Of a stretch of 64,000 nt of DNA, positions 1 through 64,000 are shown in pieces. Below the pieces are notes generated by a model. The model was not told the DNA's origin and did no database searches. It worked only from the letters and a program-made list of their open reading frames with translations. The DNA lies in contig JAFWRC010000139.1 in NCBI GenBank assembly GCA_017508825.1, positions 22,182-86,181 on the forward strand. Direction: 5' to 3'. Source of the DNA: Lachnospiraceae bacterium (GTDB lineage Bacteria; Bacillota; Clostridia; Lachnospirales; Lachnospiraceae). Each line of letters begins with the position of its first letter. Positions within the stretch are counted from its first letter, which is position 1. The position numbers were made by a program, and so were the translations under genes.

Positions 1-23
1 TGTGTATCCCCTGCCCGGATTTT

Positions 24-458
24 TTATTCTTCATCTTCTTCATCTAATCCCCCAAACCGGATTTTTATTTTATCACCATTGTCCGTCGTCTGGGTAACAA
101 GCGTAATATGCTCGCCTGATTCCAGCACCACTTTCGTAAGCGGCTCCTTCCGTAAATTGATGGTTCCATCCCAGTTTGGCTTCACAAAACCTCCGGTCAG
201 TTCCAGTTCCACTTTACCGTCAGCAATCTCTCTGACCGTGATCGTACCAAACCTGTCGTACAGAACATCCCCTTCTTTGAGCTCATCCGCCATATACAAC
301 TGCGTATCATCAGAAGCGCCCCATCTTCCTTTTATTGTTACGGAAAGAATCATTTCTGCTTCTTCTTCGACTTCTTCCGGCTCATTTTTCCCGCATGCGC
401 ACAGACTTACCACGATCATTGCAACCATCAGCGCCTTTACCAGCCAATTTCTTTTCAT
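24..458 (-). CDS. Small lipoprotein, function unknown
   Basis: The 144-residue product has a lysine-rich start, a hydrophobic segment and a lipobox ending LCAC, followed by a Glu-rich linker, so it is probably a secreted lipoprotein anchored outside the membrane. The remainder looks beta-rich and ends in an acidic tail; I recognise no family. The second in-frame ATG is preferred because GAGGAG lies eight bases before it, while the first ATG is only two bases from that site. It follows comEC by about 95 bases and may be the last gene of the comEA-comEC transcript. Confidence 0.75.
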   Translation of the reverse strand: MKRNWLVKALMVAMIVVSLCACGKNEPEEVEEEAEMILSVTIKGRWGASDDTQLYMADELKEGDVLYDRFGTITVREIADGKVELELTGGFVKPNWDGTINLRKEPLTKVVLESGEHITLVTQTTDNGDKIKIRFGGLDEEDEE

Positions 459-553
459 AAACATATCTCCTCTCCGGATTCGTTGTTACATAATAGTAAC
501 GAAATATCCTCCTAAAATATTTGGCTGTCAGGATGTTTTTTTACAGGATTTTT

Positions 554-2926
554 TTATTTACAGAAACGTTCCACCGAAATTTCCCCGTTCACTGCCCGGA
601 GCAGGATCGCGCCGTCTTCATCGGTACGGAACACATCGCATCCCATCGCCTCTACGCGCTCCATCACATCCGCGTGAGGGTGTCCGTAGGAATTGTGCCA
701 TCCGCAGGAGACGATCGCGATCTGCGGGGATACCCATTCCAGAAACTCCTGCGATGTGGAAGTATGCGAACCATGGTGTCCTAGTTTTAAACAGAAATAT
801 CCCTCCGCCGGGTGAGACAATATATCCGTAACGTTTCCGAGATGATCCATTATTGTTCTCTCGCTTTCCACCGTGGCATCGCCCGTGAAGATCCCCGTAA
901 AGCCGCCCCCGCTCACCTCCAGCACCTGGGAATAACTGTTCACATCTTCGGTCACATACCCGCCCTCCGGGTGCAGGCATACAAACCTCAGCTGCTCTCC
1001 CTGCAATATCGAACCCGCCGCATTCCACAATACCGGGATCCCATGCGCATCCGCCAATATGATCAGTTCGGCAAAGTCTTCCCGCGCGCCATGTGCATCC
1101 GGCAGCACGATCGCGCCGATCACGATCCCGCTGTTTGTTTTTCCGGAAGATGAAGTTCCAGAAGATGAAGTTCCGTCCGATAACATCTCGATCAATCCGG
1201 AGCAGTGATCCGTATCCGGGTGCGTGATAAACCAGTAGTCGATCTTTGCGATCCCGCGGTATTTCAAAAACGGTTCCAATTGGTATTGGAATAAAGCATC
1301 TTTGCTCGTACTGCCACCGTCCAGCATCACGGTCAGATCCGGACTCTCAAAGCAGATGCCGTCACCCTGTCCTACATCCAGGAAAGTCACTCCCACCTGC
1401 GGCCGGAAGCGGATCAGCAGGATCAGTACTGCAGCCGATACCAAACCGCATCTCCACAAAAAAAGTCTCTTCAGATCCATCTCCGGCTCTTTTGAATAGA
1501 TCTTTTTACCGCCGATACAACAGAGCAGCTGACCATACCATGTGTTTTTCTTACCCAGCTCCTGAATATATCCTGCTGTCTTAAGCACGATCCTGCGCCC
1601 CAGCAGAAATACACTGCCAAAGGTCAGATACACAAGCAGCATCTGTATTTCCGTCGGACATCCTGCAATATAAGTATGCGCCGGCAGTTTCTGTAAGAAG
1701 CCGCATAGCAGGGTATACAGTTTTAAAATGCCGTGACAGGGCAGTCCCGCCAGGATCCCTGCCGGCAGATAGACGCTCCCAAGCAGCAATACCAGCAGTC
1801 CGCATACCATCAGCACACTCATCAGCGGGATCACGATCAGATTGAGCAGCACCGAATACACCGGCGTCTCATAATAGTTCTGTAAGATCAGCGGCAGCGT
1901 GAATACCGTCACCGCCAGGCTCCCCGAGAATGCCTGCAGCGCTTTGCTCCGCAGATCCCGTCCAAACCGTATCCCCTCTATGAGGGCCGGATAAAAGATC
2001 GCGATCCCGGCTACCGCTGTATAAGACATCCAAAACGATGAAAGCATCACTTCGTATGGTGCAAAGAATACCGTGCAGGCCGCCGAAAGCGCCAGCGCCG
2101 TCGGCAGATCATAACTGCGACGCTCCACATCCGCGCCTGCCATCAGGCCGAACATGATCACGGCACGCACCGTCGATGTACTCGCTCCGGTCAGCAGCGC
2201 ATAATTCACCATCAGGAATAATGCGGCCGTGGCTGCCGGAAAGATCGGTACCGTTGCCTTGCGCAGGCTTTTATACAAACCCATCCCGAGTATACTGATG
2301 TGCAGTCCGCTGATCGCCAGGATATGCGAGATCCCGTTCACACGATACAGATCTTTGATATCCGACGACAGTTCCCCTTTATCTCCGAGCACCATTGCTT
2401 TCATCACACCGGCGTCTTCTTCCGGAAGACATGCATCATAGATTTTCCCAAGGAAGCGGCGCAGCTGCCACAGCCCCTCTTTCCGGCTGTCATAATGATC
2501 TGCGGCAAGGTCCCACTCCTGTACTGCCAGTTTCGCGCCGTATCCTTTATACAGATAGTATTCCTGCAGGTCGAATTCTCCCGGATTGGTCGCATTGCGA
2601 TACAAAGATACTCTTCCACGCACAGCGATACCGCTGCCCAAAGGCGGCAATACGCCGTCCTCCGGCAGACTGCAGATCAGGCCGATCCTGCCTGCATCCG
2701 TTTTATATTCCGTTTTTTCCTGAGATCTTCCGTCAGAGAATCTGACATCTTTCAGATAGAATAACTGCTTTCCGTTCTTTTCTTCCTTCCACTCCACCAC
2801 ACCGGTGAATGTGACCGTTTCGCCCGGGTATTCCCGGTATGGATTGTCGGGCGGCCCGAGCCACCGCAGTCCGAGCCATACCAGAACAAGAAAGAAAAGA
2901 CAGCCTGTACATAATGGTCTTTTCAT
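554..2926 (-). CDS. comEC: ComEC/Rec2 DNA-uptake channel with metallo-beta-lactamase domain
   Basis: ComEC forms the inner-membrane channel for single-stranded DNA uptake in natural transformation. The 790-residue protein has two N-terminal hydrophobic segments around a soluble (DUF4131/OB-like) region, a multi-helix Competence domain containing NGISHILAISGLHIS, and a C-terminal metallo-beta-lactamase-like domain beginning VTFLDVGQGDG. That domain carries the metal motif THPDTDHCSG and a later KLGHHGSHTS. The open frame extends 71 codons further upstream, but that part lies inside the GerMN gene; the ATG used here sits six bases after that gene's stop. Length is normal for the family. No other uptake gene except comEA is in the window. 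Confidence 0.93.
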   Translation of the reverse strand: MKRPLCTGCLFFLVLVWLGLRWLGPPDNPYREYPGETVTFTGVVEWKEEKNGKQLFYLKDVRFSDGRSQEKTEYKTDAGRIGLICSLPEDGVLPPLGSGIAVRGRVSLYRNATNPGEFDLQEYYLYKGYGAKLAVQEWDLAADHYDSRKEGLWQLRRFLGKIYDACLPEEDAGVMKAMVLGDKGELSSDIKDLYRVNGISHILAISGLHISILGMGLYKSLRKATVPIFPAATAALFLMVNYALLTGASTSTVRAVIMFGLMAGADVERRSYDLPTALALSAACTVFFAPYEVMLSSFWMSYTAVAGIAIFYPALIEGIRFGRDLRSKALQAFSGSLAVTVFTLPLILQNYYETPVYSVLLNLIVIPLMSVLMVCGLLVLLLGSVYLPAGILAGLPCHGILKLYTLLCGFLQKLPAHTYIAGCPTEIQMLLVYLTFGSVFLLGRRIVLKTAGYIQELGKKNTWYGQLLCCIGGKKIYSKEPEMDLKRLFLWRCGLVSAAVLILLIRFRPQVGVTFLDVGQGDGICFESPDLTVMLDGGSTSKDALFQYQLEPFLKYRGIAKIDYWFITHPDTDHCSGLIEMLSDGTSSSGTSSSGKTNSGIVIGAIVLPDAHGAREDFAELIILADAHGIPVLWNAAGSILQGEQLRFVCLHPEGGYVTEDVNSYSQVLEVSGGGFTGIFTGDATVESERTIMDHLGNVTDILSHPAEGYFCLKLGHHGSHTSTSQEFLEWVSPQIAIVSCGWHNSYGHPHADVMERVEAMGCDVFRTDEDGAILLRAVNGEISVERFCK

Positions 2927-2931
2927 TTTTA

Positions 2932-3882
2932 TTACTTCACAATATCCAGATTTCTGGAAAAACTGTTGTCCAGCTGTATCATCTCGCGGTACAGCACCTG
3001 CGAATCCCCGTTCACCATAAACTGCACCCGGTGAACATCTTTGAGCTCCGCAAGGGAATTGACGATCGAATACAACGTCACTTCCGGAGTCACATCTCCG
3101 ACCGCATTTAAGAATTCCGGACTGAGATTCACGTAACATACTCCGTCCGCATCCGTTACAGAGAGTATCCTGGTATCCGGATCTACAGTAGGATAGATCT
3201 CTTTCTCTTCCGGTCCTGCGATCAGTATTTCTACCACCAGGCGTTCTATCGGTATGTTCGTATTGTAGCTCACGTTCCGGTTGCTCTCCACCAGCTTTGT
3301 TCCCGTTTCATCCGCAAAATAAAGATGCAGTGCCACCTGGTCATATGCATTGATCTCTACACCTTCGTTATCCACGAAAGTATCCTTATGCATCACACCG
3401 ATGGGATTTCCGGAACGATCCTGCAGCGGTTCTTCCCCGACAAGCATGCTCACACCTTCGATCCCGGGAATCTGAACCAGCGTCCGCACCAGCGCAGCAC
3501 GTACCAGCACTTCCCGCGTCGGTGACATTTCCCTGTAGGACGGATCTACGGACAACACCGCCTGATTGCTCTCCACATAATAGCGGATCAGTTTAAAATC
3601 CATCTGCAGCGGCGCATGCCAGTCATGCGATTCCGGCGCCTCCGCGAGCCTTTCCAGCAACTCCGGTACAAGACTTTCCGCATCGCCCACACCGCTTTTC
3701 GGCTGATACTGCTCTGATACCAGCGCGGTTTCCGCTTTATTCAGATAATAGATACGATATGCGCTTTCTTCCGTTTCTTCCTCTTCCGTCCTGCCGCAAG
3801 CCCCCAGGCCGAAAACAAACAGCCAGAACAACGCAGTACATAACCATATCCTGTTTTGTTTTATCCTGCAGCCGTTACTCAT
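2932..3882 (-). CDS. GerMN-domain lipoprotein
   Basis: The 316-residue product has a signal peptide ending in lipobox LGAC and then an acidic linker. Two repeats follow of the type seen in GerM of Bacillus, a lipoprotein involved in sporulation and germination. Each repeat has a YYL/LYF start, a conserved PRE-like helix region and a VxLSxxF/VNLSPEF strand. It overlaps the upstream kinase gene by four bases (ATGA), indicating translational coupling, and comEC starts six bases downstream. Family assignment is firm; the role is inferred. Coupling to a sensor kinase suggests an envelope sensing or signalling partner rather than a classical spore protein. Confidence 0.82.
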   Translation of the reverse strand: MSNGCRIKQNRIWLCTALFWLFVFGLGACGRTEEEETEESAYRIYYLNKAETALVSEQYQPKSGVGDAESLVPELLERLAEAPESHDWHAPLQMDFKLIRYYVESNQAVLSVDPSYREMSPTREVLVRAALVRTLVQIPGIEGVSMLVGEEPLQDRSGNPIGVMHKDTFVDNEGVEINAYDQVALHLYFADETGTKLVESNRNVSYNTNIPIERLVVEILIAGPEEKEIYPTVDPDTRILSVTDADGVCYVNLSPEFLNAVGDVTPEVTLYSIVNSLAELKDVHRVQFMVNGDSQVLYREMIQLDNSFSRNLDIVK

Positions 3883-5321
3883 TTCTTTTCCTGCTCCTGA
3901 ATATAGCTGAGCGGTATCTTCACAACAAAATCCGTTCCCTCACCTACCACGCTGTTCACCTCGATCGACCCGCGATGCAGCAGGATGGATTTACGCGTCA
4001 GAGAAAGCCCGAGCCCCGTACCGCTGATCTCCTTGGAATGTGACTTGTCTCCACGGTAAAAACGTTCGTAGATATGCCCCTGCTCCGCTTCCGGGATACC
4101 CACACCGGAATCCGAGATATCGATAGTCATATACTGATGATCCGCATCCAGCGCGATCTTTACCCAGCCCGGATGCTTGTTATACTTGATACCGTTTTCA
4201 ATGATATTGGTGATCGCCTGTGTAAACTTTACCTCATCAATATCCGCATTGACCGGACGATGGCTTTCCAGGATCAGATCCACCTCATTCTTTCTCGCCA
4301 GCGGTCCGAGCCGCTTTACGATCTGCTCCAGCAGCTCATTGATATTGCGGTTTTCGATCCGAAGATCCGAAGCCCCCTTTTCCATGCGCACCAGATTCAA
4401 CAGGTCCGTGATGATCTCATTTTCCCGGTCGATCTCTACGGAAATATCCTGCATGAAATCCTTGTACACTTCCACCGGAACCTCTTCCTGTACATTCAGA
4501 GAATCTGCCAGTACCTTAATGGATGCGATCGGAGTCTTCAGTTCATGGGAGACATTACTCACAAATTCCTGTCTGGAATCATCCAGCACTTTAAGGCGCT
4601 GCCGCAGCTTATTAAACGCCTCCACGATCTCCTGTGTTTCTTTGTAATCCGATACCACCGGTGTTTCATCATCAAAGGTGACCACACTGCCGATGGCTTT
4701 GGTCACACGGTCAAACGGCCGAACGATCACACCTGCCACGATCGCAGCGATACCGACTACCAGCATCATAAAAACGATCTCGATGATCACGGCACGCCTT
4801 CCGATATCCGCTGCATTACGAAAAATGTCCGCAGTGGATGCGCTGATCAGCAGCACCCCTTCCGTTTGCTCCTCCTCACCCGGTTTGGTCAGCGGCACGA
4901 TAGGAACCACCACTTCGATATACCGGCTGCCCGAATCATAATTGGTGATCGTCTTCCCCTGATAACAGCGTATCACTTCCTCGCCGATCATCGTCTTACC
5001 GACACTGATATCATAGGTATCTGCAAGCACCCGGAAGTTCTCATCGATCACGATGATGCGCCCCTCAAAAAACATGGAAAGCTGTTGCAGCTGGGCCTCG
5101 ATCAGTTCTGAAGACGGATTTTGCAGATAGTTATAGCTGATCAGTTTATTTGCCGTAATGCGGGCTGCCTCCATAACCTCCATCGTTCTTTCCGACACCA
5201 GCTGGGAACGGTAATTACTCAGCTGGGCATAACGCATGACTTCCGCCGTCAGCAGCCCCACCAACAATATAATGATAAATATCCGAAGTCGAAAGCTTCG
5301 AAGAATTGTAAATCTTTTCAT
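3879..5321 (-). CDS. Sensor histidine kinase, HAMP/HisKA type (PhoR/WalK-like)
   Basis: This membrane kinase partners the OmpR-type regulator immediately upstream. Visible parts are TM helix 1 (about residues 11-30), an extracellular sensor region of about 145 residues, TM helix 2 (about 177-200) and a HAMP linker. The dimerisation helix has SHELKTP with phospho-acceptor His259. The ATPase domain has an N box (IIENGIKYN), DSGVGI and GTGLGLS. It overlaps the regulator gene by four bases and the GerMN gene by four bases, so all three are translationally coupled. Architecture resembles PhoR/WalK, but there is no PAS domain that I can identify. The signal is unknown. Confidence 0.9.
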   Translation of the reverse strand: MKRFTILRSFRLRIFIIILLVGLLTAEVMRYAQLSNYRSQLVSERTMEVMEAARITANKLISYNYLQNPSSELIEAQLQQLSMFFEGRIIVIDENFRVLADTYDISVGKTMIGEEVIRCYQGKTITNYDSGSRYIEVVVPIVPLTKPGEEEQTEGVLLISASTADIFRNAADIGRRAVIIEIVFMMLVVGIAAIVAGVIVRPFDRVTKAIGSVVTFDDETPVVSDYKETQEIVEAFNKLRQRLKVLDDSRQEFVSNVSHELKTPIASIKVLADSLNVQEEVPVEVYKDFMQDISVEIDRENEIITDLLNLVRMEKGASDLRIENRNINELLEQIVKRLGPLARKNEVDLILESHRPVNADIDEVKFTQAITNIIENGIKYNKHPGWVKIALDADHQYMTIDISDSGVGIPEAEQGHIYERFYRGDKSHSKEISGTGLGLSLTRKSILLHRGSIEVNSVVGEGTDFVVKIPLSYIQEQEKK

Positions 5322-6010
5322 CCTTTATAGAAATATCCCACGCCCCATTTGGTCTGTACGTACTTCGGCGCGCCCGGTGTTTCCTCCACCTTCTCGCGCA
5401 AACGCCGCACGTGCACATCCACGGTACGCGCATCGCCCGAATACTCCTTGCCCCACACCAGTTCCTTTAACTGATCCCTGCTGTAGACTTTTCCGGGATG
5501 TGTTACCAACAGTTCCAGGATATCAAATTCCTTGGCCGTCAGATTAATCTCTCTGCCCTGAATATATAATCTGCGATTATCAATATCAAAACGAAACTCA
5601 CCGTTCTCCACGATACCCGGATTGGCCGGCTTCGGCGCTTCCTTCTTTTTTCCGCGCCGCATAAATACCTTGATGCGCGCCTTCACTTCCAGAATGTTAA
5701 ACGGCTTGGTGATGTAATCATCCGCTCCGGATTCAAATCCCATGATCTTATCCATATCGGTGCCTTTTGCCGTAAGGAAGATGATCGGCACATCCGAAAA
5801 AGAACGGATCTGACGGCATACTTCCATACCGTCGATCTTCGGCAGCATCAGATCCAGAAGGATCAGATCATACGCATTGCTGCGTGCCAGTTCCAATGCT
5901 TCCTCTCCGTCATATGCCGCATCCGTTTCCAGACCATCCTGCTCAATACTGTATTTCAAACCTTTTACGATTGCTTTTTCATCATCAACGATCAGTACTT
6001 TTCCTGCCAT
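5318..6010 (-). CDS. OmpR/PhoB-family response regulator
   Basis: The 230-residue protein has an N-terminal receiver domain with acidic pocket DD9-10, phospho-acceptor Asp53 (in LLDLMLP) and the FLTAKGT switch region. A C-terminal winged helix follows, with NLTAKEFDILELL and RTVDVHVRRLREK as recognition elements. It is the second gene of the comEA operon and is coupled by a four-base overlap to its kinase. It probably acts as a transcription factor; its targets cannot be read from the window. WalR and PhoP subtypes cannot be separated by eye, so no symbol is given. Confidence 0.92.
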   Translation of the reverse strand: MAGKVLIVDDEKAIVKGLKYSIEQDGLETDAAYDGEEALELARSNAYDLILLDLMLPKIDGMEVCRQIRSFSDVPIIFLTAKGTDMDKIMGFESGADDYITKPFNILEVKARIKVFMRRGKKKEAPKPANPGIVENGEFRFDIDNRRLYIQGREINLTAKEFDILELLVTHPGKVYSRDQLKELVWGKEYSGDARTVDVHVRRLREKVEETPGAPKYVQTKWGVGYFYKG

Positions 6011-6059
6011 ACTCTATATCCTTCTGTATATCGTCCGGCAAAGATCACCGGCCGTCTTG

Positions 6060-6710
6060 TCATCTCACTGCGATATCATCCTGTAGTTTTTCATAGGTTG
6101 CATTTCCGATCCCGGAGACCTGCTTCAGTTCTTCCGTACTGCCAAATCCGCCGTGTTCTTCACGATAGGCCAGTATTGCTTCCGCTTTGGTCTCACCGAT
6201 CCCGGTCAGCTGCATCAGTTCCTCTTTCGATGCCCGGTTCAGATCCAGCCTTCCTTCCGCGTCATATGCTCCCGCCGGTGTATCGCTGCTTTCTCCGATG
6301 CCTCCCGACAGCGATCCCGCTTCCTCTTCCGTCGGGATATGATACTGCATGCCATCCCCGATCACCGCTGCCAGATTACAGTAGGCCTCCGCAGCGTCTT
6401 CCGTAAAACCGCCTGCCATTTCGATCACTTCATAGAGGCGGCTTCCCTCCGGCAGTTCATACACTCCCGGTTTCTGTACGGCGCCGCTGACATGCACAAA
6501 ACACACAGCCGGCTTAACTTCCTCTGCCTCTGTGTGCTCGTCCTCAGTTTCCTCTGTTTCGGACTGCTCCGTTTCCGGCCCTGTGAAGTTTGCTCCACCT
6601 GCGGCCGATCGTTCTAACTGTCCCGTCAGATATGTCTGTGCGGATCCGCACCCTGTCAGAAATAAAACTATTACAACTACGGTCAGAAAATCTGGTTTCC
6701 TGTTTCTCAT
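6060..6710 (-). CDS. comEA: ComEA-like DNA-binding lipoprotein (SLBB plus helix-hairpin-helix)
   Basis: ComEA binds double-stranded DNA outside the membrane and hands it to ComEC. This 216-residue copy has a lipobox-like LTGC near residue 21, so it may be lipid-anchored rather than held by a TM helix. An acidic, Ser/Glu-rich linker follows, then an SLBB domain (VHVSGAVQKPGVYELPEG). At the C-terminus are two helix-hairpin-helix motifs (LNRASKEELMQLTGIGETKA and LKQVSGIGNATYEKL). It is the first gene of an apparent five-gene operon ending in comEC, with a two-component system and a GerMN gene between. Confidence 0.9.
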   Translation of the reverse strand: MRNRKPDFLTVVVIVLFLTGCGSAQTYLTGQLERSAAGGANFTGPETEQSETEETEDEHTEAEEVKPAVCFVHVSGAVQKPGVYELPEGSRLYEVIEMAGGFTEDAAEAYCNLAAVIGDGMQYHIPTEEEAGSLSGGIGESSDTPAGAYDAEGRLDLNRASKEELMQLTGIGETKAEAILAYREEHGGFGSTEELKQVSGIGNATYEKLQDDIAVR

Positions 6711-6774
6711 GATGTGCTCCTTCTACACGTGCTAAGCGTGCAAAAGGCCTTCTCAGACATCATTTGCAAGTTTT

Positions 6775-6803
6775 ATTTTAAGATATCGTGATTCAAGATT
6801 CAA
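6775..6803 (-). promoter_or_regulatory. Promoter of the comEA operon
   Basis: On the minus strand TTGAAT and TAAAAT are separated by 17 bases, a good sigma-A match about 65 bases upstream of comEA. No other strong promoter is seen before comEC, supporting one transcript. Confidence 0.6.
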
Positions 6804-6868
6804 GAAGTTTTCAAAAAAAATTGTAAGTGCGTCAAGGGTGTTTTAAGCAAAGCAGAAAATCCGGAAAA

Positions 6869-8296
6869 TCATTCCAGCTGTGAATGCATCTGTGCATCCA
6901 GTGCCTCCAGTTCCGCTCGGGGATCTTCCCCGTCCCACACACGTGTATACGCCTGCTCCAGTTTTGCCCAGAAATTGGAAAGCTGTAACAGTTTCAGAAG
7001 CGACACGCTGTCTCTGTAGATCACACGTACCACATCTTCTGCCGAAAGGATATCTTCCGCAAGACTGCCGACACAGGGCAGTTTTCCGGTACGTTCATAC
7101 AGCGAATCCGTCATCTCATACATCAGGTATTCCGCAAACAGATCTGCGCTTTCGCTCTGTTCCGAATAGCCGTTGACTACGATGCAGCTGGTTTCCGACA
7201 AGCCGCGCGCGATATGCGCATTATCCACGCCGGGCAGCTGCGCCACACCATAACCATATGCAAATTCCCCGTTATCGCACATCCGCTTCAGCGTAGAAAG
7301 GGCATCCGTCGTTGCGATGGTAAACAGGGTCTTCCCTTCGAGAAACTGCTGCAGCACGGATTCGTAACTGCTTTCTTTGGATTCGATGGAAAAGAATTCG
7401 TGCAGTCCCTGATACACCGTCATACACTGTACGGTATCTTCATTGCAGATATCGAGGATTCCCGGATTATCACCGAAGCTGCCGCCCACATCCATATAAG
7501 CGCCGGTAAAGAAATAATTATAATAAATATCCGACACGTCCCACAGAAAGAAGTTTTCCATGCCTTCCGGCGCTGCCGTATCCGTTGCCAGTTCCATGAT
7601 ATCTTCGATCGATGACGGGATCATCGCCTTCGTACGTTCCGCGATCTTCTGCTGCCATTCTTCTTCCGTAAAGCCCTCCGGCACGCCTGCTTCTTCTGCC
7701 ATTTCCTGCATCGCCATTGCGGCATCATCATCCGCATCTTCGTCTGCAGTGGCTCCTGCCAGTTCACTGCGCAGCGACGTTTCCGCCATCTGCGAAAGAT
7801 AGGTCTGGTTGTACAGCAAAAAAGCCGTATCAAAATAGAACGGATATGCATAGACCTGTCCGCGATACGTTACTGCATCCAATGCGTTGGAAGGAAAATT
7901 GAAATCGTTTAAGATGTGTTCGGGATCTCCCGGCACCTGCACAAGTCCTGCCAGTGCTGCCTTTTCCAGAGAATCCGAACCCGCAATATACAGGTCCGGC
8001 GCCGCAAGCTCCGCAGTCGGCCGCACGCTTGCCTCATTGATCTCTTCGATGTACTCAAGCCCGGATCGTAATACAGGCTCTACACGCACGCCTTCACGCT
8101 CATAAAAAGCAAGCGCTGCGCTGTTTAAGTACTCTGTCAGCGCAGCATCTGTATACCACAAGGTGATCGTTTTGGTTTCTTTCGGGACCGGCAGGATCTC
8201 CGGCGCATCACCATCTCCGGATGGCTGCAGTGCCAGATACAGGCCGCCCAAAAGAAACACGATCAGAAACATATAAATGTAAGTCTTTGCACGCAT
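6869..8296 (-). CDS. Extracellular solute-binding protein, family 1-like
   Basis: The 475-residue product starts with a membrane segment (about residues 6-24) that lacks a lipobox cysteine, so it is probably tethered by an uncleaved helix or released after signal cleavage. The mature part begins TKTITLWYTD and has the overall pattern of sugar or oligosaccharide ABC binding proteins, including AYPFYFDTAFLLYN and a C-terminal helix-rich lobe. An Asp/Ala/Glu-rich insertion lies near residues 185-200. It starts four bases after argD, with its AAGGAG inside the argD 3' end, so it appears co-transcribed. No permease or ATPase gene is nearby. The ligand is unknown. Confidence 0.78.
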   Translation of the reverse strand: MRAKTYIYMFLIVFLLGGLYLALQPSGDGDAPEILPVPKETKTITLWYTDAALTEYLNSAALAFYEREGVRVEPVLRSGLEYIEEINEASVRPTAELAAPDLYIAGSDSLEKAALAGLVQVPGDPEHILNDFNFPSNALDAVTYRGQVYAYPFYFDTAFLLYNQTYLSQMAETSLRSELAGATADEDADDDAAMAMQEMAEEAGVPEGFTEEEWQQKIAERTKAMIPSSIEDIMELATDTAAPEGMENFFLWDVSDIYYNYFFTGAYMDVGGSFGDNPGILDICNEDTVQCMTVYQGLHEFFSIESKESSYESVLQQFLEGKTLFTIATTDALSTLKRMCDNGEFAYGYGVAQLPGVDNAHIARGLSETSCIVVNGYSEQSESADLFAEYLMYEMTDSLYERTGKLPCVGSLAEDILSAEDVVRVIYRDSVSLLKLLQLSNFWAKLEQAYTRVWDGEDPRAELEALDAQMHSQLE

Positions 8297-8300
8297 GCTC

Positions 8301-9488
8301 TTACAGGCACTCCTTTAAGATCTCAAGCATCGCGTCCACATCTGCTTCCGTGATCACCAGAGGCGGCAGGAAACGGATGATGTTGGTGCCGGCATTGATG
8401 AGTACCAGCCCCTTATCCAATGCCTTGTTAATGATCTCGGCTACCGGATGATCAAACTCCAGTCCCTGCATCAGACCCACACCTCTGTGCTCCACTACGT
8501 CTGCCTGCGCCGCTGCGATCTCATCCAGCTTTTCATAGAGATATGCGCCGACGCGGCGTACGTTCTCCAATACCTTCTTATTCTCAAACTGGCGGAACAC
8601 TTCCACGATCGCTGCACCTGCCAGCGGATTGCCGCCGTAGGTCGTACCATGATCGCCCGCTACCAGGCTGTTCTGTCCAACCTTTTCCGTCATCAAAAAT
8701 GCGCCGACCGGCACACCGCAGCCCAGAGCTTTCGCCGTAGTCATGATATCCGGTTTTACACCGTAACGCTGCCAAGCGTAATACTCACCGGTACGTCCCA
8801 TGCCACACTGGATCTCATCCAGGATCAGCAGGATGTCCTTCTCATCACAGATGGCACGCACTTCTTTTAAGAAATCTTCCTGTCCCGGATAGATACCGCC
8901 CTCGCCCTGTACCGTCTCCATGATGATCGCACAGGTCTTGTCATTGATCAGCGCCTTTACACTGTCAATATTGTTGTACTCTGCAAAACGGATATTGCCG
9001 ATCATCGGCTCGAACGCTTCCCGGTATGCTTTCTTTCCGGTTACGGAAAGTGCGCCGAAAGTACGTCCATGGAAGGAATGCTCCATAGCAATGATCTCGT
9101 GATCCGTCGCGCCGTCTTTCAGGTACGCATATTTTCTTGCCGCTTTCAAAGCGCCTTCCACGGCTTCGGCACCGCTGTTGGTAAAGAAGACACGATCCAT
9201 ACCGGATGCTTTCTTTACTGCCTTGGCTGCTTCGATCGCCGGTACATTATAGTAATAGTTTGAAGTATGAAGGATCTTATCCACCTGTGCTTTTACGGCA
9301 TCGTTATATTCCTTATTGCCATAGCCCAGTGCAAATACGCCGATCCCGGATACAAAATCCAGATACGACTTTCCTTCGATATCATAAAGATGCACGCCCT
9401 CGCCATGATCAAATACCACCTGATACCGGTTGTAGGTATGTAACAGGGCTGCTTCCGCCTCGTTGATATAATCCTGCATCTGACTCAT
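8301..9488 (-). CDS. argD: Acetylornithine aminotransferase
   Basis: This PLP enzyme converts N-acetylglutamate semialdehyde to N-acetylornithine. The 395-residue length is typical. Motifs of class III aminotransferases are present: TNSGAEAVEGALK, HSFHGRTFGALS, LILDEIQCGMGRTG and the PLP-lysine segment TTAKALGCGVPVGA. It lies downstream of argB and argJ, giving the block argJ-argB-argD. A solute-binding protein gene follows after four bases. Confidence 0.95.
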   Translation of the reverse strand: MSQMQDYINEAEAALLHTYNRYQVVFDHGEGVHLYDIEGKSYLDFVSGIGVFALGYGNKEYNDAVKAQVDKILHTSNYYYNVPAIEAAKAVKKASGMDRVFFTNSGAEAVEGALKAARKYAYLKDGATDHEIIAMEHSFHGRTFGALSVTGKKAYREAFEPMIGNIRFAEYNNIDSVKALINDKTCAIIMETVQGEGGIYPGQEDFLKEVRAICDEKDILLILDEIQCGMGRTGEYYAWQRYGVKPDIMTTAKALGCGVPVGAFLMTEKVGQNSLVAGDHGTTYGGNPLAGAAIVEVFRQFENKKVLENVRRVGAYLYEKLDEIAAAQADVVEHRGVGLMQGLEFDHPVAEIINKALDKGLVLINAGTNIIRFLPPLVITEADVDAMLEILKECL

Positions 9489-9518
9489 AATTCATCTCAC
9501 CTTTCTTATTTTGGATCA

Positions 9519-10409
9519 TTACTCCATATTTGCTCCATCCGGAGCGATCATCGTACCGATGCCCTGTCGGGTAAATACTTCCAGCAGCAGGCAGTGCGCC
9601 AGACGTCCGTCCAGGATATGCACCCGCTGTACACCGCTCTCGATCGCATCGATGCAGTTACCCAGCTTCGGCAGCATACCGCCGCCGATGATCCCGCCGT
9701 CGATCAGTGCTCTTGCTTCGGAAGCGCTGATGCTGGAGATAAAGGAAGACTTATCGTTGATGTCACGGTACAGGCCCTCGATATCCGTTAAGAATGCAAG
9801 CTTCTCCGCACCGACTGCCTTTGCTACGGCACACGCCGCATCATCCGCATTGATGTTGTAACTGTCAAAATGATCATCCATACCGATCGGGCAAACGATC
9901 GGCAGAAAATCCTTATCGATCAGATCTAAGAGGATCTTCGGATTCACCTCCGTGATCTGTCCGACAAAACCGATGTCCTTGCCGTCGGAATAACGCTTTT
10001 CCACCTTCAGCAGGTTGCCGTCCTTACCGGAAACACCCACAGCATGCACGCCAAGTTCCTCCACCATGGATACCAGACGCTTGTTGACTTTATTCAGTAC
10101 CATCTCGGCGATCTCCATGGTCTCGGCATCGGTCACACGCAGGCCGTTGACGAACTCTGCTTCCTTGCCGACCTTCTTTACCCATGAAGAGATCTCCTTG
10201 CCGCCGCCGTGCACGATGATCGGTTTGAACCCGACCAGTTTCAGCAGTGTCACATCCTTGATGACATTCTTCTGCAACTCCGGATCTGCCATGGCGCTGC
10301 CGCCGTATTTAACAACGATGATCCGACGGTTATACTTCTGGATATAAGGAAGCGCCTCGATCAGCACCTCCGCCTTTTCGATCAGTTTATCAATATCTTT
10401 TGAATACAT
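9519..10409 (-). CDS. argB: Acetylglutamate kinase
   Basis: The enzyme phosphorylates N-acetylglutamate in arginine synthesis. The 296-residue protein shows the amino-acid kinase fold with KYGGSAM near the N-terminus, VHGGGKEIS, the [10 protein letters not shown] site region and GGGMLPKL near the end. The frame is open 18 codons further upstream, into the end of argJ, but the ATG chosen has a strong GGGAGG ten bases before it and gives the usual family length. The gap from argJ is about 20 bases. Confidence 0.95.
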
Positions 10410-10431
10410 AGTTTTTTCCTCCCGAGTGAAA

Positions 10432-11667
10432 TTAGGACCGATAGTCCGCATTGATCTTGACATAATCGTAGGTCAGATCACAGCCCCAGGCCGTAGCCTC
10501 TTCGGTGCCTTCATGCATATCCACAAAAACCGTCACCTCATCTGTTTCCATGATCTTCTTTGCCAGATCCTCATCAAAAGCAAGCGGTGTACCTTTGTCA
10601 AATACCTGCAGTCTGCCTGCCTTGCTTTCAAAGAACAGTTCCACATCGTTCTGGTCAAACTGTGCACCGGAGTATCCCATCGCGCACAGGAAACGTCCGA
10701 AGTTTGCATCGCAGCCGTAGATCGCTGCCTTGGAAAGGTTCGATCCTACGATCGCACGGGATAAGGTTCTCGCATCGTCCTTCGATCTTGCATTCACGAC
10801 CTTTGCTTCAAACAGTTTGCTGGCGCCTTCTCCGTCTCCGGCCATCCGGCGTGCAAGATATCTGCATACGGTAAACAATGCTTCATAAAAGATCTGATAT
10901 GCCTCGCCCTTGTCTGCAATGACCGGGTTCTCTGCCAGGCCGTTTGCCATAATAAGCAATGTATCATTGGTAGAAGTATCACCGTCTACCGTGATCATAT
11001 TGAAGGTATCTTTGATCACTTCACTGAGAGCCTCCTGCAGCAGAGACTTCTCGATCGCCAGGTCTGTGGTAAGAAAACCGAGCATAGTACACATATTGGG
11101 ATGGATCATACCGGAACCCTTGCTCATACCGCCAAGAGTAACCGTCTTGCCTGCGACCTCAAAGGTCACGGCGATCTCTTTGTTGATGGTATCCGTCGTC
11201 ATGATCGCTTTGGATGCCGCCGTACCTGCTTCCGCCGTATGCGCCAGCGTCTTGCTCATCTTTGCCACGCCGCTCACCAGCTTGTCCACCGGAAGCTGCA
11301 TGCCGATCACACCGGTGGATGCAACAGCTACACTCTTCGCCGGTATATTTAATTCCTTCTCTACAGCCTTCGCCGTTGCCTCGCAGGCATCCCAGCCTTC
11401 CTGACCGGTACATGCATTTGCGATACCGGAATTCACTACAACAGCCTGCATCTTCGCACCGGATGCAACGATCTTCTGATCCCACTGCACACAGGCAGCC
11501 TTTACAACATTGCTGGTAAAGGTTCCGGCACAGGTACATGGTACCTCCGAATAAACCATTGCCATATCCGTACGGTTCTTATATTTGATCTCCGCCTCAG
11601 CGCACGCCGCCTGAAAACCTTTTGCAGACGTCACGCCACCGGCGATTTCTTTGATATATTCCTGCAT
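10432..11667 (-). CDS. argJ: Bifunctional ornithine acetyltransferase / N-acetylglutamate synthase
   Basis: ArgJ recycles the acetyl group from acetylornithine to glutamate and cleaves itself into two chains. The 411-residue protein has [17 protein letters not shown] and the cleavage region; the nucleophilic Thr is in MCTMLGF, so the residue before it is Cys, where family members usually have Ala. The second ATG is used because AGGAGA lies at better spacing. With argJ present the linear ArgA/ArgE route is not needed. Confidence 0.94.
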
Positions 11668-11736
11668 AATCATTCTCCTATAAAAGTCATCGACTAATTT
11701 TCCCTTGGTTATATAAATTACGGAAAAGCCAACATT

Positions 11737-12183
11737 TTATTGGTTGAATGCCGTGATATTTGCCTCGTTAAGGGTGAAGTCGTAATAGTTCAGATCTTCA
11801 CGCTTTGTCCAGCCGATGCAGTTCCAGAACGCATTGCCGATATCATTTCTCGTAAATGCGATCAGAGACACCTTGTTGATCTGCTCCGCTTTGAGGGCAT
11901 TCATGCAAAAAACCACCATGGCTTTTCCGATCCCTCGTCGTCGGTGTCCTTCCGCTACGCACACATGGTATAAGCACCCGCGTCGTCCGTCGTGCCCGCA
12001 CAGGATCGCGCCGATGATCTCGCCGTCTTCCTCTGCTACCACACTGCTGGTGGGATTACGTTTCAAAAAGCGTGCTACGCCCTCTCTGGAATCATCTACA
12101 CTTCGGATCCCAAAGCCATGGATCGTCATCCAGAGCGCCTTTACCTTATCATAATCCTCGATCACCATTGTACGAATCGTCAT
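11737..12183 (-). CDS. GNAT-family N-acetyltransferase, YpeA-like
   Basis: The 148-residue protein has a clear GNAT core: VAEEDGEIIGAILCGHDG (beta strands) and the acetyl-CoA loop RRRGIGKAM. The pattern, including the GHDGRRG turn, resembles E. coli YpeA, whose physiological substrate is poorly defined. It is the first gene of the arg block, about 70 bases before argJ, and appears to share the upstream promoter. It is not an obvious N-acetylglutamate synthase, and ArgJ already supplies that activity, so a role in arginine synthesis is only a guess. Confidence 0.82.
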   Translation of the reverse strand: MTIRTMVIEDYDKVKALWMTIHGFGIRSVDDSREGVARFLKRNPTSSVVAEEDGEIIGAILCGHDGRRGCLYHVCVAEGHRRRGIGKAMVVFCMNALKAEQINKVSLIAFTRNDIGNAFWNCIGWTKREDLNYYDFTLNEANITAFNQ

Positions 12184-12228
12184 AATACTACACCCAACTT
12201 CCGTTTTTACCTATAGAATAACTATTAT

Positions 12229-12256
12229 ATTATAATGCCTTAGCGGGAAAATGCAA
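12229..12256 (-). promoter_or_regulatory. Promoter of the GNAT-argJBD block
   Basis: TTGCAT and TATAAT on the minus strand are separated by 16 bases, about 50 bases upstream of the GNAT gene. I do not see a convincing ARG-box pair around it. Confidence 0.55.
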
Positions 12257-12263
12257 GGAATTC

Positions 12264-13709
12264 TTAGTTTCGCTTCCATGTCTCCGGGCTGAACAGCACC
12301 AGCAGCGGGAACAGTTCCAATCGTCCTGCCAGCATATCAAACATCAGCACGATCTTGGAGACCGGTGAGAAGAATGCAAAATTCTGTGTAGGGCCTACCA
12401 GCGAGAAACCGGGCCCGATGTTGCCGATTGCAGAAGCGACCGCTGTAAAATTGGTCGTAAAATCAAAGCCTTCCAGACTGATGAGCAGCATCGAGATCAC
12501 AAATAAAGATGCATAGGTGATCAGGAAGATATTTGCCGAACGCAGTACCGCGTGCGGGATTGCTTTACCTTCCATCTTCAGCACCTTCACACTGCGCGGA
12601 TGGCAGAGCTGGGAAAGCTCTTTTTTTACCGTCTTCAGATAGATCAGGATACGGGAGATCTTGATACCGCCGCAGGTAGATCCCGCGCATCCGCCGATCA
12701 GCATCAGCAGGATCAGGATCTCACGGGAAAGGGAATGCCAGCGGTCAAAATCTGCAGATGAAAATCCGGCAGTGGTCATAATGGACCCCACCTGGAAAAA
12801 GGCATGACGGAAGCCTTCCTCCAGACCGTAATGATTGTTCAGAACGATATTCGCCGTGATCACCGCAACCGAACACCAGAAAACTCCGGCATACATATTG
12901 ACCTCTTCCGAACGGAAAGCATCTTTCCACTTGCGCATCCACAGACAGAAGAAGAAGTTATAATTCAGTCCCGAGAAAAACAGAAAGACCGAAACCACAT
13001 ACTGCACCGGAATGCTGTAGTCCATAAGGGACGTATTGCGCACGCCGAATCCGCCGGTACTGGTGGTGGTAAATGCCGTACAGATACTGTCAAAAACAGG
13101 TGCTCCGGCGATCACCAGGCAGACAGCCTCCAACGCCGTCAGCGTAAAATAGATGATATACAGATAGAACGCCGTCTGACGCACCTTGGGTGCCATCTTA
13201 CCGACACTCGGTCCCGGGCTTTCCGCCTTCATGATATACAGATCCTGTCCGCCGGTGGAAGGGATCAGCGCCAGCATAAAGACCAGCACTCCCATACCGC
13301 CGATCAGCTGTATAAAGCAGCGCCAGAAATTCATACAATGAGAGAGATCTTCTACTGCCGGAACAATGGATGCTCCCGTTGTAGTAAAACCGGAAATACA
13401 TTCGAACCATGCATCTATAAAAGAAGGGATCTCACCGCTCAGATAAAAAGGAAGGCAGCCGGTTACAGACAGCAGGATCCAGCTTAAGGAAGTCATGACA
13501 AAGCCTTCTCTTGCATAAAACGCCGTCTTCTTCGGCTTGACCAGATGGCAGATCAGACCTCCGGCGATCAGCATGATACCGCCGCAGATCAGAAAGAGAA
13601 TGCCGTTGCTTTCATGATAATATAAAGATACCACCAGAGGACAGGCCATCATAAAACCGACGATTTCCAGTACCCGCCCCAGCAGATAAATGATCATTCC
13701 GTAATTCAT
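12264..13709 (-). CDS. trkH: TrkH/KtrB-family potassium channel subunit
   Basis: The 481-residue membrane protein forms the K+ pathway of a Trk/Ktr uptake system. It has many hydrophobic helices and the repeated pore loops of the family, for example ISGFTTTGAS, TTTSTGGFGVRN and GGCAGSTCGGIK. It overlaps trkA by four bases (ATGA), so channel and regulatory gating subunit are translationally coupled. It is the last gene of the DUF1294-trkA-trkH unit. Confidence 0.93.
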   Translation of the reverse strand: MNYGMIIYLLGRVLEIVGFMMACPLVVSLYYHESNGILFLICGGIMLIAGGLICHLVKPKKTAFYAREGFVMTSLSWILLSVTGCLPFYLSGEIPSFIDAWFECISGFTTTGASIVPAVEDLSHCMNFWRCFIQLIGGMGVLVFMLALIPSTGGQDLYIMKAESPGPSVGKMAPKVRQTAFYLYIIYFTLTALEAVCLVIAGAPVFDSICTAFTTTSTGGFGVRNTSLMDYSIPVQYVVSVFLFFSGLNYNFFFCLWMRKWKDAFRSEEVNMYAGVFWCSVAVITANIVLNNHYGLEEGFRHAFFQVGSIMTTAGFSSADFDRWHSLSREILILLMLIGGCAGSTCGGIKISRILIYLKTVKKELSQLCHPRSVKVLKMEGKAIPHAVLRSANIFLITYASLFVISMLLISLEGFDFTTNFTAVASAIGNIGPGFSLVGPTQNFAFFSPVSKIVLMFDMLAGRLELFPLLVLFSPETWKRN

Positions 13710-15061
13710 GCCAAAATCTCACTAATATCGTTCAGGCCCAGCTGCGTTGTCACGATGATCACCCGGTCGCCCGCATGGATCTCGTCTTTACCACCGGGAG
13801 TGATGATCTCTCCTCCGCGCATGATCGCGCACACCAGCAGATTATTCTTGAGCTGCAGATCCATCAGCGGCGTGTCCGTAACATTCGCATCCTTGCGAAC
13901 CTGAAATTCCAGTACTTCCACGCGCCCGCCCAGGATCCGGTAAAGGGTCTCAATATTGTTTCCATGCGCATTCTGCAGCGCACGCACATACTGCAGGATC
14001 ATCTTGGTCGTGATCCCTTTGGGGCTCACAACCGCGCCGATGGGCAGATCCGCCAGCACTTCATCAAAAGAGATCGTATTCAGCCTGGTAATGGTCTTGG
14101 CATTTCCTACCTTACTGCAGAACATGGAAAGCACCATATTTTCTTCGTCCAGATCCGTCAGGGAAACCACCGCATCCTTTTCCGTGATGCCTTCCTCCAT
14201 CAGGAGCTGACGATCCGTCGCATTGCCGTTGATGATCATCGCTTTAGGCAGCTGCTCGCTCAACGCCTCACAGCGGCTGTGGTCGATCTCGATGATCTTG
14301 ACATCGATTGGCAGATCAGAAAGCTTCTCGGCCAGATAATAGGCCGTCGTTCCACCACCCGCAATGAGCACTGAACGGATCGGTTTTGAAGGGATGCCGA
14401 TCTTCGGGAGCAGTTTATGGATCTCCCTGGTGCGGGCGATCACGTACATATCATCGCCCCCCTTCAGTACCGTATGACCGTTGGGGATGATCACCTGCTT
14501 TTCACGCTCGATGGCCGTGATCAGGAAGGAATGACCGGTATGATTGGCAAAATCATAGACCGTCATATCATGGATCGGACTGTCCTTCGGGATCGGCAAC
14601 CGGATCAGATCGATCTGCCCTTTGGCAAATGTCGTGATATCCAGCGCACTGGGTACCTCGATCAGTTTCGCGATATTCTCGGCGCATGCAAGCTCCGGAT
14701 TGATCGTCATAGACAGCCCGAATTCATCCGTCAGATAGCCGATCTCTTCATTGTAGATCGGGTTACGCACACGCGCGATAGCATGACGGCTGCCCGCCTT
14801 TTTCGCCATCAGACAGCACAGCAGGTTCACTTCGTCCTGTCCGGTGACCGCCACCATAAAGTCGCAGTCTCTGGCGCCTGCCTCTAACTGCACGCGGTAG
14901 GAAGTACCGTTGCCTTCTACGCCCTGTACATCCAGGACCGCCAGGGTGCGCTCCAGTTTATCTGCATTGGTATCAATGATCGTGATATCGTGTTTTTCTT
15001 CCGCTAACTGTTTTGCCAGGTCATATCCCACCCGGCCACAGCCGACAATGATGATCTTCAT
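13706..15061 (-). CDS. trkA: TrkA potassium uptake regulatory subunit
   Basis: The 451-residue protein has two tandem RCK modules. Each has a Rossmann NAD-binding half (GCGRVGYDLA at the N-terminus and AGGGTTAYYLAE near residue 235) followed by a TrkA-C domain, as in long enterobacterial TrkA rather than the short KtrA. It sits on the cytoplasmic face of TrkH and gates it in response to nucleotides. It starts nine bases after the DUF1294 gene and overlaps trkH by four bases. Confidence 0.94.
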   Translation of the reverse strand: MKIIIVGCGRVGYDLAKQLAEEKHDITIIDTNADKLERTLAVLDVQGVEGNGTSYRVQLEAGARDCDFMVAVTGQDEVNLLCCLMAKKAGSRHAIARVRNPIYNEEIGYLTDEFGLSMTINPELACAENIAKLIEVPSALDITTFAKGQIDLIRLPIPKDSPIHDMTVYDFANHTGHSFLITAIEREKQVIIPNGHTVLKGGDDMYVIARTREIHKLLPKIGIPSKPIRSVLIAGGGTTAYYLAEKLSDLPIDVKIIEIDHSRCEALSEQLPKAMIINGNATDRQLLMEEGITEKDAVVSLTDLDEENMVLSMFCSKVGNAKTITRLNTISFDEVLADLPIGAVVSPKGITTKMILQYVRALQNAHGNNIETLYRILGGRVEVLEFQVRKDANVTDTPLMDLQLKNNLLVCAIMRGGEIITPGGKDEIHAGDRVIIVTTQLGLNDISEILA

Positions 15062-15070
15062 ATTCTGCCC

Positions 15071-15361
15071 TTACATAATTACTATATTGCCTGCTCCGAT
15101 CAGATATGCCCCGCCGATCAGATGAAGAGCGAGGATCACCGGAAAGCCATACCGGAAATACCAGTGTTTGGTCTTATGCCGGAACAGGTGCATCGCGATA
15201 AATCCTCCGAAACTGCCGCCCAGGATCACCAGAAGAAAAAGAACGGCCTCCGGAATGCGCCAGGCGTGGTGCGCAGCTTTCCACTTATCCACGCCCATCG
15301 CCGTAAATGCTGCTATATTCAAAACCGCCAGATAGGCGATAATTATCTGTATCACATTCAT
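15071..15361 (-). CDS. DUF1294 membrane protein
   Basis: This 96-residue protein has three or four hydrophobic helices and the DUF1294 signature: a MGVDKWKA-type segment after helix 1, RIPEAVLF, GGSFGGFIAMHLFRHKTKH and a final helix. Function is unknown; related domains are often fused to cold-shock domains, but none is present. It starts 11 bases after the argG terminator and has no clear ribosome binding site, so its start is less certain. trkA follows after nine bases. Confidence 0.8.
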   Translation of the reverse strand: MNVIQIIIAYLAVLNIAAFTAMGVDKWKAAHHAWRIPEAVLFLLVILGGSFGGFIAMHLFRHKTKHWYFRYGFPVILALHLIGGAYLIGAGNIVIM

Positions 15362-15371
15362 ATTTATGTAG

Positions 15372-15417
15372 AAAAGGGCAGGACGACCCGAAGAAAAACT
15401 CTACAGGTCATCCTGCC
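15372..15417 (-). terminator. Intrinsic terminator after argG
   Basis: On the minus strand a 12-bp stem (GGCAGGATGACC against GGTCGTCCTGCC, one G-T pair) closes an 17-base loop and is followed by CTTTTC. It lies 17 bases past the argG stop. Confidence 0.75.
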
Positions 15418-15433
15418 TCATAAGCCTATACTA

Positions 15434-16651
15434 TTATTTGTTCAGTTCCTGATGCTTCATGCCGCGTACTTTGCTGGCCAGACCAAAGAGGTTGATAAAG
15501 CCCTCTGCATCATGATGGTCATACAGATCACCGGTCGTAAAGGAAGCGATGCTCTCATTGTACAGAGAATACGGAGAGGTCTCGCCTGCCTTGATGATAT
15601 TGCCCTTGTAGAGCTTAAACTTCACTTCACCGGTCACATACTTCTGTGTGCTCTCGATGAATGCCTGTACCGCTTCGCGCAGCGGTGTGAACCACTTGCC
15701 TTCGTATACGATCTGTGCGAACAGATTGCCCATATCCAGCTTGGTCTTGGTGGTCTCGCGATCCAGGATCAGCTCTTCCAGCTGCTGGTGCGCTTCGTAC
15801 AGAATGGTTCCGCCCGGGGTCTCATATACGCCGCGGCTCTTCATACCAACCACGCGGTTCTCAACGATATCGATGATACCGATGCCGTGCTTGCCGCCCA
15901 GCTCGTTCAGCTTGCGGATCACGTCGGATACTTTCATCTTCTCGCCGTTAACTGCGGTCGGAATACCTTTCTCGAAGGAAATGCTAACGAACTCACCCTC
16001 GTCCGGAGCCTTTTCCGGAGTCGTGCCCAGTACCAGCAGGTGATCATAGTTCGGCATATTTGCCGGATCTTCCAGTTCCAGACCTTCATGGCTGATGTGC
16101 CACAGGTTACGGTCACGGCTGTAGCTGGAATCTGCGGAGAACGGCAGGTCGATGCCGTGTGCCTTGCAGTATTCGATCTCGGACTCACGGGAATCCATGG
16201 TCCACTTGTCATTACGCCATGCAGCGATGATCTTGATGTCCGGAGCCAGAGCCTTGATGCCCAGCTCGAAACGGATCTGGTCGTTGCCCTTACCGGTAGC
16301 GCCGTGGCAGATGGCTGCAGCATTCTCTTTACGTGCGATCTCTACCAGCTTCTTAGCGATCAGCGGACGAGCCATAGAGGTACCCAGAAGATACTTGTTC
16401 TCATATACGGCATGTGCCTGTACACAGGGAACGATATACTCGTCTGCAAACTCATCGGTCACATCCAGGATGTACAGTTTCTCAGCGCCGCAGAACTTTG
16501 CGCGCTCTTCCAAACCGTCCAGCTCCTCTGCCTGACCGCAGTCAATGCAGACACAAACAACTTCGTAGTCAAAATTCTCTTTCAGCCACGGAATGATGGC
16601 GGTAGTATCCAGACCGCCGGAATAAGCAAGGATTACTTTTTCTTTTGCCAT
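15434..16651 (-). CDS. argG: Argininosuccinate synthase
   Basis: ArgG joins citrulline and aspartate using ATP. The 405-residue protein opens with the PP-loop AYSGGLDTTA and contains the conserved CHGATGKGNDQIRFE segment and SADSSYSRDRN. The frame is open 13 codons upstream, but the ATG used has AGAGGAAC seven bases before it and begins with the family's usual MAKEKVILAYSGG. It is transcribed alone, with its own promoter and terminator, apart from the argJBD block. argF and argH are not in the window. Confidence 0.96.
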   Translation of the reverse strand: MAKEKVILAYSGGLDTTAIIPWLKENFDYEVVCVCIDCGQAEELDGLEERAKFCGAEKLYILDVTDEFADEYIVPCVQAHAVYENKYLLGTSMARPLIAKKLVEIARKENAAAICHGATGKGNDQIRFELGIKALAPDIKIIAAWRNDKWTMDSRESEIEYCKAHGIDLPFSADSSYSRDRNLWHISHEGLELEDPANMPNYDHLLVLGTTPEKAPDEGEFVSISFEKGIPTAVNGEKMKVSDVIRKLNELGGKHGIGIIDIVENRVVGMKSRGVYETPGGTILYEAHQQLEELILDRETTKTKLDMGNLFAQIVYEGKWFTPLREAVQAFIESTQKYVTGEVKFKLYKGNIIKAGETSPYSLYNESIASFTTGDLYDHHDAEGFINLFGLASKVRGMKHQELNK

Positions 16652-16702
16652 GATCTGTTCCTCTCTTTTCTTTAATATATGGTTTTCCAAAAATCAACGT
16701 AA

Positions 16703-16731
16703 ACTATACAACAAATACAGCGGCTTGGCAA
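16703..16731 (-). promoter_or_regulatory. Promoter of argG
   Basis: TTGCCA and TATAGT on the minus strand with a 17-base spacer, about 45 bases before the argG start. No T-box or other leader structure fits in the short interval. Confidence 0.65.
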
Positions 16732-16734
16732 GTA

Positions 16735-17112
16735 TTATCCCAGATATGCGATCACTTCTACTTCACAGAGCACACCCTTCGGCAGGCTTTTCACTGCTAC
16801 GCAGCTTCTTGCCGGCTTCTCGGTGAAATACTTTTCATATACCGCATTAAATGCCGCAAAGTCTCCCATATCCGCCAGGAAGCAGGTGGTCTTTACCACA
16901 CTTGCATAATCCGTGCCGGCTGCCTTTAAGATCTCACCCACATTTTTGATGGCCTGCTCCGCCTGTGCCTCGATACCCTCTGCTTCTACATTTCCGGTAG
17001 CCGGATTGATGGGGATCTGGCCGGATGCATACAGGGTATCCCCTGCTATTTTTGCCTGTGAATACGGTCCGATCGCTGCCGGCGCCTTGTCTGTACTGAT
17101 CGTCTTGATCAT
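16735..17112 (-). CDS. ridA: RidA-family enamine/imine deaminase (copy 1)
   Basis: RidA proteins hydrolyse reactive enamine and imine intermediates such as 2-aminoacrylate made by PLP enzymes. The 125-residue protein has the family pattern GPYSQA, LYASGQIP, the segment with the key Arg (EKPARSCV) and the C-terminal CEVEVIAYLG with the conserved Glu. It is 121/125 identical to the second copy at 22900-23277, while many codons differ synonymously. It follows the 78-residue partner gene by about 90 bases and ends just before the argG promoter. Confidence 0.93.
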   Translation of the reverse strand: MIKTISTDKAPAAIGPYSQAKIAGDTLYASGQIPINPATGNVEAEGIEAQAEQAIKNVGEILKAAGTDYASVVKTTCFLADMGDFAAFNAVYEKYFTEKPARSCVAVKSLPKGVLCEVEVIAYLG

Positions 17113-17202
17113 GATCTGTTCCTCCTCTTTTAGTTTAGTTATCTGTTTAATTATCTGTAACTGTTCAGAACCTTACGTTTCTTCCGGTTACAATATATTT
17201 AC

Positions 17203-17439
17203 TTATTTCCCGTCATCAAACTGAACGGTCACATAAAACCCTCTGGGGGTTTCTTCCACTTTTTCCACCACGCCCTCGGTCACATACAGCCGGTCTTTCA
17301 GTTTGAAATTTGCCGACATTGCGAGAGACGGGTCGATCACGTAATAGTAACTGCCGGGCAATAAACCCTCGGTCACCGTCACTTTCTGCCCTGCCTCCAG
17401 AAGCCCCGGGCGTTCCATCTTGAAATCCATTGTGCGCAT
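17203..17439 (-). CDS. 78-residue conserved protein paired with RidA (copy 1)
   Basis: The product is small, soluble and probably all-beta; I do not recognise the family. Visible landmarks are MDFKMERPGLLEAGQKV, GSYYYVIDP and a C-terminal FDDGK. The ATG chosen has GGAG eight bases upstream; the frame extends six codons further without a better site. It differs at only three positions from the copy at 23315-23551 and, like it, is followed directly by a ridA gene, so the two genes were duplicated as a unit. The invariant pairing suggests a linked function with RidA. Confidence 0.75.
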   Translation of the reverse strand: MRTMDFKMERPGLLEAGQKVTVTEGLLPGSYYYVIDPSLAMSANFKLKDRLYVTEGVVEKVEETPRGFYVTVQFDDGK

Positions 17440-17478
17440 ATCTGCTACTCCTGTCACATCAATTCAAAGAATGCGGAT

Positions 17479-17508
17479 TTTATATTCTCATCTGAATAAT
17501 GCTGTCAA
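17479..17508 (-). promoter_or_regulatory. Promoter of RidA cassette copy 1
   Basis: TTGACA and TATAAA separated by 18 bases on the minus strand, overlapping the last codons of the HAD gene. The cassette can thus be transcribed apart from the rib operon. Confidence 0.5.
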
Positions 17509-18135
17509 TTCGGAAATATCCCCGATCCGGATATCTGCCGCATCCAGTTCTCCGGGTAATGCAAAACCGTAAGTACAGCCGACGGATCGCAGCCCATGCA
17601 CCAGTGCCGTTCTGATATCCTTATCCCGGTCTCCGATGATCACATATTCGCCCGGATACTGCTCCCGGATCTTCCGAAAGATATCCTCCTTCGGAATAAA
17701 GTCATATGCCTCCGCCACATAATAATCGTCGATCACTTCGTCCAGTGAAAAGGCTTTCCGGTGCGCATCCATATAGGAGATCCGGCAGTTGGAAAGGATC
17801 AGTAAATGATAGCCTCTCTCTTTTAACTCCCGCAAGGTCTGCATGGCGTGATCATATAATACCGCGCGGCCTTCCAGCACATACTCGTCCATAGCTGTGC
17901 CGATGATATTACCGCAGATCTCTTTGATCTCTTCCGGCAGATCTGGCCGGAAGGTCTCCCACATTTCATGCTTCGTCATCCCCAGATAGATGCTGGTCTC
18001 ATCATCGGTATATGCACGCTCCGGTGCCAGTTTATGCTCCACCAGATATGCATACGCACTTCGAAAGGCTTCCCCGTAGAGATGCTTCGTGTTGTGGATC
18101 GTTCCGTCGTAATCAAAGATCAGCGTCCGGATCAT
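17488..18135 (-). CDS. HAD-superfamily phosphatase, candidate riboflavin-pathway phosphatase
   Basis: The 215-residue protein has HAD motif I FDYDGTIHNT (nucleophile Asp8, acid/base Asp10), motif II LILSN, a motif III lysine near IPKED, and motif IV IGDRDKD. A helical cap between motifs I and II places it in subclass IA, like phosphoglycolate phosphatase and E. coli YigB. It starts three bases after the ribH stop. The dephosphorylation step between RibD and RibH is done by assorted HAD enzymes in other bacteria, so the position makes this a candidate, but sequence alone does not fix the substrate. Confidence 0.88.
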   Translation of the reverse strand: MIRTLIFDYDGTIHNTKHLYGEAFRSAYAYLVEHKLAPERAYTDDETSIYLGMTKHEMWETFRPDLPEEIKEICGNIIGTAMDEYVLEGRAVLYDHAMQTLRELKERGYHLLILSNCRISYMDAHRKAFSLDEVIDDYYVAEAYDFIPKEDIFRKIREQYPGEYVIIGDRDKDIRTALVHGLRSVGCTYGFALPGELDAADIRIGDISELTALFR

Positions 18136-18138
18136 GGA

Positions 18139-18609
18139 TTAAACCAGCTCCAGTGCATTCACCATTTCAATGGCTGCCAACGCACAGTCGTAGCCTTTAT
18201 TGCCGGCCTTGGAACCGGCACGCTCGATCGCCTGCTCGATGTTCTCTGTCGTGATCACACCGAAGAGTACCGGCTTGTTTGCGGAAAGAGATACGCTTGC
18301 AATGCCCTTGGACACTTCTGCGCATACATAATCATAATGTGTTGTGGATCCGCGGATCACCGCACCTACCGCGATCACGGCGTCGTACTTGTCGGACTCT
18401 GCCATCTTCTTGGCAGCCAGCGGGATCTCAAATGCACCCGGTACCCACATTGCGGAAATGTTCTTTTCCTCCACGCCGTGACGCACCAGTCCATCTACTG
18501 CACCATCCAGCAGCTTCTGTACGATAAAGCTGTTGAAGCGGGATGCCACGATACCCACACGCAATCCCTTTTTGGCAACTACATTTCCTTCGATCAGATT
18601 GATACTCAT
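18139..18609 (-). CDS. ribH: 6,7-dimethyl-8-ribityllumazine synthase
   Basis: RibH condenses the ribityl-aminouracil with dihydroxybutanone phosphate; subunits usually assemble as pentamers or icosahedral 60-mers. The 156-residue protein shows [46 protein letters not shown] (with the catalytic His region) and [17 protein letters not shown]. The ATG chosen has AAGGAGAT seven bases upstream; the ten extra upstream codons lack a site. It is the fourth gene of the rib operon. Confidence 0.96.
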
Positions 18610-18642
18610 TGTTTTATCTCCTTTACTGTTTTTTATCATGAT

Positions 18643-19857
18643 TTATCCGAGTTTGATCTGCTGGAAGATATGTCCCATTCGCTTCTGCTTGGTCTCCAGA
18701 TAAAACTCATCGTACTTTCCGGGTTCGATCTCGATGGGCACACGTTCCTTGATCTTAAAATTAAAGCCCTCCAATCCGTAGATCTTCTCCGGATTGTTGG
18801 TCAGAAGCCGCAGGGATTTTACGCCCAGATTCTGCAGGATCTGCGCCCCGTTCCAGTATTCGCGCAGGTCCGGTGCAAAGCCCAGTTTGATATTGGCATC
18901 CACCGTATCAAAGCCTTTCTCCTGCAGTTCGTATGCCTTCAATTTATTGATCAGACCAATCCCCCGACCTTCCTGCCGCATATACAGGATGATGCCCCGG
19001 CCTTCTTTCTGTACCATCTCCATCGCCTTGGCCAGCTGGGGCCCGCAGTCGCATCTGGCCGATCCGAATACATCTCCGGTCAGACACTCCGAATGCACAC
19101 GGCACAAGATGTCCTCGCCGTCTCCGATCTCTCCGCAGATCAGCGCCACATGATGCTCTCCGCTGATATCGTTGACATAGCCGTTGATCCGGAACTCTCC
19201 GTGGGAAGTCGGCAGTTTGGCCGAAGCTTCCAGGATCATATGGTTCTCATAACGACGCAGGTAATCCTGCAGTTCCTGTATTGTGATGAACACAAGGTTG
19301 TGTTCCTTTGCCATTGCCTGCAGTTCTTCGGTACGCATCATGGTACCGTCCTCGCGCATGATCTCGCAGCACAGGCCGCACTCGGTCAGCCCCGCCAGGC
19401 GGCACAGATCCACCGTTGCTTCCGTGTGTCCGTTGCGTACCAGCACACCGCCGTGTCTTGCCGTCAGCGGAAATACATGCCCCGGCCGGCGCAGATCCGA
19501 CGGTCTGGTGTTTTTATCACAAAGCTTCCGGCAGGTAAAACCACGCTCTTCCGCACTGATGCCCGTAGTCGTATCGATGTGATCGACGGAGACCGTAAAA
19601 GCCGTGCAGTGATTGTCCGTATTCTCCGATACCATCTGCGGAAGGTTCAAACGGTCTGCGATCTCCTTGGACATGGGGGTGCAGATCAGCCCCTTGCCGT
19701 AAGTCGCCATAAAGTTTACGTTTTCCTTGGTCGCAAACTCTGCCGCACAGATCAGATCGCCCTCGTTCTCCCGATCCGGATCATCGGTGCACATGATCAG
19801 TTTCCCATTGCGCAGTGCTTCCAATGCCTCCGGGATCGTGTTGTACTGAAATGCCAT
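18643..19857 (-). CDS. ribBA: Bifunctional DHBP synthase / GTP cyclohydrolase II
   Basis: Residues 1 to about 200 form RibB, making dihydroxybutanone phosphate from ribulose 5-phosphate ([11 protein letters not shown] near the N-terminus, [16 protein letters not shown]). Residues about 205-404 form RibA, opening GTP; the zinc cysteines are in [18 protein letters not shown], followed by [11 protein letters not shown] and LLTNNPEKI. Both halves look catalytically complete. It lies between ribE and ribH in the FMN-riboswitch operon. Confidence 0.96.
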
Positions 19858-19879
19858 TTTATCGTTCCTCCAACATTAT

Positions 19880-20521
19880 TTAAATAAATCCGTGTTCCGC
19901 CAGAAAATCCGCCGTGATGCCGCCGTTCCCCGTACTCTTTCCCAGCAGCCGCTGCACGTATTTTCCGATGATATCATTCTCCAGGTTCACTTTATCCCCC
20001 GACTTCTTTTTCAAAAGCGTCGTCTGCGCTCCCGTGTGCGGTATGATCGACACCTCAAAATGATCGCTTGCCAGTGTCGCTACCGTCAGGCTGATACCGT
20101 CAATGGTGATCGATCCCTTTTCCACAATAAGGCCCAGGATCTCTTCCTTTGTCCGAATACGTACCCACACGGCATTACCTTCGTTCCGAAGCGAGACGAT
20201 ATCTCCGGTACCGTCGATGTGCCCCGATACGATGTGCCCGCCGAAACGTCCATCCGCTGCCATCGCCCGTTCCAGATTCACTTTGTCCCCGGATCGCAGC
20301 ATTCCGAGATTACTGCGCCGCAGTGTCTCCGGCATCACATCTGCCGTAAAACCGTCATCGTACAATCCCGTCACGGTCAGGCACACACCGTTTACCGCAA
20401 TGGAATCACCAAGCTTAGTCCCTTCCAGTACACAGGATGCATTGATCTTGATCTCTCCCGACGTGCCGCCCTGCAATACTCTTGCAACGCTCCCCGTCTC
20501 TTCTATGATCCCTGTAAACAT
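19880..20521 (-). CDS. ribE: Riboflavin synthase alpha subunit
   Basis: The enzyme dismutates two lumazines to riboflavin. The 213-residue protein shows the internal duplication of the family: MFTGIIEETGSV with NGVCLTV in the first half, and HIVSGHIDGTG with IDGISLTV in the second. Length is normal. It starts three bases after ribD and precedes ribBA by about 20 bases. Confidence 0.96.
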   Translation of the reverse strand: MFTGIIEETGSVARVLQGGTSGEIKINASCVLEGTKLGDSIAVNGVCLTVTGLYDDGFTADVMPETLRRSNLGMLRSGDKVNLERAMAADGRFGGHIVSGHIDGTGDIVSLRNEGNAVWVRIRTKEEILGLIVEKGSITIDGISLTVATLASDHFEVSIIPHTGAQTTLLKKKSGDKVNLENDIIGKYVQRLLGKSTGNGGITADFLAEHGFI

Positions 20522-20524
20522 TTT

Positions 20525-21676
20525 TTATTTCCTCTCATACTCTAACCAGACATCTTCGCCGAGTTGATGCAGGGCCGTCAGGTGCAATTGCATCGAATCC
20601 GATACTTTTGCAAATCCGCCGCCTTCCACCGGTGTCTTGGCATCGCTGCCGCCGAAGATCTTCGGTCCGATATAGGCACTTACTTTTTGCACGATCCCGG
20701 CCCGGACGGCTGCTTCGTGAATGGTGCCGCCGCCTTCGATATAGACGCTTGCGATCTTGTTCTCGCCAAGGTAGTCCATCAACTTGGTCAGGCTGACTTC
20801 TCCGTCCTCTCCGGGAAGCGAGATCACTTCCGCACCGGCTTCCATCAGTTTTTGCTTCTTATCTTCCGCCGCTTCGGCACATGCAAGGATGGTTCTGTAC
20901 TCGTGTGCCGTTCGGATAAGATTGCTCTCCGGCGGTATGCACAGGTGTGCATCCACGACCACGCGGATCGGCTGATGCACCGGATCCGGCAATGTCACAT
21001 CATAGCCTTCCAAAAATCCGCCCGGCTTTTCTTCCGAATCGATCCTTGCATTCAGCATCGGATCATCTGCCAACACCGTGCCGATTCCCGCCAGGATGGC
21101 TGCGTAGCGGCTGCGCTCCAAGTGCACATTCTTCCGTGCCGCCTCGCCCGTGATCCACTTGGAATCACCGGTCTTCGTTGCGATCTTTCCGTCAGCCGTC
21201 ATCGCATATTTCATCACCACATAGGGCTTTCCCGTTGAGATAAAATGAAAGAACTCGGGATTTAGTTTGTCACACTCTTCCCGCAGAAAATCCTCTACCA
21301 CCTCGATGCCATTCTCTCTTAAGAAGGCCGCTCCCTTTCCGGAGACCAGCGGATTGGGATCCCGTGATCCGACATACACCCTGGAGATCCCGTGCTCCAC
21401 CACCGCCAGTGTGCACGGCGGCTGCTTTCCGTAATGGCAGCATGGTTCAAGTGTCACATACATTTCAGCACCATTTGCATCTTCCGTGAGATGTGCAAAT
21501 GCATCGCGCTCCGCGTGGAGTTCACCGCACCTTCGGTGAAAACCTTCCCCGATGATCCTGCCGTCTTTTACGATCACGGCGCCCACCATCGGATTGGGGC
21601 TTGCATATCCCATACCGCCCCACGCCAGCTCGATCGCTCGACGCATATAGTTTTTTCTCTCATCCGTTACATTCAT
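20525..21676 (-). CDS. ribD: Bifunctional pyrimidine deaminase/reductase
   Basis: RibD deaminates and then reduces the pyrimidine from GTP cyclohydrolase II. The 383-residue protein has the zinc deaminase motif LHAERDAFAH and PCCHYGKQPPC in its first 150 residues, then a reductase half with MKYAMTADGKIAT, the catalytic-site segment SKWITG and IEGGGTIHEAAV. The open frame runs 61 codons further upstream through the riboswitch terminator and 3' riboswitch region, so that extension is rejected. The ATG used is preceded only by a weak GATGAG. Confidence 0.95.
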   Translation of the reverse strand: MNVTDERKNYMRRAIELAWGGMGYASPNPMVGAVIVKDGRIIGEGFHRRCGELHAERDAFAHLTEDANGAEMYVTLEPCCHYGKQPPCTLAVVEHGISRVYVGSRDPNPLVSGKGAAFLRENGIEVVEDFLREECDKLNPEFFHFISTGKPYVVMKYAMTADGKIATKTGDSKWITGEAARKNVHLERSRYAAILAGIGTVLADDPMLNARIDSEEKPGGFLEGYDVTLPDPVHQPIRVVVDAHLCIPPESNLIRTAHEYRTILACAEAAEDKKQKLMEAGAEVISLPGEDGEVSLTKLMDYLGENKIASVYIEGGGTIHEAAVRAGIVQKVSAYIGPKIFGGSDAKTPVEGGGFAKVSDSMQLHLTALHQLGEDVWLEYERK

Positions 21677-21727
21677 AATCTCATCATATAAAAATAGCGT
21701 TCCGCTTGCGCATCCCCCGGAGGGTTT

Positions 21728-21765
21728 TACTATATAGGAATTGCAAAGCAATTTCCTATATAGTA
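21728..21765. repeat. Palindromic repeat in the ribD leader
   Basis: A near-perfect inverted repeat (17/18-base arms, one bulged base, three-base loop TTT/AAA) lies between the riboswitch terminator and ribD. Its core, TGCAAAGCAATTTCCTAT, recurs at 31578-31595, so it is probably a dispersed palindromic element rather than part of the switch. Confidence 0.65.
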
Positions 21766-21792
21766 AAAATCGCCCCGAAATACATCGGGGCG
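21765..21792 (-). terminator. Riboswitch expression-platform terminator
   Basis: On the minus strand CGCCCCGA and TTCGGGGCG form a strong hairpin followed by ATTTTTA. It lies about 22 bases after the FMN aptamer and some 90 bases before ribD, as expected for transcription attenuation when FMN is bound. Confidence 0.8.
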
Positions 21793-21814
21793 GATACATC
21801 AAAAAATCTTTTCT

Positions 21815-21932
21815 GTCTCTTCTTCCATCCAGACTATACTGTCGGCCCCGGAATTTCACCGGATCATGCGAATCGTGTCATCGCTCGCGGGCTGTACCGC
21901 CGGTGGGGAATCTCACCCCGCCCTGAAGATCA
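21815..21932 (-). ncRNA. FMN riboswitch (RFN element)
   Basis: The minus strand shows the conserved RFN segments in order: GATCTTCAGGGCGGGGTGA, ATTCCC.ACCGGCGGTA, AGCCCGCGAGC, GGTGAAATTCCGG, GCCGACAGT and AGTCTGGATGGAAGAAGA. It precedes ribD and is followed by an intrinsic terminator, so high FMN should stop transcription of the rib operon. Confidence 0.96.
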
Positions 21933-21962
21933 TTCTCTGTTACTATTCACTTTTCGTGCTAT

Positions 21963-21991
21963 ATCATAGCACCGATCCATCATTTCGTCAA
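21963..21991 (-). promoter_or_regulatory. Promoter of the rib operon
   Basis: TTGACG and TATGAT with a 17-base spacer on the minus strand, directly upstream of the FMN aptamer. Confidence 0.7.
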
Positions 21992-22001
21992 ATTTTCACC
22001 T

Positions 22002-22703
22002 TCATACCGGAACATAGTTTTTCATCGATACCGATGATTTATACATTAGGATCAGCTCCCAGATTTCAAGAGCAAAGGCACCGATCACAACGATCAGCAA
22101 TACCGGCAGCACGAGAAGATTGACAAAAGGAACAAACATCACGATAATGCTTACTCCAAGCACGATCAGCATCTTGATATTCATGTTTTTAAATTTCTCC
22201 CAATCACAAGCCAGTATGGAATCTACGGAATTAGCCACTGAGAACCCACGAAGGCTCATTTTCATACCATCCGCGAAACACATTACATACAGGATACCGA
22301 ACGCAGCAGCGATCAGGCTGAGTACATTAGCACCGGTATAATCATACGCAAAAGTGATCAGTGCATCTATGATCGTGAATAAACCTGCCGAACTGAACTC
22401 GCTCATATATTTTCCCATTCGCATAGTCAATATGCCGTATACAATTCCGATTCCGAGTGTTATCAGTTCAAAAGTCAGCACAGTTACTTTTGCTGATGTG
22501 ATAACAGTCTCAACATCCGCTCCGATCAAGGCTAAAACAGCTGCCGAGTTGGCGACAAAAACCATAAGCAGTATATTCAGCACACTGGAAATGATCTTCA
22601 GAATAAACAGGAGTTTTAACCTGTCCCCCATATCGTTACAACGGTTGAACTGCTCCTGTTTCATCCTGGCTTCCCTTTCATTCGGGCTTGCAAATCCTTC
22701 CAT
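22002..22703 (-). CDS. Multi-pass membrane protein, function unknown
   Basis: The 233-residue protein begins with a hydrophilic stretch of about 30 residues containing MKQEQFNRCNDMGDR, followed by five or six hydrophobic helices and a short charged end. No transport or catalytic motif is evident and I do not recognise the family. The ATG used has GGAGAG seven bases upstream; eleven extra upstream codons have no site. It lies between the rib operon promoter and RidA cassette copy 2. Confidence 0.75.
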   Translation of the reverse strand: MEGFASPNEREARMKQEQFNRCNDMGDRLKLLFILKIISSVLNILLMVFVANSAAVLALIGADVETVITSAKVTVLTFELITLGIGIVYGILTMRMGKYMSEFSSAGLFTIIDALITFAYDYTGANVLSLIAAAFGILYVMCFADGMKMSLRGFSVANSVDSILACDWEKFKNMNIKMLIVLGVSIIVMFVPFVNLLVLPVLLIVVIGAFALEIWELILMYKSSVSMKNYVPV

Positions 22704-22843
22704 TTTTCTCTCTCCTTTCGGTATTGAACACTGCATCCGTCTCGCAGATAACGCCTGTTATAGCATATTATAATCATCCCTGCATAAGGATGTCTATGTA
22801 CCGGAGTTTACAGTATTGCTACTCTTGCGTTCCTTTTTTATCA

Positions 22844-22870
22844 GAAAAGCCACGCATTTACTGCGTGGCT
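22844..22870 (-). terminator. Terminator after RidA copy 2
   Basis: AGCCACGCA and TGCGTGGCT pair perfectly around a five-base loop; on the minus strand the stem is followed by TTTTC. It lies about 30 bases past the ridA copy 2 stop. Confidence 0.75.
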
Positions 22871-22899
22871 CGTCAAAAATGATCGTGTTTTGTTATTTC

Positions 22900-23277
22900 T
22901 TATCCAAGGTATGCGATAACCTCTACCTCACATAAAACACCCTTCGGCAGGCTCTTTACTGCAACACAGCTTCTTGCCGGTTTCTCGGTGAAGTATTTCT
23001 CATATACCGCATTGAATGCCGCAAAATCTGCCATATCTGCCAAAAAGCAGGTGGTCTTTACTACGTGTGCATAGTCGGTACCTGCAGCCTTCAGGATCTC
23101 ACCTACATTCTTGATCGCCTGCTCTGCCTGGGCCTCGATGCCCTCCGCCTCTACATTACCGGTTGCCGGATTGATGGGAATCTGCCCGGATGCATACAGG
23201 GTATCTCCTGCCACCTTCGCCTGGGAATACGGTCCGATCGCTGCCGGTGCCTTGTCTGTCGCAATTGTTTTGATCAT
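22900..23277 (-). CDS. ridA: RidA-family enamine/imine deaminase (copy 2)
   Basis: The 125-residue product is the near twin of the protein at 16735-17112; the differences are Ser6Ala, Ile22Val, Ser71His and one Gly-to-Ala in LADMADF. All family landmarks are present, including the EKPARSCV arginine and the C-terminal CEVEV. GAGGAGGAAC precedes the start. It follows the second 78-residue gene by about 40 bases and is closed by its own terminator. Many synonymous differences from copy 1 indicate a duplication that is not recent but is held under strong protein-level constraint. Confidence 0.93.
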   Translation of the reverse strand: MIKTIATDKAPAAIGPYSQAKVAGDTLYASGQIPINPATGNVEAEGIEAQAEQAIKNVGEILKAAGTDYAHVVKTTCFLADMADFAAFNAVYEKYFTEKPARSCVAVKSLPKGVLCEVEVIAYLG

Positions 23278-23314
23278 AGTTTTAGTTCCTCCTCTGTCTC
23301 TTTATTGGTATCTT

Positions 23315-23551
23315 TTAGTTTCCGTCATCAAAACGTACAGTCACATAAAACCCTCGCGGGGTCTCCTCCACCTTTTCTACTTCGCCCTCGGTAACATACA
23401 GCCGGTCCTTCAATTTAAAATTGGCCGACATTGCCAGCGAAGGATCGATCACATAGTAGTAACTGCCCGGAAGCAGACCTTCCGTGACCGTAACTTTCTG
23501 CCCGGCTTCCAGAAGTCCCGGACGTTCCATTTTAAAATCCATTGTTCGCAT
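23315..23551 (-). CDS. 78-residue conserved protein paired with RidA (copy 2)
   Basis: This is the second copy of the small beta-rich protein at 17203-17439, differing at three positions (Val to Glu, Gln to Arg and the last residue Lys to Asn). An in-frame TTG lies two codons upstream, but the ATG gives exactly the same length as copy 1 and has AAGGAG ten bases before it. It is the first gene of a two-gene transcript with ridA. No known domain is recognised. Confidence 0.75.
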   Translation of the reverse strand: MRTMDFKMERPGLLEAGQKVTVTEGLLPGSYYYVIDPSLAMSANFKLKDRLYVTEGEVEKVEETPRGFYVTVRFDDGN

Positions 23552-23578
23552 AAGCAAGTCTCTCCTTCTCGCACTATT

Positions 23579-23607
23579 ATATTACCCGAAAGTGCGGAAT
23601 TTTTCAA
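23579..23607 (-). promoter_or_regulatory. Promoter of RidA cassette copy 2
   Basis: TTGAAA and TAATAT with a 17-base spacer on the minus strand, about 28 bases upstream of the 78-residue gene. Confidence 0.6.
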
Positions 23608-23653
23608 ATTGTTTCAACCAGCCTGAATAGCAGCGCAAAAGTACCTTCATTCT

Positions 23654-24489
23654 CTACCGCTTCTGATCACGCGAAGCCAACATTTTCGAAAAGTCTATCT
23701 CGTTTCTTTTTCTTCCGTCAATGATATGAGACGCGTCGATAGATTCGTATCGGCCATCAAAAGTACTCAGATCCAGAATACCTTGCTCCCGAAATTTCCC
23801 GGCAACCTCGTCCACAATCAAAGCCGGCACGGTAAACGACCTTTTACCTGCCTGTTCTTCCACAGGAATGACCGATTCCGGATCTCCGAACCGTGTTCCC
23901 GTAAATTCTATGATACATTCCCCTTCGCTTTCCCTAAACGCTATCTCAATATTCTCCTCTCCGTATGAGTCGGCAAAATTCCGGATATCTTCCGATATAA
24001 GGCATAAACATCTTAACCACGAAAGATCTCTCGCTGCTTCCGCATACAGATCTCCCAGTTTTCTGACTTCCGAACCACCTTCTTTATACAGATTATAATT
24101 GGCTATCATACCGAAGAAATGATAATACTCCGGAACACACCACAAATGATCCTTATGATCCGTTCGATCCTCCCATAGTATCATGTTTCTTTCTGAACCC
24201 TGATATATCGGAATGATATCCGTGCTTAACCAATTCCAATACAGACTACACCAGATAATAAACCAAATAAATACATGGACTATGCTTCCTCCGCGACCTA
24301 TGCTATTCACAAGGAAGAGGATGCAGATCGGAAAACTGAAAAGCATTGTGTTCCGCCGTGGACACACCCCCATTTACTGTATTGAAATATATTATCAAAA
24401 AACAGCTTATCCCGCGTATCCAGAACAAAATCCAGTGCCTCAGTCACCTCGTTGCTGTCATATTTTGAATAAATGATCTCTCCCTTCAT
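23654..24489 (-). pseudogene. Frameshifted member of an unrecognised membrane-protein family
   Basis: Two overlapping open frames together match the intact relatives at 26477-27421 and 35622-36947. The first (24489 down to 24307) encodes the N-terminal motif IIYSKYDSNEVTEALDFVLDTRD; the second (24373 down to 23654) encodes the membrane part and the C-terminal part with ILWEDRTDHKDHLW and AARDLSWLRCLCLISEDIR. They are offset by one base around a run of five G at 24367-24371 (minus strand), so one lost G would explain the break. A -1 ribosomal frameshift or a sequencing error is possible. This copy also lacks part of the linker before the membrane segments. Confidence 0.7.
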
Positions 24490-24596
24490 CTGACCCCATT
24501 CCTTTTTTCGTATCAACTACACTCACATTGTATCGCAAAGAAATCACTGCTTCAACCACTCCGGTATTTCATTTCGGCAATCTCGAGTCATAATAT

Positions 24597-24642
24597 AAAA
24601 GTACCTGCCAACGGAGGATTTCTCTTTCCGGTGGCAGGTACT
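24597..24642 (-). terminator. Terminator after the secreted CBM protein gene
   Basis: AGTACCTGCCA and TGGCAGGTACT form a long stem, extended by CCGGA/TCCTCCG-like pairs, followed on the minus strand by TTTTAT. It lies about 25 bases past the stop of the gene at 24665. Confidence 0.75.
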
Positions 24643-24664
24643 GTTCTGAGTCTTCGCTATGTTG

Positions 24665-25819
24665 TTATTTCACTACTGTTACCGTACCTGCGATATCCAG
24701 ATTCGGATTATACTCTCCCGTTGCAAACGGATCAACCGGCTGAAGATCCGTAATATGTACGCGAATGTTTCCGCTTCCGGAATACGGCAAATCTGCTGCA
24801 GAATCAGTAACTACGGTAAGTCTGCCCAATTCATCGGTCCAAACAAGGATCTGGTCTTTCTGCAGCTTAAGCATATAGTCTCCATACAGATCCTGTTCTT
24901 TTTCACAGAACATCCGGATCTGCAACTGCTTTGCCTTCTCCAGACGTCCGCGCAGGGAATTCAGTTCCTCGCAATATGTAATATAGCGTTCCACCTGTTC
25001 ACCACGATAGGTACCGCTGATGCGATACACAGATCCTCTCAGCATCTCTTCTTCCGAAGTAAATGAACCGGGCATTTTGTTGCGGTCCATATTGATCGCT
25101 ACGATCAGATCCGTACAGCTATTGCCGTTGCCAAACGGGCAGATCGTGGTCCATTCGGTATACCGGTTTCCGTCTGCCACTTCCGCTACCTGCACCAGTT
25201 CATCAATAGAATTCACAATATCCTGATAATACGGATTATCCTCTGTGATCCCCAGCCCATATCCTGTAGTGATCGTTCCGGATACCGCCGGAATCTCTGT
25301 TTTGATCTCTGCTTCCGGAGTCTGCTCGGTTTCTGTTTCTACCTTCGGAGCCTGTTCCGTTTCCGTACCGGTCTCTGCCCCCTCCTTACCGGCATAGAGT
25401 AATTCAGCCTTTACATCTGCAAAGTCGTGATCATTTCCTTCGCCGATATAACCGATAGAAATCCTCTGCCCGGCTGCGATCACACTATTATAATTGGCTG
25501 CTTCTACCGTATACTGATACGAATCGCCTGTCGCAATCGTTTCCGTAATGGTTCCGTTCCAAAGATTCGTAATCTTGTCTGTTGTGCTGAAGGTAATCTT
25601 CCAGCCTTCTGTTTCCGTGCCGGTCAGATTGGTCAGAACGATTTCTGCACAGCAACCGCCGTACCAGGAACTGGATACATTCTGCTCAACGGAATAATCA
25701 ACTGTTTCCCCTTCTGCATGTGCGTAAAGTGCTGCTCCGGTTGCAAACTGTCCGGAAAGCACTACACCGGACAATAATGCTGTTAGTTTACGTGTTACTT
25801 TTCTCGCTTCGTTTTTCAT
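24665..25819 (-). CDS. Secreted protein with CBM2-like carbohydrate-binding module
   Basis: The 384-residue product has a signal peptide (about residues 1-36, ending AHA). Residues about 40-145 look like a CBM2-type beta sandwich: VLTNLTGTETEGWKITF, ITNLWNGTI, YTVEAANYNSVIAAGQ and SIGYIGEG, a pattern typical of cellulose-binding modules. A Glu/Thr-rich linker (about 150-185) follows. The C-terminal 200 residues match nothing I recognise and contain paired cysteines and a helical LRGRLEKAKQLQIRMF segment. No glycoside hydrolase domain is visible, so it may bind polysaccharide or wall rather than cut it. Confidence 0.75.
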   Translation of the reverse strand: MKNEARKVTRKLTALLSGVVLSGQFATGAALYAHAEGETVDYSVEQNVSSSWYGGCCAEIVLTNLTGTETEGWKITFSTTDKITNLWNGTITETIATGDSYQYTVEAANYNSVIAAGQRISIGYIGEGNDHDFADVKAELLYAGKEGAETGTETEQAPKVETETEQTPEAEIKTEIPAVSGTITTGYGLGITEDNPYYQDIVNSIDELVQVAEVADGNRYTEWTTICPFGNGNSCTDLIVAINMDRNKMPGSFTSEEEMLRGSVYRISGTYRGEQVERYITYCEELNSLRGRLEKAKQLQIRMFCEKEQDLYGDYMLKLQKDQILVWTDELGRLTVVTDSAADLPYSGSGNIRVHITDLQPVDPFATGEYNPNLDIAGTVTVVK

Positions 25820-26012
25820 TAGATATTCTCCCCTCTGAAATTAGATGGTTTTCAGTTTCTGTAACGATACGTTTCTCAAATGCCGTTTTTACGGGTTACC
25901 CAATTTTTTCATCCTGTTTTCCGTTACAGCGAATATTCTACTAAATATGAGAACATATTTCCTCCAATCCGATCTGTCACTTTTGCTACCCTAAGTAGCA
26001 TGGCCGTGTTTT

Positions 26013-26168
26013 TTATTCCTTTCTTCCAGTAAGATCAGTATGCCTGAAACCATTGCTTCCAAAATTAAGCACTCCCATAACGGCAAGTTCGACGGTTTCA
26101 CTGCTCACATCCACCTCAAACCAATCCTTAAGTGCTTCAAGAACGGTTCTTGCGATCCGTTTTTTCAT
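26013..26168 (-). CDS. Possible 51-residue protein
   Basis: An open frame on the minus strand starts MKKRIARTVLEALKDWFEV and ends RHTDLTGRKE. An AAGGAG lies about 38 bases upstream, too far for this ATG; an in-frame TTG and GTG lie between them. No homology is recognised. It sits in the otherwise gene-poor interval 25820-26476. Confidence 0.25.
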   Translation of the reverse strand: MKKRIARTVLEALKDWFEVDVSSETVELAVMGVLNFGSNGFRHTDLTGRKE

Positions 26169-26235
26169 CTGTGTCACTGTTTCTGACAACCACTATTACT
26201 ATTCTCCTTTTGTTTCCTGTTTCGAGTATATGATA

Positions 26236-26387
26236 TCATTCTTCATCAGTTTTCCTCTGATTTTCCTTCTTAACAATAATACCGCTATCCCTGATTCTTT
26301 CATATCGCCGGTCATGGATAGTAAGATCCAAAATTCCGAAATTATGATACCTCTTTACCATCTTCTCTCCGATGACAAATGGCAACT
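26236..26387 (-). pseudogene. Orphan 3' remnant of the unrecognised membrane-protein family
   Basis: The minus strand encodes about 50 residues beginning LPFVIGEKMVKRY and continuing FGILDLTIHDRRYE and SGII, ending DEE. This matches the C-terminal 40 or so residues of the intact gene that ends 90 bases upstream (PFVIGEKLVQKY, GIFDLSIYD, YEEI, SGII). No family sequence is recognisable 5' of this point, so it is the tail of a deleted or rearranged copy. Confidence 0.65.
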
Positions 26388-26476
26388 CGTCTTCTTTTTT
26401 ATCTGTTTTACCTGTTTCATATTTGTCTAAACATACGTTATTTTCCTTTGTTACAGTTCTGCTTTACAATGTATTA

Positions 26477-27421
26477 TTATTCTTCCGTCTCACCAATGAT
26501 ACCGGATGCCACGATCTCTTCGTAACACTCATCATAAATACTCAGATCAAAAATACCGGTCTTTCGATACTTCTGTACCAGTTTCTCTCCGATCACAAAG
26601 GGAACCGTATAAGATTTCATAACCACTTGTTCCTTCACCGGAATGATCGCATCCGGCATGTCCTCTTTGCTTGTTTTAAAAAGGATCGTATAGTTTCCAT
26701 ACCGATCCGTATCATTGCAACCTTCTTCTTCCAGTATCTCGATCTCTATATTCTCCTCATCATATTGATCTGCAAGTGACTGTATACTCTCCGATAGCGT
26801 TCCTAAGCAACGCATCCAGGAAAGATCACGTGCCGCTTCCAGATAACTGTTCTCGAGACTTTTCAATGCAGTATTCTCAATATTACTAGTCTTTCTTTCC
26901 AGTTCCACCTTCCCAAAGAAACCATAAAACACCGGTTCACTTAACAAATGATATTTATGATCCTCCCGGTCTTCCCAGATCAGCATATCTTTTTGTTTTC
27001 CCCAGTATATCTGAATAGCAACCGGTTTGTATATTTTATAGCAGATCCAGGTTATCGGCAGTCCCCAAATAATCTTCCAGGAAAGCTCATACGTACTCCA
27101 AATCGGAATACCCGCCCATTCGAAAGGCCAGGATATCGAAAAATACCAAAACGGAGAAAGAAGTACTACCTCTTTCCAAAAATACTTCGAACGTACTGTT
27201 CTCTTCAGTCGGGACCATCTGGTTTCGCGCCCGCGCAATTCCATTCGCCGATACTCTTCACCTTTGATATAGTTTAACCGGCGCCCCCGAAAAACTGTAT
27301 TAAAAAATAGTCCATCCCGAACATCCAGAATATAATCCAGTGTCTCTGTGATCTTTCGAACATCATACTTAGAATATACGATTTCAAGATGATCTTTTCT
27401 CAAATGATCTCCTGTTTCCAT
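26477..27421 (-). CDS. Unrecognised membrane-protein family, intact member A
   Basis: The 314-residue protein has a conserved soluble N-terminus (EIVYSKYDVRKITETLDYILDVRD), a basic linker and two hydrophobic segments (about residues 95-150). The C-terminal part has MLIWEDREDHKYHLL, EAARDLSWMRCLGTLSESIQSLADQYDEENIEI and a final VIPVKEQ plus SYTVPFVIGEK module. The other members share these blocks. I know of no function. The ATG at the given start has no good binding site; a TTG six codons later has AGGAG five bases before it. It is followed by an orphan copy of its own 3' end. Confidence 0.7.
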   Translation of the reverse strand: METGDHLRKDHLEIVYSKYDVRKITETLDYILDVRDGLFFNTVFRGRRLNYIKGEEYRRMELRGRETRWSRLKRTVRSKYFWKEVVLLSPFWYFSISWPFEWAGIPIWSTYELSWKIIWGLPITWICYKIYKPVAIQIYWGKQKDMLIWEDREDHKYHLLSEPVFYGFFGKVELERKTSNIENTALKSLENSYLEAARDLSWMRCLGTLSESIQSLADQYDEENIEIEILEEEGCNDTDRYGNYTILFKTSKEDMPDAIIPVKEQVVMKSYTVPFVIGEKLVQKYRKTGIFDLSIYDECYEEIVASGIIGETEE

Positions 27422-27525
27422 TATTGTTATCTGCTCTTAACATTCTCATTTTACAATATCACAGCGATTTCTTCTACCAATCTTTTTCGTCATAAGCGCA
27501 ACTTGGAGTTGCAATCAACAGGCAA

Positions 27526-27580
27526 ACACGGGGACGGTTCTTTTGTCTGATGAAACCAGACAAAAGAACCGTCCCCGTGT
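27526..27580. repeat. Perfect 24-bp inverted repeat
   Basis: Arms ACACGGGGACGGTTCTTTTG + TCTG and their exact complement flank a seven-base loop. Closely similar GGGGACGGTTCTTTTGTC palindromes are, from memory, scattered in many clostridial genomes. It lies between the response regulator stop and the family member A gene and may also act as a bidirectional terminator, though it lacks a long T tract. Confidence 0.7.
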
Positions 27581-27606
27581 CTGCCCATTGGCTCCTATCA
27601 CTTTTA

Positions 27607-28266
27607 TCATAGATTTGTATTCTTGTTTCCCGTCAGGTAATATACCGCAAGTGCGGTACGATGCGCCAGTCCCTCTTTGGCCAGAATGTTCGAGATATAA
27701 TTTTTGACAGTGCCTTCGGAAATAAACAGTTTGTCTGCGATCTCTTTATTCGACAGCCCTTCTGCTACCGCCTTGATGATATCCAGCTCTCTTTCGGAAT
27801 ATCCGGCCGGATCAAAACTGCTTTCCGAAAGAGAGGATGCATGTTCTTTATTTCCCATACCGGCAAGTGTCTGCAGGATATGCTCTTCCATCACCCCGGT
27901 ACCGTTATAGACCGATTTGATCATCTGTTTCAGATGCTCCGGAGTATGATTTTTGATCAGATAGCCCTTCGCTCCGTTACGAAGCGCCTGCTGTACCAGA
28001 TCGTCATCATCAAATGTCGTAAGGATCAAAACCTTTCCCATATCGTGCTCAACAATATACTTCGTCGCTTCGATCCCGTCCATGACCGGCATCTGTATAT
28101 CCATCAGGAAGACATCCGGCAGTTCCTTTTCTGCCAGATCGATCGCTTCCCGTCCGTTTGCAGCGCTTCCGAGCACTTCAAATTCATCATCCAGATCCAG
28201 AATGATCTTCATTCCATCCCGCACAAAATCACTGTCATCCGCTATGATCACCTTGATCTTTTCCAT
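27607..28266 (-). CDS. NarL/LuxR-family response regulator (LnrK-like)
   Basis: The 219-residue protein has a receiver domain with phospho-acceptor Asp56 (LMDIQMP) and a C-terminal LuxR-type helix-turn-helix (YSERELDIIKAVAEGLSNKE, IADKLFISEGTVKNYISNIL). It is the last gene of the ABC exporter operon, starting 27 bases after the second permease gene, while the likely partner kinase lies upstream of the exporter as a separate unit. Because the operon carries the bipartite operator at 31479-31543, the regulator probably controls its own synthesis. It is the best candidate to bind all four operators. Confidence 0.9.
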   Translation of the reverse strand: MEKIKVIIADDSDFVRDGMKIILDLDDEFEVLGSAANGREAIDLAEKELPDVFLMDIQMPVMDGIEATKYIVEHDMGKVLILTTFDDDDLVQQALRNGAKGYLIKNHTPEHLKQMIKSVYNGTGVMEEHILQTLAGMGNKEHASSLSESSFDPAGYSERELDIIKAVAEGLSNKEIADKLFISEGTVKNYISNILAKEGLAHRTALAVYYLTGNKNTNL

Positions 28267-28293
28267 TCCTCTACCATCCCGAAAAGCATTTTC

Positions 28294-29583
28294 TCATCCC
28301 AGTTCCCAGGCATCTGCTCTTTTCAGCTTTAATCCCAGACTGCCCAGTCCCAGTATGATCCCCAGATACGCTGTCGTAGTATATAATAACACGCGGAAGG
28401 CCGCATTGTCACCAACAAATATCATCTCCGTGCCTTCCATAAACCACTTCTGCGGCATCAGCATTGAGAGTATCTTCAATGCCTCAGACATATGCGTGAT
28501 CGGAAAATACATACCGCTCAACAGCGATGAGATACACCATACGGTAAACACCGCCATTGCGCCGCCCATCACGTCTCCCATAAGGATCGCCAGAAGTGTG
28601 CTCAGGCCGCTGAAGATCAGGCCGAGCAGAAAGATCACTGCAATGAATCTTCCACGATCCATCCCCATCTCTTCCGGCTTGAGCAGCAAAGAGCATACTG
28701 CCGTGATCCCCGTCATCATCAGCGACACGATAAAACTGCATGCGATCTTGGATGCAAAATACCCGAGCGCGTTTGTATTGGTCAGCGTGATCCTTGTGAA
28801 CACTCCGTTCTTCTGTTCTTTGATCGAAGTATATGCCACAAAGAAACCGCAGAAAACAAATCCCAGCGTCAGAAAAACGAAAGCATAACCCATCCGGCTC
28901 TTCTGATTGTTCTGCTCAAAACTGAGGATCCGTCCTTCCCCTCCGGCTACGGAGATTGTCTGCTTTTCCGGCATCTGTTCATCCGCCTCCTGCATAGCCC
29001 GCACGAGATCTGCCGAAAAATTTTCCCCCATCATTCCTTTGACCGCCATAAAATCACAATATCGTTCCATCCTGGAAAACTGCAGTTTCAGTTCGCTCTC
29101 CAGTGCCTCGCGCCGGCTGTCCTCCGAAAGTATGTAAATGTGCATGGCCTCTTCCGTTTTTCCTTCCCGGATCTTTTCATCAAAATCCGACAGAATATAG
29201 ATTGCCGCGCCCAGCTTGTCTTCAAAGCCATCTTCCCGGATACGTTCTGCAATAAACATCTCCTGCATCTCGTCCCCGGATACATCTGCTCGGCATATGG
29301 TGAACAGACCGCTCTGCTGCAGATCATTCAGCAGGTATTCACTCAGATCCGTTCCCGACGCATCATAGACTTTGATGACATACTCTCCTTTCCCACCGTA
29401 ATATGCCACTTTATCCTCTGCCTTCTCCAGCTCTACGATCTCTGTTTCCGCGTCCTGCGCGATCGTAAAATCGATCCGGCTTCGCAGGATCAGTGTAGAC
29501 AAAAGCGGTGCCAGCAGGACAAAAAACCAAAAGAGTTTTGTCCGCATCAGCTGCTTCATACCTGTTTTGATCAATGTCCTCAT
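28294..29583 (-). CDS. ABC-2 type exporter permease (second permease)
   Basis: The 429-residue protein has TM helix 1 (about residues 17-36), a large extracellular domain of about 170 residues, and five or six TM helices in the C-terminal half, the plan of ABC2_membrane_3 permeases such as LnrM/LnrN (YfiM/YfiN). It overlaps the preceding permease gene by four bases. The upstream in-frame extension lies inside that gene and is rejected. Probably pairs with the other permease as a heterodimer under the ATPase encoded upstream. Confidence 0.87.
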   Translation of the reverse strand: MRTLIKTGMKQLMRTKLFWFFVLLAPLLSTLILRSRIDFTIAQDAETEIVELEKAEDKVAYYGGKGEYVIKVYDASGTDLSEYLLNDLQQSGLFTICRADVSGDEMQEMFIAERIREDGFEDKLGAAIYILSDFDEKIREGKTEEAMHIYILSEDSRREALESELKLQFSRMERYCDFMAVKGMMGENFSADLVRAMQEADEQMPEKQTISVAGGEGRILSFEQNNQKSRMGYAFVFLTLGFVFCGFFVAYTSIKEQKNGVFTRITLTNTNALGYFASKIACSFIVSLMMTGITAVCSLLLKPEEMGMDRGRFIAVIFLLGLIFSGLSTLLAILMGDVMGGAMAVFTVWCISSLLSGMYFPITHMSEALKILSMLMPQKWFMEGTEMIFVGDNAAFRVLLYTTTAYLGIILGLGSLGLKLKRADAWELG

Positions 29584-30650
29584 GCTTTTCCTCTCTTTCT
29601 GAGCACTCCTGCGAACACTGCCAGAACAGAACACAGGAGAATAATGCCACCATTGTATAATATTGCGCTTACCGTATAATCACTGTGACCCATACACGAC
29701 AGTTCCGTCAGCGCCCTGTTCACGTGATATACCGGTGATGCCAGTTTCACTGCCATCGGATGCGATGCGTACATATACGTTTCAAAACATCCGCCGAAAT
29801 ATCCGGCAACCCATGACATACCGAAAGTCAGTATGACCGTTGCCACCATATTTCCAAAAAAGCTGTAGATCATGATCCCGAATGCAGCGCCTGCCCCGGC
29901 ACAGATCAGCAGGATCCCCGAAGACAGCAGCGGATCTCCCCAGTGTACATCCAGCAGGATCACGGACAGCACTGCCGACAGCACAGAGCCGATCCCGACT
30001 GCAAGAAGGATCGGAATGAATTTTCCGAAATACAGCTTCCATTCCGCTACATTACTGACCTGATATCTCTTTCGGATGCCATACTTCTTTTCGTTCATAA
30101 AAACAGCAGTACCGCATATGATCGAATTGCAGGCAAAGTATATGATCTCCACGATGCCGTAATAATCCGTCGAATCGATCGCAGGCTTATATTCCGGATG
30201 TTCTATATGAAGTGTGATCGTATCCGTATCAGCTCCCATCCGGGTCACTGCAGCATTTGCATAAAACGCATGCAGGAAATATTCCAGGACCTTCCCCATC
30301 TCATTTTCATCACTGTTTTGATATAAAGTATAGCTGTCTTCTTCAAAGATCACGAAACCGCAATATGCACGCTCACGGATGATCTCTTCCGGATCTCCGT
30401 CCGGATATTCCACCAGTGCGATCCCGTTTTCTTCCGCCACTTCGGATAAAGCATCTGCCAGCTCCGCCGAAACTCCCTCTTCCATACGATAGCCGGCACA
30501 GACCGTTGCATCCTCATACTGTTTCATCAGATCATGAAAAGCACTGGAGAGAATGGCGATCAGGATCAGCGGAAAAAAAACATATAACAGAATATTCAGT
30601 TTGCTCCTGACCATCAGTTTCAGATTGTTTTTTATCAGATATCTTATCAT
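29580..30650 (-). CDS. ABC-2 type exporter permease (first permease)
   Basis: The 356-residue protein has TM helix 1 (about residues 18-38), an extracellular domain of about 120 residues and a six-helix C-terminal region, like the neighbouring permease. It begins at the base after the ATPase stop and overlaps the second permease by four bases, so ATPase and both permeases are translated together. In LnrLMN-type systems such heterodimers export amphipathic antibiotics such as linearmycins; the substrate here is unknown. Confidence 0.87.
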   Translation of the reverse strand: MIRYLIKNNLKLMVRSKLNILLYVFFPLILIAILSSAFHDLMKQYEDATVCAGYRMEEGVSAELADALSEVAEENGIALVEYPDGDPEEIIRERAYCGFVIFEEDSYTLYQNSDENEMGKVLEYFLHAFYANAAVTRMGADTDTITLHIEHPEYKPAIDSTDYYGIVEIIYFACNSIICGTAVFMNEKKYGIRKRYQVSNVAEWKLYFGKFIPILLAVGIGSVLSAVLSVILLDVHWGDPLLSSGILLICAGAGAAFGIMIYSFFGNMVATVILTFGMSWVAGYFGGCFETYMYASHPMAVKLASPVYHVNRALTELSCMGHSDYTVSAILYNGGIILLCSVLAVFAGVLRKRGKA

Positions 30651-31403
30651 TTAATAATCCCTCAGTTTTTTACCTGTCATTGTCAGAAATACTTCCTCCA
30701 GTGTGATCGACGAAGTATCATCCTTCACCATTTTTTTCAACTCCTCACTGCTCCCCGTTGCGATCACTTTTCCGTTATCCATGATCGCGATCCTGCTGCA
30801 GATTGCCTCCACCTCTTCCATATAGTGGCTCGTATAGATAACGGTAGCGCCGTTCTGATTGGATTCTTTGATCTTTTCCAGGATAAAATTTCTGGACTGG
30901 GGATCGATCCCGACCGTAGGCTCATCAAAGATCAGAAGTTTCGGATGATGCCCGATGGCACACGCGATATTCAGCCTGCGTTTCATTCCTCCGGAAAATG
31001 TTTTTGCAAAATCCCCTCTCCGCTCCAACAGTCCTACATACTCCAGCGCTTCGTCCGTTCTTTCCTTCAGCTGTTTTCCTTTGATCCCGTACAGAGATGT
31101 GAACAGTTCCACATTTTCCCACGCTTTCAGATTGCCATGGATCGCCAGATCCTGCGGGATATATCCCAGTTTACTGATCAGTGCTTTTCGATTGCTTTGA
31201 AAATCTTTTCCGAGAAAATCCACATTGCCCTGCGTCGGCTTCACGATGCCTGTGATCATATTCATCGTGGTACTCTTTCCTGCGCCGTTCGGTCCGAGCA
31301 ATCCGAAGATCTCACCTTCTTTAATGTCAAGCTTCAGATGATCTACAACAACACGGTTGTCATATCTCTTGGTCAGCTCATTCGTTTTCAGAATCGTATC
31401 CAT
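30651..31403 (-). CDS. ABC transporter ATP-binding protein (LnrL-like)
   Basis: The 250-residue ATPase has Walker A GLLGPNGAGKSTT, the Q loop (LGYIPQDLA), signature FSGGMKRRLN, Walker B LLIFDEPTVGID and the H-loop histidine in YTSHYMEE. The C-terminal tail is short, as in drug-export ATPases of the CcmA group. The ATG used lies 11 bases after GGAGG; an in-frame TTG seven codons upstream is an alternative. It is the first gene of ATPase-permease-permease-regulator. Confidence 0.92.
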   Translation of the reverse strand: MDTILKTNELTKRYDNRVVVDHLKLDIKEGEIFGLLGPNGAGKSTTMNMITGIVKPTQGNVDFLGKDFQSNRKALISKLGYIPQDLAIHGNLKAWENVELFTSLYGIKGKQLKERTDEALEYVGLLERRGDFAKTFSGGMKRRLNIACAIGHHPKLLIFDEPTVGIDPQSRNFILEKIKESNQNGATVIYTSHYMEEVEAICSRIAIMDNGKVIATGSSEELKKMVKDDTSSITLEEVFLTMTGKKLRDY

Positions 31404-31478
31404 TTCTATGTCCGCCTCCTGCAATAAAGTTTTTGTAACTGTTCAGAATCATTACAGTTTTTCCTTTCCTCATTGTTT

Positions 31479-31543
31479 ATTGTATATAACCGAAAATGGA
31501 TTTTGTAGTAACGAAAGACACTATTATCGGGTGACTTTCGTCA
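31479..31543 (-). promoter_or_regulatory. Bipartite operator and promoter A (exporter operon)
   Basis: Two boxes, TGACGAAAGTCA (31532-31543) and TGTCTTTCGTTA (31509-31520) read on the minus strand, have centres 23 bp apart. Twenty-two bases after the second box's CT(A) end lies TACAAT (31479-31484) as -10, with no -35. The same arrangement occurs at 34180, 34819 and 35542. It lies about 75 bases upstream of the exporter ATPase. Confidence 0.75.
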
Positions 31544-31577
31544 TATATTTTCAAAAATGAGTTTTTCCTTGGAAAAC

Positions 31578-31595
31578 TGCAAAGCAATTTCCTAT
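31578..31595. repeat. Second copy of the TGCAAAGCAATTTCCTAT element
   Basis: An 18-base exact match to the right half of the palindrome at 21728-21765. A partial left arm (CCTTGGAAAA) is present upstream of it, so this looks like a decayed palindromic element between the operator and the kinase terminator. Confidence 0.5.
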
Positions 31596-31598
31596 GAC

Positions 31599-31629
31599 AA
31601 AAAAAGCTCGTCTTCGCGACAAGCTTTTT
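31599..31629 (-). terminator. Terminator after the kinase gene
   Basis: On the minus strand AAAAAGCTTGTC pairs with GACGAGCTTTTT around a short loop and is followed by further T residues. It separates the kinase transcript from operator A and the exporter operon. Confidence 0.75.
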
Positions 31630-31678
31630 CTGTAACTGTTCCAAATCATTCTTTTCTCTTTTATATCATCCGGTTTCA

Positions 31679-33502
31679 TTATCCCTTCAGCGGTATCAGC
31701 ATGTTTACCAGAAATCCGGCTTCCGTTTCAAAACTGATCGTTCCGCCCACGGCCCGTATTCTCTGCCGCATACCGGATATTCCCATACCGTCTGTGATCC
31801 GGCTGCATCCGATACCGTTGTCCGAAACAACACAGCGCACCATCTGATTCATCACGATGATCCGGAGTTCGATCTTCTTTGCTTTGGAATACTTCATCGA
31901 ATTACTTACGGCTTCATAACAGTTATCCAAAAGCACTTCCCACAGATCATCCGGTATCGCAGACAGATCTCCTTCCGTCTGCAGCTCCGCTTCCATCCCC
32001 TTTGCTTTGCAATCCGCACATAGTTCATGGAGATGGATCAGCGCCATTTTTTTCTTTTCCGGCCGTTCCTTTCGCAGGATCATACGTATCTCATCCATCC
32101 CGCTACGGAGCTGATCGATCACCGCCTGGATCATCCCACGTGTCTTTTCCGGATCTTTTTCCAAAAGCAGCTTACTTGCTTCCAGCTGATAGATCGAACC
32201 GTTGATATTATGTCCCAGCCGGTCATGCAGTGTCTGCGTAAGCTCGGCGCGTTCCGTAAGGATCCGGTTCTCCGCCATCAGCAGTGTTTTCTTACGTTCC
32301 TCACGTACCGCCATCTCTTTTTTGATATACATTTCCACGATCTGTACCAGCAGGGTAAACAGAAAGATTGTCAGACCGATACGCAGGAAATTTCCGTTAA
32401 CGCTGAGTTCCTTCCCCATAAAGATATACCGTATCACATCGATCAGACCTCCTCCCAGAAAGAAGACCGCGCCGAAATAGAAGTAATGAAGTCCTTCATC
32501 GATTCCCTTTTTCCTGCAATATCTTCGGTTCTGTACCAGCATCAGTCCGATCTGAAAGATTGAGAATGCATAGTAGGGCATGATCAATCCCATCATCCTG
32601 TGCATATCTATCCCATAGACAAATCGAGCGATCAGGGCAATCGTCATGATCACCACCAGAAATGCAAACGCGATCTTCGGATGCAGGGGATTCCTTCGTT
32701 TTGTAATGGAATAAATAAACCGCTCAACCGGATAGATCATAAAAAGCAGAAGCGTATAATCCAGAACACGCAGCGCATTGGTCATGCGGATCAGCATCTG
32801 CGGCACATCGGTTTCGATCATCGTCCACAAACCGATCATGATCACGCTGATCCCGAAGGAAAAAAGATCATAACCTGCCGCATTCTCCCTCGCGATCGCA
32901 AAATGGAAAACAAGAATGGAAAGCCCCAGAAAAACGATCAATCCGGACAGCAGGAATGCAAATCCTCTTGCCCGAAAGATCAGATAATAAAAATCCTGCG
33001 TACTGCAGATGATCACATCCGAAAAACGTCCGCCGTTTGCTCTGGCGTGAACCAGTTCCACATCCAATACAACTTCTTTTCCGGCATCCTGCGGGGTAAG
33101 CGGCACCGAATGGTAAACATCTCCGGTTCCGTAGCCGGTCAGATTCTCCACCGGCTCATACCGATAAATGCATGCTCCGTCTATATACACATCAAAGAAC
33201 AGATTATGACTGCTGATATTCAGCATCTCCCCGGGCAGAATCTCCTCCGGAAGCCTACGATGCACACGGATCGCCGGAACCTCTTTGGTCTCCGTGGCAA
33301 GTTTATGCATATTCACCGGCTCGTTTTTCTCACTGAACCATCCGTCAGTACACAGCTGATAATGTTCCCCCGGATAGCTCCGGATCCCGTCCGAAAAATC
33401 CGTCCCCGTCACCAGAAATAACAAAAGCACCACGATCACGATACCATATAAGATACCCGTGACCGTGATGCGATGTTCGGAAACCGTTTTTTCTTCTGCC
33501 AT
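31679..33502 (-). CDS. Sensor histidine kinase, HisKA_3 type with 7TM-like sensor (LnrJ-like)
   Basis: The 607-residue kinase has one N-terminal TM helix, an extracellular domain of about 140 residues resembling the 7TMR-DISM extracellular type, then about seven TM helices (roughly residues 178-390). The catalytic part has phospho-acceptor His426 in TLHDRLGHNINGS, and its ATPase region has the N-box (LDNCYEAVSNSMKYSKA), DNGIGC and GMGISGMRQR. This HPK7 class pairs with NarL-type regulators, here the one at 27607-28266. The ATG chosen follows AGAGG at good spacing. It has its own promoter and terminator. Confidence 0.9.
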   Translation of the reverse strand: MAEEKTVSEHRITVTGILYGIVIVVLLLFLVTGTDFSDGIRSYPGEHYQLCTDGWFSEKNEPVNMHKLATETKEVPAIRVHRRLPEEILPGEMLNISSHNLFFDVYIDGACIYRYEPVENLTGYGTGDVYHSVPLTPQDAGKEVVLDVELVHARANGGRFSDVIICSTQDFYYLIFRARGFAFLLSGLIVFLGLSILVFHFAIARENAAGYDLFSFGISVIMIGLWTMIETDVPQMLIRMTNALRVLDYTLLLFMIYPVERFIYSITKRRNPLHPKIAFAFLVVIMTIALIARFVYGIDMHRMMGLIMPYYAFSIFQIGLMLVQNRRYCRKKGIDEGLHYFYFGAVFFLGGGLIDVIRYIFMGKELSVNGNFLRIGLTIFLFTLLVQIVEMYIKKEMAVREERKKTLLMAENRILTERAELTQTLHDRLGHNINGSIYQLEASKLLLEKDPEKTRGMIQAVIDQLRSGMDEIRMILRKERPEKKKMALIHLHELCADCKAKGMEAELQTEGDLSAIPDDLWEVLLDNCYEAVSNSMKYSKAKKIELRIIVMNQMVRCVVSDNGIGCSRITDGMGISGMRQRIRAVGGTISFETEAGFLVNMLIPLKG

Positions 33503-33535
33503 ATGACCAATCCTCTCTTCGTGTCGGATATATGA

Positions 33536-33564
33536 ATTATACGCCATACAGCAACGGTTTACAA
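33536..33564 (-). promoter_or_regulatory. Promoter of the kinase gene
   Basis: TTGTAA and TATAAT with a 17-base spacer on the minus strand. It lacks the bipartite operator, so the kinase is probably made independently of the regulon it controls. Confidence 0.6.
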
Positions 33565-33571
33565 CTTGCCC

Positions 33572-34132
33572 TCATTTTACATAGATCACTCTGGATGCTT
33601 CCAGATTCTGATAGTGATCGTATCCGAACATTACACCATCTCTGTTTCCGGTACGATCCGAATAGTCCAGCAATACGGCAAACGCTGTACCACTGTCATT
33701 AACGAGTGCATAAGGTTCCAAAACGTATCCGGACATCGGCGTCGACATAAGCCCCAGTTCTTCCGGCGTGCAATCCCAGGGATTAAATCCCATCACCTCT
33801 GCTACGGTTTCCGTAAACTTACAATGTCTGTATTGAACCGGAAGCGGACTGGTATTGATATCACACAGTGGCAATGTATATCCGGGATACGGCTTTGTGA
33901 GTTCATTGATCCAATATGTACTGCCATCCGTTGCCATCTGAACATCATGATCCATAAGAGCATAGGTGATCGCGCTATGCATCGTATCGCAAAACTGTGT
34001 ATCCGCAGATACTTTTCCTTTTTCGATATAACGGATCAGCTGAGGTGCCAGCACACCGATCAGTATTGCCATGATCGCGACCACAATGATCAGTTCAACC
34101 AGCGAGAATCCTTTGTTGTTTTGTCTTTTCAT
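33572..34132 (-). CDS. Orphan type IV prepilin-like protein
   Basis: The 186-residue product has a class III signal: a short basic leader, NNKG^FSLVELIIVVAI with cleavage expected before Phe and the conserved Glu at mature position 5, then one hydrophobic helix ending near residue 31. The remaining 150 residues are a soluble head with two cysteines that could form a loop and a C-terminal YGYD-type strand region. No pilus ATPase, PilC or prepilin peptidase gene is nearby. Its promoter carries operator B, placing it in the exporter regulon. It could be a minor or competence pseudopilin. Confidence 0.85.
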   Translation of the reverse strand: MKRQNNKGFSLVELIIVVAIMAILIGVLAPQLIRYIEKGKVSADTQFCDTMHSAITYALMDHDVQMATDGSTYWINELTKPYPGYTLPLCDINTSPLPVQYRHCKFTETVAEVMGFNPWDCTPEELGLMSTPMSGYVLEPYALVNDSGTAFAVLLDYSDRTGNRDGVMFGYDHYQNLEASRVIYVK

Positions 34133-34179
34133 TATATTTCCTCCGTTTGCATTGTTGCTGCATCAACTATGTTAAGCGC

Positions 34180-34244
34180 ATTATATACAAACGGCGGAAG
34201 GGTTTGTAGTGAAAAAAGACATATTATTGCTATGACTTTAGTCA
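34180..34244 (-). promoter_or_regulatory. Bipartite operator and promoter B (prepilin)
   Basis: Boxes TGACTAAAGTCA (34233-34244) and TGTCTTTTTTCA (34210-34221) on the minus strand have centres 23 bp apart. TATAAT (34180-34185) follows 22 bases after the second box's ACT. The prepilin start is about 48 bases beyond the -10. Confidence 0.75.
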
Positions 34245-34250
34245 CATTAT

Positions 34251-34754
34251 TTATTTCTGCTTTGCATCCAGTTCGATCCAATACTCTCCGTCCGGAGAAT
34301 AATGAATGTCAACCCGGTCCGATAAAGTCCAACGTCTGGGATCCCTGGCATACACTTCGGAAACGATCTTTTTCTCACATCCGTTTTTCTCATCATAAAA
34401 AGATGCTACAACCCGGTATACGTAACAGTGATACCGGTATTCATCTGATGTGATCTCTTCACCGATTCCATAATTATAACGGTATTTTTTTACCTCTGCG
34501 ATCTTTCCTTTCACCGCAGGATACTCAAGCATACGATGCATATGCTCGATATTTTTCCGGTTCTTCACATTGTTTGTCAGATCCATCATAAAAAAAAGAA
34601 ACGCCGATACCGCGACAACGATCAGGATGTATCTGACACCCGCCTCATCTACGCCGCTTTTCACCAGCGTTGTTTTCAGCCAGACCCCACCCAGGATAAT
34701 AAATACCCCAAAACAGGTTCCCAGTGAACTCTTCCCATATCCCATAGGTGTCAT
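34251..34754 (-). CDS. Small membrane protein, DUF3592-like, function unknown
   Basis: The 167-residue product has two N-terminal hydrophobic helices (about residues 11-55) and a soluble C-terminal domain with KGKIAEVKKYRYNYG, YRYHCYVYRVVASFYD and a final VDIHYSPDGEYWIEL. The TM pair followed by an SH3-like beta domain resembles DUF3592 proteins; the match is by pattern only. The third in-frame ATG is preferred because GGGAGG lies nine bases before it, and the first ATG has no site. The gene is controlled by operator C. Confidence 0.65.
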   Translation of the reverse strand: MTPMGYGKSSLGTCFGVFIILGGVWLKTTLVKSGVDEAGVRYILIVVAVSAFLFFMMDLTNNVKNRKNIEHMHRMLEYPAVKGKIAEVKKYRYNYGIGEEITSDEYRYHCYVYRVVASFYDEKNGCEKKIVSEVYARDPRRWTLSDRVDIHYSPDGEYWIELDAKQK

Positions 34755-34818
34755 CTGTGCCATCCTCCCGAGTGAATGATCTGTATCCATCGCACTATAA
34801 CAGTCGTTATAACAAAAT

Positions 34819-34883
34819 ATTATAATCCCTATTCATTCACCGGTGTAGTGACAAAAGACACTTTTTATATGTGACTTTCGTCA
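34819..34883 (-). promoter_or_regulatory. Bipartite operator and promoter C (DUF3592-like gene)
   Basis: Boxes TGACGAAAGTCA (34872-34883) and TGTCTTTTGTCA (34849-34860) on the minus strand are 23 bp apart centre to centre. TATAAT (34819-34824) lies 22 bases after the second box's ACT. This is the most symmetrical of the four sites. Confidence 0.75.
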
Positions 34884-34908
34884 CATAGTACTTACCTCAT
34901 TATACGGA

Positions 34909-35457
34909 TCATGCCGAAAGACTGACGCTGTCTTTCAGATAATCCACTATAGGGTCCGTATACTTAATATCCGAGAAATCACAGGAAGAAGAGATCATCT
35001 CTGCCAGTTCCCTGTCCTTATCACTCGCATCTTTCTTTTTCTTAAGAGCAGATACAAACATCTTCATTGCCATCCTGCAGGGCACACTCATCTTTTCGTA
35101 ATTATAACCTCCCTGGCAATAGAATGCTTTTATATATTTCCGCTGCTCATCGGTAAGCATGTTCTGCAGCATTTTTTCTGCCTGCGGATTATCATTGGTA
35201 CTTCCGCCGACGCAGAATACTGCCAGACGTTTCTTTTTCCATGAAGGTGCTTTATCCAAAAACCATTTTGCCTTGACCAGTTTCTCCGCCATCGCCCATC
35301 CGCCGTATACGATCGCATCATACTTTGCGAAAAATACATCATCCTTTTTCTGTGCATCCTTCAGATCCAGCAGATCCGCATTCGTCCGCTCTGCGATCCA
35401 TCTGGCGTATTTTTTTGTAAATCCCGTCTGTGACGTGTAAACTATAAGTGTTTTCAT
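34909..35457 (-). CDS. Flavodoxin-domain protein
   Basis: The 182-residue protein begins MKTLIVYTSQTGFTKKYARW, the FMN phosphate loop of flavodoxins (T/SxTGxT), followed by YDAIVYGGW (second FMN loop) and FCVGG. It resembles the flavodoxin_5/HemG-like group rather than a small electron-transfer flavodoxin. The 42 upstream codons in frame overlap operator D's transcript start and lack a site, whereas the chosen ATG follows AGGAG. It is controlled by operator D. A redox role in envelope stress is inference. Confidence 0.83.
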   Translation of the reverse strand: MKTLIVYTSQTGFTKKYARWIAERTNADLLDLKDAQKKDDVFFAKYDAIVYGGWAMAEKLVKAKWFLDKAPSWKKKRLAVFCVGGSTNDNPQAEKMLQNMLTDEQRKYIKAFYCQGGYNYEKMSVPCRMAMKMFVSALKKKKDASDKDRELAEMISSSCDFSDIKYTDPIVDYLKDSVSLSA

Positions 35458-35541
35458 ATTTCCCTGATTACTCCTTTTCTTTTTTTCCTCCGAACGTGGT
35501 GTCCTTTGGTCGTAACAATACGTTATAACAACACTTATAAC

Positions 35542-35605
35542 ATTATACTCAAAAGCCTTATATTTTCCAGTGAAAAAAGACACAACGATAATATGACTAA
35601 AGTCA
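35542..35605 (-). promoter_or_regulatory. Bipartite operator and promoter D (flavodoxin gene)
   Basis: Boxes TGACTTTAGTCA (35594-35605) and TGTCTTTTTTCA (35571-35582) on the minus strand are again 23 bp apart centre to centre. TATAAT (35542-35547) follows after 21 bases. Confidence 0.72.
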
Positions 35606-35621
35606 TGCCGAAAATCAGTTT

Positions 35622-36947
35622 TTAATTTTCTTCTTCTTCGATACCTGTGAAAATATCCGTTCTGTCCGTCAATTGAAATGCCTTCGAATTCTCACGGCTT
35701 CCGTATTTCTTCAGATCATATTGCATTCTTCCTTTGTTTTCTTCCAGGTATTTTCCTGTCTTTTCAAAAGATCTGTCCCATACATCCAGCCGCAGCCTGC
35801 CACTCCTGTATAATTCCCGCAGCATCTTTTTTCCGACCGGAGAAGGCAGTACAAAATCCATGTGAACCGATTGTGTTTCTACCGGAACAACGGTGTCCTG
35901 CTCCCCCATGACAGATCCGCTCAGATAACCTTTATATAACCCCTCTTTTTCTACATAGTATACTTCGAATTCGATCTTTCCTTCATCGCCTCCACACCGT
36001 TCCGCAAATCTCCTCACCTCTTCAGATAACAGGCAGAGGCAGCGGAGCATGGAAAGCTCACATGCATACTCCAGAAGATTTCTTGCGTGATACCGCACGC
36101 CCTTATATTTTACATTGGTATGAACCAGGTTTTCCTCAAACTGTTCCGCTTCCAGTTTCCGTAACACCCTGTTGCCGGACAGACCGCAGAATTCTTCTGT
36201 GGTCCACAGATGTGCTTTGACATCTGCCCGGTCCTCCCAAAACACCGCAAGCGGATCCGGCAGATCATGAATCTCAAAACGTTTTCTTCCCAATAACCCC
36301 TGATAAACAATAAAAACAACCGCATAAACGACTGCCGAACTCAATACGTCTTTGAAAAAATCTCCTGTCTCCGGAATGAAAACATACATTATCACATACC
36401 AGAGCAACACCGTGCACAACAAAGCATGCCATGTACTTTTTCGCAACACAAACTTTCCAAGCCTGTATCCTGCTCCTTTTTTCCTGCCACCTTCTTTTCC
36501 CAAAAATTCAATATCCCGTTTTCTCCTCGTTTGAATGACCGGAATCCGGATCCTCTTCATCGACTCCTTATAAATGCAGACCCAGAGTACGATAAACAGC
36601 GCTGCCATGAACCAGAGACCTCCGGGATCATATATGTATGCTTCAGACCACCGGGCATACAGGATCATCGTAACGAACCAGCCGACGATACAGACGAATG
36701 CATTCCAGTATAGTTTTCCCAAGACACGCCATACACTGCTCGTCCTGTTTCTTTCGTTTTTTTCGGATACCGGATAAGCCTCATCACTGCGTACGTACCC
36801 CAATTTACACCATTTAAAAACTGTCCCCCAAAGATAAGCATCCCGAAGATCCAGAACATAGTCCAACGCCTCCGTCACTTTCCGGCTGTCATATTCCGAA
36901 TATACGATCTTATTCTCTGTTTTTTTCTTTGTATTTTCCGTTCTCAT
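35622..36947 (-). CDS. Unrecognised membrane-protein family, intact member B
   Basis: At 441 residues this is the longest member. It shares the N-terminal block KIVYSEYDSRKVTEALDYVL, then has four hydrophobic segments in two pairs (about residues 75-130 and 175-220, an extra pair relative to member A). After that come VFWEDRADVKAHLW, the YACELSMLRCLCLLSEEVRRF block and a C-terminal module with VVPVETQ and FVLPSPVGKKML. It ends in an extra charged tail with a Glu-rich end. The function is unknown. CAGGAG lies about 14 bases before the ATG. An inverted repeat overlies its upstream region. Confidence 0.72.
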   Translation of the reverse strand: MRTENTKKKTENKIVYSEYDSRKVTEALDYVLDLRDAYLWGTVFKWCKLGYVRSDEAYPVSEKNERNRTSSVWRVLGKLYWNAFVCIVGWFVTMILYARWSEAYIYDPGGLWFMAALFIVLWVCIYKESMKRIRIPVIQTRRKRDIEFLGKEGGRKKGAGYRLGKFVLRKSTWHALLCTVLLWYVIMYVFIPETGDFFKDVLSSAVVYAVVFIVYQGLLGRKRFEIHDLPDPLAVFWEDRADVKAHLWTTEEFCGLSGNRVLRKLEAEQFEENLVHTNVKYKGVRYHARNLLEYACELSMLRCLCLLSEEVRRFAERCGGDEGKIEFEVYYVEKEGLYKGYLSGSVMGEQDTVVPVETQSVHMDFVLPSPVGKKMLRELYRSGRLRLDVWDRSFEKTGKYLEENKGRMQYDLKKYGSRENSKAFQLTDRTDIFTGIEEEEN

Positions 36948-37009
36948 CCTGCAGATTCCTGCTCCTGTTTTGTGTGCATATGACCGATTTTATAGTTAAA
37001 CGCAATGGG

Positions 37010-37049
37010 AATTTCGTTTACTATACATATTCCCATACTAAACGAAATT
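37010..37049. repeat. Inverted repeat upstream of family member B
   Basis: Arms AATTTCGTTTA and TAAACGAAATT (11 bp, perfect) flank 18 bases. On the minus strand TATAGT lies inside the repeat, so it could be an operator over the promoter of the gene at 35622. It abuts the feoAB terminator. Confidence 0.5.
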
Positions 37050-37112
37050 AAAAAAGACTTCCACCAATCCGTCTTGTCATGTTGGCTATCCGGAGTGGCA
37101 AAAGTCTTTTTT
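37050..37112 (-). terminator. Terminator after feoAB
   Basis: AAAAAAGACTT and AAGTCTTTTTT form the base of a long stem that also contains GCCAC/GTGG and TCCG/CGGA pairings; on the minus strand a T run follows. It lies eight bases past the feoAB stop. Confidence 0.75.
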
Positions 37113-37119
37113 GTCCTTT

Positions 37120-39495
37120 TCACAAAAACGCACAGATCAGTTTTACCAAAAGCGCCGCTATCCATGCGATGCCGCACTGCCATAATACGATACACACCGC
37201 CCATTTAGTGCTGAGTTCCCGGCGGATGGATGCCACCGCCGCCACACAGGGGGTATAGAGCAGTGAGAACACCAGCATTGCTGCCGCCGTCGCATTCGGG
37301 ATCGCTCCGGCCACACCATCCGGTGCAAAAAGCACTTCCATTGTGGAAACCATGCTTTCCTTCGCCATAAAACCGCTCACCAGTGCTGTGATGATACGCC
37401 AGTCCCCCATTCCGAGGGGTTGCATCAGCGGCACGAACAGTCCGGCGATCATCGCCAGAATACTCTCATGTGCATCCTCCACCAGTTCGAAACGCAGGTC
37501 AAAACTCTTTAAGAACCAGACTACGATCGTTGCGATCAGGATCACAGAAAAAGCCCTCTGTAAAAAGTCTTTCGCCTTTTCCCACAAAAGCTGCAGCACA
37601 TTCTTCGCTCCGGGCATACGGTAATTCGGCAGTTCCATCACAAAGGGGACTGCTTCCCCTTTGAACAATGTCTTTTTGAACAGCAGCGATACGATGATCC
37701 CCGTCACGATCCCCAGCAGGTACAATCCGGTAATGATCATCCAGCTGTACTCCGGGAAAAAGGCGCTGATAAAGAAGCCGTAGACCGGCAGTTTCGCCGT
37801 ACAGGACATAAACGGCGTGAGCAATATCGTCATCTTACGGTCTCTCGCGGAAGGCAGGGTACGCGTGGACATGACCGCCGGCACCGTACAGCCGAAACCG
37901 ATCAGCATCGGCACAATGCTCCGTCCGGACAGACCGATCTTACGCAGCAGTTTATCCATCACAAAGGCCACACGCGCAATATAACCGCTGTCTTCCAGCA
38001 AAGATAAGAAGAAGAACATCGTCACGATCACGGGAAGGAAACTCACCACACTTCCGACGCCTTCAAAGATACCGTCGATCACCAGGCTGCGCACGGCACT
38101 GTTGACCTGCGCAGCTTCCATCATGCCGTCCGCCAGTTCCCCCAGTTTTCCGATCCCCGCTGCCAGCAGGTCCTGCAGAAACGGCCCGATCAATCCGAAG
38201 GTCAGGAAGAACACGGCCGCCATCACAAGCACAAACACCGGGATCGCCGTATATTTTCCGGTCAGCACTTTATCCATCTTCCGGCTGCGGATATGTTCCC
38301 TGCTCTCTGCCGGTTTTTCCACGCAGCGCTCACAAACTTTGTTGATATAGGCATAGCGCATCTCTGCCATAGCCGCGCTGTGATCCATGCCGCGCTCCGT
38401 TTCCATCTGCAGCACAATATGCTCCAGCATCTCTTTTTCGTTCTGCTCCAGAGACAACTGCTCCAACAGCAGATTATCGCCTTCGATCAGTTTGGCTGCC
38501 GCAAAACGCACGGGGATCCCTGCATTTTCCGCATGATCTTCGATCAGATGCATTACGGCATGGATGCAGCGGTGTACGGCGCCGCCATGATCCGTACTGT
38601 CACAAAAATCCTGTACCTTCGGCGTTTCCTGATATTTTGCCACATGCATTGCATGATGCACCAGCTCATCTACGCCTTCGTTCTTCGCCGCCGAAATCGG
38701 TACCACCGGCACACCAAGCATCTCTTCCATCGCATTGATGTCCACATAGCCGCCGTTGCCGATCATTTCGTCCATCATATTGAGCGCTACCACCATCGGC
38801 ACCCCCATCTCCAGCAGCTGCATCGTCAGATACAGGTTACGCCCGATGCTGGTCACATCCACGATATTTACGATCGCCTTGGGCTTTTCTTTCAGGACAA
38901 AATCCCTGGAAACGATCTCTTCACTGGTATAGGGGGACATGGAATATATGCCCGGCAGATCCGTGATGAGTGTCCCCTTCTGCCCGCGTATCTCCCCGTC
39001 CTTACGGTCTACCGTAACACCCGGGAAGTTACCCACATGCTGGTTGGATCCGGTCAGCTGGTTAAACAGCGTGGTCTTACCGCTGTTCTGATTACCGACC
39101 AGAGCAAACGTCAGCGGGGTACCCTCCGGCAGCGGATTCTCCGTCTCCTTTTCATGATAACGTCCTTCTTCTCCCAGACCCGGATGCTCCGCTTTTGCCC
39201 GCGATCTGTGATCGCGGGAGCCCGCCGCGGCTCTGAGTGGCTTCAGAACTTCTCCTTCCGGAGAAACTTTGAGAACTGCAGCCGCCGTGATCCTCTCCGC
39301 ATCTGCAAGCCTCAGGGTCAGTTCATAGCCGTATACCCGGAACTCCACCGGATCCCCCATCGGCGCATATTTTACCAGTTCAACCTCTGCCCCCGGGATC
39401 AGTCCCATATCCAAAAAATGCTGGCGGAGAGCCCCTTCTCCGCCAACCTCTGTGATTTTTGCTTTTTCGCCCTGTTTTAAATCGCTGAGTTTCAT
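37120..39495 (-). CDS. feoB: Fused FeoA-FeoB ferrous iron transporter
   Basis: Residues 1 to about 75 are a FeoA SH3-like domain (MKLSDLKQGEKAKI, LDMGLIPGAEVELV, YELTLRLADAERI). A linker of about 50 residues leads to FeoB. The G domain has G1 GNQNSGKTTLFN (Gln where NPN is usual), G3 DLPG, G4 NMMDE. Two gate domains and about ten TM helices follow, with GFGCTVPAVMSTRTL. The protein has 791 residues. The ATG chosen is in GAGGTGGATAAATATG; the upstream arginine-rich extension comes from a repeat. FeoB imports Fe2+ under anaerobic conditions. No Fur box was identified. Confidence 0.94.
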   Translation of the reverse strand: MKLSDLKQGEKAKITEVGGEGALRQHFLDMGLIPGAEVELVKYAPMGDPVEFRVYGYELTLRLADAERITAAAVLKVSPEGEVLKPLRAAAGSRDHRSRAKAEHPGLGEEGRYHEKETENPLPEGTPLTFALVGNQNSGKTTLFNQLTGSNQHVGNFPGVTVDRKDGEIRGQKGTLITDLPGIYSMSPYTSEEIVSRDFVLKEKPKAIVNIVDVTSIGRNLYLTMQLLEMGVPMVVALNMMDEMIGNGGYVDINAMEEMLGVPVVPISAAKNEGVDELVHHAMHVAKYQETPKVQDFCDSTDHGGAVHRCIHAVMHLIEDHAENAGIPVRFAAAKLIEGDNLLLEQLSLEQNEKEMLEHIVLQMETERGMDHSAAMAEMRYAYINKVCERCVEKPAESREHIRSRKMDKVLTGKYTAIPVFVLVMAAVFFLTFGLIGPFLQDLLAAGIGKLGELADGMMEAAQVNSAVRSLVIDGIFEGVGSVVSFLPVIVTMFFFLSLLEDSGYIARVAFVMDKLLRKIGLSGRSIVPMLIGFGCTVPAVMSTRTLPSARDRKMTILLTPFMSCTAKLPVYGFFISAFFPEYSWMIITGLYLLGIVTGIIVSLLFKKTLFKGEAVPFVMELPNYRMPGAKNVLQLLWEKAKDFLQRAFSVILIATIVVWFLKSFDLRFELVEDAHESILAMIAGLFVPLMQPLGMGDWRIITALVSGFMAKESMVSTMEVLFAPDGVAGAIPNATAAAMLVFSLLYTPCVAAVASIRRELSTKWAVCIVLWQCGIAWIAALLVKLICAFL

Positions 39496-39501
39496 ATTTA
39501 T

Positions 39502-39549
39502 CCACCTCATCCGTCGCCTGCGGCGACACCTTCTCCTCAAGAAGAAGGC
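39502..39549. repeat. REP-like repeat supplying the feoAB binding site
   Basis: The sequence CACCTCATCCGTCGCCTGCG and its continuation hold two palindromes, GTCGCCTGCGGCGAC and CTTCTCCTCAAGAAGAAG. I recall similar CCTCATCCGTC...CTTCTCC elements scattered in gut Firmicutes. Its edge provides the GAGG used by feoAB. Confidence 0.5.
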
Positions 39550-39576
39550 AAGTTTTCATTTCCGAAAAAGGCAAGT

Positions 39577-41205
39577 TTAGTTTCGTTTCCGGAAAAATTT
39601 GCCGATCAGCGGCATCGCTTTCAATTCATCCATGGTCACCGCCTTCAGTACCAAAAGCATGCCGCCATAGATTGCCACTGCTGCAGCCATTGCCACGATC
39701 ATTGCAACAAGCATGCCGAGTGCATCCGTAAGCGCCATATAGATCCCGAATGCCGCCCCGCCCATAACGATCGCTGCCACAGCCGGTTTGATAAAAGTAT
39801 TCATCCACGCAAAGCGGTAATCCACCCGTTTGGCCACACTGCGACAGTTCAGCGTACAAACCAGCAGCGGAAATGTCACATTGCCGACGATCAGACTGTA
39901 CACCCCAAGATCCGTATACTTTACACAGCAGGCTACAATGATCACATGGAGCGAAAGCGAGATCGCAGAATGGATCACCGGAAGCCGCATGCGGTCGCTT
40001 CCCTACAGGATCGATGTCGTTAATGTGGACAGCGCATAAAACACGACTGCGATCGAACCGGTCCGCAACAGCATCACAGCCATGGACATATATTCGCCGA
40101 GCCTCGGGAACAGCACTCCCATCACCGGCTCTGCCAATGCCGTCAGGCCTGCCGCTGCCGGGATTGCGATCAGCATATTCAGTTTCAGCACAGAAGAGAT
40201 CTTTTCTTTCAGATGGTCCATCTCGCCTTTTGCAAAAGACGCAACGATACTGGGCAGTGTCGCCGAGGCCATGGCCGTTGCGATCGCAACCGGCAGATTT
40301 ACCATCTGGTTGTACTGGGTATTAAAGACACCCTGCATACAGGTCGCATCGTCCTCTGTAAACCCTTTGGCCATCATCAGATTCGGGAAAATATAATCAT
40401 CCAGTGTGTAGCCGATCTGATAGATCGTCTGGCTTAAGATAACCGGAAAAACCGTCAAAAGGATCGCTCTGGTGATCAGCGCATAATCTTCATCCGCAAG
40501 ATCATCCCCGCTCAATTCGATCTTCCGCGCTTTCTGTCGTCGGAGCGAGATCACCACAAACATCAGTAATGCAGTAAACGCTCCGGCAAAAGTCCCGAGC
40601 GTACCGCCTGCTGCCGCAGCTGCTGCGGGAATATTCCCTTCGGCTCCCCCGACACGTGTCATTGCGATCTTTGCAAAAGCCGAAGCCGCCACCACACTCA
40701 CGACCGCATTCACGATCTGTTCGATCACCTGTGATACGGCAGTCGGCACCATATTACGATGCCCCTGAAAGAACCCCCGGCAGGTGCCAAGAAGAGCTAC
40801 CACAAAGACCGTCGGCGCCAGTACGCGCAGCGGATATTCCAATCCCTGCTTTTTATATGCTGCTGCCAGAAACTCTGCTCCGAAAAAAAGCACGCAGCAT
40901 GCAATGCTTCCGGTAATGATCGCAAAGATCAGTGCACAGCGGAACAGACGATAGGCATTTTTGTACTGTCCTTTTGCAAGACGTGCGCTCATCAGTTTGC
41001 TTACGGCCAGCGGCATACTATAGGAAGATAAGGTCAGCGCGATATTGTAGATACCAAAAGCCACGGAATACAGCCCGTTGCCGACATTCCCCAGGATATT
41101 CGCCATGGGGATACGGTAAATAAAACCGATCACTTTTGTGATCAGACCTGCGATTGCCAAAATGCTCCCCTGTACCACCAGGGATTTCTTCAACTGTGCC
41201 GACAT
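39577..41205 (-). pseudogene. SpoVB/MATE-type lipid flippase interrupted by in-frame TAG
   Basis: A 400-codon frame (41205-40003) and a 137-codon frame (39990-39577) are the same reading frame separated only by a TAG at 40003-40005 and four further codons. Together they give about 542 residues, normal for polysaccharide or lipid II flippases of the SpoVB/YtgP group: ITKVIGFIYRIPMANILG at the N-terminus, twelve or more TM helices, GVFNTQYNQMVNLPVA. The expected residue at the stop is Gln (CAG to TAG). Read-through, a recent loss-of-function mutation or a sequence error are the options. The paralogue normally acts in cell-wall or spore-cortex synthesis. Confidence 0.85.
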
Positions 41206-41229
41206 CTATTCTCCTATAAACTTAAAATA

Positions 41230-41249
41230 GCGTTCTGCTTGCAGAACGC
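41230..41249. repeat. Hairpin repeat upstream of the flippase gene
   Basis: GCGTTCTGC TT GCAGAACGC is a perfect nine-bp hairpin. The preceding AAAATAGCGTTCTGCTTGC is 18/19 identical to AAAATAGCGTTCCGCTTGC in the ribD leader (about 21692-21710), so this is a dispersed element. Confidence 0.5.
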
Positions 41250-41303
41250 TCGCGCCGAGCGCGGTTGCGATAGCAACATATTCCTTATGCGCGAGTGTGC
41301 ATG

Positions 41304-41332
41304 AAAAAGGCAGGATATGTTTCACCCCTGCC
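41304..41332 (-). terminator. Terminator after the 71-residue gene
   Basis: GGCAGG and CCTGCC close a 12-base loop and are followed on the minus strand by TTTTT. It lies about 50 bases past the stop at 41385. Confidence 0.7.
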
Positions 41333-41384
41333 CTTTCTGTCCTTCTCTCTTACAATCGATCTCTACGGCAAAACATGACAATGC

Positions 41385-41600
41385 TCAGCCAAGTGCCTTT
41401 TCTTTATATGCACGGCATTCTTCTACGGTTCCGACCTCACGGTATTCCTGTAATTCCTGCAGGATCGCCACGAGAAAATCGATATCCTTCTGACGCATAG
41501 TCGTATTCGCTGTCTGTACCACACCGGCACCCTCATCCGCAAAAGATAAAGAATGCATTAATGTTTCCAGTTCGCTTGCCTGTCTGTCCAGATCTGCCAT
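41385..41600 (-). CDS. 71-residue helical protein, function unknown
   Basis: The product is short, soluble and predicted mostly helical (LDRQASELETLMHSL, IDFLVAILQELQEYREV). GGAGGG lies eight bases before the ATG, and it has its own promoter and terminator, so it is likely expressed. The family is not recognised. It lies between the ATP synthase operon and the flippase. Confidence 0.7.
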   Translation of the reverse strand: MADLDRQASELETLMHSLSFADEGAGVVQTANTTMRQKDIDFLVAILQELQEYREVGTVEECRAYKEKALG

Positions 41601-41634
41601 AAGAATGCCCTCCGATTTCTGATTATGTAGAGAA

Positions 41635-41663
41635 ATTCTATCATAATCTCCTGTATTTGTCTA
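41635..41663 (-). promoter_or_regulatory. Promoter of the 71-residue gene
   Basis: TAGACA and TAGAAT with a 17-base spacer on the minus strand, immediately after the atpC stop. An inverted repeat GATTATG/CATAATC spans the -10. No clear terminator for the atp operon is seen, so read-through is possible. Confidence 0.5.
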
Positions 41664-42074
41664 TATTTTGTCCCGGTAGTCCATCAGTTTCAGTCGTGCC
41701 AGTTCTCTCTCCAGCTGGATCTCCGCGATCCGGTACTCCTGATAACTCTTCTTCTGCAACATTGCCTCTCTGGCTTCCTCTTCCGCTGCCCGCGCGCGTG
41801 CCTCGTCGATCTCCTCCGGCCGCTCTGCGGTTTCCACCAGCACCAGCACGTCGTTTTTTTCCACACGGAGCATGCCGTTACCGACCGAAGCATACTGCAT
41901 CTCTCCATCCACAGGGCGGTAATGCATGATCCCCGGCATCACGGCAACCACGGCATTCTCATGCCCGGCCATCACGCCGTATTCCCCGTCTTCCACAGGG
42001 ATCACCACGATCTCGGCTTCCCCCTCATAAAAAACGCTGTCCGATTCATAGATTTTCAGATGAAATGTATTCAA
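41661..42074 (-). CDS. atpC: F1 ATP synthase epsilon subunit
   Basis: The 137-residue subunit has the N-terminal beta sandwich (FHLKIYESDSVFYEGEAEIV, GEYGVMAGHENAVVAV, NDVLVLVETAE) and a C-terminal helical hairpin rich in Glu, Ala and Arg. A TTG start is proposed: GGAG lies 11 bases before it, the length fits the family, and it avoids the overlap with atpD that the upstream ATG codons would need. It couples catalysis to rotor inhibition in the F1 stalk. Confidence 0.88.
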   Translation of the reverse strand: MNTFHLKIYESDSVFYEGEAEIVVIPVEDGEYGVMAGHENAVVAVMPGIMHYRPVDGEMQYASVGNGMLRVEKNDVLVLVETAERPEEIDEARARAAEEEAREAMLQKKSYQEYRIAEIQLERELARLKLMDYRDKI

Positions 42075-42093
42075 TCCGTTACTGACTCCGTCC

Positions 42094-43506
<1,413 letters not shown>

Positions 43507-43524
43507 CTAATCCATCAAAATATA

Positions 43525-44424
43525 CTAGAATTTTTTCTTCTTCTTTTTCTTCTGCGCCCGGGCCCCGGATGCCACCTCAGTGATCTCCTGCGTGACCGCC
43601 GACTGCCGCACGCGGTTGTATTCGATCTGCAGATCTCCCATCAATTCATCCGCATTCTCGGTCGCCGTATGCATCGCATTCATTCTGGCATTCTGCTCCG
43701 CCGAAAAACTGTCGACCATCGCACCGTAGATGAAACCTGCCACATAAGACGGGATCATCTGATCCAGCACTTTGGAGGCCGAAGGTTCAAACTTGTACAT
43801 CTGGTCGGAACTGTTCTCCGCCTCTTCCTCCGAAAGAAACATCTTTCGCTCAAAGGGAAGCACACGCACACATTTGACGGTACTGACCATATCGTTTTCC
43901 ATATCACTGTAGATGATACGGATCTCATCTGCCCGCCCTTCGGTGTACTCTGTCAGCAGTTTGTAACTGATCTCCCTGGCTCTGCGGAAGGTCGGATCCT
44001 GCGCCGTATAGAAAAACGCTTCCTCCACCGGTCCGTTATGATGCTTAAAATACCGGCGGCCGTAATCACCGATCACAAAGAGCCGTACCTTTTCCCGTTT
44101 GCGGATCTCCGTCTCTGCGCGCCGGATCACATTATAGTTGTATGCACCTGCCAGCCCGCGGTCTGAAGTGATCACCAGAAACGCCACGGTCTCTGCTTTG
44201 GTCGGTCCGGAGGACGGGTAGAAATACTGCGACTCCACTTCCGAAGTACTTTGGAAAATCCGCTTGATCTCGTGCTCCGTTGCCCGGAAGAACGGTCTTG
44301 TTTTGGCAAGTTCCGCTCTGGCTTTACGCAGCTTGGACGACGAGATCAGATACATCGCATTCGTGATCTTTCTTGTATTTCGTACACTGCCGATACGGTT
44401 TTTTATTTCTCTGCCGTTTGCCAC
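43525..44424 (-). CDS. atpG: F1 ATP synthase gamma subunit with polylysine tail
   Basis: The central stalk subunit has 299 residues, with N-terminal helix MANGREIKNRIGSVRNTRKI and C-terminal helix NRVRQSAVTQEITEVASGA. After the point where gamma normally ends, this one adds RAQ plus seven lysines and Phe. It starts with GTG inside the last codons of atpA (22-base overlap), with AAGGAG 11 bases upstream. Confidence 0.94.
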   Translation of the reverse strand: MANGREIKNRIGSVRNTRKITNAMYLISSSKLRKARAELAKTRPFFRATEHEIKRIFQSTSEVESQYFYPSSGPTKAETVAFLVITSDRGLAGAYNYNVIRRAETEIRKREKVRLFVIGDYGRRYFKHHNGPVEEAFFYTAQDPTFRRAREISYKLLTEYTEGRADEIRIIYSDMENDMVSTVKCVRVLPFERKMFLSEEEAENSSDQMYKFEPSASKVLDQMIPSYVAGFIYGAMVDSFSAEQNARMNAMHTATENADELMGDLQIEYNRVRQSAVTQEITEVASGARAQKKKKKKKF

Positions 44425-46157
44425 AGCTCAAGATACTCCTTTGCCGTCTCTATGATCTCTGCCTTCTGCTCATCCGACATCGTGCCCTCTTCATCGATCT
44501 TCTGCATCAATGCCCGTTTCTTCTGTTCAAAATAGGAAAGCAGCGCCTTGCGGAACTCCGTGATCTTTAACGGATCCACATCCTGCATCACATGCGCCGT
44601 CGCCGCCACCAGGATCACCACCTGCTCGTGCAGTGAGAACGGGCTGCCCTGCGGCTGCCGCAGCAATTGCATCAGTCCCTGTCCGTAGACCAGCTGTTTT
44701 CGGGTGGCTTCATCCAGATCACTGGAAAACTGTGTAAAGATCTCCATCTCGCGATACTGTGCCAGATCCAGGCGGATCGAACCGGCTGCCTTTTTCATTG
44801 CTTTGGTCTGCGCCGCACCACCCACACGGGATACGGAAAGGCCGACATTTACGGCAGGCCGCTGTCCTGCGAAGAACAGGTCGCTCTCCAGGAAGATCTG
44901 CCCGTCCGTAATGGAGATGATGTTCGTCGGGATATACGCCGATACATCGCCGCCCTGCGTCTCTACGATCGGCAGTGCCGTCATACTGCCGCCGCCCAGC
45001 GCATCCGACAGATGTGCCGAACGTTCCAGCAGTCTGGAATGCAGATAAAAGACATCACCCGGATACGCCTCACGTCCGGGGGAACGATCCAGCAGCAGGG
45101 ATAAGGCGCGGTAAGCGATCGCGTGCTTTGAGAGATCATCGTAAACGATCAGCACATCCTTGCCCTGATACATAAAGTACTCTCCCAGCGAAGTTCCCGC
45201 ATAAGGCGCGATATACTGAATGGGTGCCGGTTCGCTGGCCGTTGCACTGACAACGACCGTATAATCCATAGCGCCCTTTTTCTTCAGATTTCCGACCAGC
45301 TGCGCGATGCTGCCGGCTTTCTGTCCGATCGCCACATAGATGCAGATCACGTCCTTCCCCTTCTGGTTCAGGATCGTATCCAGCGCGATCGTCGTCTTGC
45401 CGGTCTGCCGGTCCCCGATGATCAGCTCTCTCTGTCCGCGTCCGATGGGGAACATCGAGTCGATCGTAAGCAGTCCCGTGTACATAGGTGTATCTACGGA
45501 CTGCCGTTCGATAATGCTTGCCGCCGGCGCTTCCACGATGCGGTAATCGGATGCCGCGATCGGTCCCATTCCGTCGATCGGCTCGCCCAGCGCATTGACC
45601 ACACGTCCCAGAAAGGCATCGCCCACCGGGATACCGGCCGTTTTTTTCGTGCGGCGCACACGGCTGCCCACGCGCACCTCACTGTCATCGCCAAACAGGA
45701 TCACGCCCATGGTATCCTGGCGGATATCCTGAAACATTCCCTTTACACCGGACTCGAATACCACGATCTCGCCGTATTCCGCACCGCCCAGACCGTCGAT
45801 AAACACGATACCGTCACCAACCGAAAGTACCGTGCCTTCTTCTTCCGCCACCGTCTCGGCATTCCAGCTGTCAATGGAGGATCGGTACAGGGAGATCACA
45901 TCTTCCGTATCATCCTTCAACGCCAGCTCACCCAGCAGTTCTTTTAACTGCAAAAAGCGGCCTTCCTTGGTGTGGTCATACACTTCATCGCCCACTACCA
46001 GCCGAAAGCCATTGCCGGTACTCACATCCTCATGCCAGTCCAGTTCATATGTCTTGCCGTATTTTTCTTCCAAAAACTGCAAAAGCCTTTCCTGCTGCTG
46101 CTCAGAAGGCTCCTTTGCAGCATAAAGAACGGCTTTTTGTATCTTACTTGTGGCCAT
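44403..46157 (-). CDS. atpA: F1 ATP synthase alpha subunit with N-terminal delta-like domain
   Basis: At 584 residues this is about 80 longer than ordinary alpha. Alpha proper begins near residue 84 (EDVISLYRSSIDSW, GTVLSVGDGIVFIDGL) and has P loop GDRQTGKTTIALD. Residues about 20-75 (LLQFLEEKYGKTYELDW, GFRLVVGDEVYDHTKEGR, LQLKELL) look like the C-terminal half of the delta subunit, where family members have LEKKYGK..., LIGGfxixvGd and DgSvxgxLxxL. No separate delta gene lies between atpF and atpA or elsewhere in the operon. GGAG sits eight bases before the ATG chosen; the gene overlaps atpF by 14 bases. Confidence 0.93.
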   Translation of the reverse strand: MATSKIQKAVLYAAKEPSEQQQERLLQFLEEKYGKTYELDWHEDVSTGNGFRLVVGDEVYDHTKEGRFLQLKELLGELALKDDTEDVISLYRSSIDSWNAETVAEEEGTVLSVGDGIVFIDGLGGAEYGEIVVFESGVKGMFQDIRQDTMGVILFGDDSEVRVGSRVRRTKKTAGIPVGDAFLGRVVNALGEPIDGMGPIAASDYRIVEAPAASIIERQSVDTPMYTGLLTIDSMFPIGRGQRELIIGDRQTGKTTIALDTILNQKGKDVICIYVAIGQKAGSIAQLVGNLKKKGAMDYTVVVSATASEPAPIQYIAPYAGTSLGEYFMYQGKDVLIVYDDLSKHAIAYRALSLLLDRSPGREAYPGDVFYLHSRLLERSAHLSDALGGGSMTALPIVETQGGDVSAYIPTNIISITDGQIFLESDLFFAGQRPAVNVGLSVSRVGGAAQTKAMKKAAGSIRLDLAQYREMEIFTQFSSDLDEATRKQLVYGQGLMQLLRQPQGSPFSLHEQVVILVAATAHVMQDVDPLKITEFRKALLSYFEQKKRALMQKIDEEGTMSDEQKAEIIETAKEYLELWQTAEK

Positions 46158-46638
46158 TTGCACGGCTCCTTTCCGCATTCCGGATAAAATCCTCATAGGG
46201 ATCTGCAGACGCTTCTCCCGCCATGACCTTGCGGGTTGCTTCTTCTATCATATGCGTAATATCCTCACGAGCACCGCTGATGATCATCATCTTCTGCTTT
46301 TCACCGTTTTCTCTGGCGCTCTCCAGGATCTTTCTGGCTTCCTCTTTGGCTGCCTCGCTCTGCTCCCGCTTCATCGCTGCGATCTCACTGTTGGCCGCTT
46401 TGCGCTGCTCCTCGATCTCCTGTTCCACGGCTGCCAGCTTTTCCTCATACTCTGCTTTTTTTGCATTTGCTTCTTCCAATGCGGCTTTGGTATCCTTTTC
46501 CAGATCCGCATAGTAATCGCTGCGTTTCTGCATAAACGCCTTTACCGGCGCATACAGCAGGATGTATAGACCGACAAACAGTATGATCACATTGAATAAA
46601 TGCAACAATATCTGTGTAAAGTCAATTCCCAACGGCAT
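46144..46638 (-). CDS. atpF: F0 ATP synthase subunit b
   Basis: The peripheral stalk subunit has one N-terminal TM helix (about residues 9-29), then a long Ala/Glu/Lys-rich helix (EEANAKKAEYEEKLAAVEQE and on) that would dimerise as a coiled coil. At 164 residues it is typical. Its C-terminus normally binds the C-terminal domain of delta; here that partner appears to be the N-terminal extension of alpha. GGAGG precedes the ATG. Confidence 0.92.
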   Translation of the reverse strand: MPLGIDFTQILLHLFNVIILFVGLYILLYAPVKAFMQKRSDYYADLEKDTKAALEEANAKKAEYEEKLAAVEQEIEEQRKAANSEIAAMKREQSEAAKEEARKILESARENGEKQKMMIISGAREDITHMIEEATRKVMAGEASADPYEDFIRNAERSRANGHK

Positions 46639-46676
46639 AACACAAAACCTCCGAATCGTTCAATAATAGACCTTTT

Positions 46677-47042
46677 TTATAATACGAAGACGATCAGGAT
46701 CGCTACGATCAATGCGTAAATAACAACGGTCTCGATAAATACCAGACCAAGCATCAGCTGCGTCTGGATCTTGCCTGCCGCTTCCGGCTGTCTTGCCACG
46801 CCTTCGTTGGACTTTGCGATCGCCATACCCATGGCAATGGTACCGCCGATACCCGCCAGACCGATCGCGATGGAAGCTGCCAGCGCCTTCATTCCGGTGC
46901 TGTTATCCGCGCCGGCCTCCGCTGTCACCGCGGTCTCCGCGCTGTCCGCCGCTTTTGCCTGCAGCGCGCTTGCCGATGCCACCGCACCGATGAGCAGGAT
47001 CACTGCTGCCAACATAACTGCCATCTTCTTTAACTGTTTCAT
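46677..47042 (-). CDS. atpE: F0 ATP synthase subunit c with signal-like N-terminus
   Basis: The c-ring hairpin occupies residues about 51-121: GIGGTIAMGMAIAKSNEG, loop RQPEA and carboxylate Glu104 in VFIETVVIY. The usual Na+ ligand Gln of helix 1 is Met here, so proton coupling is more likely. Ahead of the hairpin are 50 extra residues with a hydrophobic core and an Ala-x-Ala end near residue 31, resembling a cleavable signal peptide, then an acidic linker. GGAGG precedes the first ATG, so the extension is probably translated; the internal Met51 has no site. Confidence 0.92.
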   Translation of the reverse strand: MKQLKKMAVMLAAVILLIGAVASASALQAKAADSAETAVTAEAGADNSTGMKALAASIAIGLAGIGGTIAMGMAIAKSNEGVARQPEAAGKIQTQLMLGLVFIETVVIYALIVAILIVFVL

Positions 47043-47068
47043 TTTTTTATCCTCCGTTATCTATTCTT

Positions 47069-47953
47069 TTATGCTGCTTCTTCTGTAATCTCTACATCTT
47101 TTTTCTTTTTCTTCTTTTTCGGTTTTTCTTCGCTGACCTCGGTCACCTCACCGTAATATACGCTGGTCAGCATCGTCAGGACATAGGCCTGGATCAATGC
47201 ATGCAGCACGGTAAACAGGAGTCCGACGATCACCGGCAGTACAAAGCTCAATTTCAGGTAATAGTAAACCAGTTCCGTCGTCAGCATACCGGAAAGCAGT
47301 GCACCGAACAAACGGAAGGTCATGGAAACCGGCAGGGAAAACTCCTTCAGAGTCTTTCCCACACCTTTTACTTTATTTACTAAAATACCGCCGGATAAAA
47401 TAAACAGATAGGACAGAAAGCCCATACAGATCGCACCGTTGATATTGGCCAGCGGTGCCGGCAGAGAAATACTGTGCCCTTCGATGGTAACCGCCTGAAT
47501 ACCGAAGAGTTCAAACATGGTGCCGGCAAAGATATAGGTGCCTGCCCCAAAGATATATGCGCCCAGTGCGCCGTTTTTGTGCGGGGAGTTGGTCTTTGCC
47601 AGACTGTCAAAGATGCCTACCCACTGCTCGATCAGGAACTGAAACTTCCCCGGGACCATCTGAAACTTCGGGATGGCAAAAACCCGGATCAGCAGTGCAA
47701 TAAACAGCAATACACCCGTAACAATGTAGCCGGATACCAGGGACGGATCCACGGCAAAACCAAAGAAATCGATCTTATTCTCGTCGTGCAGAACAGCGTC
47801 ACGCATGGCAGCCTTGATCGTTTCATGCTTTTCCGGCTGCGGCATCATTACAATCCCTGCAATGATCGCTGCCAGAAACAGAATCGATACGATGATGATG
47901 TTTCTTCTCTGCTGCTTGCTCAACCGATTCATCTCCCTTCTGGTTTTATTCAC
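47069..47953 (-). CDS. atpB: F0 ATP synthase subunit a with polylysine tail
   Basis: The 294-residue stator subunit has about six TM helices and the essential Arg in SMTFRLFGALLSGM; a second conserved block is LLFTVLHALIQAYVLTMLTSVYYGE. The C-terminus carries a cytoplasmic tail with seven consecutive lysines and an acidic end. The annotated start is GTG; a later in-frame ATG sits directly on AAGGGAG and a TTG lies nine bases past it, so the exact start is uncertain. It begins only ten bases after the activase gene. No atpI gene is present. Confidence 0.92.
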   Translation of the reverse strand: MNKTRREMNRLSKQQRRNIIIVSILFLAAIIAGIVMMPQPEKHETIKAAMRDAVLHDENKIDFFGFAVDPSLVSGYIVTGVLLFIALLIRVFAIPKFQMVPGKFQFLIEQWVGIFDSLAKTNSPHKNGALGAYIFGAGTYIFAGTMFELFGIQAVTIEGHSISLPAPLANINGAICMGFLSYLFILSGGILVNKVKGVGKTLKEFSLPVSMTFRLFGALLSGMLTTELVYYYLKLSFVLPVIVGLLFTVLHALIQAYVLTMLTSVYYGEVTEVSEEKPKKKKKKKDVEITEEAA

Positions 47954-47963
47954 CAGTTTTCTT

Positions 47964-50900
47964 TTATTTCACTTTTTCGTTTCGCAGTGTTTCCTGCGCT
48001 ACCTCCAGCATCAGACGCAGACGGTTCAGCTGGTTTACCTTACTTGCGGAAGGATCGTAATCGATCGCTACGATATTGGCCTCCGGATACTTCTCCTTGA
48101 CCTTTTTGGTAACGCCCTTGCCTACGATATGATTCGGCAGACATCCGAAGGGCTGCACGCAGACGATGTTGTTCACGCCCTGATGGATCAGCTCGATCAT
48201 CTCGCCCGGCAGATACCAGCCCTCACCGGTCTGGTTCCCCTGCTGCAGGATCTCCATTGCAAAATTCTTGATCTGGCTCAGGCGTCCCGCCGGGGTAAAG
48301 TGTTTGCTTTCCTCCAGCATCTTATCAGTCTTCTTCTTGATGCTGTCTACCAGCCCGAGACCAAAGCGCGCCGCCATAGCTGCTTTCTTACTCTTACCCA
48401 GTTTCTGTCCGCGGTAGATCGCACCGGAGAAGCAGTATTCCAGGAATGTAACCATTTCGGTCATGACCACTTCGGCCCCTTCCTTCTCCAGCTGGTCTGC
48501 CAGATGCTCATTGGCAAGAGGCATATATTTCACAAGCACTTCGCCCACGATACCGACCTTCGGTTTTACGATATCCGTGCGCAGCTCGATCGAATCAAAG
48601 TCGTTCACCATCTGACGGCAGAGTTTATAGAAGGTATGCATACTGCTGTGCTGCTTGATGGATTCGATGCACTTCTTCTGCCACTTGTCATACATCGCCT
48701 CCGTTGCGCCCTCTTCCACCTCATATGCCTTGGCATGATAGCGCATATTGGCCATCAGGTCACCAAACATAGCCGCCTGCATCACCTTATACAGCAGGGT
48801 CACGGACGGCGTGAAGCCGGAGTTGGTCTCCATACCGTTCACATTCAGCGAGATCACGGGGATATGTCCGTAGCCGCCTTCCTTCAGCGCCTTACGGATA
48901 AAGCCCACATAGTTGGACGCACGGCAGCCGCCGCCGGTCTGTACCATCATCACGGCCAGCCGCTTCGTATCATAGTCTCCCGAAGACACTGCATCCATGA
49001 TCTGACCGGTCACGATCATCGCCGGATAGCATGCATCATGATTGACATAGCGCTGTCCCATATCGATGACGTTGTGGTTTTCGTTCTTCATCAGTGCCAG
49101 ACGATAACCGCAGGTTTCGAATGCCGCTTTGGCCAGTTCGAAATGATGCGGTGACATTTCCGGACACAGGATCGTATATCCCGCGTCGTTCATCTCTTTC
49201 GTATATTCCACTCTCGGATATTCCACCGGAGTCACTTTTGTCTGCGGACCGCAGTCTCTCGAACGGATCGCTGCTGCCAGGGAACGCACACGGATACGTG
49301 CCGCGCCCAGGTTGCTGATCTCATCGATCTTCAGCAGCGCATACAGACGGTTTCTCTTTTCCAGCAGTTCACGTACCTGGTCCGCCGTTACGGCATCCAG
49401 ACCACAGCCGAAGGAGTTGAGCTGGATCAGATCCAGTACCTCCTGTGTCGCCACATACTCCGCTGCAGCATACAGTCTTGCATGGTAGGTCCACTGATTC
49501 GTCACACGCAGACCGCTCTCCACATCCGCCAGTGCAGCTACGCTGTCTTCCGTCAATACCGCAAAACCGAGTCCCTGGATCATCTCGGGAATACCGTGGT
49601 TGATCTCCGGATCCAGATGATACGGACGTCCGGCCAGTACGATACCATGTGCTTTATGTTCCTTCAGCCACGCCACCGTCTTGCGGCCTTCCTCCGTGAT
49701 GTCCGCCTTGCACTTTAACAATGCTTCCCAGCCGATATGTACCGCTTCCCGGACCTCTTTTTTACTGATCTCAAAGTTGTCCTGCATTACGCTTTCCAGA
49801 CACTTCGTCAGCACCTGCTCATCGGTGAATGCGATAAACGGCGAGATCAGGTTGATGTTCTTCTCCGTAATGATCTGCATATTGTTGCGGACATTTTCCG
49901 GATAGGAAATGACCATCGGGCAGTTATAGTGATTCTGCGCATTCGCATTTTCTTTTCGTTCATAATAAACACAAGGGTAGAAGATCCGGTCCACGCCCTG
50001 CTCCACAAGCCAGGTGATATGACCGTGCACCATCTTCGCCGGATAGCACTCGGATTCACTCGGGATCGAGTCCATACCCAGACGATACAGTTTCTGATCC
50101 GAGAACGGCGACAACACTACCCGGAATCCCAGATGCTTAAAGAATTCCGCCCAGAACGGATAATTCTCATACATATTCAGAACGCGCGGAATACCGATCA
50201 CGCCTCTGGGTGCCTGTGTTGCCTCCAATGGCTCGTAGTCAAACATTCTCTTACGCTTGAATTCAAACAGATTCGGCGCATCATTCTTCTTTCCGCCGCC
50301 GCCCACGACACGTTCGCAGCGGTTACCGGTAATATATCTGTGACCGTTGGAGAACTGACCGATCGTCAGGCGGCAACGGTTCTGGCATCCCTTACATCTG
50401 GACTGCGAAGTAGTAAAGGTCAGCTCCGCGATCTCTTCAAAGGAAAGCATGGAAGATACACCGCCGGTCCAGCGCTCTTTTGCGATCAGCGCAGCACCCA
50501 TGGCTCCCATCAGTCCTGCCTCCGCCGGACGGATCACTTCACGTCCGGATACCAGCTCAAAGCAGCGTAAGATCGCATCACTTAGGAACGTACCGCCCTG
50601 CGCGATGATATGCTCGCCCAGCTGTTTCGGATCCGTCATACGGATAACTTTAAATAACGCATTCTTCACAACGGAATAGGCCAGTCCGGCTGCGATATCC
50701 TCAACGGCTGCGCCTTCCTTCTGTGCCTGCTTTACGTTGGAGTTCATAAAAATGGTACAGCGGGTTCCCAGATCCAGCGGCATCTTGGACTTCAGTGCCA
50801 GTTCCGAGAAACTCTTTGCCGTATACCCCATGGAATCTGCAAAGTTCTCAATAAAGGAACCACATCCCGAAGAGCATGCCTCATTCAGCAGAATGGAGTC

Positions 50901-52211
50901 CACGCTGCCATTCTTGATACGGATACACTTCATATCCTGTCCGCCGATATCAATGATGCAGTCGGCCTCCGGATCCACAAAACGTGCTGCATAGTAGTGC
51001 GCGATGGTCTCCACCTCGCCCTCATCCAGACCAAATGCTTCTTTTAACAGTTTTTCACCGTATCCGGTGGAGCATGCATGTGCGATCTTTGCATCCTTCG
51101 GCATCACTTCCGCCAGACCGCGGATGGCTTCCTTTACGCAGCCGACCGGGTCACCTTTGTTATTTCCGTAATAGGAATACAGCAGCTTTCCGTCCTCGGA
51201 CAGCAGCGCCATCTTGGTTGTCGTGGATCCGCCGTCAATGCCCAGAAAACAGTTGCCATGATACTCTTTGATATCTCCTGCCGGCGCCTTATTGCTCCGC
51301 TGTCTCTCACGAAATGCTTCCAGATCTGCTTCTGTTTCAAACAGACACTGCAGATGCTCCAGTTCCATGCCGGTTCCCACATGTTTTAAATTCTCCCGGA
51401 TCTCTCCCAGGGAGACCGCCCCTCCGCGCTGACCATGGATCGCCGCGCCATGCGCCGCAAACAGATGTCCGTTTTCCGGCACGATCTGCTCATCCGGTCC
51501 CAGATGCAGGGTATCCGCAAAACGTTCACGGAGTCTCGGCAGGAAATGCAGCGGACCGCCCAAAAATGCCACCCTGCCCTTGATACGGCGGCCGCATGCC
51601 AGACCGGAGATGGTCTGATCCACCACTGCCTGGAAGATACTGATCGCCAGATCTTCCCTTGCCACACCATCATTGATCAGCGGCTGGATATCCGTCTTCG
51701 CGAACACGCCGCAGCGGGCTGCGATCGGATACTTCGCATGCGCATCCTTTGCCAGCAGGTCCAGTCCTGCTGCATCCGTCTGGATCAGGGATGCCATCTG
51801 ATCAATAAATGCACCGGTACCGCCCGCACAGATACCGTTCATACGCTGTTCCACACCACCGGTCAGATACACGAGTTTCGCGTCTTCTCCGCCCAGCTCG
51901 ATGATCACATCCGTCTGCGGATACAGCTGACGCACTGCGCCAACGACCGCAACAACCTCCTGTACAAACGGGATTTGCAGACGCTCTGCCAGCTGCAGAC
52001 CGCCACTTCCGGTAATCTCTATGGTACACTGGGCATTGCCGATGGTATCCATCAGTTCTCCCAGCAATTGTTCCAATACCTGACGTACCTCAGCATGGTG
52101 TCTGCGGTACTCTGAATAGACCACCTTTCCCTCCGGATCAATGGCCACTACTTTTACGGTTGTTGAACCGATGTCCAACCCGACATGATAAATCTTCTTA
52201 TTCTCTTCCAC
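47964..52211 (-). CDS. 2-hydroxyacyl-CoA dehydratase activase fusion protein
   Basis: The 1415-residue protein starts with two ASKHA-type activase domains (about residues 1-265 and 320-585). Each has a DxGSTT phosphate loop (GLDIGSTTVKVV; GIDGGSTTTKMAL) and a cysteine expected to ligate the shared [4Fe-4S] cluster (NGICAGGTGAFID; NEACSSGCGSFIE). A CKGCQNRCRL cysteine cluster near residue 610 leads into a DUF2229 region and a C-terminal HgdB-like dehydratase domain. Such fusions are common in clostridia, but the substrate is unknown; ATP-driven electron transfer is expected. It lies ten bases upstream of atpB, apparently co-transcribed. Confidence 0.9.
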   Translation of the reverse strand: MEENKKIYHVGLDIGSTTVKVVAIDPEGKVVYSEYRRHHAEVRQVLEQLLGELMDTIGNAQCTIEITGSGGLQLAERLQIPFVQEVVAVVGAVRQLYPQTDVIIELGGEDAKLVYLTGGVEQRMNGICAGGTGAFIDQMASLIQTDAAGLDLLAKDAHAKYPIAARCGVFAKTDIQPLINDGVAREDLAISIFQAVVDQTISGLACGRRIKGRVAFLGGPLHFLPRLRERFADTLHLGPDEQIVPENGHLFAAHGAAIHGQRGGAVSLGEIRENLKHVGTGMELEHLQCLFETEADLEAFRERQRSNKAPAGDIKEYHGNCFLGIDGGSTTTKMALLSEDGKLLYSYYGNNKGDPVGCVKEAIRGLAEVMPKDAKIAHACSTGYGEKLLKEAFGLDEGEVETIAHYYAARFVDPEADCIIDIGGQDMKCIRIKNGSVDSILLNEACSSGCGSFIENFADSMGYTAKSFSELALKSKMPLDLGTRCTIFMNSNVKQAQKEGAAVEDIAAGLAYSVVKNALFKVIRMTDPKQLGEHIIAQGGTFLSDAILRCFELVSGREVIRPAEAGLMGAMGAALIAKERWTGGVSSMLSFEEIAELTFTTSQSRCKGCQNRCRLTIGQFSNGHRYITGNRCERVVGGGGKKNDAPNLFEFKRKRMFDYEPLEATQAPRGVIGIPRVLNMYENYPFWAEFFKHLGFRVVLSPFSDQKLYRLGMDSIPSESECYPAKMVHGHITWLVEQGVDRIFYPCVYYERKENANAQNHYNCPMVISYPENVRNNMQIITEKNINLISPFIAFTDEQVLTKCLESVMQDNFEISKKEVREAVHIGWEALLKCKADITEEGRKTVAWLKEHKAHGIVLAGRPYHLDPEINHGIPEMIQGLGFAVLTEDSVAALADVESGLRVTNQWTYHARLYAAAEYVATQEVLDLIQLNSFGCGLDAVTADQVRELLEKRNRLYALLKIDEISNLGAARIRVRSLAAAIRSRDCGPQTKVTPVEYPRVEYTKEMNDAGYTILCPEMSPHHFELAKAAFETCGYRLALMKNENHNVIDMGQRYVNHDACYPAMIVTGQIMDAVSSGDYDTKRLAVMMVQTGGGCRASNYVGFIRKALKEGGYGHIPVISLNVNGMETNSGFTPSVTLLYKVMQAAMFGDLMANMRYHAKAYEVEEGATEAMYDKWQKKCIESIKQHSSMHTFYKLCRQMVNDFDSIELRTDIVKPKVGIVGEVLVKYMPLANEHLADQLEKEGAEVVMTEMVTFLEYCFSGAIYRGQKLGKSKKAAMAARFGLGLVDSIKKKTDKMLEESKHFTPAGRLSQIKNFAMEILQQGNQTGEGWYLPGEMIELIHQGVNNIVCVQPFGCLPNHIVGKGVTKKVKEKYPEANIVAIDYDPSASKVNQLNRLRLMLEVAQETLRNEKVK

Positions 52212-52326
52212 TTCAAAAACTCTCTTATCTTTAAATAATGAACGTTAACAAAAACACAATATTTATATCATGAAATCGCCAAAATTTCAAGTACTTGGGT
52301 TTCCTGCGCATTCCTGCGCCTTCTGA

Positions 52327-52366
52327 TAAAAAAGAGTCCGGAAGATATCCCCCCGGACCCTTTCTT
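52327..52366 (-). terminator. Terminator after the DUF4234 gene
   Basis: GGGTCCGG and CCGGACTC pair around a short loop on the minus strand, followed by TTTTTTATC, about 25 bases past the stop. Confidence 0.75.
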
Positions 52367-52388
52367 TTGTTTTCAGAAAATTCGTTTC

Positions 52389-52739
52389 TTATGCATTTGC
52401 ATGCTTGTTCAGGAAATCCTGAAGCAGCACATAGTCTACAATTGCCAGGCCGAAGATCGCGAGCAGCAGGAACAGGATCCCGTTGTTTGCTTCTCCTTTG
52501 CCTTCCCGCAGGCTGATCTCATCCATGCGCTTCCCGGTATTGTAGAACCAGATGATCAGATAGACGGAACAGGTCACAATGCCCAGCAGGATCACCACGA
52601 TGGGCGGCTGCGGATTCGGATTGCCTGTCACACAGTCTGCTTCCTCCACCATCTTATACAGCCAGTAAAGACCATAAATGCCACAGGTTACGATGGAAAG
52701 TACCACACATACTGCAATATTTCGTTCTTTGATCATCAT
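52389..52739 (-). CDS. DUF4234 membrane protein
   Basis: The 116-residue protein has three TM helices and the DUF4234 signature: a first helix IVTCGIYGLYWLYKM, a second copy-like helix LGIVTCSVYLIIWFYNTGKRM, and a third near the C-terminus. The two YxLYW/YLIIWF segments look like a duplication. The family has no known biochemical function. It follows the DUF5684 gene by about 25 bases and is closed by a terminator, so the two form a small operon of membrane proteins. Confidence 0.82.
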   Translation of the reverse strand: MMIKERNIAVCVVLSIVTCGIYGLYWLYKMVEEADCVTGNPNPQPPIVVILLGIVTCSVYLIIWFYNTGKRMDEISLREGKGEANNGILFLLLAIFGLAIVDYVLLQDFLNKHANA

Positions 52740-52762
52740 AATCGTATCCTCTCTTTAAAACC

Positions 52763-53137
52763 TTACTGCGGCCCGATGTACTGAGCGGAACCAAAGCCAA
52801 GGATCAGCCATGCAACCGGTGTTACAAACAGCATCAACAGATACATACCGATGCCCTGATCAAATGCCTTGCAGAGTTTCCACAACACAATGAAAGAAAC
52901 AACCACATTTACGCAAGGCACAAACATTAACAGGAACAGAAGACCGTTACCCCACGCAATCTTAAACAGAATATACGAACTGTAGAACGGGATCAGACTC
53001 TTCCATCCTGCCTCACCGGCCTTTTCAAAGACCTTCCACAATGCTATGATCAGAACCACCAGAACTACGAGTGAAATGATCATCGATACTCCCGAGAACG
53101 CCCCCGCTAATGCCTCAATTGCCTGTTCATTATCCAT
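52763..53137 (-). CDS. DUF5684-type membrane protein
   Basis: The 124-residue protein has three or four TM helices. Between helix 1 and 2 it has the family pattern KAGEAGWKSLIPFYSSYILF, followed by CVNVVVSFIVLWKLCKAF. The ATG chosen has AAGGAGGG eight bases before it; the longer frame upstream crosses the promoter and is rejected. The function is unknown. Confidence 0.8.
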   Translation of the reverse strand: MDNEQAIEALAGAFSGVSMIISLVVLVVLIIALWKVFEKAGEAGWKSLIPFYSSYILFKIAWGNGLLFLLMFVPCVNVVVSFIVLWKLCKAFDQGIGMYLLMLFVTPVAWLILGFGSAQYIGPQ

Positions 53138-53192
53138 TTTACTATCCCTCCTTAATTTGTGATATTTTTGTGAACTTTCCAGCAACAAGCAC

Positions 53193-53221
53193 ATTATATA
53201 AAATATATAATTGTTTGGCAA
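53193..53221 (-). promoter_or_regulatory. Promoter of the DUF5684-DUF4234 pair
   Basis: TTGCCA and TATAAT with a 17-base spacer on the minus strand, about 55 bases before the start codon. Upstream, at 53233-53250, is a short hairpin GCAACT/AGTTGC like one at 27498-27513. Confidence 0.65.
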
Positions 53222-53337
53222 GAAAGAATTGGTAGCAAATCCGCAACTTATAGTTGCATTGCTGCTATTCAGTCTCGAGCCAGGCACTTGCTGCGTGGTT
53301 ACGAGCCGAGAATGCTAAACAGCTGTATTGTAGTGCC

Positions 53338-53655
53338 TCATACTCCTGCCAGTTCAAGCACAAAGACCACCGTGCAGGCACATACTGCCACCACCGGAAG
53401 ACTCTTTTTCCGATAGGCAAGCAAAAGCGCCGTAAAGAACCCTGCCGCACCCGAGTAGATACTCTGTGTCGCATGCAATATCGCCGGAAAAGTCATTACG
53501 GAAAGCGTCACATACGGCACATAATACAGAAATGACTTGAGTGTCGGGTTTTTGATCTCCTTACGCAGCAGCGTCAGCGGCAGCATACGGATCAGATAGG
53601 TCACCACCGCCATGATCGCAATATAGATCCATACATTATGCCACAGATCATTCAT
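53338..53655 (-). CDS. azlD: Branched-chain amino acid exporter small subunit AzlD
   Basis: AzlD works with AzlC to export branched-chain amino acids. The 105-residue protein has four TM helices with the AzlD pattern: YLIRMLPLTLLRKEIKNP near the N-terminus, FLYYVPYVTLSVMTFPAIL, and a C-terminal helix. The ATG used overlaps the azlC stop by eight bases, with GAGGCGAGCG before it. Confidence 0.88.
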   Translation of the reverse strand: MNDLWHNVWIYIAIMAVVTYLIRMLPLTLLRKEIKNPTLKSFLYYVPYVTLSVMTFPAILHATQSIYSGAAGFFTALLLAYRKKSLPVVAVCACTVVFVLELAGV

Positions 53656-54400
53656 GTTCGCTCGCCTCCTGTTCCTCATTTACCGGAAATGCCACTGCCG
53701 CCGCCAGGGAGATGATCACGGTCAGCAGAATGATCTGCGTTCCTGCGGGAATCTCCCGGATCACAGGCAGTTTTGTACACAGCCAGCTGGCCGCCATTGC
53801 AACGATCACTGCGATCAACACATGCCTGTCTTCTCTCGCCTTCGGAACAATGATCGCAAGAAACATCCCGTACAGTGCCAGACTAAGCGCGCTGACCACT
53901 CTATCCGGCAGTACATTTCCCATCAGTACTCCCAAAAATGTTCCCAGCGTCCATCCGGGTATCGTTATACTCATAGCACCATAGTTATAAAACGGGTTCA
54001 AATGTCCTTCCCGTGCAACCGAGATGCCGAAGATTTCATCCGTCACCCCAAAAGCCATACACATGCGATGCAAAACTCCCAGTTCCGGTGCCACCTTCTG
54101 TGACAGAGCAAAACTCATCAGCATATAGCGAAGGTTGATGATCAGCTGGGAAACCGCCATTTCCAGATAGGAAGATGCGGAACCGATGGTCGTAAGCGCC
54201 GCAGCTTCTCCCGCCGAAGTCAGATTTACCAGCGACATCACCGTCGCTTCCGTGATTCCCATCCCCGCTTCCTTCGCCTGGATCCCCAGAGTAAATGATA
54301 CTGCCAGGTATCCTAATGCAATGGGAACGCCGTCGCGAAGGCCCTCTTTGAACTGCTTCGCCCTGTCGCCTTTTATTTTCTTTGTTTGTTCCGAACTCAT
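53648..54400 (-). CDS. azlC: Branched-chain amino acid exporter large subunit AzlC
   Basis: The 250-residue membrane protein begins with a cytoplasmic stretch and GLRDGVPIALGYLAVSFTLG, then has SLVNLTSAGEAAAL, LRYMLMSFALSQK and FGVTDEIFGI, all typical of AzlC. The ATG following GAGG at seven bases is used rather than the TTG two codons earlier. Overlap with azlD indicates translational coupling. No Lrp-type azlB regulator is adjacent. Confidence 0.92.
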   Translation of the reverse strand: MSSEQTKKIKGDRAKQFKEGLRDGVPIALGYLAVSFTLGIQAKEAGMGITEATVMSLVNLTSAGEAAALTTIGSASSYLEMAVSQLIINLRYMLMSFALSQKVAPELGVLHRMCMAFGVTDEIFGISVAREGHLNPFYNYGAMSITIPGWTLGTFLGVLMGNVLPDRVVSALSLALYGMFLAIIVPKAREDRHVLIAVIVAMAASWLCTKLPVIREIPAGTQIILLTVIISLAAAVAFPVNEEQEASEHE

Positions 54401-54432
54401 TATCAAGCCTCTTTTTATACTTCTTTGCAGGC

Positions 54433-54485
54433 AAAAAAATACCCCTGCGCACAGGCTCTTCGCCTTTCATGACTGCAAGGGTATT
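54433..54485 (-). terminator. Terminator after the 191-residue membrane protein gene
   Basis: AATACCC and GGGTATT close a stem with internal GGC/GCC pairing; on the minus strand a run of seven T follows. It lies between the stop at 54503 and azlC. Confidence 0.75.
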
Positions 54486-54502
54486 CTCTCTTTTTGTTTC
54501 CC

Positions 54503-55078
54503 TTAGAACAGATTCTTGGTCAAACGGGTGGTAGTTGTATTAAAACGGTCATAAATGAAAATAACATCCATTTCTACTTTACTCAGATGTGTAACACGGA
54601 TCGTCAGAGTTTCCTGTTCGGATTTTCTTACATTAGATGTAACCAGCACCATTTCCGCCTGTGTTTTGTCCGGATCCAGCGTTGAATACTTAACACCGTT
54701 TTTATCCTCATAGCCGCCGGACGCTGCCTTCTTCAGAATTCCCTGATCAATATACTCCTGATAGGTATCCTGAGCGATACGGATCGTATAATTATATGTT
54801 ACCTTATCCTCCAGAAGCTTTGTTTCATTATTCATCTTATAATGCATTGCGGTTCCGTCAGAGTTAAAAACCCAATGATCTGTCTTTTTCTCATTCATCT
54901 CCGCAGTATGATGCCAGTCACCGGCAGTGGTATTGGAATCAATCTTGAGAGGACTGAACATATCATACATATAATAGCCTACTGCGATCAGCAGTGCCAG
55001 AAAGATGAGGCCGACGATACGTCCGGCAATATCCTTCTTTTCCTCATTCTTTTTCTGCTTTACCTTTACTGTCTTCAT
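54503..55078 (-). CDS. Single-pass membrane protein, function unknown
   Basis: The 191-residue product has a very basic N-terminus (MKTVKVKQKKNEEKKD), one TM helix (about residues 20-42) and an extracellular domain. That domain contains AGDWHHTAEMNEKKTDHWVF and SDGTAMHYKMN, a lipocalin-like or DUF-type beta pattern, and ends FNTTTTRLTKNLF. I cannot name the family. It follows the TPR gene by about 60 bases and ends at a terminator, so it is probably the third gene of that operon. Confidence 0.72.
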   Translation of the reverse strand: MKTVKVKQKKNEEKKDIAGRIVGLIFLALLIAVGYYMYDMFSPLKIDSNTTAGDWHHTAEMNEKKTDHWVFNSDGTAMHYKMNNETKLLEDKVTYNYTIRIAQDTYQEYIDQGILKKAASGGYEDKNGVKYSTLDPDKTQAEMVLVTSNVRKSEQETLTIRVTHLSKVEMDVIFIYDRFNTTTTRLTKNLF

Positions 55079-55137
55079 CTTTGTTCCTTCCCTCCTAAAA
55101 TGTATGATTTAAAAGAAGTGATGTTTCTTAAAAATAC

Positions 55138-56550
55138 CTATTCCCCGATTTCTTCCAGACGCTGTCTGGCTTTATCCGCCTGTGCACTTTCCGGGAAACG
55201 CGCCAGAAGCAGATTAAACTTCTCTGCCGCTGCAGTCACGTTACCGCTGTCATAATAGCATACACCCAGATAATACAATGCATCATCGTTCTCCGGATCA
55301 TATGTACAGGCTTTTTCCAGACTGCTGATCGCTACCGTATAATCCTGCTGCCGATATGCTTCCAGTCCGGCATCATAATAATTCTCCGCCACCGAGTCAC
55401 CGATTGCCGACTGCAGCTGCGCATAAAGTTCCTTAAATTCCGGAGAAGCCGTCTCCACGTATGATTCCGGTATCATCCCCAGATATTGCTCCACTGCCAG
55501 TGCACCTTCCGTACTGTCCAGATAGGCGCTGGCCGCCGCCTGCAGATGATCGTTTGCGGAAAGCACGCCATTGCTTCCCGTATATTCATCCAATTCCAGG
55601 CGCTGATCCGTGATCGTCTGTTCCAGCTCGCGGATCCGTGCATTCATATCGGCAATCTCGGCATTTTTGGCATCCATCTGCTCACCCAGAAGTGCCTGCT
55701 GCTCATTGCTCTGCGTACGGACTGCCGCTTCCCGGGCCGGCACGATCAGAAAATACGTAACCAGAACGCCGACCAGGATTCCCAGCGCGATCTCCAGTAA
55801 CGCCGTCAGTCCCATAGACTCCCTGCGCCTTACCGGCTGGATGACCGTATCATTACCGCTGCTGAAGCTGACCGCCGCAACCGGTTCCTTCTTCTCCCTG
55901 CGTTTTTTTCCGCCGGAAGGATCACCGCCATACAGCCCCAGCTCCGCTTCCTGCAGATACCGGAGCATGTCCACATCACCGCAATCAATGTCACGGCAGG
56001 CTTCCAGGCCCTTCAGTGCTTTGTCATAATCCCCTTTATTCAGGTATAACAAAGCCAGCAGTTTACGCGCTTTTACATATTTCGGGTTCAGGCTCAGTAC
56101 TTTTTTCAGCTGGATCACTGCCAGATCGTAACTGCGCTCTCCCTGGTTGCAAAGGTCCAATGCCACATTAAACTTTTTTAAGGTGGCCCCGATGGTGTCC
56201 AGCCGGCCCTTGTCCGCCTGCACCATATTGATATATTCATCTGCAAGGTTCTTTTCCGGGCGGATGTTCTTGCTGATCACCCACTCTACAAAAGCTGCAA
56301 CTGCTTCGCCCATCTCATAATAAATAAGCCCCAGCAGATTTCTTGCATCTACATGGTTTTTGTTACAACGCAAAGCCCCCCGCAGGGATTTGATCGCGCC
56401 GGACAGATCCCGCACACTTGCGCGGTCCAAACCGTCATTGTACAAACGGTTTGCCGTAAACATGATCTTTTTATATTTACGCACGTCCGCTCCGCAGCTG
56501 GTGCAATAGCCCAACTCCGATAAGGGGAAACCACAATTGTAACACTCCAT
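55138..56550 (-). CDS. Zinc-ribbon TPR membrane protein
   Basis: The 470-residue protein starts with a zinc ribbon (CYNCGFPLSELGYCTSCG). A first TPR array (about residues 35-205, for example YVKARKLLALLYLNKGDYDKAL) is followed by one TM helix near residues 248-270. A coiled-coil stretch (about 275-320, MDAKNAEIADMNARIRELEQ) precedes a second TPR set at the C-terminus (DYTVAISSLEKACTYDPEND, ALYYLGVCYYDSGN). The layout suggests a membrane scaffold with cytoplasmic and extracellular TPR domains. AGGAG precedes the ATG. Confidence 0.85.
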   Translation of the reverse strand: MECYNCGFPLSELGYCTSCGADVRKYKKIMFTANRLYNDGLDRASVRDLSGAIKSLRGALRCNKNHVDARNLLGLIYYEMGEAVAAFVEWVISKNIRPEKNLADEYINMVQADKGRLDTIGATLKKFNVALDLCNQGERSYDLAVIQLKKVLSLNPKYVKARKLLALLYLNKGDYDKALKGLEACRDIDCGDVDMLRYLQEAELGLYGGDPSGGKKRREKKEPVAAVSFSSGNDTVIQPVRRRESMGLTALLEIALGILVGVLVTYFLIVPAREAAVRTQSNEQQALLGEQMDAKNAEIADMNARIRELEQTITDQRLELDEYTGSNGVLSANDHLQAAASAYLDSTEGALAVEQYLGMIPESYVETASPEFKELYAQLQSAIGDSVAENYYDAGLEAYRQQDYTVAISSLEKACTYDPENDDALYYLGVCYYDSGNVTAAAEKFNLLLARFPESAQADKARQRLEEIGE

Positions 56551-56561
56551 CCCCTTATCTC

Positions 56562-56729
56562 CTATTCGTCTTCTACATCCACATCTGCGGGCGTCTCGTC
56601 ATAATCATTCGCCAGATTGATAAAAACGCTCATCATATCTGTCAGATCTTCACTGTATACCGCATCTTCCGTATCTGCTATCTCCAGACTCCGGCTGAAT
56701 TTTTTTAACTCTTCCTCAAATATGATCAA
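56562..56729 (-). CDS. 55-residue acidic protein upstream of the TPR gene
   Basis: A TTG-initiated frame encodes IIFEEELKKFSRSLEIADT near its start and DVDVEDE at the end, with net strong negative charge. GGAG lies nine bases before the TTG. A good promoter lies about 45 bases upstream and the TPR gene starts 11 bases after its stop, so it is well placed to be a real first gene of that operon. No family recognised. Confidence 0.6.
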   Translation of the reverse strand: MIIFEEELKKFSRSLEIADTEDAVYSEDLTDMMSVFINLANDYDETPADVDVEDE

Positions 56730-56774
56730 CTTCGACCGCTCCGTTCATCAATCCACTTTCACACATACAAAATT

Positions 56775-56803
56775 ACTATACAGAAATCAACGGGAAAAAT
56801 CAA
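56775..56803 (-). promoter_or_regulatory. Promoter of the 55-residue/TPR operon
   Basis: TTGATT and TATAGT with a 17-base spacer on the minus strand. The -35 lies within the 3' arm of a GGGAAAAAT...ATTTTTCCC hairpin (56791-56830) that probably ends the valS transcript. Confidence 0.6.
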
Positions 56804-56830
56804 TGCCCCCGCATCAATTTTTCCCGTTTT
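56791..56830. terminator. Hairpin between valS and the TPR operon
   Basis: AACGGGAAAAATCAATGC pairs with GCATCAATTTTTCCCGTT. On the minus strand the stem is followed only by TTGATTTC, so termination of valS is plausible but not textbook; the plus-strand side has a longer T run. Confidence 0.45.
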
Positions 56831-56873
56831 TTGTATTTTTTGTGAATTTTTACTTAATATAAATCTTTCCGGA

Positions 56874-59534
56874 TTATTTGGACAGATTAGCGATCTGCGC
56901 CTTCACCTGTTCCATCATCTTGGTGTACTTCTCCAGCTTCGCCTTTTCTTCTGCGATCTTGGCTTCCGGCGCCTTGGAAACAAACTTCTCATTGGAGAGC
57001 ATTCCGTTAACACGCTTCAGCTCGCCTTCCAGACGCTGCTCTTCCTTCTTCAGACGCTCCAGTTCCTTCTCCAGATCCACCAGGTCACCCAGCGGCATAT
57101 AGATGTTGACATGCGCGATCACTACGGATACCGCATCGTCCGCAATACCGCTCTTATCTGCCTGTACGATCACCTCGGATGCATAAGCCAGGGTCTTAAA
57201 GAAGTCGTTGTTGCCGGTAAATACCGCACGTTTCTCTTCGGAATCGGATACCACGAATACCTGCGCTTTCTTTGAAGGCGGCACGTTCATCTCGGTACGC
57301 ACATTACGGATACCGCGGATGGCTTCCTTGATAGTCTCGATCTCTGCTTCTTCCTTCGCAAAGTTTCTCGTCTCATCATATACCGGCCAGTCGGAAACCA
57401 TGATGGATTCTTCCTCATCCTGCAATGTGCAGAAGATCTCCTCTGTTACGAACGGCATATACGGATGCAGCAGTTTCAGTGCATCGATCAGCACAGTCTT
57501 TAAGGTATACAGCGCTGCATTGCGGGATTTCGCATCATCCTTCGCATACAGACGCGGCTTCACCATCTCGATGTACCAGTCGCAGAACTCATCCCAGATA
57601 AAGTCGTAGATCTTCTGTACCGCAACACCCAGCTCGTACTTTTCCATATTCTCCGTCACATCTTTGATCAGACGGTTCACACGGGAAGTAATCCAGCGGT
57701 CCGCCGGCTTCAGATCTGCCAGTTCCGGCTTGGCCGGCTGCGTCTCTTCCATATTCATCATAATGAATCGGGACGCATTCCAGATCTTATTCGCAAAATT
57801 ACGGTTTGCCTCTACCTTTTCATAGTAGAAACGCATATCGTTACCCGGCGCATTACCGGTCACCAGAGTCAGACGCAGCGCATCGGCGCCGTACTGCTTG
57901 ATGATCTCCAGCGGATCGATACCGTTGCCCAGAGACTTACTCATCTTACGGCCCTTGTCATCTCTTACCAGTCCGTGGAAGAGTACCGTCTTAAACGGCT
58001 TCTCGCCCATCTGCTCGTACCCAGAGAAGATCATACGGATGACCCAGAAGAAGATGATGTCATAGCCCGTTACCAGCACATCCGTCGGATAAAAGTATTT
58101 CAGTTCCTTCGTCTGCTCCGGCCAACCCAGTGTTGAGAACGGCCACAGCGCAGAACTGAACCAGGTATCCAGAGTATCCGGATCCTGTGTAAAATGTGTC
58201 TCACCGCACTTCGGGCACTTCTCCGGTGCCGCCTTTGCTACAACTGTCTCACCGCACTTATCGCAGTAATATGCCGGGATCCGGTGTCCCCACCACAACT
58301 GGCGGGAGATACACCAGTCACGGATGTTGTCTGTCCAGTTGAAATAGGTCTTCTGCAGGCTCTCCGGTACCAGACGGATCTCGCCTTCTCTTACCGCTTT
58401 CTGCGCCGGCTTGATCAGTTCATCCATCTTTACGAACCACTGTGCTTTTACCAGCGGCTCTACCGTCGTCTTGCAGCGGTCGTGGGTACCTACATTATGT
58501 ACATGGTCCTCGATCTTTACCAGCAGGCCCATAGTATCCAGTTCTTTTACGATAGCCTCTCTGGCCTCATAACGATCCATGCCTTCATACTTGCCGCCGT
58601 TTGCATTGATCGTTGCATTATCATTCATGATGTTGATGATCGGCAGATCGTGGCGCTTGCCCACCTCAAAGTCGTTCGGGTCATGTCCCGGGGTGATCTT
58701 TACTACACCGGTACCGAATTCACGGTCTACATATTCATCCGCCACCACCGGGATCTTGCGGTTCATCAGAGGCAGCATCAGGTTTTTGCCGATCAGATGC
58801 CTGTAACGCTCATCCTCGGGGTGTACGGCCACCGCAGTATCACCCAGCATAGTCTCCGGACGGGTGGTCGCAAAGATCAGGTATTCTCCGCTCTCGGTAT
58901 CGTCATCGTTTAAGATCGGATACTTGATGTGCCAGAAATGTCCGGCCTGCTCCTGATACTCTACTTCCGCATCGGAAATGGAAGTGTTACATACCGGGCA
59001 CCAGTTGATGATACGGGAACCCTTGTAGATGTAGCCTTTTTCGTACATCTTTACGAACACTTCGTTTACGGCCTTGTTGCAGCCTTCGTCCATGGTGAAA
59101 CGCTCACGGTCCCAGTCACAGGACGATCCCATCTTCTTTAACTGGGATACGATGCGTCCGCCGTACTCTTTTCTCCATGCCCACGCACGCTCCAGAAAGC
59201 CTTCGCGTCCCAGATCCTCCTTGCGAATGCCTTCCTCTTTCAGTTTTTCGATGATCTTGACTTCCGTTGCAATGGAAGCGTGGTCCGTGCCCGGCTGCCA
59301 CAGCGCATTGTAGCCCTGCATACGTTTGAAACGGATCAGGATATCCTGCAGGGTATTGTCCAGCGCATGTCCCATGTGCAGCTGCCCCGTGATATTTGGG
59401 GGCGGGATCACGATCGTGAACGGTTTCTTGCTCTCATCTACTTCCGCATGGAAGTACTTCTTATCCAGCCATTTCTGATACAGCCGGTCTTCGATCCCGC
59501 TGGGATCATAAGTCTTTGCCAGTTCTTTTGCCAT
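56874..59534 (-). CDS. valS: Valyl-tRNA synthetase
   Basis: This class I synthetase has 886 residues. [17 protein letters not shown] holds the HIGH motif; the CP1 editing domain has [32 protein letters not shown] follows, and [15 protein letters not shown] is the KMSKS loop. The anticodon domain follows and the C-terminus is the ValRS coiled-coil arm ([20 protein letters not shown]). A CxxC...CxxC zinc site (CDKCGET, CPKCGET) lies near the connective region. The 45-base upstream gap is too short for a T-box leader. Confidence 0.97.
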
Positions 59535-59579
59535 TGTATGATTCCTCTTTCTACTTATAATTAATAATTATTTAAATAT

Positions 59580-60893
59580 TTATCTTTCCATCAGCCAGAA
59601 TGCTGCGCTGTACGGAGGCAGTTCGCTGCCGCCGCCGAAATCATGCAGCTGTCCGGTGATCAGGTCCGTTGCCTGTCCGCATCCCGCATCAAAGTGCGCC
59701 CAGTACGGATTGCTGTCCATATTGATCGCCACCATGACTCGCTCGCCATCGACCTTTCGCTCAAAGATGCACTGCTTGTTCTGCAGCAGTACATTGCGCA
59801 TGCCGCCGTAGTTTAACGCCTTACTGTTCTTCTTGGCCTCCGCAAGCTTTGCGATATAGTCCGTGAGCGCCGTCCACTCCGGTGCGTCAAAGGAAGGACG
59901 CAATGCCGGGTCTCCCTGGGATTTGTCTGCCTTGACACCCCATTCACTGCCGTAGTAGACGCAGGGGATACCGGGCATACCGAATACCATCGCATAGACT
60001 AACGGCAGGCAGTTCGGATCCTGGATCAGGGATGCGATACGGGACACATCATGATTATCCGCAAAGGACAACAGGTGTGCTCCGCGGCAGACTGTCCAGT
60101 CTTCCGGTCCGAACAGACGCATCAGCGAATGCACGATCTCGAACATATTGCAAGAGTTAAAGCCGGAATGGATGCCCTTATAGCACTGGTAATTGGTCAG
60201 CGAATGCAGATGCATCTCATTCAGCATACGCCCGTACTCTCCATGCAGCACCTCTCCTAACAGGAAGAACTCCTCTTTTTTGCTGTCCGTAAACTCCCGG
60301 AGTCTGCGCAGGAATTCGTGATCCAGGCAGTAGGCCACATCGAGGCGGATGCCGTCAATCTCAAATTCATTGATCCAGCCCTCGACCGCGTGGAAGATAT
60401 GCTGTATCACATCTTCATTATGCAGATTCAGCTTGACCAGATCGTAGTTGCCTTCCCAGCCTTCATACCACAGTCCGTCATTATAGTTGGAGTTGCCGCC
60501 GAAATCGATACGGTGAAACCAGCTCACATACGGAGAAGACTCTCTGTTTTTCAGCACATCCTGAAACGCCCAGAAACCGCGTCCCACGTGATTGAAAACG
60601 CCATCCAGGACGACCTTGATGCCCTCTTTATGCAGTTCTTTGCAGACTCGTGCAAAGTCCTCGTTGGATCCAAGCCTGGTATCCAGCTTTGTATAATCCC
60701 GGGTATTGTATCCGTGCGTATCGGATTCAAAGACCGGCGAGAAATAGATCGCGTTACAGCCCAGCTTCTTGATGTGCGGGATCCAGTCCAGCACTTTCAG
60801 GATCCTTGACTGCGCAACACCGTCATTCTCATACGGCGCTCCGCAGAATCCCAGCGGGTAGATCTGATAAAATACGCTCTCATACGCCCACAT
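59580..60893 (-). CDS. GH13 alpha-amylase-family enzyme
   Basis: The 437-residue enzyme shows the GH13 regions in order: LDGVFNHVG (region I), GIRLDVAYCL with nucleophile Asp185 (II), LLGEVLHG with acid/base Glu214 (III) and FADNHDVSR with Asp282 (IV). The C-terminal domain is short. There is no signal peptide, so it acts in the cytoplasm on imported maltodextrins or glycogen; closest in pattern to neopullulanase or cyclomaltodextrinase-like enzymes but lacking their N-terminal domain. AGGAGGAG precedes the ATG. It lies 45 bases upstream of valS. Confidence 0.9.
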   Translation of the reverse strand: MWAYESVFYQIYPLGFCGAPYENDGVAQSRILKVLDWIPHIKKLGCNAIYFSPVFESDTHGYNTRDYTKLDTRLGSNEDFARVCKELHKEGIKVVLDGVFNHVGRGFWAFQDVLKNRESSPYVSWFHRIDFGGNSNYNDGLWYEGWEGNYDLVKLNLHNEDVIQHIFHAVEGWINEFEIDGIRLDVAYCLDHEFLRRLREFTDSKKEEFFLLGEVLHGEYGRMLNEMHLHSLTNYQCYKGIHSGFNSCNMFEIVHSLMRLFGPEDWTVCRGAHLLSFADNHDVSRIASLIQDPNCLPLVYAMVFGMPGIPCVYYGSEWGVKADKSQGDPALRPSFDAPEWTALTDYIAKLAEAKKNSKALNYGGMRNVLLQNKQCIFERKVDGERVMVAINMDSNPYWAHFDAGCGQATDLITGQLHDFGGGSELPPYSAAFWLMER

Positions 60894-61005
60894 AGCAGTT
60901 CTCCTCCTGTCAATTATTCATAATCCATTATCATACCACAGTTTATCGGAGACTGCACGCTTTTTTCTATAGAATTGTGGGAAATCCACGGAAATCTGCA
61001 GAAAT

Positions 61006-63576
61006 CTACAGCGTTTCCCAGAAGGCGCTCACCGCATTGCCGATGCCGCCCACATTGGTAACGGAATATCCCTGCCATTCCCTGGGAAACAGCCGCTGAT
61101 AAGAATAGTCCAGAAAACGCTCATCCAGAAGCGCAACGATGCCCTGATCCTTCTCCGTGCGTATCACGCGGCCTGCCGCCTGAAGCACCTTGTTCATCCC
61201 CGGGTAACGGTATGCATAATCAAAGCCTTTTTCATTGAAGAACTCTTTGATGATCTCCCGCTCACTGCAGATCTGCGGAAATCCGACCCCTACGATGATG
61301 CTGCCGATCAATGCATCCTCCTTCAGATCGATCCCCTCCGAAAAGATGCCCCCCAGTACGCAGAACCCCAGAAGCGTGTCCGGAACCCGCGTCTTTCCGG
61401 CTGCCTCCAGAGGCACCAATCCTGTTTTAACAAATCTCGAAAGGAACTCTTCGCGTTCGCTTTCGTTCATCCGTTCTTTCTGCACCAGACACTCAACATC
61501 CCTTTCTTCCAGGAAGTATTGTTCGAAGCTCTGCTGCACTTCTTTCATAAATGCAAATGAAGGGAAGAAGATCATATAGTTTCCCTCTTTAGCTGAAACG
61601 ATTTCCGAAATATGTCTGGCTATATTAAAATAGGTTCTTTCATTTCGCCTGTTATATTTGCTTGTCACATCCCGTCCGACAAAAACACCCAGCTTATCTT
61701 TATCAAATGACGATTTTGCATATACCTCATAATCTGTCACTTCACCCCCCAGCAATTTCTTGTAGTATTGGATCGGAAGCAGGGTTGCCGAAAAAAGGAT
61801 ACTGCTCCGTCCTTTGGCCATACATTCCGCCAGGTTCTTTCCGGGATCCACGCACAGGAGCTTTAACATAAACTTATCGTCTTCCATGAGCTCTGTATAT
61901 ATACGGTAATTCTCATCCAGTTTCTCATAGATGGTCAGAAAATGCCCCACCAGAAAATAGAATTCCAGCACTTCATCCTTTACGCCGGTGTTTTCTTCCT
62001 CTTCCAAAAACTCTGTCAGCGAGGTATTCAGCCCCTGTACCAGTCCGGCAAAAGCATCGATCTCATCCAGAATCCTGACCTTCTCACACTCCCGTTTCAG
62101 ACGCAGCATTTCCCGGTTGCACTTATCCAGTCCGCGGATCACCTTGAACAGAAGCGGGATCCCCTTCGTTTTCTTTTTGCTCTTCAGCTCCCCGTTCGCT
62201 GCCTTCTCCGTCACTTCATTCAGTGTCCTTTTCAGTGAAAGGAAATCTTCCTTAAATAATGCCGCGCTGTACATATCGCGTCCGCGGTCTACCAGATTAT
62301 GCGCCTCGTCCACCAGAAAGGTATATTCGCCGCTGTTTCCGTCCGCAAAGTATCTCTTCAGCGCCACATGCGGGTCAAATGCATAATTATAGTCGCAGAT
62401 GATGGTATCGCAGAACATGCTCAGATCCAGACTCAGCTCAAACGGACATACCTGATGCTTTTCGGAAATCTCACGGACGGTATCCCGGTCCATTCCGTCG
62501 TAATTGGTGATGACATCATAGATTGCGTCATTGATACGGTCAAAATGCCCCTTCGCGTATGGACATGTCTCCGGATTGCACTCCGTCTTTTCCAACGGAC
62601 AGATCTTTTCCTTCGCTGTGATCTCGATGCTCTTCAGCCGCAGCCCCTGCTCTCGCATGATCTGCAGCGTATCACAGGCTACCGTCTGGGTGATCGTCTT
62701 GGCTGTCAGGTAAATGATCCGGTCCGTCAGATTTTCTCCCATCGCCTTGATCGCCGGAAACAGGGTAGTCACCGTCTTGCCGACTCCCGTGGGTGCCTCC
62801 AGAAAGAGTTTCTTCCGTTCGCGAATGGTCTGATACACATACACCGCCAGCTGCCGCTGCCCCTCGCGGTAAGTAAACGGAAACTCCAGACCGCCAATGG
62901 AAATCTGCCGGGTCTCCCGCCACGCAAAAGCAAAATCCGCCCACTTACGATATCCCCGCATCAGTTCTTCAAACCAGTCCCGGATCTCATTCCAGGCATA
63001 TTCTTCAAAAAAGTATTTCAGTTCCTCCGTCTCGGCATTGCAATAGGTCATCCGCACCCGGATCAGCGGAAGCTTATTCTGCAATGCATAAATATAAGCG
63101 TACACCTTTGCCTGTGCCAGATGCACCGGTTCCGGTGCCGTCATCCGTTCCAGTTTCTTATGTACGCATTTGATCTCATCAATCGTGATCTGATCGAATT
63201 CTTCATTTATTAAATATTGATTTAATGATATTTGATTTGCCTGTATGTCCGGTTCCTGTGGTTTTGCAAGGCTCTCATTTATGATACCGTCTGCCCGTCC
63301 TTCGATACGCACCACATAGTTTTCCGTTACATACTCATAACGCAGCATCACCTCAGCGCTGTACTCCGGCCCCTGGCTTCGCTGCAGCTTCCGGTGCAGT
63401 CGGCTCCCTTCCTGCATCGCCTTTTCCGGCGACATCATTCTCCGGTTATCAATATCGCCCGACCGGAGCATAAACTCCACCAGCTGCCGGACCGAGATTG
63501 GAATGATGAATGAAGGCTTTGTTTCCTTTTTTTCACCGGTTTCAATTGTTACCTGCGTATTGTCTGCACCCATATC
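61006..63576 (-). CDS. Nuclease-helicase, PD-(D/E)XK plus XPD/DinG-like
   Basis: The N-terminal 230 residues have a Cas4/RecB-like nuclease pattern (RIEGRADGI, then TIDEIKCVHKK). The helicase part has Walker A APTGVGKTV, the four Fe-S cysteines of XPD-type enzymes (in CPLEKTECNPETCPY and HQVCPFE), the DEAH box VDEAHNLVD, LFSATLLP and QAAGRVIRTEKD. It probably unwinds damaged or branched DNA 5' to 3'. The ATG used has no clear binding site; an in-frame TTG at 63609 follows AAAAGGAT by eight bases. TTGAAA-17-TAGTAT lies just before the ATG, so a leaderless mRNA is possible. Confidence 0.87.
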   Translation of the reverse strand, partial: DMGADNTQVTIETGEKKETKPSFIIPISVRQLVEFMLRSGDIDNRRMMSPEKAMQEGSRLHRKLQRSQGPEYSAEVMLRYEYVTENYVVRIEGRADGIINESLAKPQEPDIQANQISLNQYLINEEFDQITIDEIKCVHKKLERMTAPEPVHLAQAKVYAYIYALQNKLPLIRVRMTYCNAETEELKYFFEEYAWNEIRDWFEELMRGYRKWADFAFAWRETRQISIGGLEFPFTYREGQRQLAVYVYQTIRERKKLFLEAPTGVGKTVTTLFPAIKAMGENLTDRIIYLTAKTITQTVACDTLQIMREQGLRLKSIEITAKEKICPLEKTECNPETCPYAKGHFDRINDAIYDVITNYDGMDRDTVREISEKHQVCPFELSLDLSMFCDTIICDYNYAFDPHVALKRYFADGNSGEYTFLVDEAHNLVDRGRDMYSAALFKEDFLSLKRTLNEVTEKAANGELKSKKKTKGIPLLFKVIRGLDKCNREMLRLKRECEKVRILDEIDAFAGLVQGLNTSLTEFLEEEENTGVKDEVLEFYFLVGHFLTIYEKLDENYRIYTELMEDDKFMLKLLCVDPGKNLAECMAKGRSSILFSATLLPIQYYKKLLGGEVTDYEVYAKSSFDKDKLGVFVGRDVTSKYNRRNERTYFNIARHISEIVSAKEGNYMIFFPSFAFMKEVQQSFEQYFLEERDVECLVQKERMNESEREEFLSRFVKTGLVPLEAAGKTRVPDTLLGFCVLGGIFSEGIDLKEDALIGSIIVGVGFPQICSEREIIKEFFNEKGFDYAYRYPGMNKVLQAAGRVIRTEKDQGIVALLDERFLDYSYQRLFPREWQGYSVTNVGGIGNAVSAFWETL

Positions 63577-63639
63577 CACAATACTAGCATAACAGAACGT
63601 ACGTTTCAAGACATAATCCTTTTCTGTCAACCGATTATG

Positions 63640-64000
63640 TCTGTCGATTACGTCAACCGACTTCCTGTGATTCTCCCAAATATTATGTCTACTATACCAC
63701 TTATGTTACCCACTCTTTATTTTTCTTTACTCTTATTATCGTAAACTTTTGTTTATAAAATTGTTATTAATTCTCATCTCAGACCGTTTTGGTCAATTTT
63801 CTTTTTTCTGGTCTGCATATTTCCGTTTCTCCCATTTGTCTATTCCTGTTTTAATTTTCATATTACCATTATTTTATGTTATCTTTCATCAGTCTCTCCG
63901 GACATCCCGTGCCATATTCTTATGTATACTATCATGCCGTTCTTTCGTCGTTCTTCTCCTATTAACGTAATTATTTTATGTCCCCACAAATTCCGGTTTA
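63640..64000. other. AT-rich interval without a supported gene
   Basis: About 360 bases before the window end are AT-rich with short frames only. A 73-codon plus-strand frame is hydrophobic with no binding site and is not supported. No structured RNA or repeat was recognised. Confidence 0.5.

Follow-up and report, generated by a model that had tools for sequence, protein, structure and literature searches.

Four promoters in the window, i.e., the whole 64,000-nucleotide stretch of DNA analyzed, each carry a two-box element upstream of the -10 hexamer. On sequence and comparative grounds, these elements are very probably DesR-type operators for the response regulator encoded at 27607-28266, which would drive its exporter operon together with genes for a prepilin, a small membrane protein, and a flavodoxin-domain protein (Table 1). 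The evidence comprises sequence, conservation, co-occurrence, and domain make-up, and it favors the reading of the four promoters as a local regulon, which a first-pass annotation of the window had put forward.

Table 1. Features of the locus, with positions numbered within the window
Feature	Position	Strand	Remarks
Response regulator	27607..28266	-	receiver and LuxR-type HTH; candidate protein for binding operators 1-4
Exporter permease B	28294..29583	-	ORF listed from GTG 29634; ATG at 29583
Exporter permease A	29580..30650	-	ABC2_membrane_3; weak SagH-like match
Exporter ATPase	30651..31403	-	ORF listed from TTG 31424; ATG 31403 preferred by comparison
Operator 1	31509..31543	-	outer box 31532-31543, inner 31509-31520; -10 TACAAT 31479-31484; precedes exporter-regulator operon
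Hairpin with T-rich end	31597..31633	-	separates kinase gene from operator 1; read as terminator-like
Histidine kinase	31679..33502	-	HisKA_3 core behind multi-helix receptor; ORF listed from ATG 33547
Promoter-like element TTGTAA-17-TATAAT	33536..33564	-	in the prepilin-kinase gap; based solely on consensus match, chance-level in this stretch
Prepilin-type protein	33572..34132	-	N-terminal methylation motif
Operator 2	34210..34244	-	outer box 34233-34244, inner 34210-34221; -10 TATAAT 34180-34185; precedes prepilin, kinase behind
Small membrane protein	34251..34790	-	0 Pfam families at E<=1
Operator 3	34849..34883	-	outer box 34872-34883, inner 34849-34860; -10 TATAAT 34819-34824; precedes small membrane protein
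Flavodoxin-domain protein	34909..35457	-	ORF listed from GTG 35583 overlaps operator; ATG 35457 preferred
Operator 4	35571..35605	-	outer box 35594-35605, inner 35571-35582; -10 TATAAT 35542-35547; precedes flavodoxin

Layout and statistical support of the operators

All four two-box places are present as first described, on the minus strand. Each had been said to hold two TGAC-N4-GTCA-like 12-mers, which is correct for the outer box, a perfect palindrome in 4/4 operators. The inner box, 23 bp from the outer one in all four, is a degenerate half-copy with no full palindrome, reading TGTC (one change from TGAC) on the left and TTYA, GTTA, or GTCA on the right. The distances of 22, 22, 22, and 21 bp given earlier from box to -10 were off by two, since the inner 12-mer is separated from the hexamer by 24, 24, 24, and 23 bp in operators 1-4, respectively. 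The predicted box centres lie at about -65.5 (outer) and -42.5 (inner), both boxes being upstream of about -37, which supports the earlier placement near -65 and -42. A -35 element is lacking at three promoters, as had been claimed for all; the flavodoxin promoter departs from this with TGGAAA-16-TATAAT (10/12 consensus matches), a kind of match whose count in that stretch is that of chance (16 vs 17.1 in shuffles).

With up to two mismatches, the pattern of the first-pass annotation has 8 matches in the window, i.e., the four places on both strands, while 100 shuffles of the window give a mean of 1.06 and none reaches 8. The host is an anaerobic bacterium, and its draft genome (3.78 Mb, 328 contigs, 89.7% complete) was searched throughout. 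A 40-base pattern with <=3 mismatches matched only the four operators (reversed control 0), as did a pattern with a free gap of 8-14 (reversed control 2). The genome scan proposed by the earlier annotation places the two-part motif at these four places only. The bare TGAC-N4-GTCA is not enriched in the draft genome (37 places vs 44 for the reversed control), so the signal resides in the bipartite arrangement.

A scoring matrix was built from 28 sites of other genomes (spacing 23, core >=9/12), with G000 and G019 held out. In the window, it ranks the four operators first, with scores of 55.4, 47.1, 43.9, and 28.6; ranks 5-9 (11.7 to -1.8) fall on these sites in the opposite orientation, and the best unrelated position scores -2.8. 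The matrix maximum in 60 Markov sequences of 64 kb was 3.2. A chance origin of the four sites is rejected on the basis of the shuffles, the genome-wide scans, and the held-out ranking.

Conservation of the operator in relatives

Relatives have the site in front of their orthologous exporter operon. Two family samples of 397 genomes each were used, one for the site pattern and one for the regulator, with handles common where listed and matched by handle only; on that basis, the strict site occurs in 11/18 genomes with the regulator vs 3/379 without it (Fisher p 1.3e-14). The three regulator-less genomes with the site carry an exporter ATPase gene fragment directly behind it. The strict pattern has 19 matches over the 397 genomes, compared with 3 in the reversed control, and these strict counts understate the operator because six of the seven regulator-bearing genomes lacking a strict match have a variant form of it ahead of the exporter ATPase; the seventh, G160, has only a degenerate site. 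Within the genus, the operator is found in 13/15 regulator-bearing genomes, and the other two loci run off contig ends. A comparison of the regulator with plasmids gave 175 records, every one below 60% identity.

In a phylum-wide sample, a perfect palindrome lies <=260 bp upstream in 24 of 28 exporter ATPase loci, four having none in those 260 bp, and occurs once elsewhere in 96 kb. A hexamer exactly 24 bp on matches TATAAT at >=4/6 positions in 22/24 loci and at >=5/6 in 16/24. The spacing of the boxes in this sample is partly fitted, since the second-box offset was the best of 20-25. Most of these loci follow the rule of TGAC-N4-GTCA with a second box after 21-24 bp and a -10 after a further 24 bp, and targets of DesR/YvfU-like regulators can therefore be read from sequence alone.

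The fixed 23-bp spacing reported earlier is exact at the four sites here and is rejected as a family trait: among 46 tabulated family sites, a selection of those found, it is 23 bp in 35 and 21, 22, or 24 bp in ten, and one entry (G223) is mis-set at 15, being 23 by eye. The distance to the -10 varies no more than this, being 24 bp in 38/46. The table includes 8 of 15 close regulator loci (L025-L038, L060); L030 and L033 were left out because their contigs are as long as those of G149 and G008, which the table includes; L027 was inspected and is absent; and L028, L029, L031, and L035 are without an ATPase start with upstream sequence. Entries G016_ABC and G028_orph are identical across the site, and the identical sites of G019 contigs C104 and C120 were entered once.

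The close relative G019 retains the kinase, the regulator, and two extra targets with their sites, but its exporter is apparently gone. Two other targets (L105 10074-10721 and L111 1989-2699) gave weak unrelated matches only against Pfam at E<=1. These data bear on whether only the exporter operon site works, the prepilin, small-protein, and flavodoxin sites being weakly bound or without regulatory use. Single targets have precedent, in that excerpts of the literature describe B. subtilis LnrK as acting on lnrLMN alone (PMC7472640) and RR11 as having one specific operon (PMC11034029), and the flavodoxin site was seen in this genome alone among the genomes compared. However, the three extra sites outscore the exporter site on the held-out matrix (43.9 to 55.4 vs 28.6), they keep the -10 spacing, and G019 has two of them despite its apparent loss of the exporter, which makes an exporter-only target unlikely.

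The binding protein, its mode of action, and the sensor

Comparative evidence, including the association of the strict site with regulator-bearing genomes, points to response regulator 27607-28266, the candidate named at the outset, as the likely operator binder. Its recognition helix reads GTV(K/R)NYIS as in DesR, vs KTVKTHVS in the VraR entry 5hev, which scores higher over the whole sequence (131 vs 115 bits for DesR). The helix motif is no sufficient predictor of the site, because L046 and L048 have TVKNYIS and the palindrome is absent from their loci.

We infer regulator binding, dimer loading, activation, and the signal as follows. The phosphorylated regulator would bind the perfect outer palindrome as a dimer, and the weak inner box would be filled next; the bound regulator would help RNA polymerase at promoters whose -10 is good and whose -35 is poor. 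In this lineage, the prepilin gene (possibly with the kinase gene behind it) and those of the small membrane protein and the flavodoxin would be switched on along with the regulator's own exporter operon. The ancestral circuit would be exporter autoregulation, the operator here also preceding other genes.

Repression of some or all four promoters by the regulator is very unlikely, even though des and yvfRS are down in a B. subtilis YfiJK gain-of-function strain, by a mechanism given as unknown in the portion of the source cited (PMC4672918). With both boxes upstream of about -37, a poor -35, and a near-constant 24 bp between inner box and -10, the layout is that of an activator. An HcpR-type (CRP/FNR) activator can act from near -41.5. 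That such a protein binds the sites can hardly be credited: the TGAC-N4-GTCA core is common to HcpR sites in some delta-proteobacteria and two cyanobacteria, the consensus in some bacteria being TTGAC-N4-GTCAA in the part of the report cited (PMC1274295), but TTGAC...GTCAA flanks occur in 0/4 outer boxes, the perfect copy sits at -65 and not at -41, and the occurrence of the site across genomes tracks that of the regulator and exporter. The flanks, the bipartite form, and the co-occurrence thus lead us to reject an HcpR-like binder, and activation by the response regulator is preferred.

The histidine kinase, omitted by the first-pass annotation, is encoded just downstream of the prepilin, with its own promoter-like element. 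It looks like a sensor chimera, since its multi-helix receptor is carried by a diguanylate cyclase in 7/7 related loci examined; the kinase core here is joined to a receptor of that kind. Tentatively, and with rather less than even confidence, we suggest that a two-component core (kinase core, regulator, and operator, with control of its own exporter in most relatives examined) has been re-plugged at both ends, in that a diguanylate-cyclase-type receptor replaced the sensor, a surface programme (prepilin, membrane protein, and flavodoxin) was added as output, and the new circuit outlived the exporter in G019. If true, the pathway would stand midway between a switch for exporter self-defence and a response leading from receptor to surface.

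Comparison with known systems

The enterobacterial NarL/NarP regulators belong to the same superfamily and recognize TACYYMT heptamers, which do not match the TGAC half-sites here. The arrangement fits the DesR/YvfU/RR11 operator type better than the NarL-type class II activation first invoked (PMC7726353, PMC11034029, both in excerpt, as are the papers cited below). As in those systems, a NarL-family regulator and a HisKA_3 kinase adjoin an ABC exporter.

The B. subtilis des operator ATGACA-N2-TGTCAT contains TGAC-N4-GTCA (PMC11034029), and the des promoter combines an inverted with a direct repeat (PMC7726353). Likewise, the ATGAC-N4-GTCAT-type core (PMC11034029) is represented here by TGAC-N4-GTCA in 4/4 operators, and a second, direct half-site repeat lies 23 bp on (21-24 bp in relatives). 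However, des encodes a desaturase, in contrast to the exporter, prepilin, small membrane protein, and flavodoxin here, and DesK, with its five helices, lacks an extracellular domain (PMC7726353), unlike the present kinase with its long ecto domain.

YvfRS-YvfTU-like Firmicutes clusters unite exporter, kinase, and regulator with des-like promoters (PMC7726353), and the motif of pneumococcal RR11, ATGACATTTGTCAT-N7-AGTGACA, has a 22-bp step between its two TGACs (PMC11034029), compared with 23 bp here. In both YvfRS-YvfTU and TCS11-RR11, as far as described, the regulon is the cluster itself, whereas here there are four promoters and two permeases, and the kinase gene lies outside the exporter operon. 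LnrJK-LnrLMN (YfiJKLMN), compared by description only, shares the ATPase, two ABC-2 permeases, kinase, and regulator; no recognisable promoter elements are reported between yfiK and yfiL in the part cited (PMC4672918), and lnrLMN is stated to be the sole target of LnrK (PMC7472640), in contrast to four operator-bearing promoters predicted here.

In the literature covered, with most subscription titles and the primary DesR-site papers (Cybulski 2004, Najle 2009) outside its scope, no regulon of the DesR type was found to include a prepilin or flavodoxin. Judged by its sequence, the operator is not a new kind and matches that of DesR and pneumococcal RR11 (PMC11034029). The unusual features are local, namely the three extra operator-bearing promoters and the kinase core on a diguanylate-cyclase-type receptor. 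The systems compared have, as described in these sources, one listed target operon, whereas the present locus has four promoters as candidates and a sensor that looks exchanged, making it a natural case of a two-component system gaining both inputs and outputs.

Operator architecture and occurrence

Each of the four promoters carries, on the minus strand, a TGAC-N4-GTCA palindrome followed by an 11-base gap, a degenerate 12-mer (as listed, TGTCTTTCGTTA, TGTCTTTTTTCA, TGTCTTTTGTCA and TGTCTTTTTTCA) and a -10 hexamer. With the hexamer taken as -12 to -7, the box centres lie at -42.5 and -65.5 in three promoters, while the fourth has both of them a single base closer, about where the first-pass annotation had placed them; the steps of 22, 22, 22 and 21 bp that it gave to the -10, however, measure 24, 24, 24 and 23 bp from the inner 12-mer. 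Its reading that a -35 element is missing holds at all but the flavodoxin promoter, where a passable TGGAAA, a class of match at chance level in that stretch, stands at 16-bp spacing. Across the family (38 sites with the 24-bp step), the -35 place is occupied by a conserved CTACAAA, 17 bp from the -10, which matches TTGACA poorly.

Coordinates of the operators and neighbouring features
Feature	Position	Strand	Remarks
Operator, exporter-regulator operon	31509-31543	minus	ATPase, permeases A and B, response regulator
Operator, prepilin	34210-34244	minus	kinase behind prepilin
Operator, small membrane protein	34849-34883	minus	
Operator, flavodoxin	35571-35605	minus	
Response regulator	27607-28266		receiver and LuxR-type HTH
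Kinase	31679-33502		622 aa; outside the exporter operon
Hairpin after regulator	27516-27590		long; 34-nt arms, 91%, with GGGGACGGTTCT
Protein of no assigned family	23654-24373		
Protein of no assigned family	26477-27421		
Protein of no assigned family	35622-36947		

The pattern was found at four places in the window (eight matches over both strands), whereas shuffled sequences gave 1.06 matches on average. The whole-genome motif scan suggested at first pass returned only these four sites in the draft genome at up to 3 mismatches, with none in the reversed control, and the same four when the gap was left free from 8 to 14 (control, 2); the simple palindrome alone showed no enrichment there (37 vs 44 in the control). 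A held-out matrix, built from 28 sites of other genomes with the window's genome and genome G019 excluded, gave the four operators scores between 28.6 and 55.4. The next five places in the ranking (5-9) were opposite-strand readings of the same operators, the best unrelated position scored -2.8, and the maximum over 60 Markov sequences of window length was 3.2.

Two side observations concern the surroundings. By eye, motifs resembling the hairpin after the regulator also precede the exporter in loci L027 and L168. The three proteins of no assigned family share, by eye, a similar stretch (YSKYD..., LDxVLDxRD-like); the two of them that were tested gave no Pfam match at E<=0.001.

The candidate regulator and its distribution

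The regulator is present in 18 of 397 family genomes (E<=1e-70) and the strict site in 14 (19 sites vs 3 in the reversed control); the 11 genomes with both (Fisher p=1.3e-14) favour this protein, already put forward at first pass, as the candidate binder. In the three site-only genomes (G204, G309, G409), the site is followed immediately by part of the exporter ATPase gene, which sits at a contig end or within a fused frame. A perfect TGAC-N4-GTCA precedes the ATPase in six of the seven genomes with the regulator and without a strict site (G003, G106, G164, G333, G223, G199); in the seventh, G160, the site is degenerate only. Within the genus, 15 of 35 genomes bear the regulator, 13 of them with the operator; in the exceptions, G007 and G034, the contig stops short of its position. 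The strict pattern gave 16 matches there, in eight genomes that all bear the regulator (control, 2 matches).

In genome G323, the exporter lies on contig C20 with no site in front, and a site at the end of C11 adjoins transposase-like sequence; by eye, this looks like an insertion that uncoupled operator and operon (L134 from 9718 to its end; L148). Separately, a single open frame in G309 (L138, 5474-6208) fuses the ATPase start, kinase end and regulator HTH behind an intact-looking operator. In genome G028, an additional operator with a -10 follows a 1553-aa gene (L113, 9580), and no exporter comes after it; G016 has the same gene and site, with the ATPase next.

The exporter ATPase occurs in 30 of 398 phylum-sample genomes (E<=1e-78). 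Scanning covered 28 loci; the window's own, that of G213 (a member of the family) and the second copy in G646, which came with no locus, were set aside. A perfect palindrome lies within 260 bp upstream in 24 of the 28, compared with a single one in the remaining 96 kb of those loci. With the second box set at its best-fitting offset (22-24 in the 24 loci), the hexamer exactly 24 bp on matches TATAAT at four or more of six positions in 22 of the 24 and at five or more in 16. For more distant regulators, 13 named loci were inspected, with box offsets taken by eye. Seven of them (L039-L043, L045, L055) include an ATPase at 49% or more, and in every one the palindrome stands ahead of these genes or between them. 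The second box follows at 22-23 bp in all but the Cohnella locus L042, where the offset is about 32; loci L046 and L048, which lack such an ATPase, have no palindrome. Palindromes with different centres (TGACTGCGGTCA, TGACCACAGTCA) were noticed in the distant NarL-family loci L062, L065, L068 and L073, suggesting operator sub-types.

Judged from sequence and comparison, both for binding and for the direction of control, it is most likely that the phosphorylated regulator would load the outer palindrome first, that the weak inner box would be filled next, and that the regulator would then aid polymerase where the -10 is good and the -35 poor.

Kinase, additional candidate targets and apparent exporter loss

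The kinases aligned from G001, G018, G023 and G149 are short (377-393 aa, 4-5 hydrophobic segments). In the long kinases of the window (622 aa) and G019 (610 aa), the hydropathy scan shows one N-terminal segment, then an ecto domain and then another five or six segments leading into the same core, which is 64-65% identical to the short ones. Relatives of the sensor part occur in 14 other genomes (299 searched), joined to a GGDEF domain in 7/7 best relative loci. The kinase looks like a chimera of the exporter system's HisKA_3 core and a receptor that elsewhere sits on GGDEF proteins. Since the single 7TMR-DISM match among the seven loci is sub-threshold (19.2 bits, cut-off 29), we only infer the label of seven-helix receptor. 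The kinase gene is preceded by its own promoter-like element, a class of match at chance level, and is set apart from the exporter operon by a hairpin.

Besides the exporter operon, the operator fronts the prepilin, with the kinase behind it, the small membrane protein and the flavodoxin. G019 shares the sites at the prepilin and the small protein and also has one at an unrelated 236-aa protein; G001 and G323 have site-bearing membrane proteins that are similar to each other by eye; with such different site-bearing proteins, target gain probably happened more than once. Four T2SSE-family ATPases pass the Pfam cut-off in the window's genome, a threshold reached as well in 13 of 14 control genomes, so a machine able to use a prepilin may exist.

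In G019, the ATPase was not found at E<=1e-100, and the exporter genes are absent between kinase and regulator (L110, 13032-13296), where a scrap like the permease B end is left. Still present are counterparts of the kinase (88%), the regulator (92%), the prepilin (89%) and the small protein (79%). With contamination estimated at 8% and contigs doubled, the apparent exporter loss with the circuit kept is a case from one imperfect assembly.

Relation to known systems

By gene make-up, the closest system in the portions of the literature available is LnrJK-LnrLMN (PMC7472640, PMC4672918); recognisable promoter elements were not found in its yfiK-yfiL gap, according to the available part of PMC4672918. 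In the accessible text of PMC11034029, the DesR motif is ATGACA-N2-TGTCAT and that of pneumococcal RR11 is ATGACATTTGTCAT-N7-AGTGACA; both include TGAC-N4-GTCA, as do the four operators, and in RR11 a second TGAC begins 22 bp after the first. The window regulator scores higher over its whole sequence with the VraR entry 5hev (131 bits) than with DesR (115 bits), whereas its recognition helix, GTV(K/R)NYIS, is common to DesR, and 5hev has KTVKTHVS. Because of these published motifs, as far as the source portions extend, and the shared helix, the operator is, by sequence likeness, of an already known kind.
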